NCBI RefSeq assembly: GCF_037975245.1
Contig: NC_092573.1
Location: 74,501-138,500, forward strand
Length of the DNA: 64,000 nucleotides
Direction of reading: 5' to 3'
Source: Apostichopus japonicus
Taxonomy: Eukaryota > Echinodermata > Holothuroidea > Aspidochirotida > Stichopodidae
Shown: positions 1-64,000 of the stretch, one piece after another
How the letters are laid out: the number at the start of each line of letters is the position of its first letter
Numbering within the stretch: position 1 is the stretch's first letter
Notes under the pieces: generated by a model
What the model was told of the DNA's origin: nothing
What the model saw: only the letters and a program-made list of their open reading frames with translations
The model's database searches: none
Position numbers and translations under genes: made by a program

Positions 1-162
1 CTATTTGCACCAGGAAGAAAATACATTCACCTACATTCCACCTCAAATTTAAGTCACAACATTCATTAATGTTTCTCCCCTCCCTTTCTCCCTCCACAAA
101 GTTGTACCTCTTCCTATACCTCAAAGTCCCCCCCCCCCCGCCCACCCTCTTTCAGTAGTTAC
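1..162 (-). other. Endophilin-A intron 8 (partial)
   Basis: Start of the intron after exon 8. It contains an 11-base C run at 128-138. No exon is visible. Confidence 0.85.
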
Positions 163-266
163 CTGTCCTCTAACGTCTCGTGCAGACTCTCCAATAGATC
201 AACATTCTGCCGATGAAACTCTAGCTGATATTCAACTAAGGCGAGTAGTTGCCCCACTTGTTCTAC
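163..266 (-). CDS. SH3GL: Endophilin-A coding exon 8 (last one in the window)
   Basis: Encodes [20 protein letters not shown] and [15 protein letters not shown], the end of BAR helix 3. Donor GTAACTAC; ends in phase 2, so the coding sequence continues left of the window into the linker and SH3 domain. Confidence 0.95.
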
Positions 267-3200
267 CTGCATCGATAATATGCAAGAAAAATAAAAGACA
301 AACAAGTATATTTAAAACATCAATTTGTTTGATGAAGAAAAGATGGCATTCAAGTTTTTTGTCAACAATTGAGCTTAAATCATTCTTCTCCCAATCTCCC
401 CAAATGCCCCCAATCCCCAATTTCTATTACATTTCCCTTCTGTTTCAACTATGTAAATGTAAAAGATCCTTCAATAATAATAGCCCTGCCTGTAATGCAT
501 GCTTGTCACAGGCCATACAATATTTGAGTACTAGAGACCTCCTTCTGTACAACAGATCAAATATTAACAATTACAAGATTACATCACCCAAGAAGAGATA
601 ATCATATATTATTGGTCAATCACATGTTTTTCCAAAGCCAAGGATCTACAGTTCCACACAATGCTAAGATGTGACGTGTTTTAAAACCAAAAACTCTTCC
701 TGTACCTTAACATTGCCCTCACCTTACACAAACCTCCCCCCTCCCCCTCCCCAAAATCATCTGATCCATCACTTACGTCATTTTCGAGGAGATTCCTCAT
801 TCCATCTTCAGCTAAGTCACGAGACTCTTCAAACTTTTCTTCCGCAAGCACTATCTCTTCCTGTGTGACGTTGGAACCTACAAAACAACCACACAACATA
901 GACCACAATTGATTTGAAAGAACATGTTGCTTTTCAAAAAAAAGTGGGAGGAAAAAAGGTAATTAGGCCCGCAAATAGAGACAGAAAATAACATAGATAT
1001 AATTTCACAGGTAAATAACATTCCACCATTTTTTTATTCCTTTGCTTGCTTTAAATTTTGGAAATTCCAAAACTTACCAGGATTGGATATATTATCTCCA
1101 CTCTCAGCACTCTTTCCAGTGTTTCTACGGTGAACTGGAAACCCTTTTGACACTCTACACACTTAGCAATCGGTCAGCACCGATCAATACCAATCCTCAC
1201 GCTACCACCCAAAGTGTGTGGGAGTGTTGTGTTCGTCCGAGTGGACCCTTGATATTTATTCGAATCTGCCTTCTGGTGTTTTTGATTTACAGTTTACTGT
1301 CAATTAACAAGACTGCAAACGTTTTTACCTTCAAGTGAACAGAACTTTGGCATCCACAACACATCAAGATATATAGTGTATTCAAATACCTACCATTCTC
1401 CATAATTCATTTTCTGCAGCCTAATCTGCACTTACTGCTTAGTTGTTACCATGCAAAACAAACATTAAAACAAAAGAGGCTATTTCTGGTCTATGGTATC
1501 ATCACAACTTAGAAGAATCTCTTCTTCCAAGATATTTATAAAGAGAGTCAAACAGTTTGTTAAAAAAACCAATGTAAAAGTACTTGCAGCATGCCATAGA
1601 ATGAATTGAAGCAAAGATCATTGTAATGAAAGCAGTACTTTGTATTGCATTCCCCAAAGTAACGTTCAGTATTCATCTCAATTTTCAATTATTATTATTA
1701 TTATTTTTTTGTATGTTTAAAGCAGCTTGTTTTTCGGCAAGTTTATCAAAATCCACAAAGGGTTATTAAGAACTAATCCACGTTTCTCCTTCTTTTTTTT
1801 CATTTTTTTTGGTTAATAATCATGAGTTACCAAATAATTTGGAATACCTTCAATTCTGAACATTTCATAGCCAAGACACTGTGTCAGAAAAACTTAGAAA
1901 ATCCTTTCACATGCAAAAGCAAAATCTGTCCTTTTTAATTTTTTTCTTTTTTCAAACTTTTTTTTTATTTAAATTTTTCCCTGCATTTTCCACAACTAAA
2001 CACTCAACTAGTGTTAAGCTAATGAGTTGCAATCTTACAGAATTCTAGTGACAAATCTGCTGAAATTAACTCACAAAAGAAATAATAATAATAATAATAC
2101 AAAAAGGCTGTTTGATGGTAACATGTGGATTTTCTTCATTTTCTTATATTCCTTATTTTTTTTAAAGCAAGAAGCAATGTTAATATGTTAGTGTTAAGAT
2201 GTCAGTGTTAAAAACCAAGATTCAATGACATTAAATGGAATATTTACTACTCGAACTCTGATAGTTACCAGAGACACTATGTTTAGATGAAGAATAACTG
2301 AAATTAGCAACGCTATGTAGAAGGGGTAAAAAGTAAGTAAAATAATTTGGCTTTTATTATTCTCATTAAACACTCATTAAAGACATATAATTTAATGCAA
2401 TATATTATTAGTAAATGCCACAATAAAAATAAATATTTGTGTACATAGTGTGCATAATATAAATATACAAACTAAACCACTTTAAGCAACATTAACTACG
2501 ATAACATTAGTTCATAGATTCATCTAAATATGACCTTCTTAAGATGGTTTCTCTCACCAGCCTGTACAGTAACTGACGTTTGTTGTAATTATGGCAATCG
2601 AGAGCTTGATTTTTAAGCCAGTAGATATTTTGAAGCATTGACATTTCTTGGCAAGCAGCTAAAACTTGTGAAATCCTAGGCCTGGTTAGACAGATGAAAT
2701 CAATCTCGGATGTGTATCCTTACTGTACATACATAACAAGCAACTGCAAGCACTATGTGCAAAGCAAGCAAGGTTTTCATATTCAACAAATGTGAGATTT
2801 TTGTGCTTTACCGCACCCTCCTCCCCTCCCCTTCCCACCTCCCCCTCCCGCAGAAGAAAATCACTGGCATACAGAATAATTCCTACTGTGCAGTACATAA
2901 AAATATAATATTAATATGCAGTACCACTTAAACAGTAATAAAAACTCTTCAACATCACTTCAAAAGTTGCAAAATATGGCACTCTTTTGCATTCAAGCAA
3001 CCTCCATTTTACTGAACTCCTGAAAGGAGAGGGGACACCAATCAGCATTCAAAATATCTAACTATGTAGGAGCAGCTAATGTACTGTTATTAAAACTGTC
3101 GATTGTAGTGGGTCTTTAGGTAGCGGACAAAACTGGCATACATCAATATATGTGGGATATAATTTGGGAGGGTTTGACAGACCAACTTCTAAGAAGAGAA

Positions 3201-6200
3201 TGTTCAAAGTGTCATCTTGTACCCAACAATGCCTTAGACGGAAATTTATCCTTTTTGTCAACTATTCCAAAAGAATCCTTGGTCCTTGTCATTGTTGTCA
3301 AGAAGAGATTAATCATATTTATTGATCCTTGTTACTGTCCTCGAGAAAAGCTTAATCCTATTTATGGATCCTTGTCACTGTTGTCGAGAAGAGATTAATC
3401 CTATTTATTGATCTTTGTCACTGTTTTCGAGAAGAGATTAATCCTATTTATTGATCTTTGTCACTGCTGTCTAAAAGAGATTAATCCTATTTATTGATCC
3501 TTGTCACTGTTGTCAAGAACAGATTCATCCTATTTATTGATCCTTGTCACTGTGCTCCATAAAAGCTTCATCCTATTTTTTGATCCTTGTCACTGTTGTC
3601 GAGAAGAGATTAATCCTATTTATTGATCCTTGTCACTGTTGTCGAGAAGAAATTAATCCTATTTATTGATCCTTGTCACTGTTGTCAAGAACAGATTAAT
3701 CCTATTTATTGATCCTTTTCACTGTTGTCAAGAAGAGATTAATCCTATTTATTGATCCTTGTCACTGTTGTCGAGAAGAGACTATCCTATTTATTGATCC
3801 TTGTCACTGTTGTCTAAAAGAGATTAATCCTATATATTGATCCTTGTCACTGTTGTCGAAAGGAGACTATCCTATTTATTGATCCTTGTCACTGTTGTTT
3901 GAAAGAGACTAATCCTACTTATTGATCCTTGTCACTGTTGTCTAAAAGAGACTGATCCTATTTATTGATCCTTGTCACAGTTGTCTAAAAGAGACTTATC
4001 CTATTTATTGATCCTTGTCACTGTTGTCGAGAGGAGACTATCCTATTTATTGATCCTTGTCACTGTTGTCTAAAAGAGACTGATCCTATTTATTGATCCT
4101 TGTCACTGTTGTCGAGAAGAGACTATCCTATTTATTGATCCTTGTCACTGTTGTCTAAAAGAGATTAATCCTATATATTGATCCTTGTCACTGTTGTCGA
4201 AAGGAGACTATCCTATTTATTGATCCTTGTCACTGTTGTTTGAAAGAGACTAATCCTACTTATTGATCCTTGTCACTGTTGTCTAAAAGAGACTGATCCT
4301 ATTTATTGATCCTTGTCACAGTTGTCTAAAAGAGACTTATCCTATTTATTGATCCTTGTCACTGTTGTCGAGAGGAGACTATCCTATTTATTGATCCTTG
4401 TCACTGTTGTCTAAAAGAGACTGATCCTATTTATTGATCCTTGTCACTGTTGTCTAAAGAGACTTATCCTATTTATTGATCCTTGTCACTGTTGTCTAGA
4501 AGAGCTTAATCCTATTCATTGACTCTTGTCACTGTTGTCGAGAACAGCTTAATCCTCTTTATTGATCCTTGTCACCAATTCTTTGTTCTGTGGTATTTAC
4601 TTGCTGAGAATTTACAAGAACTAACTATAATAGAATAAGGCAAATAACAGGAGGAAAACAAAGGGATATGTTTACTGAAAGTTAATTCAAATACACTGGA
4701 TAGTTTGAGATTTTACATGCAGGTAGTAAAATATGTGTTAGGTGATGTTAATAGCAAAACTGATATATAGCATGCTTATAAGTTGTTAAACATTGACATA
4801 AGATTAAGGTAAGTACCAACACAGATATTAAAATACAACCCTGATGTATATATTTTATGTAAATAATCAAGTTTTTTATGAAAACTAAACTTGGGAAAGG
4901 CAAATTTTTTTGCACCTTTAGGAAGTTCAGTTTTTATCCCATTTGCTACAAAAAAAGTTCAGCCAAACGCAATAATTGCTGACTGCAACAGAAATTTGCT
5001 GTTTTATTAATTTATTTTTGTGCTCTTTGCGCTGCATTATAGATTAATACGCTACCCATCTCATGATTTGAAATAAATGTTTAAAACAAAATTCTGATGA
5101 AATTTAATATGCACACACCAATACATATAACTCACACCCATAACAGTTAACTCAACAAAAAGACAACTCTGGCCAAAGTAGTGTTCCATTTTTATCGACA
5201 GTATTAAAAATGAAACTTCCAACTTTCGAAAGCTAATTCATTAAATCCCACAAAGGGATATAATTCATAAGAGTTACAAGAGTTAATGTACATTAATAAA
5301 ACCTGATATTAATATGGACGGAAAAAAGTTTCAGTTTTGTGATTCATTTTTCCTTCTTTTTATATTTTTGCTTGTTTTTTTTGTAAACAGAAAGTGGTTT
5401 CATGTTATTGCCACTGGGGCACTTAACAAGCCAATTAAATTTTAATTAATTACCTCTCTTAGAGACGGGACTTTATATGGTTTTATCGGTTTTAAATCCT
5501 ATCAAATTTCAGTTGCGTGGTATTACATAAAATAAGTTTACTGACTTCCTGCATAATACACAAATGCTGCTATTTTTTATTCCCATTTTTTCCTCCGTTA
5601 TCTGTTATAAGTTTTATGACATTAAGATACTGTGTCTTCTGGACACCAATTTGCTTTATTACTGTAAAAACAGGAATCCTACCCTTTTAATTCTATATCT
5701 TTTGCAAGCAACCAAAACGTGTCCCTGGAAACAGCGAATATGATCACATTTATGTTCAGAGGTAAGCCACCTTCCACTTGTTGTATAGCTGAATGGAAAG
5801 ACCAATCTTACATAATAGTCTTAAAAACTGTTTCTTTCATGGCATACATAGATTTGGTAGCAAGTAATAAATCGGCTGGCATGGAATAACTACAGTACTA
5901 CATACTATGCACAATAGACAAACTCATGTACAAATGTATACAGGAGCTTTCATGCCAAATGACTTTCAATTATTTTGTTGTATTTAATGATAAGCAAATC
6001 CCACCCACCCCTCCCCCCCCCCCCCCCGATCATAAAGCAGCAATTTAACTGCTTTGCAAATGTTCAGGGCAATCTTGTTCCAGTAATAATATTCATAAAT
6101 GACAATTGACATTAGATGTGGTTTATATCAGTGGCTCATTCAAGCTCTCATAGAACCAATTGTTAATTCCAGACTTCAATTATTCAAATCAAACATACAG

Positions 6201-9200
6201 AAACTGCAGCAAGATATGTGCACAGTAATCTGGATATAAATTGATCGAGCAGGAGGGCTGAAATTATTAATTTTCACTTATAAATAAACAATCATTTCAA
6301 GTCATGATTGCAATCACTTTCAAGTCATAATCCCAAAAGAAATTTTCTAGATGAACAACTAAGTTGTTTTTTTTAAATCACAACAAAATTATGAAGAGAA
6401 AAAAAAGGTTGAAAAAAAATTAAAATATGAATTTTCTACACAACCATGTGACAAAATAATCCTACTTGAGCAAGAAGAATACCAGCCACCGAGGTACTGT
6501 ATTAAAGGGAACAAACCTTAGGACAATAAGACATTGCTAATTAAAATAAAAAAATTAAAACAAATTACTCTACATCAGCAGAACGGAAATAAATTATGAA
6601 ATTTCATAAAAACACCAAATGGCACATTTCTTTCTCTCATGAGATTGCAGTTAAAATTTGATGCAGGACAAAACTAGCAATTTACATAAATTTAACAGTC
6701 AAACGATTAAAGCATTTATGCTGTTGCAATGATTTTAAAGTGCTTTATTTGGATGGGGGAGTGGGGAGCGGGTAAGTGCCCTCATTTACCTATCTAAGAC
6801 AAATATTTAAAATTACAAAGAACATCAGTACCAAATGTAATGAATTAACTTGCTTTAATTCTGATGAATTTATCTTATTTTGGTCAATTTCAAGTTTGAT
6901 GAATGAAATCTGTGAAAATTAGTACTGAATGCAAAAATCATACAAAATCTCATTCCATGGGTCAAGGGTCTCATGTGTAGGCAGGAATGTTTTAATGTTC
7001 TAACTTTTGCCCATTCATTTTCTAAACTTGGGTGTGTTGTAATGTCAATTAGGAATTGAATGAATTTCAATCAATTAAAGGGATGGAGTACACATGGGGG
7101 AAAACTAAAGCAGTTTCTGTCGTGTTCAAAAAGTAATATACATCAAAAATAGTATTAAATGTTAATTTCTACCAAACAAAAAAAGTTACATTTCATTATT
7201 TTATTTTTTTAGGTTTACTGGAATTTCAACGTAAAGGGTTTAAAATTTCATTAATAGAAGGTCCAATCATTAAAACCTTTCATTGATATTTAATGACTTA
7301 TGTCAGTAACTACTGGTTACTTGCACACTTGGCATTTGACAACAACTTTTATTATTTCAAGAACTTATCAAAAACATCTTGTTCTATCTAATCTATAGCT
7401 ATTACCCTTGTAGTATTCATCAGTTCTGTGTATTTCTATACTGAACAACGGATACAGGTTATTTTAAAACTCCAAATTTGTATTTTTAATTAAAAGTTTA
7501 CTTTGCTCACGGTGATCTTCGGTGTGTGAAGTCTTTCTTAATTGCACACAAAAGAAAATCTTTCCTTCCCTTGAAATTGGCATCCATAGATTTAGTGACA
7601 TAATCAATTTAATAAAGGTCATGCTATTGAAAACTGAAGTGACTAATACACAGATGTGATGCTAATTTTCATATCAACTATTTTTTAATTTACCTCTTAA
7701 TCCAGTCAAATTATTCACAAGTTCCAGTTTCAGACTGAACTTATCATTCTATTAAATTTAGTTTGTCTCCTCACCCCCCCTCACACACACCCCTCAACCC
7801 CACCCCCCCCCTCACCCCCCCCCCATCCAAACACCCCAAACATCCTTACAAAGAACATTAGTCAAGTTTAATATATTATATTCTAAATATTATTTCTCTA
7901 TGTATAAACAATATGGTTAATATCTGAGGGAGGGTTTCAGTTCCAAGTGATAAAATCAGTCACATTCATAAAACACAGACCATTTTCTAGATCGGGGAGG
8001 AAGGGGGGAGGGAGAGAGAGAGAGGGAGGGGGAGGGAGGGGGTACACTTCATGACATGGAAAACTGAAATACATGATAAAAGATTTCTCTCATGCAAAGA
8101 TGGTGATACGTACTCTCTGTTCACGAGCAAGCAGGAGATCATGGCAGATGTTGAAAGACGGAGAATTGAGAAATAATTAGCCACAATTTTAAGTTACTTT
8201 ACATTAAATGATTTCCCTTCATTGATCATTCCAAAAAACCATCCTAGTGCAGATACTGTACATACAGACATAACTACTCAGGTACACACATAAATTCACA
8301 ACGTCGCAGCAAATTATGAAATGGTTACGACAAAAGAGTATTTAATTTGAAATAACTGTCCACTGTCCTCCATTGCTCAAATTACCAGCCCTTACAAACT
8401 ATCGTAATGTATACAAACGTTTCGGGAAGATCACATGTAGATTTATCGGCTAATTATAAATACACACCTCCCATGTTGATATGCTTCAGTGTTCACAAGC
8501 ATTATCTACGAAACAAAACACACCACCATCCCCTACCCCACGCCAACACACCCCTCCTGTCCCTTTCATATTCCACTAACGTGAAAGTGTGTTGACAGCT
8601 GTTCATAAACGTATTTACAAATGCCTCTCTTATTGCAGTTACCTGAGAACACATGTCTGTAATCTACTTTGCAAGCAAACTACATGTATACCTGCTAAAA
8701 AAAAAATAAAAAACCATCTTCCTTTTTCCCCCTCCCCAAACTTGTTCCCAAAAAAAAAAGCAACTTAACATCAATGCTTGTGTTTCCTTATACAACCTCA
8801 CTGATAATAATATGTCACAGAGCCAACTACATCTTACCTCAAAATTGGCATCATCTGAAAAAATTACCTGCTCAGCAGTTAAATTCCACACAGACAAAGT
8901 AAAATTCAGCAGAGAATCAAATATGGGAGAGGGAAAGAGAGACCTAACATAGCTCCAATGGAGCTTGACTACTAAGGGCGCTGTCACACTGGTTCTAATG
9001 CAGTTGATCTGTATTGTTCGCAGATTTCTCAATCAAAGTAGCATGATTGAGTGAAGGGGGCTCACAGGCATGTGAACATTTTCAGATCAACTGACATACA
9101 GACACGCTGGGTGATTGACTAGTTCAAAGTTCCACTTACAAGGGCAGTTTGGATGAACACAAAATTTGCTTTAGAAAACACAGGTTAAGGTGCTCCAAAC

Positions 9201-12200
9201 AATTACTCTGACTTCGAGTAAAGTAAATTTCAAAAGATCACTTTTTCAATACATTTGGTAGAAATTGTACATACATCAAGTCATCGACTCACGATACCGT
9301 TGCGATCTACAGGCTGAGAATGCAGCTTGTCCGGTTTTCACGGAAATAAATAGAATTCACATGAGAGCACCCTCTGCCAAATTTTTGAGGCGTGCATGGA
9401 GAGACCCATTAGAGTTGTTTGATGGATTTTTTAATCAGCCCAACAAACAACTGTGGAATCTCCATAGAATTCAAAGCTACAAGTAACAAATGAGAATGGA
9501 ATGTACTTTTTGCCATCACAGTCAACAATTGCAGGATTTTCTCCCCTTGTACAACCCTATACAACTTGACAACTAAAACTCTCTGAGCGTTCCTTCTCGG
9601 TAAAGAAAATCTGCGACATGCTTCACCTCACAAAGTCAATGAAAATTTATATTTAATCCTTACACAAAACTCCCCTACAATTGTCTAATCCAAAACGGGA
9701 CAGTACCACTTTTAAGTCGTTGACTGTAAATAGCAGGGACGAAAGCAACAATGCTACAGATGTTATTGTCACAAATTACAGACAAACTATGACAAAGCTG
9801 AAAATATTAGGTCTTGTAATGGAAGGGTTAGCCAGGATATGACAAACATGCAATTACTGGATCAAAGTAATCATAAAGTGAACAAAACAGAGGTGGTTAC
9901 CCTGAATCATCAGAAACTTGGAAAAGGTAGAAATTATGGGATCATGAAACACAAATGGTTATGTAAATATTAAAAAAAAAGAACTGAGGCCGAAATGTAG
10001 TTAAACATTGTTATGACTTTACGAAAAAGAAACAAGTCTTTCCTTGAAATTTAGATTGACCTTTAGTTCATAGAAATAATAAATGTTCAGTTTATATCGA
10101 CCAGAAAGAGATATTTCTTTTGACAGGTTGACCTGTTGGGATGTTATTACTCTTTCCTCTCTTATGATGTTTTTTCCAACAGTAATCAGCTTTTACTTCT
10201 ACAGGGTGAAACATAGCGGTCAAAAGTATCATTCCACTGATCTGGCAATGCAGGGTGGTATTAATACCTACAGAAGGTTTCTGTCTATTTGAGTACTCAA
10301 CAAGTTGACCCATATGTCATACTACTTGAAATATTAGTATGCAGCCAGTAATATAACCCAAGAAGAAGGAGTCTGACTACAAAGTGAATCAAACAATATC
10401 TCTCGAAAACATTCCAACAGAAGTAATTTTCAGAGACGGCAAAACCTGGGAATTTGCTAAACATCTGTTTCTTTCGTTTTACTCTAAAATTTGACAATAT
10501 CATAAGAAAGCCGATCACTAGAGTGTAACCAATTCCTGAAAAACCAGAAACTTTCTTCAAAGAAGTAATCCACTCACCAAAGGTGTAAAAGTGTAGCCAA
10601 GATGAAAGAAAATGCCTGATCCCCAATTAATAATATCACTTTTATATTATGTCATAAGTTTAATACCCCACATTGCACCCTATGAGACCCCTGTGCAATA
10701 CCATATGATCAACAGTGCATTAACATAAGTGAAACAAGCTATTACTAACCAAGGTCATCCAGATCAACCCAGTGCACAAATTTTAATTTTTTTTTTTGTG
10801 TGTTCCTGCAAATATTTCTACTTTATCAATCATTTTAGTTGATAAACAATTATTCCTCAAAATTAATTATACCACCAATCTACAGACTCCTCTTTAACAT
10901 CGAGAGATTTTATAATCTGCCGTAGCCAAATAATCTGATATTTCAAACAATGTACACAAAGCAGATCTAACATGGACTAGAAATATAGAGACTGTACTCA
11001 TCCAAAAAAACACCAGGAGGCTAAAATTTTCACATCCCTGATGTTTCCCCTCACACACTACCACCACACAAAATGGCAAAACTCCCTCTTTTGCTTCAAA
11101 AGGTTTAACTGATTTCATTGACAATACTCCTAGTATTCTATCTGCTCAGCCTACCAGCAACTGAAGATCACATGTCTTGTCACACTCAAACTGAATTGTC
11201 CTATGCCACGAACACATGATATATCAGTCGACACTACATAAATAGACATGCAGAATGTGTGTGATGGGTATTAAAGCCATTCTGCAACGTTGTATTTTTC
11301 ACTTTCATAACGCAGCGAATGATAACAGAGCCCGTTTCGAACAAAGGCAATAATCAAAGTTTGGCAGTCAGTGCACTGTAGGCGACACATGCAGTGTTAC
11401 TTTATGGTGGAGGGGTAAATTTGGAGAGATAAAATAAGAAAAAGGGTAAACTTTTGGGTAGGGGGGGGGAGGGAAGGAAACAAAATATATAAAGCAGTGG
11501 AGACTTAGAAACAAATGTATAATTACCTCCTGGTGGTGTGTGGTGATATGAAAAGTGAAAAAAAATTGGAGAGAAAAGGAAAGTGAGAGAATAAAAGCTT
11601 GTGATTAAATATCAAGACGTAACAACACAGCAAAAATCAAACGTAGGACAAGATGGTTAATAGTACACCCCATTAATAGGATGTAATATACCACAACTGC
11701 TTGTAGAGATCATACTTCAACTGCTACTGCCACAGATCAACAGAATCTTGGGAAAAATTGTTTGGTATTTGCATTTAAGTAATATTTCCATGACTGCAGT
11801 TGATTGCAAATAGAAAATAAAGGCCAGACAATTTCTCAATCTTTAGGTCAAAACCACATCCTCATAACATCTTGTAAGGTGAAGATATGAGGTTTTCAAA
11901 TCTTGGTGGTTTTTTGTGAATGCACCAGGGCAGCGACAGATGTGAATGATGTCATCAAGGCAAATCAGTTGAAAAATGATGTTTTGTTTCTTTGTAAACT
12001 GAACTCACTTATCCACATACGATGATAACATTTTTGTTTTAAGTTTCATTTTGGTAAGTCAAGTCATAGGGAACATAGACAGCTAAGCAAACATTCCAAA
12101 TTGTATCACACTTCACAGATAAATAAAACAGAAGATCATATCAAGAAAGAACGTCTTTCCGTGACAGTTTATGGGCAAGAGATTACTTGTTAAGCTTATT

Positions 12201-15200
12201 CCGTGCGATGTTTTCAAGAGAAGTAGTATTTGCTAAGGCAATGTTGTTATTGTTTATCAACCTTGCTTTGAAGATAGCTGCCAAGTCAAAATCAGAAAAA
12301 GAAATCCTCCCGCATAGCTCAGCTACCAGTAATGCAGAGGCCATGCAAGACATGGAAAGAATATTAATAATCCTATGCTCTCTAGTTTAGTTAAAACAGG
12401 GGGAAAAATGACCACTTAGTGCCCTTTAACAGTTTGACCAGGATAAATTGAGCCCTAGGGATTTAATTAAGACTCGTCCTGTCATTCCGTGATCTAATAT
12501 TTATCAATGTTTGATATCTATAAGAGACTAGCATTAATCCGTTCACCCGGTTCAAGTGAAGATGATGAATTAAGAGAGGTATAACGACCATAGAAGTAGA
12601 AAGAGGAGACTGACTCACTTGCCGGCCAAGTACAGTTAGGCAAACTTGCAAACCCTGAAGCAAAGGCAATGCTGCATGCAGATTTTAAAGCAAAATTACA
12701 GTCACAGGGAAATAATGTGTACTTTCAATTTGTCTTTAAGACTTTAGGTATGTCGCCAGAACATTTCTGCCGTAAAGAAATAATAATTTGGTAGATTAAA
12801 AGCACCAATTAATCCAAACTAATCACTATTGTAAAAACTGTTGTCTTTAGGATCCACACTCAGGTATGGTTAATGTTATATATAAATTGGCATGTCACTC
12901 TCCTCCTATATCTATACCAAGGATGGACAGAGAAACGAGCACAAAGAATTGTTGAATTAAATCACGCTGCAACAACCACCAACCTTTGGCCTGCTTCCTC
13001 TTCTTTCCGTCGTAATCCAATCTTCTACTCTCCATCTTCTTACGGTGGTGCTAAAAAAACAAATTTCAAATTCACTGATAAATCCAAAACCACATTCCTC
13101 CTCTCTTTCTGATCTCGGTTTTAAAAAACTGTCAGAATTTACGGACCTCAGTTTCTACTTCACCATCGACAATCAGAACTACCTGCAGTAAAGCTAAATA
13201 TGTCCCACTGCTTGCATGGTGAGAGTGTGTGGGTGTGGACCATGAGGGGGGAGGGGGGTGGGGAGAGAGAGAAGAGATTCATTTCATATGCTGACAGAAA
13301 ATGAAGCGCATTGTGACATTGTGTCTTTTGAAAAAGACAAGGTTTGGTGCACAGTATTGACCGTGTCACACAATGGAAAAGGAAACGTCCAAACATAACT
13401 TTTGGGCACCACCAACCCAAAATTTCTGTGTTGACTATATATCAATTCACCAAATATTACAAATAATCAAATCTTTCAAACCGTATTTCAACACTATTAA
13501 TTTCGTGTAGAAACAGTATTTTCCACCATCATCTCTCTCCAAAATGCCATTCAAAAAGTCTGTTGTACTATTTGGCAACAAGGTCTCAAAACTATTGTAA
13601 CATACTTTCTCTATGAAACTACTTATAACAATCACTCATCATATTCCAAACACTTCAAAATGCTTGACATGATGTTGATATCAGGGAATTTATCCAGCTG
13701 TTCATCAGAGGTGATTTTGTTTTTCAAAGTAGTGGGTTTGAACTTCACAGACAAATATCTAAAAAATAAAATGCCTGTCAATATAAGTTTGTCACAATGA
13801 AATGCATCATCTGAGCAACTTATTTTGGTTCCACAAAGATTAAAATGAACTTGGCAACATAAAAGTAAAAAACAACAACCACAGGATATCCTCATAAGGG
13901 TGAGACAAGTTGGTTTATAACATAAACATGTCATGAGACATGCTCAAGATTCAGTGATATAGTATCTACCTAGTGTAATATGTACTGGGTGATTGGAACT
14001 CATATCTCTTTCAAAATTAAAACAATACTTTATCATGAGTGTCAAAGAGAGGCAGGATGCATGAATGCACTGAAGTTCGAATTCCTGAGATTTTGTCTTT
14101 GAAAGTTACTCAAATCTGATACTTGCGAAACGATACATGCTGAATACATACAATGTCAGAGATCACTTGTTTTCTAACATTTTCACAGTAACAGCTATAA
14201 ATTCTGCACAAGACTTACACAGTGGCATACGCAGAGATGTCCAGAGCTAGTTCAGCTGCCCAAGAGACAATTATGTTGATGGGGCCCACCCTCCTCCCCT
14301 TCCCTTCCCGTCCCTGCCCTCCCTCCTTTCTCCTTTCTGCATTTAGGAATCTTAACCTCTGCTTTGCATTACATTGTAAGTACTTCTTACATTAATTTCT
14401 TTCAGTTCTTTGTTTTTTAGATGCTCCAGGGGTTCAATAAAGTTCTGCACTACATTGATGTCCAAGCTATCTTTCACTTCTGATAACTGTTTCATAGCTT
14501 CGCCACAGTCCTTCAGAGCCATACCTGACAAGAAAGTAGGAGAAGAAATGAAGTACTTGACCCAGAAATTCCAAATACACTGATTGTTCCATTTTATGAT
14601 TAAAATGCTCTGTGAGTATTCTTGATTTAAAGTGATCTTAAAAAAGCAAACCCCAATTTGATTGCAAATTTGTCAAGTCTTGTTTTAAGACACACAATTA
14701 ACTTTGATAAGTTGTTGACATTCAAAAGAAACTGCTATCAGTCCAGGTTGTATTTGGATATGATACTTTTAAATTATTCGAAATGGTCATACAAACCTAT
14801 AAGGCTTAAAGGTTGTGAAGACTCGCTCAAAAAGAAACGTCTCATGCCGGTAATCTGACCAAGTTTCGAATGAGGTGTAACAGAAGTGTTAGACACCACC
14901 ATCGATCCTAGAAAATACACACACAGAGCTTGCTACCGTCGGTAATTAGACACTAGTGTACAGTCAGTACATACAGCTGTGGTCAATACCCACAGCACAG
15001 TGTACAAACAATACAGCGATGGACATCTCAGGTCCAGCTAAAGATAACTAGGTATCACGTTTCATTACTGTACTGTCTGCATTTTGTAGCGACACAAAGA
15101 AAACGTAACTTCCAAGCAACGGAAAGTTAACTTTTTCAGATGGCCGCACGCGGTTTGGGGCGAGTCTTCAATGCCTTTAATGAAAGAGGCTGGACTACTA

Positions 15201-18200
15201 AGTCTAATACACAGACCATTACATCATTTCCTCAGATGCTACACAAAACTCCACAGGTAAACATAAAGAGTTTAATGGCCTCAAAAGACATGTACAATAT
15301 GCAATGTGTTACAAATATTCAAGGCTGCTGTGTTTTTCCTATACAAGTTTAAGGAACATGTTTTGGCTGAATTTTTAGAATGCATTAAACCATGGATTAA
15401 CATTAACAGTTGTCAGACATTCATAAACGGTGTCGTCTTTAAGGGAGCATTCTGGTGATTTAGCATATTTTAAAGGAGAATATCTTGAATAGCGTGATAG
15501 CTACAGAGACATTACTAAGTAGCACTCAATCTTCTTTTTTTTGTCATGGATTATCACACACAGAGTAAATATTACTCCTATTAGGAGCAAATTACCATGA
15601 ATAATTGACATATATGTACAAGCTTGTTTGATATCATATGCAGCAGGACAGGGTACTCAAGTTTATACCAAAATAGGACTCTTCGCCTAGATCTTGGCTG
15701 TGTTTCATGAAGCATTCTCCAAGTTGTGCCTCCACCTGTGGATACCTGCTCGTCGTTGTTTGCCCTCTCATTTTATTCATGGTTCTGGCGGTACTCACTT
15801 TGGCACGATTGACTGAAAAGTAGAAAAATCAAAACCGATGAAGTAGGTGAAGAGTAAACATGTAGGGAGACTGTAGAGAAAGTCCGAGAAAAGTTGGCAA
15901 AACGGGGAAAAAATGATAGTACAAAAGTAGGAATCAACAGATGTACCGACAACATTTATGTTCATGAATAGTGAATATTATAAATACTTCAATGTAAATA
16001 TAATAAATATAACTGGTAACATTTTTGCACTGCACCCTCAATAACCCCTTCCACCCCACCCACTCAGTATTCTGATACAGGATGTACTCAAAATGCTCAA
16101 GATTAAAATCCTCCCACTGATTTTCATACAGTAGGCAAGATCTGATCAGCATTCAATCAGTGTTGTTACAGCCCCATTGAATAATGAAGGCCAAAGAAGA
16201 CAAAAATGATACACACTGCGTGCAGTACTACAGTATATGCAGCTCCTACAATACAACTGCAACAAAGAAGAATCATAATAACAACAGTGAATTGAACAGC
16301 ACAAACTCACAACATACAGAAGATGTGTTAATTGCTATTTACCAAAATGATAACAAAACTTTAAATAATATAAAAAAAGATAAAGATACTCTGGAAACAT
16401 TCCTTTGGCAGGGCCTGTTTGCAATACCCAAACAGGCAAACTTTAAAAACTTTGAATTGGCATGTTATAGGAGGTGATTATGAATTAACATTTTCATTTG
16501 GTGACAAAAATTAGGACAGTGCCTTTAGTGCATACAGTATCAGGTGCAATCTTTTTTTGTGGAATTTACCAAAGAAGGTTTGATCAAATTGCCAACCAAA
16601 CTCAACTACCTACTTTAAATCATTAAATTCAATATTAAATTGAATGGACCTTGCAAAACAAAGGTTTGAGGTGACAAATAACTATAGATCAAACAGATTA
16701 TACACAAAAGCAGAGCTAGTCATCTTTCAGTGAATACTTTCGAAATTTCATCTTTTTATCAACACTACATTTGAATGCAAACTGCAACATGTGTAAAGTC
16801 GTTATATTCCTCAGATTTGCCAGATATTCACAATATGGAGCTGTAAATGAACATGCATTATAGGCTTCAAAATGGTAGATTCTGAAGGAGACCTTAGATA
16901 GGGTCATTGCGGGTGCAGTGCTAGAATGTTACAAGTTAATAGGAATTAATATGGAGCTGGATGGTACACCAATATCGACTGAACAACAACTTTGAGAAGC
17001 CAACAAGATTTGAGAGGTGGTGAGAGAATGAAGACTTGTAGGCTTCGGGAATGGCTGAATCTGAAGAGAGATCCAATTTACCTGGATTTGGCTGCAGAAA
17101 TTCAATGGTTTTTGTCATGATTTCATCAACTGCTGCAGTTGTGGCATCAATTTGCTGTAGGAATTACAAACAAAAAGTAATTATCTTTCAAATTAATTTA
17201 TCAATCATTTACAAATAAATACACACATAAAATCCATGTTCAATGGATAGAAAACTTTAAGGTATGACTGGGACTTAGATGATTCAGGTACCCAAATGAA
17301 CAGCTGTAATTCAGTTATAGGCACTCTGTGACTCCAAGTTGAACTGTTGGCTCAAACCACCACATTCTTTAAGTTTACATCTAGTACACAAACATGGAAT
17401 TGCTTCTTATTTAGTGCGAACTGATCTGCATTACTAACCAGTTTAAGGAAAAGATACTCTGGATTTAACTGTAGAGAGAAAAGGAGTGGGAGGCAGTGAG
17501 GGCAAAGAAGGGGGAAAACAAAATTAAGGGGCGGGATAGGGGGGCGGGATAGGGGTGCGAAATAGGGGTGCGAAATAGAGGGGTAAACAGAGGGAGAAAT
17601 AGTTATAACAGAGCTCTAGGGGAAGGAGGGAAGAGAAAGAGGGTGAGGGGAAGAGAGGGAATGGAGAGGGAGGGAATGGAGAGGGAGGGAAGGGGGGATG
17701 AAGAGGGGAGAGGTAAGGGATACTATCCAAATGCTACCTGAGGCAACTGCAACTGAAAATAAGTAACCAATGCCTGAACAGGTTGGTGACTGTGCCCTGA
17801 AATATTGTTTTTACTGCATTTAATTCATGTATAATATTAATAAATTTTATGATGTTAACTTTACAGTTTTCCTCAGACTTTATCTCCAGAATCATCTAAG
17901 TTCATTGCACATGTCAAGTTCAATGCCCGAGCTAACCTGTAAATGATTAACTAGATGAAGCCAAGCACTCAAATAATAACAAAGATCATCAATAGAAGTT
18001 GGATAACTCTTAACAGATAATACAGTACAAAGTTTTGAATGTGTGAATGGCTTTCATTAATAGTCATTCTCTGGTACACATTGTACAATCATGCTCAATT
18101 GATGTGACATCTTGTAACTATATACAGTACAGTATATAAAGGCAGGACATGAACGTAGTCAAATTAACATCTGATACAGAACATTATATGTCTTGACATG

Positions 18201-21200
18201 ATCCACTCTGTTATTTCCTTAATACAGTAGTTCTTCTCTGGTACACATTACAATTATTTCACACAATCGCGGTGACATATTGTACAGTATTGCTTGTCAC
18301 AAAGACTATCAGAAGGAGAAAAGTTGTACTGGGCAAGCAAATTGACATTTAATGCATGTTTTATGAATTATTAATATGTCTTGACAAAGTTGACATCTTC
18401 CTGTGGTCGTCTCATCAATCATTTCAACTATGGTATATGGAGGCCAACAGTCTAGAATATTGCAATAACATTTTACTTTTTCTATTAATTAAGTTATTGA
18501 CTGTGTGGAGCAACCAGTTGCCAAAGTGCAATTTTCAACATTGTCAGACAATTAAGACAAGCAACCTATGCAGCACATGTAGTATGTACAGTACAGTATG
18601 TATATAATGTGATATATATGGTTTTATAATCCCAAAACTCATTGGGTTTGGTTATTTATGAGCAACAAGTTTACCTGTCTACTCACAACCTTAGCACTCT
18701 CGCTCCACCCGTCTAGGGTGAACTGGCAACCTTTGCAGCTAAGGGTGTACAGTGCTAAAAACGTTTACCAGTTCATTCTAGACAAAGTACAATGGCTTGA
18801 CAGAATGCTACCGTTGTGAGAACACAAGTGAGCTACTATAGGATGCTGAGGAAGTAACACCTGGGACCAAAGAGTCCTTCTGAACAAGCGATATGTTCTT
18901 GCAACATTTATGACGCAACAATGATCTTTGCATGAGCTACAGTACTACCGTATTGGAATTAACTCAATGACAACAGAGAGTTGAACTGAAATAGACCTTG
19001 AGAAATAGTTTTTGAAACATATGAAATCTGGATTTTTTTTGTTTAATGTGAACCACTGCAATTGTCTAGATGAGGCCTCCATAGTCAACATGCTCTTTTA
19101 CAAGTTTACTTTCTATATTTTAACAATTTGTCCAATAGAAAGAATATATTCCTATGTACACAAATGTAATAGAAATATGTGAAAGGATTCTTGCCAGCAT
19201 ACTGTACATGTCAAAACGGTTTAGTGATCACTGCTTACAGCCCAAACTTTATATAGATAATAAATTTATATAGATAGAATAAAGATTACACTGGTCTAGC
19301 TGTCTGTTATGTAGTAGATCTTATCAAATACTGTACTGCACAACTTATCAATGCATCTCTAGATAAACACAGTCAAAACCAATATATATCCTGGTCAGGA
19401 ATGTCTCATATAACGTACATGTCTATGAGCAATATAAATGCACAATGTTAAGTGCCCATTAGTAATACTGTGAGTATTATAACTGTAGGTCTCTAGTACT
19501 GAAGCATCTCTTAACTTGTACTGTAATACTGAATGTTCATTTTACAAGTACTTTCAATGAATTTATATGATTATATACTCTTTCCAATATCATAAGTTGT
19601 CAGTAATAGGCAACAAAGACAATCAAATTTGTATTTTACTGTTTGATTGAATCATTGAAGTCTAGTCTGCATTTACTTAGATTTCATATGAGTCCACAAT
19701 GATTGAAAGTCCAACAACCTCAATCATTCATAACAAACAAACATTACTGTACATAGAGGTTTATATGCACAATTATACATTGTTTGCCTTAAGATAGAGG
19801 GGATGGTAGGTGGGAATAGGGAGGTAATCAACAGGAAGGGAGGGGGGAGAAAGGGAAAGAGGACATCCAGAGAGGAGGGGAGAGAAGAGAAAATAGAAGA
19901 AGTAAGAGAAGAGGGGAGGGAAAACAGGAGAGAAGAGGGGAGACAAGAGGGGATGGAAGGGTAGGAAAGGTCAGGGAGAGAAGAGGGAAGGGAGAGGGGA
20001 ATGAGAGGGGAAGGAGAGATGAATGAGAGAAGGGGAGAGAAAAGGGAAGAGAAGAGGAAAGAAGGGAGAGAAGAGAACAATCTGAGACAAAGAGAGAAAA
20101 GGAGAGAGAAGAGGGGAGAGCAAGGGAAGGAAGGGAGGGAGAGAATAGGTAAGGGAGAGCAGAAGAGGGGAAGAAGGGAGGTACTGTATCAGAGAGATTA
20201 TACAATGCTAACTGATGGGCAACTACATCTGAAATTATTAACCAACACTTGAAGAGGACTGTGCCTGTGTACTTCATTTCAAACTTCTAAAATTACCCAG
20301 GACAAGACTTGGGATCTTCCTTGGATCTATTGACATACACAGGTGTGCGTGTGCACTTTCAATGTGCCAAGTTTTGACTCTGTCATTGACTATGGTAAAT
20401 ACACTGTGGTACAGTTGTAGTGCCTTGTGAAGTGTCTACTTGGTTGTGTGACTGTAATTACAGTTTGTAGACTGTCATACAGTGTACAAATATGCAAACT
20501 CACTGTTGCACACAATAAAGGTAGGTGTATTACCTCACCGACACACTGCCAGTGAGTCATTACATCATTGTAATAATAATCACCATATATGGTAAACACA
20601 CAGATAGTACTGATATGTTTGGTTAGGATATGTAGAGAAAAAAAACCTCTCATCCTGTATTAAGAACAACCCTGACAATTTACTGGAGTGTTTTATTAAT
20701 TGACCTACCCTCCATCACACCATTGTATGCAGACCGTGAACTTTTGTGAACCAGTTAAACAGTACCGGGAATTCAGTTGAAACAATTTGACAACTCGTAA
20801 TGCAGTACAGTAGGACATGGCCTAGTGTCATATATACTAATGGTAGGCATAGTGTACAACACTGTACTGTACATTGAAGACAAGTTCAACAAAGTAGGTT
20901 ATATATTAAACACATTAAAGCCTGAGTTATATTGAAATTGCCTACCTACAAAGTTAACATGTTCAAAATAGCTAGGAGTTTTCCGGGCTCTAAATTGTTC
21001 CCAGAAAGATAAATGAGGGTTAAATTTGAGGATCGGCTGAGTTTTTCTGAAGGGAGCAGTGAAACTGGAATTACACAACAAACTAAGTATGATATTCAGG
21101 TGACCATAATTTTGGTTATCCTAGCATGTTTGTTTGCTATGCAGATCAACTTTTATGATTACTGTGTGCCACTGTTAAAAGACACACTGTAGGCAATCTT

Positions 21201-24200
21201 AATTTAGCGTGCTGCGGTACAGTATTACACTGTTTAAACGATAATTAAGTGTCTAAAGAGCTATAAATCTTCTGCATTTTATGGAATTTAGGTAATTCTG
21301 TCCTCAAGGAAACAGAAACTTTAGCAAATTATATAACAGTACTTTACGACATTTGAGTTAAACCTGTTGTGCAAAAGTTTATAAGCATAGCAATATTATG
21401 CTATGCAAATGGGAAAATCATTACAAAACTTTTAAGAATATTTTTGTACACAGAACCTTGGTACTATATTTGCATAAATACTGTAAGAGCGGTAAAATGC
21501 AAAGTAGCAGCTAGCTAAAATATGCACATTCCCTCATGACCGTGGATTACGAACTTTGTCAGTCAGGATTAATTATTACGACATGCTTCGCACATAGAAA
21601 AAGTGTTACCTTCTTTACATAACCACAAACAAGATTTACCTTAGTGATATGATTCTAAACAAGCTATAAAGACAAACTGAACACAGTTTTATGGCAAACT
21701 GTTATTGTTTTGGACAAGGTTTAATAGTCATTTTTAATCAGCAGGCCAGACACTTCATTTTACAGATCAGTTATCAACCAAAGATATTTAGTTCTAATAT
21801 TTTCTCGAGCTATTGTTATTATACAGTATATGCAGATATTAAAGCACTAGTCAGTCCTTATGACACAGGTAGATGGTCATGCATACATGCAATTAGTATG
21901 CAGATATTTAAAGCACTAGTCAGTGTTAATATGACCAGACAACATCTTTACCTGTGCATTAAACACAGCGTGTTGGGTCTATTTCGTGAAGCAAAATTTA
22001 ACCTGACCACTACTGTGCTAACTAATGAACAAGTGTTTCCATATAATCTTCACCATTGGATGAAAGAATGGTTGAGAATGATGCACCTGGATATCCGCCT
22101 TACCCTACATGTCAAACAAGCCCCAGCGATAGGAAAAGCTGACCTCGGAAGACGCTTCCTCCATTAACAACCTCAAAAGGAAACCATTCAGGAACTAAAA
22201 ACAACCACATCTCTTTCCCAGGAGTTACTGTATGTGCCTGGTACTACAGTAGTTCCTGGCATAGATACTTAATATAAGAAATTAAACCTAGCTTTCACAT
22301 TCTCATGTATACAGTAGTGGGAAAATGAAACTTTTGGTATCAGGTTTCTGTCAGAATATGGAACAACAAAATTAAGCTTTCACCTCAACATACTGTAGGC
22401 CTATGCTTGCTTTAGTCCACCATAAAATGGAATCACAGTAGTTCATAGTTCATAAGTATACCTGAAATGTGTAAATTTTGCATAATTTGCTGATATAAAA
22501 GGTATGAATCAAAATTTGAAAAAAAGTTCGGTAAAGGAAAGTTCATTTATATGTAGACTGGAAATAGGAGTGAAATAAATGTCATTGTTTTGATTTTTTT
22601 TTTTAATTTTGTATTATCATATGCACCAGGAAGCTACTGCTCATACTCACTGTCATACACATACGTATAACCATAACAGCACAGTACAGTATGTTGTAAA
22701 AATATGTAATGGCACTACTAATCACTGCACTATGACATTACAGTAGACCTGTATAATTTACCAGGTGTCATCCAAACATGGAAGAATGTGTAAAATTTAT
22801 AGAATCTATTGCTTTCAATCAGATCAAAATCTATAAAACAATGTGTACCACCTTCACGAACAGCTGCACATTTGGTTTATTTAGTGAAGTATATACTGTA
22901 TTGGGAATTGATCAATGGTCTGTTAACACTGTATGAAATCTCAATATGCTACTGCATGAGTACACAAGGACAGTATTGTACCCAAGTACTGTAGTACTCT
23001 ATTGTCAAACCAGAATACAGGATATTTAACTTTCTCGGTCAAACATAAATCTGTACTTCCCGACAGCTCCCTCCCTTACCCCTAACCCCATCTGCCCATT
23101 GTGCTACTGTAAATAGGATTCAGTGTACTGTAGGAAAGGATGGAGATATTGTATCTCCCTTTGTAGAATGTTCACAGTCAAACTGAGCTCACAGCTTCAA
23201 GTCCCATATCTAAGATTCAAAACTGCAGTATACTGTACTGCTACTAACTAAGGTGAGTGAAGTCACAGTTTCAAGTCCCAGTTCTACGACTCAAATCTGC
23301 AGTGTACTGTACTACTTCGAACTGAGGTCACAGCTTCAAGTCCCATTTATAAGATTCAAAACTGCATGATACAATACTGCTACTCACTAAGGTGAGTGAA
23401 GACACAGTTTCAAGTCCCAGTTCTACCACTCAAATCTGCAGTGTACTGTACTACTACGAACTGAGGTCACAGCTTCTAGTCCCATTTATAAGATTCAAAA
23501 CTGCAGAATATGGTACTACTTCTGAGGTGAGTGAGGTCACAGCTTCAAGTCCTGATTCTACAGCTCAAAACTGCAGTATTCTGTACTACGAGACAGATTG
23601 TGTGAACAAATCAGCAGCATCTATAAACTAATTTACAATGTGTAAAATCAAACTTGTGAGGAATCTAACTTTAATGGGGCATCCAGTTTTACTACATTAA
23701 TCAGTAAAGTGAAAATTACTCACAAAACTAAAGGTTAAACAAAAGAGAAAGATCAAACTCTTCCTAGAAGAATGTGCACAGTAATTGACATTATTAACAG
23801 GATATGGCTATACACTGTACGGGTTGTCTTTGTTTATATATAAGTGACACTTTGTAACCCCAATATTGCAAAGTCTGCAAATTGTTAATTGCAAATACTG
23901 TGGAACTCTTTCATGTATAAAGCCTACACAGGGAGATGAACAACTTGCTATATACTGTATCTACAGTATAGAAGAGTACTTACCCACATTTAATCGTGTA
24001 TACATTGCGTTGTTCCAGAAACAAGGTGCAATATACAGTAAGATATCATACTATACTATCAATTTGACACTTAGAGCATGCTACTACCATGAGTGAGCAC
24101 ACTAGTGGTAGTATGTACACAATGGGTTCAGCAGGAAATTAATTTAATTGTTTAAAAAAAAGCAAACAACTAGGAAAAGTCCTTCATGTTGACAAAAGAC

Positions 24201-27200
24201 CCATAACAAAGTGTATAGTGAAAGCAGTCAGTACAGGTGTTGAACTGCTACAAGATTACATACAAGATATACAGGTCACACTACATTTAACTGCCTAAAT
24301 GAGAGTTATTTTAAACTCACATGGAACGTGGTCAATTTTCAGACTGATCATACTTCCCCGTGTTACTGCTGACTATACTACATACAGTATGTGCCAATAA
24401 CAGCATACAATATATGCTATGTCAGGAAGAATGTGAGGCCATGGATCACAAATTAATGTACTGTAGTAAAGCTTTTGTAAACAATGTAAGGTTTTGATTC
24501 TGTGATTGATCCCAACTCAACTGTCACTGCTAGCGCTCTTACCTAAATAAATCTACACTACTCAGTACGGTATCTTAGGGTTACATAGTCACTCTGTGAA
24601 AAATCCATTTTCTCCTATATATTTCTTTATCAAGAATTAATCTATGGTAAATCCTATTAACTTTCCTAGTAGATACAGATCTGTATAACTATTAAACCTA
24701 CATGATAAATGCATTATTGAATTATGGACGGCTTTTAAACATTTGTCTGGAAAGGAGTGTGATATACAACAGAACCCCAGCTTTACAAGACGATACATCT
24801 GCCAATAGAGTAGGTCCAACTTAAGACACAATATTTAAGAGAGAAAAGTAAGAGGGAAGTGGTGCTGGGGGAGGAGGGGAGGGAGGACTGGGCATCTGGT
24901 AAAAGGAAATTGGATGTCTCTAACTTGATATTGAAGAGCTTTAGTGCGTTTAGTCATGTAGAATATCAGCCACGAGTTTACAATTTACATGAGAGACACC
25001 CCAATACTGTAGCTAATTCATGCCTTGTATTGGCTCTCCAGTGATAGACAGTCAATGTGCTGTTCCTAACAAATACTTTGCAGCTTCTAATTCTTGGCAG
25101 ACCTTGTTTCAGTAGTATTGCCAGTAATACCTGGATCAATGCAGAACTGTATTACAGAGGACAAGCCTTCGGCGAGTCTCACTCGAGCGACCCGCCCGTG
25201 TGGCGGTGGGGGGAAAGAGGGAGCCTGCTACCCCCTCGGATCGACGGAGGATATTTCTTTCCATGCAAAAATCCCAATATATACTGTATGGACCCTAGAT
25301 CAGGAACACAAGCAGTGTGTCAAGTGTACAAAAACCATAGATCTATATTGGCATATATATACATACTGTACTTCTAACTCAGATTTGCTTTCATAATCTT
25401 TTAAAAGAGAAATGTTTTACACATCTATGTAATAAAATGCTGGTTAAATGTTACTTCACAGACAGAGTGTGTTTCACAAAATGGGCTTAATTTTTAGAAT
25501 TACTACCTTTTTTTACTCTTTCCCTCCTTATGCCATGACCCCACCCTCCCTTTTTCTGAGTAATTTTACCAAAATTCAAGCACTACAGGTACAGTAGACC
25601 ATACTGATCAATATAATAGAATATGTGTGTATATATGTTTCTATATCACTGAGACTAAGACAAAATACATGAGGCCAGGTTTACACAGTTACAGAAACCT
25701 CTATAAATATTTAACCACAGAGGTACTTTATGCAGACTTAACTCAAACCTATTAGGAGCAAAACAAACATCACCATAGAAACAAAACAAACAGAAGTGGT
25801 CAGTTTAATTTAAATACTGACAGATTAAATTTGCGCCTTCCTCACTGAAACTTCCAAAACTGCTAACAAAACCTCAAAATTAAGATACTGTAGCTGGTTT
25901 GCTTTTCAGCTATAAACAGTATGTCTTTACTCATCATTACATTCCACTGTAAAACAGATCAACACAACTTCATTAAAGTAGCTATTCTCCCACCTCATCC
26001 TCACCACCCCCTCTCCTTCCCTTTCCCCTCCCAAGACATATGATGGGTTAGAAAGGAGCAAGTAATGTTATGCAAAATATACAGTTTTAAGGGTTGCTAT
26101 AAGCCAATGGAAAAACATTTGTTTTACTTTTAAATTAATACTTTGTATTATTCAAGATAACTTCACAGGAAAATTCAAAGTGGTTGTGCTTTCTAACGAT
26201 TGTAGTATAACACAGGAGAATCCTGTGTTTAAACTGCCCAGGCTATTTAAATTAGAGGTAAAAACAAACAATGGCACTGACCTAATGGGCTAACAGTAGA
26301 TGGAATGGAGATTTACTTCAGATACCGTTGACTACATTAACTATGGGGCTTAGAGATACTGTAATTTAACTTTGCAACACAATGGTCTGTGTACAGTAAC
26401 TAAGAGGTATTTTCTAATACTCAGGCTGCGCAAGTCTCATCTATGCCTAACTTCCTAACATTTATACTATATGCACACACTGACAGGTAACAAATTACTG
26501 ACAGCATTGTGACATTGATGGAAGTATCGATGGAGAAGACTTTCGGTATCGAAACATCGTGCTATGCATCTCCACATTGCCATCAAAATGGGGTCAAACA
26601 AAGAACAACTGGATGATCCTACTTGACCCACATAGACAATCTAATGCGGAAAAGCAGTTTCACCAACACAATTTAGTCAGTTGTAATAAGCAAGTCAGTA
26701 TACAGGCATATAAAGCACTTGTGAACTTGAGGATAAAAATGAACCTGTTCAGTCTGGGTTTATTTTTTTGTTAACCCTTTGTCTTTTATTAGTTTCCTGT
26801 TTTATGGAAGTGTGATAAAACTATGATAACCATTGATACAGTGAGTAGCAGGAACAGTTGTTCATGTACGGATAAGACAACTTTGTGACTTGATATGCAG
26901 AAATTGAGGGATTCGTGTAAATTTGTTTTAACCTTTGTCTTTTAGTTTCCTGTTTTATGGAAGTGTGATGAAACTATGATAACAATTGAAACAGTAAGTA
27001 GCAGCAACTGTTGTACACATACATGTATGGATAAGAAAACTTTGTGACTTGAATTGCAGAATCTGAGGGATTCATGTAAATTTGTTTCGTTTTCACTAAG
27101 TACTGAGACATTTGGTGGTGAAGATGTGGGATGACATTACAAGGAATCAGATAGGAGTGGGTAGGGGGGTTGGGGATTCATGATAATGCTGAAGAGAACT

Positions 27201-29746
27201 CTTCATGAGCTGACAAAGAGGCATGGGAGAGCAGACAATGGGGTGATTAGGGGTTGGTATAAAGGTCAGTGTGAGGGGGGGGGGGGGTTGGGGATTTATG
27301 ATAATGTTGAAGAGTACTCTTCAAGAGCTGACAAAGAGGCATGGGAGAGCAGACAATGGGGTGATTAGGGGTTGGTTTAAAGGTCAGTGTGAGGGGGGGG
27401 GGCAAGGATACCAGTGTTATATGTGGTATCAGCGTTGCTTACAGTACACTTTACCTTTTCCATAGCTACATATTCCTCAGAAATCTGTGTCTTCTCAGCG
27501 CCTCCAACCTTTTCGCTAACATACTGTTGGAAAACAAAATAAGCCCCAGTTAAAACAAACCATAAAGTTGCTGAAAATATTAACTAATATTCCCATGATA
27601 GTACACAACAATGTTAAGGTTATCTCCTTATCAAGGACAATCGTGTATGAGGACCTTAATTATAGGAATTGTCCTTAAGGGATTAGCTTCTTCTCTTCTT
27701 TGTTTTTCCTCTTCTCTTTTTTTGGCAAATTTATTGGTGAAGTTTTTTTAGGTTATACAATACTGCATGCACAATTTGTATCAGTTGTCATAAGCTTTGG
27801 TAGGTTAATCTGTACTTAGGAGTACATGTATACAACCTGTAAACAGATATCTGAGACAAATTAGAGAGAAGTAATTTAAATAGAATATTCTACATACTGT
27901 ACACAAAACTGTTATAGTCAGTAGTATTTGTCTATCACATTGCTGTGTGATACTCTCTGGCAACATTATTCTCTGTACAGTACATGCTTGTAGATCTGGA
28001 ATAAAACTTAGCCGTTTGTGCGTGGATTCTGAGTGCTGACCAAACAGAACCATTAGGAATAGTATACTGTAGCTTCCTAATATTGCACCTTTATCTAACC
28101 TTTATAGGTCTGATCAATGTGAATAGAAACTATGATCTTTTTTTGCTTGTTTGTATTGGATTCTCATTTGTTTCCTCTATAACCTGTTTATTCACTTCTG
28201 TGTTTACTTCTGTGGATCAACTTCCTCCCAATACCTATCAGGGTCTACCAATATATGAAAGATATAAAGTTACTTAACTTTCACAGTAGTACCTACCACA
28301 CTTCCTTAAAGGTCAGGAGTGTTGTCCAAAAAATATGCTAGAGAATCAAATAAATGGTTGATGTTGTTCAGATTTCAACAAGAATTCTACTGCGACATTC
28401 AAGAAGTTTTCCTGACTACGTCATATTTAAATGTCCGATTGAACCCTCAACTCAATGTCTGAGAATAATATATATGGAGGATCAAAACATCAAAGAACAG
28501 CCAGTTGGGACAAAGTTCTCGTATTAACAGTAAAAACAATTCCTCACCTTTACAGTATCTGATAGAAACATGATATTAAACTATGAGTGCTCTGAAGCCG
28601 GACATGACAGTACAGTCTAGATAAAACTGAAACCAAGAAAGTACTTTAAAAGCATTTTATTTAGCATGCTAACATTTTGGGAGCTATGCATTAATGACCT
28701 TTACATGATCTCAGTATATTTAAAACACATTAAGACATGCTTTTACGACTTGTAGTTTATACATGTACAGTACGTCAACATACAGTATGTAAGTTTCTAA
28801 ATGGCGTATTTAAATATGTGCTGGGGAAGACACTGCTAAGCAATCAATGTGTGATCTAAAGTCACTCTTTAAATGAAAAATGTGACCTTTCAATTTAAAG
28901 TTTAACACCTTCAAAGGGAGCCATTTCAACTTTTCACAGTTAGTTTATGCAAACAGTAACCTTCAAGAAATACTTTAAAAGCACCTTCAAACTGCAAGCA
29001 AAGGCAGGATAGATCAACAGCAAAGTGAAACTACAGTGAAAGTACAGTAACAGTTGACAAATATACTACTTATTGTGTTATGGAACTTTCCACACCTACT
29101 CAATGAACTACAACAACAAGATATGTACACAAACTTTGACATTGAAAATCCCCTTCTTCTGCATAATGAATTCTTTTGGCAATACCTTCACTAATTCACA
29201 TGTCAGTCTTGACTCTAAAGTATCATAGAATGAACTTAAGTTATTCAAGAGCCACATTTCGAGTGTGTAATACGGTCCATAAATTAGTCTGAGTGATCAT
29301 TACCATTGCGTCGTAAAGGTTAAGTATGAACTCCACAGAGATTACGTACTTTTCATAGTACCGCAACTCTTCTAATGTACAGTAGTTTTGAAATCATGCA
29401 GAGCATAAATTATTGTCCATCATTCTTGAATATTGACGTTTTCGTAATGCTATTAAATGGGAACGGTCCGACCTATGCAAAAGTGTAAGAGCACATTACA
29501 CTTCCTCATTAGTTACTCAGCAAACCATTCATAACAAAGGTCAAGCTATTTTAGGAGTGCATACAGTATATGTTGAGGGAGAGACTGGTGAGAGAGGAAT
29601 GAACAAAACCTGGATTAGAAATGACCAGTGAGAATGCAACAACTGCAAACCTAGACCACCATAAATATGATATAGAATGAGTTTACAGTTAGAAGGATTA
29701 CCTGGTTAGCTTTATTAAACTGCTTCTTCAACCCTGCCAGAGACAT
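163..29746 (-). CDS. SH3GL: Endophilin-A (SH3GL family), N-BAR part; 3' end outside the window
   Basis: Endophilin-A bends and tubulates membranes with its N-BAR domain and recruits dynamin and synaptojanin through a C-terminal SH3 domain during endocytosis. Eight coding exons join in frame on the minus strand: 29746-29702, 27523-27455, 17154-17082, 15812-15669, 14524-14391, 13050-12984, 877-777 and 266-163, giving 737 nt, about 245 residues. All junctions are AG/GT and the phases agree. The product begins with the amphipathic helix [15 protein letters not shown], then [55 protein letters not shown] and [15 protein letters not shown], all at the positions expected for endophilin-A rather than endophilin-B. 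The linker and SH3 exons must lie left of base 1. Intron 2 (about 10.3 kb) and intron 6 (about 12.1 kb) are unusually repeat-rich. The start is the first ATG of the conserved H0 helix. Family is certain; the exact vertebrate paralogue is not applicable because one invertebrate gene usually corresponds to SH3GL1/2/3. Confidence 0.96.
777..877 (-). CDS. SH3GL: Endophilin-A coding exon 7
   Basis: Encodes [20 protein letters not shown] and [13 protein letters not shown], the start of BAR helix 3. Acceptor TTTTGTAG, donor GTAAGTG. Ends in phase 0. Confidence 0.95.
3270..4574. repeat. 43-bp minisatellite, about 30 units
   Basis: Tandem array of an approximately 43-bp unit with core GATCCTTGTCACTGTTGTC followed by variable AGAAGAGATTAATCCTATTTATT. 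Units differ in the GAGAAG/TAAAAG/GAAAGG segment, and deletion variants (ACTATCC) are 41 bp. The first units (from about 3270) are most degenerate, and the array ends where CACCAATTCTTTG begins. It lies wholly within endophilin-A intron 6. Confidence 0.97.
3770..4451. repeat. 341-bp higher-order duplication inside the minisatellite
   Basis: Bases 3770-4110 and 4111-4451 carry the same ordered series of eight variant units, including the rare TATATATTG, CGAAAGGAG, TTTGAAAGAG and CACAGTTGTC variants. By eye the two blocks are identical or nearly so, which points to a recent unequal exchange of eight units. Confidence 0.9.
5998..6027. repeat. C-rich homopolymer run
   Basis: CCCACCCACCCCT followed by a long uninterrupted C run within the intron. 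Low-complexity; length is likely to vary. Confidence 0.9.
7771..7830. repeat. C/CA-rich low-complexity run
   Basis: Alternating poly-C and CACACAC stretches, shortly before the GA-rich run at 7993-8043. Simple-sequence DNA in the intron. Confidence 0.85.
7993..8043. repeat. GA/G-rich simple repeat
   Basis: Purine-only run with (GA)n and GGGAGGG units. In the transcribed (minus) sense it gives a CU-rich stretch. Confidence 0.85.
12984..13050 (-). CDS. SH3GL: Endophilin-A coding exon 6
   Basis: A 67-nt exon encoding [20 protein letters not shown], matching the basic HHLKKLEGRRLDYD segment of endophilins. Acceptor TTTTTTTAG, donor GTTGGTGG; ends in phase 1. It is hidden in the other strand's reading frames but required to join exons 5 and 7 in frame. 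Confidence 0.93.
13051..14390 (-). other. Endophilin-A intron 5
   Basis: No exon or recognisable RNA. A hAT-like sequence end (CAGTGGCATACGCAG at about 14221) lies near its 5' side without a matching partner. Confidence 0.8.
14391..14524 (-). CDS. SH3GL: Endophilin-A coding exon 5
   Basis: Encodes [20 protein letters not shown] and [18 protein letters not shown], the long second BAR helix. Acceptor TTGTCAG, donor GTAAGAAG; ends in phase 0. Confidence 0.95.
14525..15668 (-). other. Endophilin-A intron 4
   Basis: Contains the intact TTAA-flanked miniature transposon at 14806-15180. The remainder shows nothing recognisable. Confidence 0.85.
14806..15180. mobile_element. TTAA-flanked miniature inverted-repeat element, intact copy (Kolobok-like)
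   Basis: Element of 367 bp inside a duplicated TTAA. The left end AGGTTGTGAAGACTCGC and the reverse complement of the right end, AGGCATTGAAGACTCGC, form imperfect terminal inverted repeats. There is no transposase. TTAA plus AGG termini is typical of Kolobok-type elements; piggyBac is the alternative. A second copy, split by later insertions, lies at 49234-53872 and aligns along its whole length. Confidence 0.85.
15669..15812 (-). CDS. SH3GL: Endophilin-A coding exon 4 (insert and helix 2 start)
   Basis: Encodes [18 protein letters not shown], then [20 protein letters not shown]. This covers the appendage/insert region of the N-BAR. The region is more divergent than its neighbours, but MNKMRGQ and YPQ.E match the family. 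Phase 1 at both ends. Confidence 0.92.
15813..17081 (-). other. Endophilin-A intron 3
   Basis: AT-rich, with no exon, RNA gene or repeat that I can identify. Confidence 0.8.
17082..17154 (-). CDS. SH3GL: Endophilin-A coding exon 3
   Basis: Encodes [12 protein letters not shown] followed by [12 protein letters not shown], the conserved end of BAR helix 1. The acceptor is CTACAG, the donor GTAAATTGG, and the exon ends in phase 1. Confidence 0.95.
17480..17808. repeat. Purine tract with a recognisable right flank, copy A
   Basis: G/A-only stretch with GGGATAGGGG and GGAATGGAGAGGGA repeats. The flank from about 17727 onward (ATGCTACCTGAGGCAACTGC) resembles the flank of the larger tract at 19796-20280, so tract and flank appear to be one dispersed unit. 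Confidence 0.75.
19796..20280. repeat. Long purine tract with the same right flank, copy B
   Basis: About 390 bases are almost entirely G and A on the plus strand, built from GAGGGGAGAGAAGAG variants. The flank near 20203 (AATGCTAACTGATGGGCAAC) matches copy A. Transcription of the host gene reads this as a polypyrimidine RNA. Confidence 0.85.
21825..21938. repeat. Short tandem duplication with 70-bp spacing
   Basis: ATGCAGATATTAAAGCACTA and TCAGTCCTTATGAC at about 21830 recur at about 21900 as ATGCAGATATTTAAAGCACT and CAGTGTTAATATGAC. They are degenerate copies in intron 2. Confidence 0.75.
23185..23589. repeat. Dimeric tandem repeat, about 139-bp period
   Basis: Six copies of TCACAGCTTCAAGTCCCA with following TTCAAAACTGCAGT..ACTGTACTAC. 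Copies begin near 23191, 23265, 23330, 23404, 23469 and 23539, so spacings are 74, 65, 74, 65 and 70. Odd and even copies resemble each other most, giving a 139-bp dimer. Confidence 0.9.
26773..27087. repeat. Tandem duplication, about 157-bp unit
   Basis: The segment from CCTTTGTCTTTTATTAG through GAGGGATTCGTGTAAATTTG is repeated directly after itself with scattered substitutions and small indels (second copy begins near 26930). Confidence 0.9.
27163..27404. repeat. G-rich tandem duplication, about 114-bp unit
   Basis: Two near-identical copies of GGGGGTTGGGGATTCATGAT, then GAGCTGACAAAGAGGCATGG, then AGGTCAGTGTGAGGGGGGG, followed by the start of a third copy. It lies about 50 bp from endophilin-A exon 2 on its intron-2 side. 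Confidence 0.93.
27455..27523 (-). CDS. SH3GL: Endophilin-A coding exon 2
   Basis: Encodes 23 residues starting [13 protein letters not shown]. The acceptor is TTCCAACAG and the donor GTAAAGTG; both boundaries are phase 0. Confidence 0.95.
27524..29701 (-). other. Endophilin-A intron 1
   Basis: AT-rich. No exon or named repeat is seen. Confidence 0.8.
29702..29746 (-). CDS. SH3GL: Endophilin-A coding exon 1 (H0 helix)
   Basis: Encodes [15 protein letters not shown], the membrane-inserting amphipathic helix. The donor GTAATCC follows directly; the exon ends in phase 0, as in vertebrate SH3GL genes, where the first coding exon also gives 15 residues. Confidence 0.95.
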
Positions 29747-31455
29747 CTTGTGTGATCACTCCTTGCCTTCCTTTCAAGGTTTCAGTCTTTCTAGTAATCA
29801 GGAACTCTTTTACCTGTTTTGTTTAAAATCTGTGGGTGAAAATTCACAAACTCAACAAAAATCTTATTGCTGTCCATGGTACACATGTAAAAATGTTACA
29901 CATTTCAAGTGTTTCAAGTGTTTTTAAGTCTTACAGGTAGATGTCTCAGAGGACTTTTAAAGCTTTTGACTTTAAATACCAACATAAACGATCATATTCA
30001 AGAAGTATATATCCTTTCATTTTACAGTAGTTCTGACATGTGTTACTAAACAACTTGAAAGTTTGCAGCTTTTAAAGTACTTAAACTATTTGAAATGAAA
30101 GTCAAAATAGCTGGAAAATTGTCGGGACAAGGCCTTAATTTGCAGCAGAAAATTATTTTGAGATGGGTACACAACCAACATAGTCTCACTAAAAGCAACT
30201 TTAAATGTGAAGAGATTTCTTATTGCAATTTGGAGTCTATAAGCATGATACATCATGAACAATATTGTACATTTTATGTATCATGTTAATTGATATATAC
30301 ATATCAACTAAACAAGAACTGTTCGTTTCCATTTCTCAATGAAACAAAATTGTGTAAGAAAGTTACCACAGTTTATGCATTTGTGTCATGGTAGTACTGT
30401 AAGAGGAATTCTCAAGTATAGCTGTAAATATGTCTTTCTTTTATGTCAATAAGTTGTTCAGTTGAAAATCCTCTGTTATCTTTTAAACTCCTTATCCTCT
30501 TCACTCTTGTGTTATGAGGGAGACACTGTCAGATAACCCTAGCCTGTGTTTGAATACAGAGTTCAGACTATTAATGTTCCTGTGTTCATTTTATTTTGTT
30601 CTGAGTTTTAACTTGCGAATCCACGACCACGTCCCCACCGAGATCGTAATTCGGGGAATCTCGCACCATGCTACAGTACTATGAGAATTACCAACGCTTG
30701 AAAAATGATCACACACATTATTCAGCAAATGCTCCTCACCAATACATAGAGATAGAAGTTTTAGGCAGTCTCTAATGAAAATCTTTAATGAATTGCAAAA
30801 ATTTCCTTCTTAATTTAAGAAAAACAATGTAATATTCAAAGAATTGTTTGCTTGAGCTCAGTGTTGCATTGCAGTACAATGTAGTACACTGCAGTAATTG
30901 TATACACTCCCCTGACACTCTGTGCATACATACAGTATGTACTGTATGCTAACAATGTGTACATCGATGACAAACTGGAACCAGAGCTCTGAACCATAGC
31001 TACTGTGCAGCACTGTATACTATAGTACAATAATGGAACAACGTTGAAATGCTAACATATGAGTCAATATTAGTTTGTTTTTCATTCTTTCAAGTCAAAG
31101 TGCAGTTTTATTTTTCACAATGCTAACTACAACAACAGTAATTAATGCAAAGCAGGATGTATGAACAGGAAATCACAACGGCATAATAAACAGAAATAAG
31201 CATGATTTAAGAAACTGTGGAGGAAGCTTGACATTATTTGTTTCCTTAATGCACAAACCAGATGCAAGAAAAAGTAGGAAGAAGCAAAATATACACTATG
31301 ACTGTTCACATACCAAATACATTGAAAAAACATCACAAGTTACTTTTCTCTTGAATTGCAAGAAAACAGCTCTAGTCGTGCTGAACAAAAATGTCATATA
31401 ATGGCTTTTAAAACGTATTTTTTGCAATGTTAGCCAATTATAATCTGCTTAATTG

Positions 31456-32909
31456 TAGTGTTCAACCGATTATGCATAACAGAAAATACCGATTACCGAT
31501 TATTTTTTTCATAATCGTACCGATTCCGATTCCGATTATTTGAAAATGAGAAAATATCCCGTCTATACGAAATCGGCAATAAAGTTTGACAGAAACAATT
31601 ATTGTTGTGATTTTCCCCCGTTTCTTTTTGCTTCGTTGTTATACAATGCTCTAAGGTATCATTTTGTATGAACCAAATTACCTCTGGAGTTTCTCGGAAA
31701 GAAAAAAAAAGTTTTTTATTTTTTTATTTTTCAAAATACGGAAATATGACATCCTACCTAGTCAGCACTGTGCTAAGGGAATGGCCTAACCACCTCGACG
31801 GGAATGTTACCTGTTAATGGCTTGAAATGGGTTAAGAATAGTTACTCAAAATATCCATCTCAAAAAGTATCTCAGACAAACCATCCATCTTCAATCTTTA
31901 CCAAAGTGTAAATTTTAATGACATATTGCCTTCATTCCGACATTATTTTGTACTTATTTTCAGTATTATACCGTTTAAGGACAAATAGAAATGTTACGAA
32001 TTTGAAGTTAAACATACCTATTCGTTACCTATTTAACTCCATTCAGGTTCAATTAGAAAATGTAAGCTTAGGCCAATCAAACTGAAAAGCAAATTTTATC
32101 ATCGTATCTTGTGTAAAATTACTCTAAAATGTAATACCAGATTGATGTAAAGAAATAATAACAACTAGAAACTACTCCAATATAAAATATAACATTCCCT
32201 CTTAAAGACATATCACTTACAGTACCTTCCAAACACTTGCCCATTTCCAGCAAATTGAAAGTTGTAAACTAAGCTACGCATGTTTTTTTTTTTGGCAAAC
32301 CGATGGTTAGGCTACATTTCCCATTGACTTAGTGTGGTTGTTAGGCTAACATGTGGTCGAAGATTGCAGTTTCCGTGGATATTTTTATTTTTTATTTGCG
32401 ACACAACTGGAGCGAATAAACAGATGGCAAGGTTAGATTTCCATGCAGTTGACTTAGTGTGAATTAAGGCTACCATGTGGTCGGAGATTTGTGAGGATTT
32501 TAGGTTATTTTCGCTGGTACTGAAATTGCTTCGTGCAGGCCGTAATTTGCCACGGGAAATTCCCGGTGATTGTGCGCGACCCTCTCGCACTGCTTCAAAT
32601 TTGATGCGGGATGTGAATACTGTTTGCGTGATTCGCGCTGCAACTGCAATTCCTAGCTAAAGCAAACGCATGTCACAATTAATTTTACACAGACACCTGA
32701 TATAACGAGGGCGATTTTCTTATATTTCTTTTTTCTTTTTCGCACTCGTAATTGTGCTTTAGGAGGTCATTTTCACCTTCCATATGTTTTTGAATAATCG
32801 GTATCACATAACTGGTATTCCACGTAATTTTTACCGATTCCGATTATGTTCCGATTATGCAATATTCGTACCGATTCCGATTCCGATTAGGTTAATCGGT
32901 TGAACACTA
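31456..32909. mobile_element. Non-autonomous hAT-type DNA transposon, 1454 bp
   Basis: Perfect 17-bp terminal inverted repeats: TAGTGTTCAACCGATTA at the left and its reverse complement at the right. They are flanked by an exact 8-bp target-site duplication, CTTAATTG (31448-31455 and 32910-32917). Eight-base duplications and a YARNG-type end indicate hAT. Both ends carry clustered ACCGATTCCGATT words; one 24-bp stretch is identical in direct orientation at 31515-31538 and 32866-32889. No transposase reading frame is present; the longest frames inside are under 100 codons. An internal imperfect duplication around GACTTAGTGTG and CATGTGGTCG lies at about 32325 and 32450. Confidence 0.93.
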
Positions 32910-34827
32910 CTTAATTGCTGATATTTCCATTGAATGAATTGATAAAACAAATTCATAAAATGGATACAAAAACTTGTATTTTTGGACTGGATTATACTGT
33001 ACCTTTACATCACTCTAAATGAGTCATAAAATATAACTAACTGTACACACAATTGGATATCCCTATCACTCCCTAAGGGTTAAAATTTGTCTGTCCCTAT
33101 TTAGAGAGCTATTAACTGCTTAACCTAATGCAGAACATTTACTGATCCACAAATTAATTATCTATATATTAGTTAATATGTCAACCTGTTATGTTAATAC
33201 AAATTCATTTCATAATTCCTAGTAGAAGAAAAGATGTTTTCAGGGTGGGTTCAGCAAACCCCTGAGAATGCAGAATGAAGGATGCAGACGAATCACATAA
33301 ATTGTTATTAAAAAAATTTAGCAATTTTTTAATAACGGTATTTTATACATGCATTGATACACACATTCATGGGTTTGAGATTTAACTAGCTAGTCCCAAA
33401 CGATATAGCAACACAGGGCAGACTGCTGCATAACCTAAGTTTAATAAGAGAATACAACAAATATGTATACAAAAGAAAGGCCAAGCAGCTACAGTTGTTG
33501 CGATATGAGATTTTCCATATCGCATATATCGTAATATTTGTTCTCCTATCGCGATATACTGTAGAAGCCATGCCCATTTTCAACTCAGCAAATCCAGTCA
33601 CATACCAAAAATCCAAACAGATATGCAAAAACATCACTGAAAATAAAAGCAAAGTATGGAGCGATATTACGACACCAGCAAAATAATCCCCTGGTAGTAG
33701 GCCTATTACTACTCCACCGCTCTTCTGCAGTGAGAATCTTTTTAGATTTGTTGCAAAAATCATGAAGCCTACTCAAAGGACAGCATAATTTTTTAACACT
33801 AAGTCAATAGCCTACAATTAATAATGTCATGTGCTAGTAGTAGTACCAGCCTACTTACTTCTAGTGCTACTGCTAGTACTAGCCTAGGCCTATGGAGAAA
33901 ATGCCCCCAAAATGAATCAATCAGCAAATGGTGGCTATCTAGACATAGTAATGTAATATAATAAATAACCATGTATTTCGAACATTCAAGTACGAGTAAG
34001 CTTTATCCCTATCTTTGCCACTGGCTGGGATTATCCTGCTCTTGACTTTAGTACAAGATATTCATTGAGTAGGCCTAACGTTATAAGCAGTGCTAACGTA
34101 ACGTCTTAGGATTCCAGTAGCATATTATTAAGGGTAGGGTGAGAGTACGCCTTTTATACACACAGATGGATTACTCACGTCAGTTTCGCACCACCCTGCC
34201 TTCACTAAATCGTTGCTAGCCTAAGGTAAGAACGTTATCCGTAAGTAACTTTATGGTGACAATCTTGCAGTTTTCTCCGGACGCCTAACCTCCACTGTGA
34301 CCAATATCATTCCACCGGCTGGGACTACTGTAGGTGGTTTCGGCACTTTTGTACTGACATTGGTTACCTACGGCCTGATCCTATCTAAATAGGTACAATA
34401 TCACACTTATGAAGTTACGAACGTAAGGTCTATACATAGATTCATTGCTTGCCAGGATTCACGGTCGATCACAAGTTACTGTAGACTGCCAAATCTACGA
34501 CCACATAATTGCCTCAGCGATTATATCTGTTAGAGGGAGCTCGGTTTAAATCTAACAGGTTGTCATCATTATGTCAGGGAGGCGCTTTTGAGACACTTTT
34601 CACCATGCATGAAATATACCAGTGTTGCATTTGGAATACAATACGAGTTACCCTAATCGATTCCTATAAGGAGGGGGACACATGTGATCGGGTGGGAGGG
34701 GTGGAGTGTTGCGTTGTCTATATTCCCGTAATGTTACGTAAGAGGTAAACTGTATTTGCGAGAAGAGTAGCAGGGCGGAAGAGTAGCATGGAGGTGACAA
34801 AGCGGCGTGGGTAGCAGGTAGGCCGGG

Positions 34828-35033
34828 TATAGGCGTATGCATATTTCACACCGGGGACGGAAGGTTTTTGCCCTGAAAAATTTCCCTGATTGGCAAACAA
34901 TTTATAACATGAATTTTTGGTTCAATTTCCATCAAAAATAAAGTGCCAGTGCCCTCAAATCGACACGTTCTTTTCTCAGGGAGCTGGCGCCCTTCCCCCT
35001 CCCTCTCCCCCCCCCCCGCCTCGAACGCCTATG
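34828..35033. mobile_element. Miniature hAT-type element, 206 bp
   Basis: Flanked by an exact 8-bp duplication AGGCCGGG (34820-34827 and 35034-35041). Ends are TATAGGCGTATGC and CGAACGCCTATG, sharing an inverted YATAGGCGT. The interior contains a C run and CTGGCGCCC, as in the G/C-rich elements of the 49-53 kb island. Non-coding. Confidence 0.85.
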
Positions 35034-35934
35034 AGGCCGGGGAGTGGAGTGGTATCTCAGTTTGGGTTAGGACGACGGGAAAGAGTTGCAAAAAGACTTT
35101 AAAGTATGGGTACTATCGGAAGTGTTCTTTTACCGGTAGTATATTAGAAGAAAGAGAGCTGTTATAAGCGGGATATATTAAATTTTGGGACGTAGTCATA
35201 TAACTTTGACAGAGAGGTGTTATTTAAGTAACTTGAAAGGACGGAGACGATATTAGCGATGAAGAACTTCCCGCTCTCCACAGATGTATCCACTCACGAT
35301 CATGAACTTGAGACTTGGATAATCTTTTTCTTCTTCGAAATTTATTGAAACGTTATGACAGCTGGGTTTTAAGTGGAAGCCTGGAGTTCCAGGCAGGCTG
35401 CGGCACTATATATAGACGAAGAGATATTCCCATTAATAATTGTTATATCGTTATATCGGATTCAATATTGTATTGCTATCAAGAGGTCGTAGTGACAATG
35501 TCATATCAAGACCACATGATGGACATTTGATGCACACGGCCTTCAAATACTAACTTTGTTGTATTTCTCCTCTTCAGTAACATCCAAATAACTTTTCAAT
35601 TTTAACACCCTATTCAATATAGACCCTGTTAGAGGCCTAAGGGATCACGAGGTTGAGAGTCAAGAACATCAAGGACCCTATGTAAACATTTAAAAAAAAA
35701 TCAGCACTGTAATTTCTCATATAATTGGTCAAAGCATTGTTAATTTACAGCTTTTGAAAGGACACCGCTGACTCTGGCTATTTCATTCCATGATTCATAC
35801 AAAGTAATCCCTTTGAGAAGAATCATTTTTGAATGCTTAATGTACTACTTTCTGCAACTTAAGGCAATGATCTCTATTGTTCATATATCATTGGAAAACC
35901 TGAAAAAAATTAAAGCCATGGGAAATGCCACCCA

Positions 35935-35962
35935 CCCCCCCCCCCCACCCCCCCCCACCCCC
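35935..35962. repeat. C-rich run
   Basis: Poly-C interrupted by single A residues. Confidence 0.9.
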
Positions 35963-36826
35963 ATTAAGACTTATTTTAAAAGGCCGTGGTATATTCGCAC
36001 ATCGAAGCATCACTATTTAACATTTGGGACAATACAAGATGTTTCTCGATGTTCCTCAACTGCCCCCCTCACCCTATGGATTTAACCCAAGCTATGGCCC
36101 TGCATGGGTAGGTCTTTATACGATCAAACAATATTTAAATTAAAAACCAACAAACGACTAAGAAAGCTGGATCGCCATGCCAACCGCTATTAACATTTTC
36201 CTACAAATGTTGGCGCGCCCTTTTGTACCATCGTTATGTTGCCGTTGGGAGAAGTTATGTTGCCGTCGCTAAAACTTATAGGTTGCCGTTGTAACTAATC
36301 CTGTTTCCCAGTTTCATTACGTTGCCCATTCTCATTCCGTCGCGCGATGTATGGTTTCTATTCTGGCACACCATATTAATCAATAAACAAATATAATAGG
36401 AATATAAAAACTTGCATACAAATATTGGCACTTCAAAAATCTACATTAAATTGACCCATTCATTAATATTGAGGAGACCATAATACAAGGCAATATGAAC
36501 GAACAATAGGCAAATCACCAACATATATGAATACTACTAGATTATTATGACATCAGTGTATCCTGTTCATGATGTATAGTGCACATACATGTTACTGTTT
36601 GGCAAGGTTGAAAATTCTGATGAATTCTTGTTGGCAGCATATATAGGATAGTGAGCCAAGAGGCTGATATGTTTGTGGGCAGAAACCTGATCAATGAAAA
36701 TGGATTTGATATATGAGGAAACATACTTGCCTTTATATGAATGAAATGTTTAGGCCCTCCACTAAAACAATAGGGTTCTTGCGACGACAACATAACCTGT
36801 ACAAACGGCGAGCCATGCAGTATCAT

Positions 36827-37074
36827 AAAATCAAGTCCATCTCACCACTACGATTCTTTTTTGCGCGATTAGTGTCGTATACTTATGGTCGTTTTATAAA
36901 ACAAGGGAAGAGAGATTAAAAATTGACCAAGTACGTTCAAACTGTCAAAACCTGACAAAAGAAACGTTTGAGTAAGGGGTGGGCACTTTGCTAGCCTGGG
37001 AATGAATAAAGTCAGTGGATGGGGGGGGGGGGGGGGGACGTGAAACGACTATACGGTGAGATGGACTTGATTTT
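36827..37074. repeat. 20-bp perfect inverted repeat spanning 248 bp
   Basis: AAAATCAAGTCCATCTCACC at 36827-36846 is reverse-complemented exactly at 37055-37074, with weaker matching just inside. No target-site duplication is evident. It may be a decayed miniature element. An 18-base G run at 37020-37037 lies inside it. Confidence 0.8.
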
Positions 37075-37529
37075 AAACGTTTTTATATTGTTCTGCGAGC
37101 TAGTCTGGACACAGAGAACTTTCATGATGCAGAGATTTTTGGCATTTGAAAGTGACCGGTATCTGCAAATCGTGCACCTGGAAAGCCTGGCCGAGGACCA
37201 AGTATAACTCTCATTATGATGAACAGACATGCCCTATGCGCATGTCTGAATCCTGCATGGAGCTCATCATGATGAGTGGAACTTAAATTGTTGGGATGGT
37301 ACTAGGGTTAAAAATTGAGTAAACTTTTAACTGTTTTTTAGTTTCCGTGTTTGTTTTTCACACTTTTGTGTTTCAGCTGCATTCATCAGCTATAGTCAAC
37401 GAGAAAAGCCGTGATTTTGTGGCTTGATCAAACAATGAATTAACGGGCCTATATGGTTTTTCTTAACTTCGAAAGCGAGTTTATTACCCGAGTTATTCAA
37501 GGATCCAACACTTCCAAATATATTATCAG

Positions 37530-37748
37530 TAAGCTAAAATTCGCTTCTCGGCCTTTTGGCTAAGATCATATGTAGTATATATTTGTTCCCTTGCTAGGGG
37601 AATTGTGATACACAACTGACGATGATCACACAGTCACAATTTCGCCGCAAGGGGACTGGGGTTGAGAGCGGATCAGTCGTTCGGTTGTTGGTTTCGTGCC
37701 CAGGTTCTTTCATGGGTGACTTTTCTTTAAAAAGATAAGCTAAAATTC
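37530..37748 (+). mobile_element. Retroposed element with a U2 snRNA 5' head (SINE-like)
   Basis: Begins with TCGCTTCTCGGCCTTTTGG and CTAAGATCA, then GTAGTAT and TTGTTC, matching roughly the first 45 nt of U2 snRNA. It then departs completely: there is no branch-recognition GUUUAAUAUCUGAU segment, no Sm site and no U2 3' stem-loops. The body forms a long hairpin (CCCTTGC..GGGGAATTGTG with CACAATTTCGCCGCAAGGGG) and ends in TTTTCTTTAAAAAGA. A 13-bp direct repeat, TAAGCTAAAATTC, flanks it at 37530-37542 and 37736-37748, the signature of LINE-mediated insertion. It is not a functional U2 gene. A single-copy chimeric retropseudogene is the alternative to a SINE family. Confidence 0.85.
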
Positions 37749-38870
37749 TTTAAAGTCAATATTACACATCAGTGAGCTTCACTTTCCCTCCTGCATGGTA
37801 CACATGTTATTTTCTGTTTACCTTTCAACATAAACTGTACCCTTATTCATGTTCCGTTGCCAGGGGGTCATCATGTTGGAATCAATCTGGACGACTCAAA
37901 CAGAAAGGTTTTATTGAATTGTTGATCATTTTTTCTATGTTTCGATTATCTTATATATATACTAACATTTCTTAGTGTCATTTCAAGTTCACTCGCTTCG
38001 AAGTGTTCCGCCACTCAAGTCCTCCAGGTGAAAAGAGCTTCCATTTGCAATTCGTTTTACGCCTTGAAGCAAGTTTACGGAGTTGATAGTCCTGTTCTAT
38101 GTCAACATATCTCTACGGTAAATGCAGATCATCAATCTTTGCTGTTTAGCTGTGTGCATCTACGCGTAATATATAGAGAAGACACAGGCGCAAACCCCAG
38201 GGAGATCACATCGGAGTAGGCCAAATTCAGTGAAATTTGCCTCGGCTGTAATGGCTCTCCATTGTGGGTTCAAATTGCATGAGTTGCACGTTTGATTAAA
38301 CTTGATTTTCAAATTATTATCTTGTTACAATTTCTCAGTTCAAAAAATTACGTAACGTTATTCTGTATAATAAGCATTCAATGGATTGATTTATATAACG
38401 CAAATTGCTGTTAGGTTTAACGGTAGGCCTTGTAGCCTAGCCATGTTACCTATCAATATGCATGTAGGCCTACAACTTACAAGGCTACAGTAGGCTACCA
38501 AGTCAAGCATTTTAGTGACTGTTATTAAAAATGAATGCACCATTCCAAAACTAAGAGTAACCAATTACAATATAGGCAAAATATGTGACCTAACGTAAGC
38601 AAGGGCTACAGTTAAGTACAGTTTATTCTTTGTGCCGAACTAAGTTTAAGGCTATGCTAGTAATAGTAATTAGTATGTGTTATGAAGTAAGGCAGTAGGA
38701 TAATTCAATAATTGAAGATTTTCATAAAGACCATAATTCACTTTAAACTATCTTGAGGTAAAACATATGTTATCTTATCTTTGTTCACATGATTTTTTTG
38801 AACTTTAACTCATTTGCTCAAGATTGAATTAATATCTCTGATAAAAAAGTATGTTCACATTCCTTTCCAG

Positions 38871-42784
<3,914 letters not shown>

Positions 42785-43300
42785 TTTCAGGGATTTTGAA
42801 AGAGACAGTATTGATCCAAAGAACTATTCTAATAACATAACCTCAATGTTCGAAAGGTCATTTTCTAACAAGAATTTAACCCATGAAACCGGAGCCATCG
42901 ATGATATGGATTTTATCATTCTAACCAAACAACTACAGAGAAATGACAAATGCAGTGTCATTTAAGTCATCTTTTAATGGTAGAGCAATTGTTGAAGTTT
43001 AAACCTTATCAAGAGTATTTTTAAGGTTCGACCTATTCATGATAGCTTAAAAGAAGGAACCTTGCACTTCCTGTGTGTACATGTACCTAATTTTTCACTT
43101 CTTTCTCGACTGTTTCATATTTCAACATTGAACAGCGGTACTGTCTACTCTGCCAAGTATCCTTACACCAGTAATAACATAAAGCTCAGTGGATTGCTAG
43201 ATGAGACATCTTTGGCAAACGTCAGTTAGTAAACTCGGTTTGCGGTGTTTATGATCATTCATCCCTGTTTTGATTTCTGAATCAGGGAAAGAAAGATGTT

Positions 43301-43313
43301 AATAAAAAATAAA
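43301..43313 (+). promoter_or_regulatory. Candidate NDUFS7 polyadenylation signals
   Basis: Two overlapping AATAAA hexamers (43301-43306, 43308-43313) about 520 bp after the stop codon. A third AATAAA lies near 43678. Which is used cannot be told from sequence. Confidence 0.5.
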
Positions 43314-44721
43314 GCTGGTATAGCTGGTCATGATTAGATACTAAGCTTCATTCTAGTTTGCAGCTCTACATATGATAGGTCAATGGAATTTCATCCCTGT
43401 GAAGCCTTGCACTTGTAGTCGGTTGTTCATTGGAAATGAATTGTTGAGTTGTGATTTGTCGCTATAGAAAGAACATGAGATGCAGGGTTAGGTAATGTTT
43501 ATGATAGTGTGGATTCTACCATGTCAGTTCTTGGAAGGGTGTAAGTTTTAACTGGAGTGATGATAATGGCAGACTTATTGAACTTGAGGTGTCAAGGAAG
43601 CAGTGATCAAGCTGCAGTTAATAGAATCTATATTTCAAGTATTGCCGTTGACTTTTCTTCAGCTGGTGTAGAAGTGGAATAAAATTTATTGAAACAGAAC
43701 CTTCGACCTCTTTGTTATCATTTTATGTGTCTGTGTGTGTCAATCAAGTGCCATACAATTTGGTGGGAATTTGGGTCTTGACAACATTGTAAACTACCCA
43801 TGGAGTAACATTTCCTTGTTTAAAATTAATCTGATGATAAAAGTTGCCTTCATTCAGTCAAACCTGTCAAAGGATCTAGTTGTTGAAATAAGGTGTCAAT
43901 TCAATATTTATTCACCACTTGTATATGCCTTAAAAGAGACTAGGAAGTTGGTATTTTCTCTGATAGTTGTGTACCCAAAGTAGCCAACCTTGTGATTTGG
44001 TTCATGTGTTAAGTTTGTGTTTAATACAAGCTGCTAAGTTGAGTTTTTAAAGAGAATGAGACCTTACAAAGTTTGGCAACAGCACAAACCATCAATATAT
44101 CTGGCATCTCACACAGTTATTATATCGTGGTGGCATTTCTCAGTCTCATATGCAAAAGTCTAACACTCGTTTTACAAAGTAAAACAGATTTGTGGATACT
44201 TTTTCCATCATTCAGTAGTGACAAGATCATTTTCTAAAATGTACAGTACAGTCCCCCTCCTTGATACAATCCTTTATTCCCTTCTGGCCCATTCCACTAA
44301 AGTTCAGCTGCCTACATTAATCATTCCGGAACTTACACCTAGCTCTACTTACATAGATTTAAAAATATCTGATATGCCCCAGAATGCACCATTTGTTAAA
44401 AGTGTTCCTGGGGGAGGAGCCTACTATAACCAGTCAAATGAAATTTGGAATTTTCGCACCTCCGGAGTCCCCACCCCCTTTTCAGAGCCTTAAAACCCTA
44501 TGCATAATTTCAACACTAGATTATAACCAAGCAGTCCTAGTCAGCCAATGAGTTCTACAATTCCAACTTCCTGGAGATGAACCCCAGAGCCCATCTACAG
44601 CTGTTGATTTCTCCATCAGGTCACCTGCATGATTTTTTTTCACAGAAATGATTATCACCTTGTGCTGCAAATCTGCGACAATTTCACCACCAGCGAACAT
44701 TTGGTATGACTCCTACCTATC

Positions 44722-45063
44722 TCAAAACAGTGTGGTTGTCTCTGTCCAGTCATAAATGTAGTGTTCTTCATGCACTTGTGTGTGCTCGTCAATTAACTTA
44801 AAAAGGTTGGATATCTGTGAGATATACTTCTCTCGTGGTAAAGCAAATGGATTCTCTATGATGATCCCCTTAAAATAGCTGCCAAATGCAGATACGTTAA
44901 CAAAACAGCAGTTTTTGAAAATGGTGCACTGCGACAACACCCTTGTAACAGCTACAGTATTACTTGCAGTTAAATGTGTCTCAAAATATCTTTTCAGCTG
45001 ATCAGGATTGTTTGAATATTTTAGCATGCTAACAGTTTCTGAAAGTATTGGTTTATGGGACAC
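44722..45063 (-). other. Unassigned 113-codon open frame
   Basis: Runs from MSHKPILSETVSMLKYSNNP to EEHYIYDWTETTTLF. Composition is protein-like, not low-complexity, and the frame sits downstream of RPS15 on the same strand. I recognise no family, and no flanking exons or promoter support it. It may be chance or a decayed gene fragment. Confidence 0.25.
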
Positions 45064-45194
45064 ATACTAAATGACACGAAATAGAGGACGAAGTTCGGAT
45101 AATTACAAATAAGAAAGATGGTCACCTAGAAACAAGAAGATAAATCAGAGCAAGACAGGAGGAAACAACTGCTGATTTCTTTTGAACAAAGGAG

Positions 45195-45200
45195 TTTATT
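45195..45200 (-). promoter_or_regulatory. RPS15 polyadenylation signal
   Basis: AATAAA in the minus sense, 56 bases after the RPS15 stop; the short 3' UTR is usual for ribosomal-protein genes. Confidence 0.8.
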
Positions 45201-45255
45201 AATCCTCTATTAATAGCAATGAAAGTTGACTGAAACCATCAAGTTTTGGATTTAT

Positions 45256-48964
<3,709 letters not shown>

Positions 48965-48980
48965 TTTTGCCTAATATGCT

Positions 48981-48988
48981 AAAGAGGG
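48981..48988 (-). promoter_or_regulatory. Putative 5' TOP transcription start of RPS15
   Basis: CCCTCTTT on the minus strand, 17 bases before the ATG, preceded by GCG. Terminal oligopyrimidine starts are general for ribosomal-protein mRNAs; the exact start nucleotide is inferred. Confidence 0.55.
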
Positions 48989-49753
48989 CGCTATACTGAA
49001 AAGCTCGCGCAGTTTACAATACATAGGTTGCAGGGAAATCTAGGTTTGGTCTTGTGGAGCTGCTAACAACTTACTGACAAGTAGCATAATGCATGACTGT
49101 GGGACCCCTCCACCCGTCCCCTCTCCTTGCCGCCACTATCACCAGGTAAGCTCCCCGTCACTGGTAGGCTGTTTTTCGCAATATTTTTCTTTATACAAGC
49201 CGGGCTTCGATACTCACCAGTAAACAAAGTTACTTAAAGGGTGTGAAGAGTGAAGACTCGCGCAAAAAGAAACGTCCAAATGCCGGTAATCTGACCTAGC
49301 TTCGAATGAGGTGTAAGAGAAGTGTTAGACACCACCATCGATCCCAGAAAATACACACACAGCTTGATACCGTCGGTAATTAGACACTATAGCAGTGTTC
49401 TCCGCAGGTCATTTTTTTGTCCGGGTGGCAATCGCCGTCCTGGGGGTAATCGCCGTCCTGGGGGAGGGGTCTAAGGGGAGGGGGTGTCCCCCTCCGCTTT
49501 GGAAAATTTTTGCCCTCCGAAGGTGGGCTAGACGCCAAATGGTGCAATATTTGGTGCTATATTTGCCTTGCATGTATCTCCAGGAATTGCTATCTTTTAG
49601 GCAGTGTTTTAAATTTTCTCTTACGTTTGCCAAATGACAAAAAATAAGAACACTTCAAAATTGTTGCTGAAATATGAGTAGTAATGAATAGGCCCTAAGT
49701 CCAATGAAAAATTATTCTACACTGTGCAAGGCTAACCCAACACAGCCTGTGCT

Positions 49754-50103
49754 CAGGGGCGTAGCGAAGAGGTTTTGTCGGGGGGGGGTGTGGAGAATTT
49801 GATTTGCCGACGGATCTGGAAGTGGTGACTGAAATGGGGGAGGGGTCTAAGGGGAGGGGGTTTTCCCTTTGGAAAATTTTTAGTTTTGAAACGTCCTTAG
49901 ATGCAATCTGGTGCATATTTTAAGTCAAATTTGGCACGGAAGAAGCTCCCTTTCTCCTTTTCTCTATTCAGCTTTCCTTCTTTCTTCCCCTTCCGCTCTC
50001 TTCACCTTTTCTCCTTTTGCCGACAGACCCAAAATTTGCCGACAGCGACCAAATTATTGGGGGGTGTGACACCCCCCACACTCCCCCGCTCGCTACGCCC
50101 CTG
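49754..50103. mobile_element. hAT-type miniature element, 350 bp, nested
   Basis: Ends CAGGGGCGTAGCGA and TCGCTACGCCCCTG are perfect 14-bp inverted repeats flanked by the exact 8-bp duplication CCTGTGCT (49746-49753 and 50104-50111). The interior has GGGGAGGGGTCTAAGGGGAG and a poly-G/poly-C pair. Confidence 0.93.
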
Positions 50104-50819
50104 CCTGTGCTTGACTGGGATAACTGCCAAGTTCAGGCATATCAACCAATTATCAGTCCTATATTAGACAGATGCACACAATGAATGAAAGAATGATAAA
50201 TAGATGATCAAATAACAAATTAGTCTTTATTTATTTCAACACCAACAGGATAACAATTGCAGTGAGAAAGTTGAAAAGAAATAAAGTTTATCAACTTCAT
50301 GACTTTTGAAGTTCGTAAAAACCCGTCCATTTACAACATTCACTGTATAGAGAACAAAACTCTGAAAATCAGTAGAGAAATTACCAATTGTGTACGAAAA
50401 GTAGGTTGGCACACCTTTCAAATTTTACGAAAGCTCGAGCAAAATACTTTCGAAAAATTCACGCGAAACTGGCATTTCGTGCTAAATGCAACTAATTTCA
50501 TGTAAACAAGGCTCTAGTACACCCATTTATGAATTAACCATAAGACCACATCTGGTGTTGAGCGGCAGAAAAAGAAAGTATTTTCTAAAATTTTCACAAA
50601 GAAAGGAAAAATTACTATCCTACCATAGTTAAGTGTATAGTAAATAGCCTAACCACTTCGTCGGTTACGGATCTCACGTAACAACAAAAACACAACTTAA
50701 ATTGTATTTTGCGAAGTTGACGTTCTCTACAAGGACATGGAAACAATATTTAGCATTTAGTTAATCATGCCAAGTGGCCTAAAACATGGGATTGCACGTT
50801 TTACTTTCATAAAGATGGC

Positions 50820-51202
50820 CAGTGGCGTAGGAAGGTACTTTTGAGTGGGGGGGGGGGCTGAAGACTGATGGCCGGCCTGGGGGAGGGGTCTAAGGGGAGG
50901 GGGTTTCCCCCTCCCCTTTGGAATTTTTTGCATTTCCAGGTAGCCTCAGATGCAATTTGGTGCAATATAGCACAATTCAACCCACCCACTCCATTTTGTA
51001 AACTTAATTTTGTATTTTCACCAGGCTTTATAGATGCAATTTGGTGCTCCAAATGAGATTTTTTTTTCTCATTTAGAAATGAAAAAGGGGTTTTCTGACC
51101 TGCGAAGCGGGGGGTGGGGGCGGAATGATACTTCCGCCCCTCCACATTTTTCACTGGGGGGGGGGGCTGGCGCCCCCCAGCCCCCCGGTTCCTACGCCCT
51201 TG
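50820..51202. mobile_element. hAT-type miniature element, 383 bp, nested
   Basis: Ends CAGTGGCGTAGGAA and TTCCTACGCCCTTG (two mismatches) lie within the exact 8-bp duplication AAGATGGC (50812-50819 and 51203-51210). It shares the GAGGGGTCTAAGGGGAGGGG motif with the neighbouring elements and ends in GGGGGGCTGGCGCCCCCCAG, itself a near-palindrome. Confidence 0.92.
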
Positions 51203-51724
51203 AAGATGGCCATACTGTAGCTATTGAGGCCTTGATATCGTGCTATGTCTGTATGGTATAGACTGTGCCTGGTGTATCATGGGGAATAGATTGTTTTGTT
51301 CATGCGAAGGAGTCAGTTGGCTTGAGGTGTGTTTTACTTACCCTAATGTTACGGGATATTTACCTACTTTTCTTGAACGTATAAGATAATATTTCGCATA
51401 ACTTTACCGATCCTTTACTGACTGACCTAATTAATTCTTGAGTGGAGCCAAAATAGTTTACTCCATGAAAAGTTTTTTTGGAAACGTGCCAAAAATGTTA
51501 AAAAACAGGTGTTAGACGGGGTTGTTTTGCAAGGTACCTTGGAAAACTCGAAACACATGAAGCCAGCCTACCGTGATATTCAAGTAGGGTTAAACACTGC
51601 AGTTTTAAACTGATGTACGTATCGTGCACGCTGTTCATTGTTAGGCATTCTAGAAACGGGACTTTGCCGAACGTAGTTTGTTTCATAATATCGACAGTTT
51701 TGTAAATCGTCGCGGCCGCGGCAG

Positions 51725-53447
51725 CAGTGGCGTCGCCAAGGGGGGGCCAGGGGGGGCACGTGCCCCCCTGTAAAACCTAGTGCCCCCCCGAGTGCCCCCC
51801 CATCTGAGATTTGGGTTGGTAAAAAAATATATATATATATTTTGTTATATTCAACTCCCATCATCTGAGTTGGACAAAGAAGCACAGTATAATTTGTATT
51901 TTCTTCAAATGATCTGCGAAAAAATGAACAAGTTTATCCTTGAACGTCGGGTATCGAAGTCGTAACCCGCGCCATCACAACAGGTGTCGATATTTACATT
52001 GAATGTGTCAGTGCTCACGCCATACCAGCGGATATACAAGTCCGCTTCGCGAGCTATATGACTGTGAGAAGGGAGGGTACTGCAATATGTTGCTTAGTCT
52101 GGGGTTCACAGGTTAGGAGCTGACGAAATGTGAGAATGTGAGGGTCCGCAGGCTCCATACTTGCCTATATTTGTGGACCCATATATTAACCCTGTTGTGT
52201 AGGGGGTGCAGAGGTCATTTGAGGTCAGATGCTTGTAGGAACAAATGGCGAATGTTCACACCTGCATACTGAGCCATACTCGATGTGTGATCAAACTTTG
52301 GATTGCATGGTGAGATCCCTGATAGGAGCCAATAACGATGCTGGAACCTGTTACATCTTAATAGATAATGGGCGAAAACGAGAAGGACAAGAAAGGAGTC
52401 GGGGTCATGCACACATTAATTCAACAAATGTAGGTTCTATTGATAGGGTTAGGCATAATATCGACAGCATGTGGTTCATATCCTCTGCAAAATTCTGCGC
52501 CTTGTTAAAATCATTACCTCAAAAACAGCAATTTCTGGAGATATCTTCAGATCGAATTTAGCATCAAATGTGGCAGCATTTTGCATCTAGCCCATCCTCC
52601 GTATGCGAAAATTTTCCAAAGGGGAGGGGGGGGGGCAGTGGCGGCGGAACCGGGGGGCTTGGGGGCTCAGCCCCCCAATGAAAAAGTTGAAGGGGCAAAT
52701 GCATGATAAGCCCCCCCCCCCCCCAATATTTACCAAGGCTCCGAAACGTGCATCTGCCCATTTTTCAATGCATACTTGTCGATCTGTCCGATGCACACGT
52801 ATACTATATAGGTGTAATAATTTTACAAAATGCTGGGGGACCCTCGGCCTGTCCCCTGGCTATAGACCATATTGTCACCCCAACCGCGTCTTCACGCCCC
52901 GTGAAAAGTGGAAGCAGTGAGTGTGAGTACCGGTAAGCGCAACACAACTTCGTCTTAGGCCAATGACTTGCTTCATTTCAGCCAGTTCTCCAACATCCCC
53001 TTACTACACTCAAAAACGTCTTTGCGAGTACACTACGAGTAATAGCTACTCTCTTAAAACACCATCGAATATACAAATTACAATGTTTTTACAGACTTTT
53101 ACGTGCAATCTGAGAAATTGCATGGGCTTGAGACCAATATTTTAGGGCTAGGTATTCGCAGCATAAAACACTCGGGAAGTGCCGTTTCCGGCCATCTGGG
53201 GGTTTGAAAAACCCAAAATTTTCTTGTACGCTCCGCGCCAACCGATGGTGGCGCTCCGCTTAGATAGTCTCTACACATTAGCCCCCCCCCCCAATAATTT
53301 TCCCGTTCCGCCGCGCCTGGAGGGGCACCCCTCCCCTTAGACCCCTCCCCAGGACGTTGATCCGTATCCACCTAAGTGCCCCCCCCATCAAATGATGGTG
53401 CCCCCCCTGTGCCCCCCCCCAGACTGAAAAGTCTGGTGACGCCACTG
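51725..53447. mobile_element. hAT-type element, 1723 bp, nested and itself interrupted
   Basis: Ends CAGTGGCGTCGCCA and TGGTGACGCCACTG (one mismatch) lie within the exact 8-bp duplication CGCGGCAG (51717-51724 and 53448-53455). The left part begins with a poly-G/poly-C hairpin-like stretch. The interior includes several frames of up to 110 codons but no recognisable transposase. A further element interrupts it at 52636-53319. Confidence 0.9.
52636..53319. mobile_element. hAT-type element, about 684 bp, fourth nesting level
   Basis: Ends CAGTGGCGGCGGAAC and GTTCCGCCGCGCCTG form imperfect inverted repeats (13 of 15). It sits in a GGGGAGGGG run of the host element: sequence on either side resumes the shared AAAGGGGAGGGG / GGGGCACCCCTCCCC context. 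The 8-bp duplication cannot be read exactly because the target is a G run. Confidence 0.78.
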
Positions 53448-54788
53448 CGCGGCAGAAACAAAACATGTAGTTTCGATCAAATTCGTCACTCTTAAAGAAT
53501 ATGAGTGACTTTTAGAAAATGTTTGACGAGGTGCCAGTGTATTTTTTTTGTCCGGGCGGCCGAGTTTTTCGTCCGGGCGGTAGCTTTATGTCCGGGCGCT
53601 AGCCAGCCTTTTCAAATTTTGTCCGGGCGGCGCGCCCGGACAAAACCGGTAGTGGAGAACACTGCTATAGTGTACAGTCAGTACATACAGCTGCGGTCAA
53701 TACCCACAGCACATTGTACAAACGTTACAGCGATGGACATCCCAGGTCTAGCTAAAGATAACAAGGTATCACGTTCATTACTGTCTGCATTTTGTAGCGA
53801 CACGAACAAAATGTCACTTGCAAGCAACAGAAAGTTAACAAAAGGTTTGGGGCGAGTCTTCAATGCCTTTAAGTGTTCAGGTTCACCTTATCTCAATATA
53901 TTGCACCGGTATTCTGTACTGAAAAAAAAACCATAGCAAATTTGTACATTATATACTTCGATTCGATGGTTCTGAATACATTTCGTTTGGCACAACCATA
54001 CTCGACATTCATTCCCCCTATAAACCTATGCCATCTACCCCACCATTTTCACATAAAATTTGGCAATGGTTCGAGATTGGTGGTGGAGCAGGAGTTAGAC
54101 AAGTCTTTTGTGTTGAAAATGGCAGTCTTTGACTTTCTTGTACCCGTGTGATAAGCACTGCTGTGTAAAAAAATTAAGACGGGAAGTGATCACTTTCCCG
54201 CGGACCCACTGTGGTAGGCCCTGCTTACACTGGTAACTACAGTATGTATGTATGTACTATTCCCCATCATTTAATTCTAACATAAATCCTAGTGTTTTGT
54301 TACTGTGGTGATCACCGTCTTTCTTTCTTCTTCTTTTTTTTTTTGTCTTCCTTTCTCTCTGTTTTCCTCCTCATAATTATCGCTAGTTTTAAACATATTA
54401 CTATTAGAGCATTGTTTACGTTGGGTTTTTTCTCTTGTGTGCGTTCCAAGGCATGGTAACACTGATTCTCTGATTTTGTACGTTCATTCATAGTTCATAC
54501 CATAGAAATTGATGGTTCATACACCGGTTTAGTTTTCAATTAGGAGCGTTAGTATGTATGAGAGTAACTTAGTGTACATGTATGGTTATCATATCACTTG
54601 TGACAAGCCTAACCACTATTATACTCTTTGAACGCCAGTCTCCCGGCGTAACGATCGAGAACTGATGAACGTATAATTATAAAGAATGTTCAGGCCTATA
54701 TCAAAGTGAATGGTATCAGTTTCGGTTCCTTCGTAGTTGAATGTAACCGTTCTCTTTTGATGTGGTGCTGAAATACGGTCGTAGAATA

Positions 54789-54800
54789 ATGACAACACAG
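54789..54800 (+). CDS. MLLT1/MLLT3: YEATS gene coding exon 1 (MTTQ)
   Basis: ATGACAACACAG followed by the donor GTAATATTC. Joining to exon 2 gives [14 protein letters not shown], which aligns with the human ENL start MDNQCTVQVRLELGH, where the first exon also encodes four residues. Phase 0. Confidence 0.85.
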
Positions 54801-57800
54801 GTAATATTCTCACATCACGAATTTATAAACCAACGACTAACGTTAGGCTACAACAGGCTGAAGTTACGCCTTGCGTAGGTCAGGTAACAGTGCATAACTT
54901 TTGGTCCACATATGTTACATGATTCACTATGTAGACAAAACACAGTGTAGGTTGCACTACCTTACGTTAAATCCACAACTTATGGCGTAGCCTTCATGTC
55001 CTTTTAGGCTAGATCAGTACTCGGCCAAACAACAGTATAAGCATAGCCTAACGTTCGGCCAACGCTATATAACGAACAGTTTCAGAATCAGATCCACAGA
55101 GTTTCAGGCCTAGTCCTAGGTTACATTGTATATCGATCGCCATGCAATAAGACTCTCAGAGAACCAGGAAGGAAAACATACATGTTTGAATTAATAGAAA
55201 ATTATGCTGATAAAACAACAGTTTCTAAAATTCCAATCAAAGACAAGCAATACAGTACAATTGAGCCTGATGAAGTTAGAGAAGTTTAATGATGGTATGA
55301 ACTGTAATTAGAAAAGGAACTGCTTAGTAATGGAATCTACAATGTCACATGTAATTGTAAACCAAGAAACTGCTTAAGTAAGGCATAACTCTTTATGATC
55401 AAATTGGTGTAGGCCTTTGCCTATCACACTTCAGATTCAGTCATCTTTGATTAATTTCCTCCCAAAGAAATATAGGCCTAGCAAATGCCTGAATAAGTAA
55501 AATAATGTTAAGCCTGTTAGAGTTAGATCAGTGCCTTAATTTTGCAAAGCAGTATACCACAGATTATTATGTGTAACAACATTCTTGTATGCCATTTCTG
55601 TCATTAACATGTATCATGTTTACAGATGCAATATTACATATTGCAGATGTTAAGAAAGAGACATAATGATGAGTTGAAATTTCTAACAATGTGGCTTTAC
55701 ATTCACAGTGTGTCCAAGTAAAGCTTGAGTTTGGTCACTCGGCTAGCATCAGGACCAAGCCATCACAAGAAGGTTTCACTCATGACTGGATTGTTTTTGT
55801 AAGAGGCTCAGAAGGGAATGAAATTCAGCATTTTGTTGAGAAGGTCATCTTTAACCTCCATGAAAGCTTTCCTAAGTCAAGAAGAGGTAAGCTTGGAAGC
55901 AATCAAAGGATGAATTATAAGCATCGTGGAAAAATCTGAATCAAAATCTGCTTTTTAAATGGATGAATGTACGGTAGTTAATAACCTAGTGGTGATGATT
56001 AAATTTATTCAGCATTTTTTGGCTTTACATCTCGGTATGAAAGTATCTAACATATGCCAAAATGAGATTCAAGAGGACGTTGGTGTCAAAGTAGTTTGTT
56101 TAGGCCTGCAGCTGTTAATGCACTGTTTAGTACATTTAAACCTCTCTGATTCGCTGCAAATGAAACATGTCATACCAGAGCACTACGCTAAAAGCAGCAC
56201 TCAGACTGCTCGAGGAAAATCTGTAATGTCTTGTTATTATGTCGCAGTATTTGAATACAAAACTACAGTATCATGCTCCCCGATTAATTTGTGTGGGGAT
56301 TCAGTTTAACAGACTGAATGATCTGTTTGGTAATCCAGCAGAGATAATTGAATGTTACACACACTGAAAAAAAGTTCAGTCCACAAGGTAATCTTTGATC
56401 AATCAGTTTTGAACTTTGTCTCCAAAATGTCACATAAACACATGTCAAATTTTCTGTAGAGCTACTCGTCATCAGACAATCAAATAAATGACTGTGCACA
56501 TTTTGTTTGTAGCATATTTAGCGTTAATGAATTTAGTTTCTCTTTTAAATGTGACAAAAATGTTAATAAGAATAATTTTCTGACAACTGAAATCAAGTCA
56601 TATGAACAGTTCATGTCTTCATTTTGAGGTATTTTAAGGTTATAGAAAGCCCACTTTGGTAGTGAAGGTTTTAAGTTGCTGCTAAAAGTGTAAACATTCT
56701 GCTTTAATTTCTTGCTATTTATTATATACATTGATTTGAATACCATTTACTTTTGTGCTTAACAGTTGTCAAGGAGGCTCCGTTCGTGTTGGAAGAGTCT
56801 GGGTATGGGGGATTTACAATGCCAATTGAGATTCATTTGAAGAATAGGGAAGAGCCCAAGAAGGTCCAGTTTGTCTATGACCTGTTTTTACACATTGACG
56901 GGGACCCACCTGTCAACCATGTCAGAGGAGAGAAACTTACCTTTCGTAATCCAACTGAAGATTTCAGGAGAAAACTTCTCTCATCTGGTGGAGTAAGTAG
57001 TTTCTGGTATATTTGTTCCAATATCCTGAGAGAAAAGTAGAGAGAACTCAGGGGTGAGGTTTTGGGCTGGTGAAAGGTTTGGAAGGGCCAAGGGGAAATT
57101 TATACTGAACAAATGATTAATGTTTTGATACTTGCAGTGTACTCTTCATTTTGTCTATTATTGTAAGTCTTTGGTCCAAGTGGAAACTTTAATTGCAAAA
57201 CAGCAGAGAACAATGGGTAGGTAGAGTACTTCTCCAAAAGTTGTAAAATAAGTAACATGAAAAAAAAATTTTCCTGACAATGTGGGCCAGACATATATTT
57301 GGTAGGGGAGGGGGTAGGGAAGGGGAGGAGCTCAGACCTGCAAAGGTCAATGAAAGTCACACACAATTCAGTCAAAGTGCAACTTTTCCAAGGATGCTTA
57401 AAACCCTGTTATCAATATAGTTCAAACTGTGACATGATTTTAATAATGGACTTGATACCTGTAGTGTGTTGCTGTACATTCTGTATCTTGACAAACTCAC
57501 AGATTGCTGAGAAAAAAATTTGGTAGCTTTGCAGGGTGCTCTTTTGTGTGTGTGTGTGTGTGTGTGGTTTGATCACTTAAGTTTCATTCATGGCAGCAAT
57601 CAGCTGTTTAAAGTTTAACAAAATCCCTCACAATTTGCCGAGAAAGGGCTTAATTTGTCCAGATAATTTACTGATCATCTCAACCAGGCAGAGAGGCTCA
57701 CCAACCAAACAAAATCAAGAGAGGGTGCTCTCATATCGATCTTATCTAGAAAATTGACAAAGCTCTATGATTTGATCACTTCAATTAAAATTCGTAACTA

Positions 57801-60484
57801 TTGAAGAGGAGACCTTTTGTTTGCCAAAACTGTACAAGTAACCTTGAACAGGCCAATCACCCAGCTGGTCTTTATGAATTCACATTCTTGTGAAATCGCG
57901 AGCACTCTTGCCTGATGGTGTTGCTTTGATTCAGAGATTCACGTTAGGACCTCTATGACTGCGCCCTCTGTTGAAACGTAAGAGAGCCTCCTTGGGAATC
58001 GCTTTCGTAGCTGATTGAGGTTTTTCTCTTTTGCTCTGGACTGAGAGTGTAAGCCTGTAAGGTATATACCCCACTGCTGCATGTCAATTTTACCTTTTAA
58101 TAAACAGGACTGAATTCCACATTTTATCTAGACCTGTGCCTGAGAGTAAAGAAGGTATGAAGATTGGTGAGAACCTAACTTTACACTCAAAATTTTTGGA
58201 AATTTCATGTTTCAAGCTCTCGGTTTTGAAAAGAGGCAATTTCCACAGTATGTTCATTGTACGATGGCTCAAGTTTTGCTCTCATTGAGAGTTTTGAACG
58301 TCAGTGGCCGGTTTTGCTCTGCAAAGTTTATTGTCTGGGTCCCTTTTCCTACCAAAGCAGAAAATAGTCATTGAAGAAACCAATTTTCCTTACAGGTCGG
58401 TGTGCTAGATGACGGTGGTATCCCACCTGGTGCTTCGTTCGGCTTGGAATCCGTCGGGACTATTAACTCTACTGGAGTCACCGACAGCAGAACTCCGTCC
58501 AAAGGCAAACCTGGAGCAGTATCCACAAATGTAGCGCAAAAGAAACTGAAAACCACTGCAGCTCCAACTAAGGTAAGAGGTACACCATCTTACATCAGAG
58601 AAGACAGTTAGAGAGGGTAGCAAAAAGCAATTATATACTTCTACGTATACTTGGATACAGAGAAAAATGGAAATGAAATGTTCTGATCAACAGTCGAAAT
58701 AATTTGCCACTGGGGATACTTTACTTACCACTCATTCAGGCTTATGACCAGTGAGAACTGTTAAAATTTGTCTAAGAGCTTGTTACAGTTTGTTTTTTAT
58801 TGTTATCTCTAGCTGGATTATGCTTGGCACTTCTAACCTTTGAGAATGATTTGGCTCGCTCTGGCAGTGGGACCAAAACTTTGACAAAAAAGTACATTTT
58901 CATGATTTTGTGATTATTTATTACACAGTATTACCAATAAAGAGTTTGTCAAGACCAACGAGGTTGAATGCATAATGCAATATAGTGTAACAAGTGTGTG
59001 ACCAATAAGCTACAGGCATCTCAATCAGATGAGATTCTCAGCAATGCCTGCAATAAACATAAATGCCAGATTGCTTTCCTTGGCACTGCACAAAATCACC
59101 CAGGCTCAAATTCAATAGACAAATATCAATGTCCTCAAGAGACATGGTAATTTTTCAATGAATCACTGTTTTCTTCTTCATTTTTTTATTGACACAGGAT
59201 CCTAGTAAATCGAGTTCATCCAAGGGAAGTAAAGAGTTCAAAGAAGGAAAGGTGTCTTCAAAAGAGGGCAAAAGCTCTTCAAAGGTAGCAAGTAAGAGAC
59301 CCTCCCAGGGGTCGTCCAGAGGTGAACCCTCTGTCAAACGTAAAAAGGATTATTCTCTATCCACAAAGTCTGCAAAATCCACGAGCAGCGAGAAGTCCTC
59401 TGCGGGCAATGAACAGTCCTCAAAGAAGGGACCCTCCACGGCCAAGAAAAAGAAAAGTCTACCTAAAGTTAGTAAGGAAAAGAAAGCAGAATTATTTTTA
59501 CCTGAAATAAGTGTAGAGCACAAAACCAAATCAGAACCTGTCAAGAAACCCTCTTTACCTCCCTTTGAGGATGAAGTTAGCACAGGGGAGGTGGATGCAC
59601 CGGATAGCCCTAGCTCTAAGAGCACCGGTAGTTTTTCCTCGCTGCCTCGGGGAGGCGGGACGGGTGGGGCCCTGGAGACGCTCATGGCTGAAATTGCAGA
59701 CGACTACGAAGACGAGGAAGATCAAGATTATAACATACCATTCAAGAGAGATTTCCCAAACTCCTCTATTCAAAGTTTGGAACACGACAGCTCATCCTCT
59801 GGGTCGGACTTTGATCAGCTGATCCGTCAGACCATTATGAAGAAAGAAAACTCCTCCAAGAGGAGTGAGAAGCCTGTCAAAGAGGAGACAATGGTGGTGG
59901 AAAAGAAATCAAAATTCGAAAGCAAAACAAAAAGTGAAGACGGTAAGAAAAGCTGGACGAAACCGAAAGACAGCGACTCCAAAGCGAAGACCACCAACGT
60001 CAGGAAGAAGAGCGTGGGTAACGAGAAAGGTAAGACCTCGAGCGCCAAGAGCAAAGCGTCCGAAAAGAAAGAGAGCAAAGCAGCCGAGAGCAAAGCAAAG
60101 TTGTCGTCGAATTCAAAGCCGAAGAAATCGGAAAAGCCAAAGACAGAGACGAAGAGGAGATCTGCGGAAGGAAAAAGCAAAGTCAGCGAGAGTAAGACTA
60201 AATCAGATGGGAAAGTAAAAACGTCGGATGGAAAGACTAAAGAGAGTAGCAAAGAGAATGAGAAGAAAGGCGTGCAAACGAACAACATGGACTATCTCTA
60301 TGAGCTGGTTGACTTACACAAAAGACTAATGGCTCTAAAAGACCGAGAAAAATTACAAAAAGTTGTGGATCTGATAGGTGAAACCGGGGATTTCAAGATC
60401 ACAGATAAGACATTCGACTTTGACCTCTGTTCACTGGATAAACCGACTGTTAGGAAATTGCAAGAATATGTACCTCCACTTTGA
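54789..60484 (+). CDS. MLLT1/MLLT3: YEATS/AHD transcription-elongation protein (AF9/ENL family)
   Basis: Subunit of the super elongation complex and of DOT1L complexes; it reads acylated histone H3 through its YEATS domain. Exons 54789-54800, 55709-55886, 56766-56992, 58396-58572 and 59198-60484 join in frame (1881 nt, 626 residues plus stop). YEATS occupies about residues 5-137: [75 protein letters not shown], then [20 protein letters not shown]. The reader-pocket residues are visible in GFTHDW, HESF and GYGGF. A long Lys/Ser-rich linker and the acidic [10 protein letters not shown] follow. The C-terminal AHD (about 561-626) reads [20 protein letters not shown] and [20 protein letters not shown], the segment that binds AFF4, DOT1L or CBX8. 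One invertebrate gene corresponds to both vertebrate paralogues. Confidence 0.96.
55709..55886 (+). CDS. MLLT1/MLLT3: YEATS gene exon 2
   Basis: Acceptor TTACATTCACAG, donor GTAAGCTTGG. Encodes the first half of the YEATS domain; ends in phase 1. Confidence 0.96.
55887..56765 (+). other. YEATS gene intron 2
   Basis: Featureless apart from chance frames. Confidence 0.8.
56766..56992 (+). CDS. MLLT1/MLLT3: YEATS gene exon 3
   Basis: Acceptor GTGCTTAACAG, donor GTAAGTAG. Encodes [17 protein letters not shown] through [11 protein letters not shown], completing the YEATS fold; ends in phase 0. Confidence 0.97.
56993..58395 (+). other. YEATS gene intron 3
   Basis: Contains a (TG)n run near 57547-57567. 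Nothing else is recognisable. Confidence 0.8.
58396..58572 (+). CDS. MLLT1/MLLT3: YEATS gene exon 4
   Basis: Acceptor TTTTCCTTACAG, donor GTAAGAGGT. Encodes 59 linker residues ([20 protein letters not shown] and onwards) without a named domain. Confidence 0.93.
59198..60484 (+). CDS. MLLT1/MLLT3: YEATS gene last exon: basic linker and AHD
   Basis: Acceptor TATTGACACAG. A single 428-codon exon containing Ser/Lys-rich sequence (candidate nuclear localisation, for example [14 protein letters not shown]), an acidic patch and the AHD, ending PPL then TGA. Confidence 0.97.
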
Positions 60485-63400
60485 GTGTGCATTTATAATC
60501 TATACCGTCATTGACTCTTTGTCATCACCTTCACTCGATGCCAGATGCTTGCCTCTTTTTTTTATACTTCACAAGCTTTTTATCACGGTAATTTATGATG
60601 CTCAGTATTTTGTTCGGAAACAAGACAAAGTGCTTCATTTTGAAAGAAAGAACAGTTTTGGTACTCTTTCGTCAATCGTTTTGCCATAATTTGTGGTAAA
60701 TGTCACTGTCCTCACAGAGAGCACATTAAAAGCATTAAGTACAGTAACTTATAAAGCAACACAATATGTTGGCTAATCTTGTCAAAAGGCCACTGTACTG
60801 TGCTTTATGGTTGGTTACATTGTAGGAGCTGTATTGTTCTGATATGGGTTTTAGTTGTTGAAACAGAAGACGTTTACATGTAGAATGCAGTTGTGATCTG
60901 GAGGAAGGAAGGAAGGAAGCTAGGAAGTTTGCTCTGGATCTTACACAGAGTAGAGAATGCCAATAAAATAAGACAGACATTCTATGAGGAGAGATCTCTC
61001 ATGTTATAGTCAGTTCCATTCAATTGCTGCAAGTTTTGTTAATAAAAAAAAGTCAGTCTTCTGTATTAGTCAAAGTTGAGGAACAATGGAAATGATGACA
61101 TCGTGGTGGAGTTGGGGAAGGGATAGGTTTGTAGTTTGACGGAAAGGAATGAGAAAAAATAATACCATTGTTGATGCCACAGCAACCCCTTGCTACATAG
61201 CTGTGTAACTCAACAAGATTGTACAAAATGATATGTTTGAGTTCCTTCTGTATTCAGCACCTGTCGTGGGTATTTATCCATTTTTCCAGTATTTGTAAAA
61301 AAAATAATAAAAAAATTAAATTTTCAAAGAGGTGTTGAGAATGAAGAAGACAGACAGTGATGTGTGATGAACAGCATCAATGGATTGTTAGTTACATGAT
61401 CATAAATCAAGGTTTTAAAAGACTTGCAGGTTATAACATACCAGTTATGGGAGACTTTATCAGTATCAAGTTCTGTGTACTTATTTATTGCTTGTTTAGT
61501 ATTCTGTGTGCAGACCATATTTATATTACCATCATCATCATATTGTAAGTACCAGCTTTAAATTTAAACATGTCATAGACACAGAAACCTGAGTTTTGAT
61601 GAGCTGTTGTATGATTCCAACTGTACATGTTTACATCTTCCCTCTCAGGTCAGGTCAAAGAGTGGTTCAGATAATACTACACAAAAACAAGCAGGTGCCA
61701 AAATTGTTTGTACCGTAACACGAATCAGTTGTAGAAGATCTTTCTGTCTTTAGTTTGTTGCATTGTCCGGGAACAACCTGGCTTAAAGTCATATCCGTAG
61801 AGTCAATGACGTATGGCATGAAATCGGACAGATTTAGTTCACATGCAGAGATAAAAAACAAGTCTCATGTTGCCTCACTGAAGATTTACCCATGTGCAAT
61901 TGGAATTATGGAATTGCTTATTGACTTGTGTACTTAAGACATGCCAAGTTCCATTTCTTTCTTCTTAAGTATTTGTTATATTCTCATTGATTTTCCTTTT
62001 AAGCATGTGAAACGATTAGAACCCTACACTTCTTCCATCCGTGTGATATACTTGTCTTAATTCTTAAACCAAGCAAAAGTGGTTTGTCCTACTGTACATG
62101 TTTATAGTTTCTTCTTTATCTGAAAAATTTTCATTATGGATCATCTTTGGAACTCTGTTTGACTGACTTAGTGATTGTTTCTAATTGTTTAGCTCATCCA
62201 CTAGGAATGAAAATGCCCACTCCACATTACTTTCATCTTCTAGTTTAATTAATAATTGTTAAAGATCTTCAGTATATTGGCCCCCAAATTTTAAAAATTC
62301 TGAAAATTTGCTTAAAAGGTTTGAAAGTACTTTCCTGTAACTTTTGGTTCTCCAAACGACTCACAGTCGTTGCAGAATGTTTGACGGGACTGTTAAAGGC
62401 TCCAAAAAGGAGAAATGGTTAGAGAGGGGCAGTGAACATGTGTGACCATTTACTTGATCTTCTAGCATATTTTGTGGCCAACATTGATAAACTATAAAGA
62501 GTTTGTTGTATTTTACGATGTAAACTCGTTAGTCTTGCATAGCACCTTGATGACATTGTTTGTTTAATTCTTTGCGTGATACAAACAGTGACCCGGTTAT
62601 TAAGTTTTCATCTAAAAAGTGTAATAAAATTGTGAAAGGCTTTTGTGTGCTATTGCCACCAATATTAATGGCAATCATTAGCAGGTAGACTGCCCTGAGT
62701 TTCTTAACAACCAAATGGTTGTCATGGTGCCAAACTAGTCAAAATGTTTGGTTTCTTCCTTCATGTTTTACCAATCCCTCTTCAATTTTTTTTTGTCCGT
62801 CTTCTCTCTGTTTTCCTTGCATTAAAAGTCAAGTTTATGGAACGGGTAATCCAGTGACAAGTTTAGCATTACTTAGTTGAAATAAAATCATGTATACATA
62901 GTCAAACTGTCATGAATGTCCATAATTGCAAAGAGGAAAAAGAATACTTCAGATGTTATAACATAAAAATAATTAAGTGCATAATTTTACTTATATCTAT
63001 GACTATGACACATTTGGAAGGTGTACTCTCCAAGAGCCCCTCCTTCCCCCCCCACTCCTCCCCCCCCCCCCACTCCCGCATTCATTATGAAGACATGTTC
63101 CTGCAGTATGTTTTCCCTTAGTACATCAAGTTTGGGCGAGTTACGGTTAACCAGATGTTTACATTGAAGGTATAGGAAAGGCTCTAGTAAGGCTGACATA
63201 AGGTTTCACCATGCACAATTGTAGCAGGAGTTAATTTAAAACAGCCCTTTTTTTGCAAATATAGTGATGGTTGTATGGTTTCAGGGCACATGAGAAATTA
63301 ATTTTGTCATTTTCGTCTTAACTTATCATAAAAGGACAAAATTTAAGATGAAACAATGAGATTAGAGAGTTGGGGGAAAAATCAGTTGACTTCCATAATC

Positions 63401-64000
63401 CCAAGAAATTTTGTACAAATTGATCAAGAAAATTGAATATCTAATTGAAAATAGTTTATGTTATAGGTTATAAATGGTTCACCCTTGAACAAATCTCATT
63501 TCTCCATTTTGGCAATTATATTTGATACTTTCTTTATAATTAATTTTTTTTTTTTTTGGCCAAAGAAGAATTTAAAGGTTGTACTAATGATTTTTTGTAA
63601 ATATATATGTTTCCTCCTTTTCTTTTTTCTCTTTTTAATTTATCATATTTTAATTTATGTTTCCTATCCTTTGTGTGTTCCAGTTGTTAAGTAATAGGAT
63701 AGCACTATTTTTGTGTTTTGTTTTTGTGTCACAGAATCAAAGGGTAAGTATTCAGTTGTTATTAAAACTGCACATGGAACTTCCAATACTAGTATAATTA
63801 TTTCCAGCTCTTAAGGATGGTTAATAAACTTAACCTAATTTTTTGGAATTTTTTTCCCTGCCTTATTCATCATTTTTACTTGGGGCCGTGGAAGGTAAGA
63901 TAGGCAGGGGGGGGGTTGTAAATTTGGGACATGTTGACAGAACAGCAATTTGTCATCAGTATTGTAAGTCCAGCGCTTTTCAAATCCAAAGTAGAGTATA
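60485..64000. other. YEATS gene 3' UTR and downstream sequence
   Basis: AT-rich, with C/G runs near 63045-63075 and 63907-63915. No further exon, RNA gene or transposon end can be supported. Confidence 0.75.
60962..60967 (+). promoter_or_regulatory. Candidate polyadenylation signal of the YEATS gene
   Basis: AATAAA 478 bases after the stop. Another AATAAA follows near 61040. A longer 3' UTR is possible. Confidence 0.4.

Follow-up and report, generated by a model that had tools for sequence, protein, structure and literature searches.

DNA transposons that duplicate TTAA on insertion include those of the piggyBac or Kolobok type. Insertion order in nested clusters is reportedly read by TRANScendence from which element interrupts which, giving a chronology of the cluster. 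MITEs of the hAT superfamily that arose from autonomous elements by internal deletion have 8-bp target duplications, CAG...CTG ends and no recognised coding, and have ends in common with transposase-bearing elements of the same genome. AgaP2-P12MITE (PMC1562414) is a composite MITE family made from parts of two transposon families, with its two ends from two P subfamilies, that subsequently multiplied.

The window, which is the whole 64,000-nucleotide stretch of Apostichopus japonicus DNA that was analysed, contains a transposon nesting record that is ordinary in kind but unusually well resolved. An outer TTAA element, an inner element and three hAT-type elements (h1, h2 and h3) correspond to five local insertions at three local levels, and a further hAT element (h4) was already present within h3.

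49234–49237, no strand: left TTAA target duplication of the outer element, with TTAA on both sides in most genome copies
49238–49392, plus strand: left part of the outer TTAA miniature element, with a solo copy in the window at ~14806–15180
49387–49392, no strand: CTATAG, the left copy of the inner element's 6-bp duplication, within the outer element; right copy at 53665–53670
49393–53664, plus strand: inner element with CAGTGTTCTCC ends, of a low-copy family; 1,792 bp after removal of three insertions and one duplication copy for each
49754–50103, plus strand: h1, a hAT-type MITE in the inner element; duplication CCTGTGCT at 49746–49753 and 50104–50111
50820–51202, minus strand relative to a 5,064-bp element: h2, a hAT MITE; duplication AAGATGGC at 50812–50819 and 51203–51210
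51725–53447, plus strand: h3, a composite hAT-type element with h4 inside; duplication CGCGGCAG at 51717–51724 and 53448–53455
52636–53319, plus strand: h4, a hAT element fossilised in the h3 family, with both ends common to a 5.52-kb element containing a 796-codon transposase frame
53671–53868, plus strand: right part of the outer TTAA miniature element, as in genome copies
53869–53872, no strand: right TTAA target duplication of the outer element, from the window sequence

The interruption logic is that of TRANScendence-type chronologies, applied here to one island base by base with empty sites rather than genome-wide. The likeness of the outer element to piggyBac or Kolobok transposons lies in the TTAA duplication only, which is present on both sides of it and of most of its copies. 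The hAT-type elements resemble the internal-deletion MITEs, but h3 differs from these in bearing a second, fossil hAT element and having multiplied with it. It differs also from AgaP2-P12MITE in that a whole hAT element lies inside another hAT-type element.

Alignment of the peeled elements to the genome, as proposed in the first-pass annotation, confirms the boundaries of the outer and inner elements and of h1, h2 and h3, the best 40 candidates being scored in each search. The outer element extends from 49238 to 53868, and the TTAA flanks given for it earlier are correctly placed. Both ends were recognised in 22 of 25 genome copies examined, and 19 of these 22 are flanked by TTAA at each end, using a search pattern that itself contained TTAA and allowed up to two mismatches, so that the duplication typical of piggyBac or Kolobok elements is seen in these copies as well as in the window.

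For the inner element, genome copies place the boundary at the CAGTG at 49393 and run up to 49753, and the 1,792-bp length of the peeled window copy compares with 1,775–1,825 bp in eight copies without large insertions or deletions. Its target duplication had been given as TA but is CTATAG, because five variant outer copies keep CACTATAGT whole and the other inner copies mostly have 5–6-bp duplications. These five outer copies (L057–L061), fetched because their match extended to 49392, read CACTATAGTG in four cases and CACTATAGTT in L061, and the first 20 outer copies fetched read CACTAGTG (19 copies) or CACTTGTG (one). Five of 23 inner copies lack an end; among the remaining 18, window included, there is an exact duplication of 6 bp in eight and of 5 bp in four, a longer one in three, one of 3 bp in one and none in two. 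The duplication is thus 5–6 bp in 12/18 copies and 8 bp in 0/18, which departs from the length typical of hAT elements, and no inner transposase was found. A pattern covering both ends gave 38 exact matches and no driver for the inner element; the transposase flanks L083, L085 and L106 were rejected for this role, since they match ~110 bp of the inner element (1454–1564) at 69–72% but have no inner-type end.

The three exact 8-mer duplications noted in the first pass are present around h1, h2 and h3, as expected of hAT elements, and copies elsewhere have their own exact 8-bp duplications in 6/8 cases for h1, 6/7 for h2 and 19/20 for h3 (the twentieth having 6 bp). Three end pairs of the CAG..CTG type bounded by an exact 8-bp duplication occur in the window, and 200 single-base shuffles contain none in total, for an end pattern that was picked after the ends were known. 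No coding capacity was recognised in the hAT-type MITEs, in agreement with the earlier view that the nested elements are all non-autonomous, and an Rfam scan of 49000–54100 gave no match.

Since one TTAA pair encloses all of the parts, the 4.6 kb might instead be a single old element that has been conserved and copied as a unit, which the first-pass annotation had named among the results that would overturn its reading. However, the outer element, the inner element, h1, h2 and h3 each occur separately in many copies, and none of 16 inner copies tested has h1, h2 or h3 at any of the window's sites that it covers. Of these 16, 15 have an unbroken h1 site, 14 an unbroken h2 site and 12 an unbroken h3 site, the other four not covering the last; the inner copies L009 and L010 have rearrangements or deletions and are less informative than the others. 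We consider a single conserved unit close to impossible.

The left end of h3 (51725) was set from genome copies. Twenty other h3 copies were fetched, 12 chosen by the left part of h3 (11 of them blind to h4) and eight by h4 hits, and all 20 carry h4 or its deletion remnant at the same junction; h3 is therefore a ready-made composite that already held h4 when it arrived. The earlier description of h4 as a further interruption at this locus does not survive this comparison. A separate local insertion of h4 into this copy of h3 could be imagined from its own hAT-like ends and from an apparently mobile family, left ends with non-G flanks being present at 463 places (206 + 257), but the junction is common to 20/20 copies, of which 19 are flanked by exact 8-bp duplications, and local insertion is scarcely credible. 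Nor are the copies duplicates of the window locus, as their flanks differ and are shared only between L052 and L053. In a search that favours long matches, all 40 of the h4 matches that were scored extend across both 26-base flanks. The sequences at the two edges of h4 are GGGGGGGG and GAGGGGCA in the window, with no exact duplication, and are alike at 7/8 positions in copy L056; the complete relatives that share its ends are bounded by exact 8-bp duplications. One h3-type copy, L149, lacks h4 together with ~18 bp of the flanking palindrome, and could be either an excision product or an h4-free relative.

The insertion order is thus readable from the duplications, as the first-pass annotation had claimed, although its "five-deep" island is four layers in its own list and three as formed at the locus.

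Transposase-bearing relatives with the same ends, for which a search had been suggested, were found complete for h2 and h4 and as a right half only for h3, and none was found for h1 or the inner element. The h2 element corresponds to the two joined ends of an element of 5.1 kb (5,064 bp) that has a 752-codon transposase frame and an exact duplication, TTTAAAAT. Two copies of the complete h4-type element (5.5 kb) have exact duplications TATCCGAT and AGGCTGTA and share 99.96% identity across 4,784 bp and 100% across 788 bp, and therefore moved recently. Positions 240–365 of h4 have no match to this relative, and h4 is thus not simply its two ends. DUF4371 and Dimer_Tnp_hAT domains (PF14291, PF05699) are present in both proteins (P0001 and P0002), so that h2 and h4 each have a same-ended element with a dimerisation-domain transposase; a PDB sequence search with P0001 gave no match. 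In L149, the h3-type right half comes after a hAT reading frame that is broken across two frames and thus lies downstream of a third, different transposase; a search of 6.9 kb upstream did not reveal the left end of such an element (expected CAGTGGCGTCGCC, with GTGGGAAG before it). The related flanks L093, L095, L111, L132 and L141 were discarded as h3 drivers, as they match only the last 36–51 bp of h3 at 80–86%. For h1, only short end-motif matches were found in 68 transposase-flank stretches, a search miss rather than proof of absence. Two 2.2-kb pairs of h1 ends, found within the first 100 listed out of 864 end matches, were rejected as drivers, each being a tandem expansion of h1 positions 43–180 with no 120-codon reading frame.

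A shared hAT transposase source, also proposed in the first-pass annotation, finds no support here. That a single transposase moved h1, h2, h3 and h4 would fit the CAG-type ends of all four, the 8-bp duplications of h1–h3, and the sequence modules described below (module A common to h1, h2 and h3, module B in h4). Against it, the complete elements that share ends with h2 and with h4 are distinct, their proteins being 36% identical, and the transposase before the h3-type right half is 30% identical to that of the h2 type. This evidence covers h2, h3 and h4 and bears on h1 neither way, and a single enzyme is very unlikely.

The families are dispersed over many contigs and no promoter was located, which leaves unsupported the suggestion of a preferred landing site between two housekeeping promoters. 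The flanking exons encode an Oxidored_q6 domain (in 40789–41193) and an ANC1 homology domain (in 59162–60484), and the interval between them may hold further genes. Within the inner family, insertions were mapped in eight of 22 other copies, seven having one edged by a 7–10-bp repeat and L156 an 807-bp insert with no clear duplication. Three insertions in some one inner copy are expected in 18% of simulations. The inner element could nonetheless be a hot target with spots that other elements prefer: its 23 copies, window included, have 10 duplication-flanked insertions, of which three pairs lie ≤10 bp apart, each pair consisting of different elements, and 1.8% of random placements equal or exceed this pairing. 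However, the test is post hoc, uses 10 sites and excludes the eleventh insert (L156), and we regard a hot target as unlikely.

The best explanation of the whole, to which we assign a probability of about 0.95, is a chain of ordinary cut-and-paste insertions from outer to inner to h1, h2 and h3, with h3 already holding h4. First, a TTAA element of ~0.37 kb that belongs to the CACTATAG variant landed between the NADH-dehydrogenase-subunit exon and the ANC1-domain exon, a step established from its ends, the TTAA and solo copies. Next, a non-autonomous element of 1.79 kb, with CAGTGTTCTCC ends, entered CTATAG, duplicating 6 bp, and three non-autonomous hAT-type elements then entered it independently and in whichever order, each with an 8-bp duplication; both steps are likewise established. 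The unit of h3 with h4 inside was inherited from an h3-family ancestor, as established from the copies. For each family, the transposase was most likely supplied in trans by a relative of its own, and the shared ends and duplications suggest that the transposases described above moved these copies. Divergence of the window copies from the family majority, biased low because the copies compared are best hits, is 4.2% for the outer element, 1.0% (0.96%) for the inner element, 2.0% for h1, 1.6% for h2 and 1.1% for h3. The outer distance, being the highest, fits the outer element as the oldest; the inner element appears no older than h1–h3, and these ages leave inner and h1–h3 unseparated.

Two right-subterminal modules, A and B, are present in several hAT groups with differing ends.

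49449–49613, minus strand: module A within the inner element, with further copies in h1, h2 and h3
49825–49915, minus strand: module A in h1
50868–50968, minus strand: module A in h2
52505–52631 and 53320–53356, plus strand: module A in h3, split by h4
53155–53285, plus strand: module B, right-subterminal in h4 and common to other hAT groups

Module A (~100–165 bp) and module B (~110 bp) are noncoding and are situated close to the right terminal repeat, downstream of the transposase. When the best hit in each stretch is taken, A lies in sense orientation in 13/13 cases and B in 20/21 (hits among 68 sampled stretches, the control being one 59.4-kb stretch). Module B is joined to several different terminal repeats and is 85–93% identical between transposase groups whose hAT domains are 44–48% identical over 52–63 residues, these groups being rough, especially L142–L152, where the first 360 bases need not be domain. 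The hAT elements of this genome may accordingly have modular right ends, with modules swapped between families or kept by a shared binding or RNA-processing constraint, a possibility that we lean slightly against: B-type fragments occur in both directions in stretches upstream of the two C17 elements, and the module A of L138 is part of a complete h2-like stretch. In h2, the predicted fold of module A is better than that of shuffled sequence (z −3.36; −1.80 in h1), probably through its G-run/C-run palindrome, and a stable RNA fold of module B is unsupported (z −0.65 and −0.22). Three module motif strings had no match in the literature searched, which does not show the modules to be unreported.

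The island demonstrates that interruption order alone overcounts nesting, as layers can be inherited, and that junction tests against genome copies tell five local events apart from one fossil event. The same data tie two non-autonomous families to transposase-bearing elements. Modular right ends, if real, would explain the likeness of MITEs with different drivers, and if the modules are upheld across species, cross-mobilisation and module exchange between hAT families would become testable.

The genome searched comprises 671.6 Mb in 35 contigs, with the window at C13:74501-138500. The nested elements of the island at 49234-53872 are laid out as follows.

Elements of the island (window positions)
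49234-49237 and 53869-53872: TTAA target duplications of the outer element, read from the window sequence
49393-53664: inner element, ends CAGTGTTCTCC...GGAGAACACTG, CTATAG at either side
49754-50103: h1, exact 8-bp duplication
50820-51202: h2, exact 8-bp duplication
51725-53447: h3, exact 8-bp duplication
52636-53319: h4 (within h3), hAT-like ends, no exact duplication in the window

End pairs of the CAG/CTG type with an exact 8-bp duplication number three in the window and none in 200 single-base shuffles, this end pattern having been picked after the ends had been seen. Matches to 49234-49760 fall cleanly into two sets, one of 16 copies that match the outer part and end at 49388-49392, and one matching the inner part, whose members in most cases start at 49392/49393, apart from three beginning a few bases before it and four starting well within the element, and in most cases end at 49753, where h1 starts. 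With h1 and h2 as queries, each including its flanks, 39 other places were scored per search, and most of these start and end within a few bases of the window boundaries, although some h1 copies are partial or internally repeated. For the outer element 39 other copies were scored besides a solo copy in the window (best 40 of 3,400 candidates); the copy counts for the outer element, inner element, h1 and h2 in these searches are lower bounds. The h1, h2 and outer boundaries of the first-pass annotation match the ends of genome copies in these searches. The solo outer copy (~14806-15180) is a ready-made reference for the island. The h1-family copies in L154, L155 and L011 (704-1195) have an internal 138-bp repeat (h1 43-180), and two on contig C1 extend to 2.2 kb as arrays of tandem units; tandem h1 43-180 units are a possible seed of satellite DNA.

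The inner element was compared with 22 other copies (16 fetched plus seven later pieces, two pieces of one copy being joined). Peeled of h1-h3 the window copy is 1,792 bp, and the eight copies free of large insertions and deletions measure 1,775-1,825 bp; an 80-bp subfamily insert brings L012 to 1,874 bp, and a deletion leaves L162 at 1,736 bp. Its target duplication, previously given as TA, is instead CTATAG, because inner duplications are mostly 5–6 bp (12/18 copies with both ends, window counted: 6 bp in eight, 5 bp in four). The remaining six have longer duplications in simple repeats (10, 7 and 11 bp), one of 3 bp, or none (two), and five further copies lacking a recognisable end lie outside the 18. 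The target in outer copies is decisive: all five copies picked for a match extending to 49392 in the 49234-49760 search hold uninterrupted CACTATAGT, as CACTATAGTG in four and CACTATAGTT in L061. Among the first-fetched outer copies 19/20 read CACTAGTG at this target and one reads CACTTGTG. The inner element inserted into an outer copy of the CACTATAGT variant. Inner-type ends are rare, with 16 + 22 exact matches genome-wide to a pattern spanning both ends. An extra 79–80-bp stretch at inner position 1563 marks a subfamily (L008, L012 and L014), and similarity of L083, L085 and L106 to the inner element stops beside it, at 1564.

Joined flanks of 120 bases were compared with the 16 fetched inner copies. 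The h1 site is uninterrupted in 15 (in L005 a different insertion lies 10 bp from it), the h2 site in 14 (L015 carries a different insertion at a distance of 9 bp and L010 is deleted at the site) and the h3 site in 12, the other four not covering it. These empty sites therefore identify h1, h2 and h3 as three later, mutually independent insertions, whose order among themselves is not readable. The island lies ~8 kb from an Oxidored_q6 exon (NADH dehydrogenase 20-kDa subunit) on the left and ~5 kb from an ANC1-homology-domain exon on the right, and had been proposed as a preferred landing site. Nothing marks out the spot: 8/22 other inner copies also carry inserts (seven edged by 7–10-bp repeats, one an 807-bp insert without clear duplication), and when 10 insertions are spread over 23 copies some copy receives at least three in 18% of simulations. 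Three pairs of insertion sites lie 2–10 bp apart (p = 0.018, post hoc). L005 and L157 were struck near the position of h1 by one 290-bp hAT-like family, whereas L008 and L014 carry unrelated elements at sites 2 bp from each other.

The fourth hAT element, h4, had been read as a local insertion into h3; it is an inherited part of it. All 20 fetched h3 copies (12 from an h3-left search, 11 of these chosen without knowledge of h4 status and L046 as a known carrier; eight from an h4 search) carry h4 sequence between one shared pair of junctions. The duplication lies outside the composite, exact over 8 bp in 19/20 and 6 bp in one, and 19 sites are independent, L052 and L053 (C11, near 6.59 and 9.98 Mb) sharing both duplication and flanks and probably stemming from duplication of a segment, not from two separate insertions. 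The h4 insertion into an h3 ancestor therefore predates the spread of the h3 family. Ten copies have lost a large internal part of h4 and are 1,283-1,394 bp long; the other ten are 1,679-1,733 bp. All 40 scored matches to h4 plus 26-base flanks extend through both flanks, in a scoring that favours long matches, and L056 retains a fossil h4 duplication (GAGGGGGG/GAGGGGGC, 7/8 matching). One h3-type right half, in L149, lacks h4 together with part of the palindrome at the h4 spot, and so may represent either a relative free of h4 or the product of an excision. Outside h3, h4-type left ends give 463 genome matches to an exact 16-base core that is possibly common to related families. In six that were fetched, compared to short of their right ends, matched pieces are 89–96% identical to h4, beginning at base 1 in five and base 40 in one, with an unaligned internal stretch of ~255–300 bases in four.

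Distances of the window copies to their family majorities, biased low by sampling of best matches, are 0.042 (outer), 0.010 (inner), 0.020 (h1), 0.016 (h2), 0.011 (h3, left part) and 0.006 (h4). On this measure the outer element appears oldest, and the inner and h1–h4 values overlap.

Transposase-bearing relatives were sought with the hAT domain PF05699 (best 150 scored of 633 candidates), and 68 flanking stretches were sampled, from 57 matches plus 11 further (10 from a second list and L152, a continuation of L110). Two elements on contig C17 (L117/L122 and L118/L123, near 6.83 and 7.01 Mb, 0.18 Mb apart) are relatives of h4, each 5.52 kb by coordinates with an open 796-codon transposase frame. 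Their left end is 89.3% identical to h4 1-239 and their right end 92.7% to h4 366-684; h4 240-365 has no counterpart in either. Both moved recently, because the copies are nearly identical (99.958% over 4,784 bp, 100% over 788 bp) with different exact duplications, TATCCGAT and AGGCTGTA. A 5,064-bp element on C22, with TTTAAAAT at either side and a 752-codon frame, is related to h2, which corresponds to both its ends, inverted (87.2% and 83.6%). Both proteins contain DUF4371 and the hAT dimerisation region and are 36% identical. A third transposase, whose coding sequence is broken across two frames and whose identity to the h2-type protein is 30%, lies ~0.6 kb upstream of the h3-type half in L149; the 6.9 kb upstream of it contains LTR-retrotransposon-like frames (named by eye) and no h3-type left end was found there. 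With separate transposase relatives for h2, h4 and the h3-type half, the single shared hAT source suggested earlier is not supported. No driver of h1 or the inner element was found among the 68 stretches. MITEs of deletion-derived and composite kinds are already described in parts of PMC6004678, PMC1562414 and PMC6887750.

Two noncoding modules recur in right-subterminal positions.

Shared modules (window positions)
49449-49613 (inner), 49825-49915 (h1), 50868-50968 (h2), 52505-52631 + 53320-53356 (h3): module A
53155-53285 (h4): module B, strongly conserved core of ~50 bp

Module A is common to h1, h2, h3 and the inner element despite their different terminal repeats, and neither module occurs in the remaining 59.4 kb of the window. 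In the 68 stretches, which form 37 rough groups (unreliable for the second-list stretches L142-L152), module A is present in 13 (seven groups; best match sense in 13/13) and module B in 21 (11 groups; sense in 20/21). Module B sits 3′ of transposases in several hAT groups, near the right terminal repeat. The core is recognisable in 17/20 sense stretches, and by eye 16 of these 17 have a ...CTG-type end within ~110 bp after it, the ends differing from group to group. Some matches may be neighbouring elements, because B-type fragments lie upstream of both C17 elements in both directions and module A of L138 is inside a complete h2-like stretch. In the better-placed pairs (L108-L125, L108-L113, L105-L113, L107-L113 and L099-L113) module B is 85–93% identical, versus 44–48% over 52–63 residues for the hAT domains; one further listed pair gives 56% over 25 residues, and 122/187 pairs compared gave no hAT domain match. 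The shared modules may reflect exchange, constraint or common descent. Transposon nesting is well established, and this island adds a new case that resolves cleanly.
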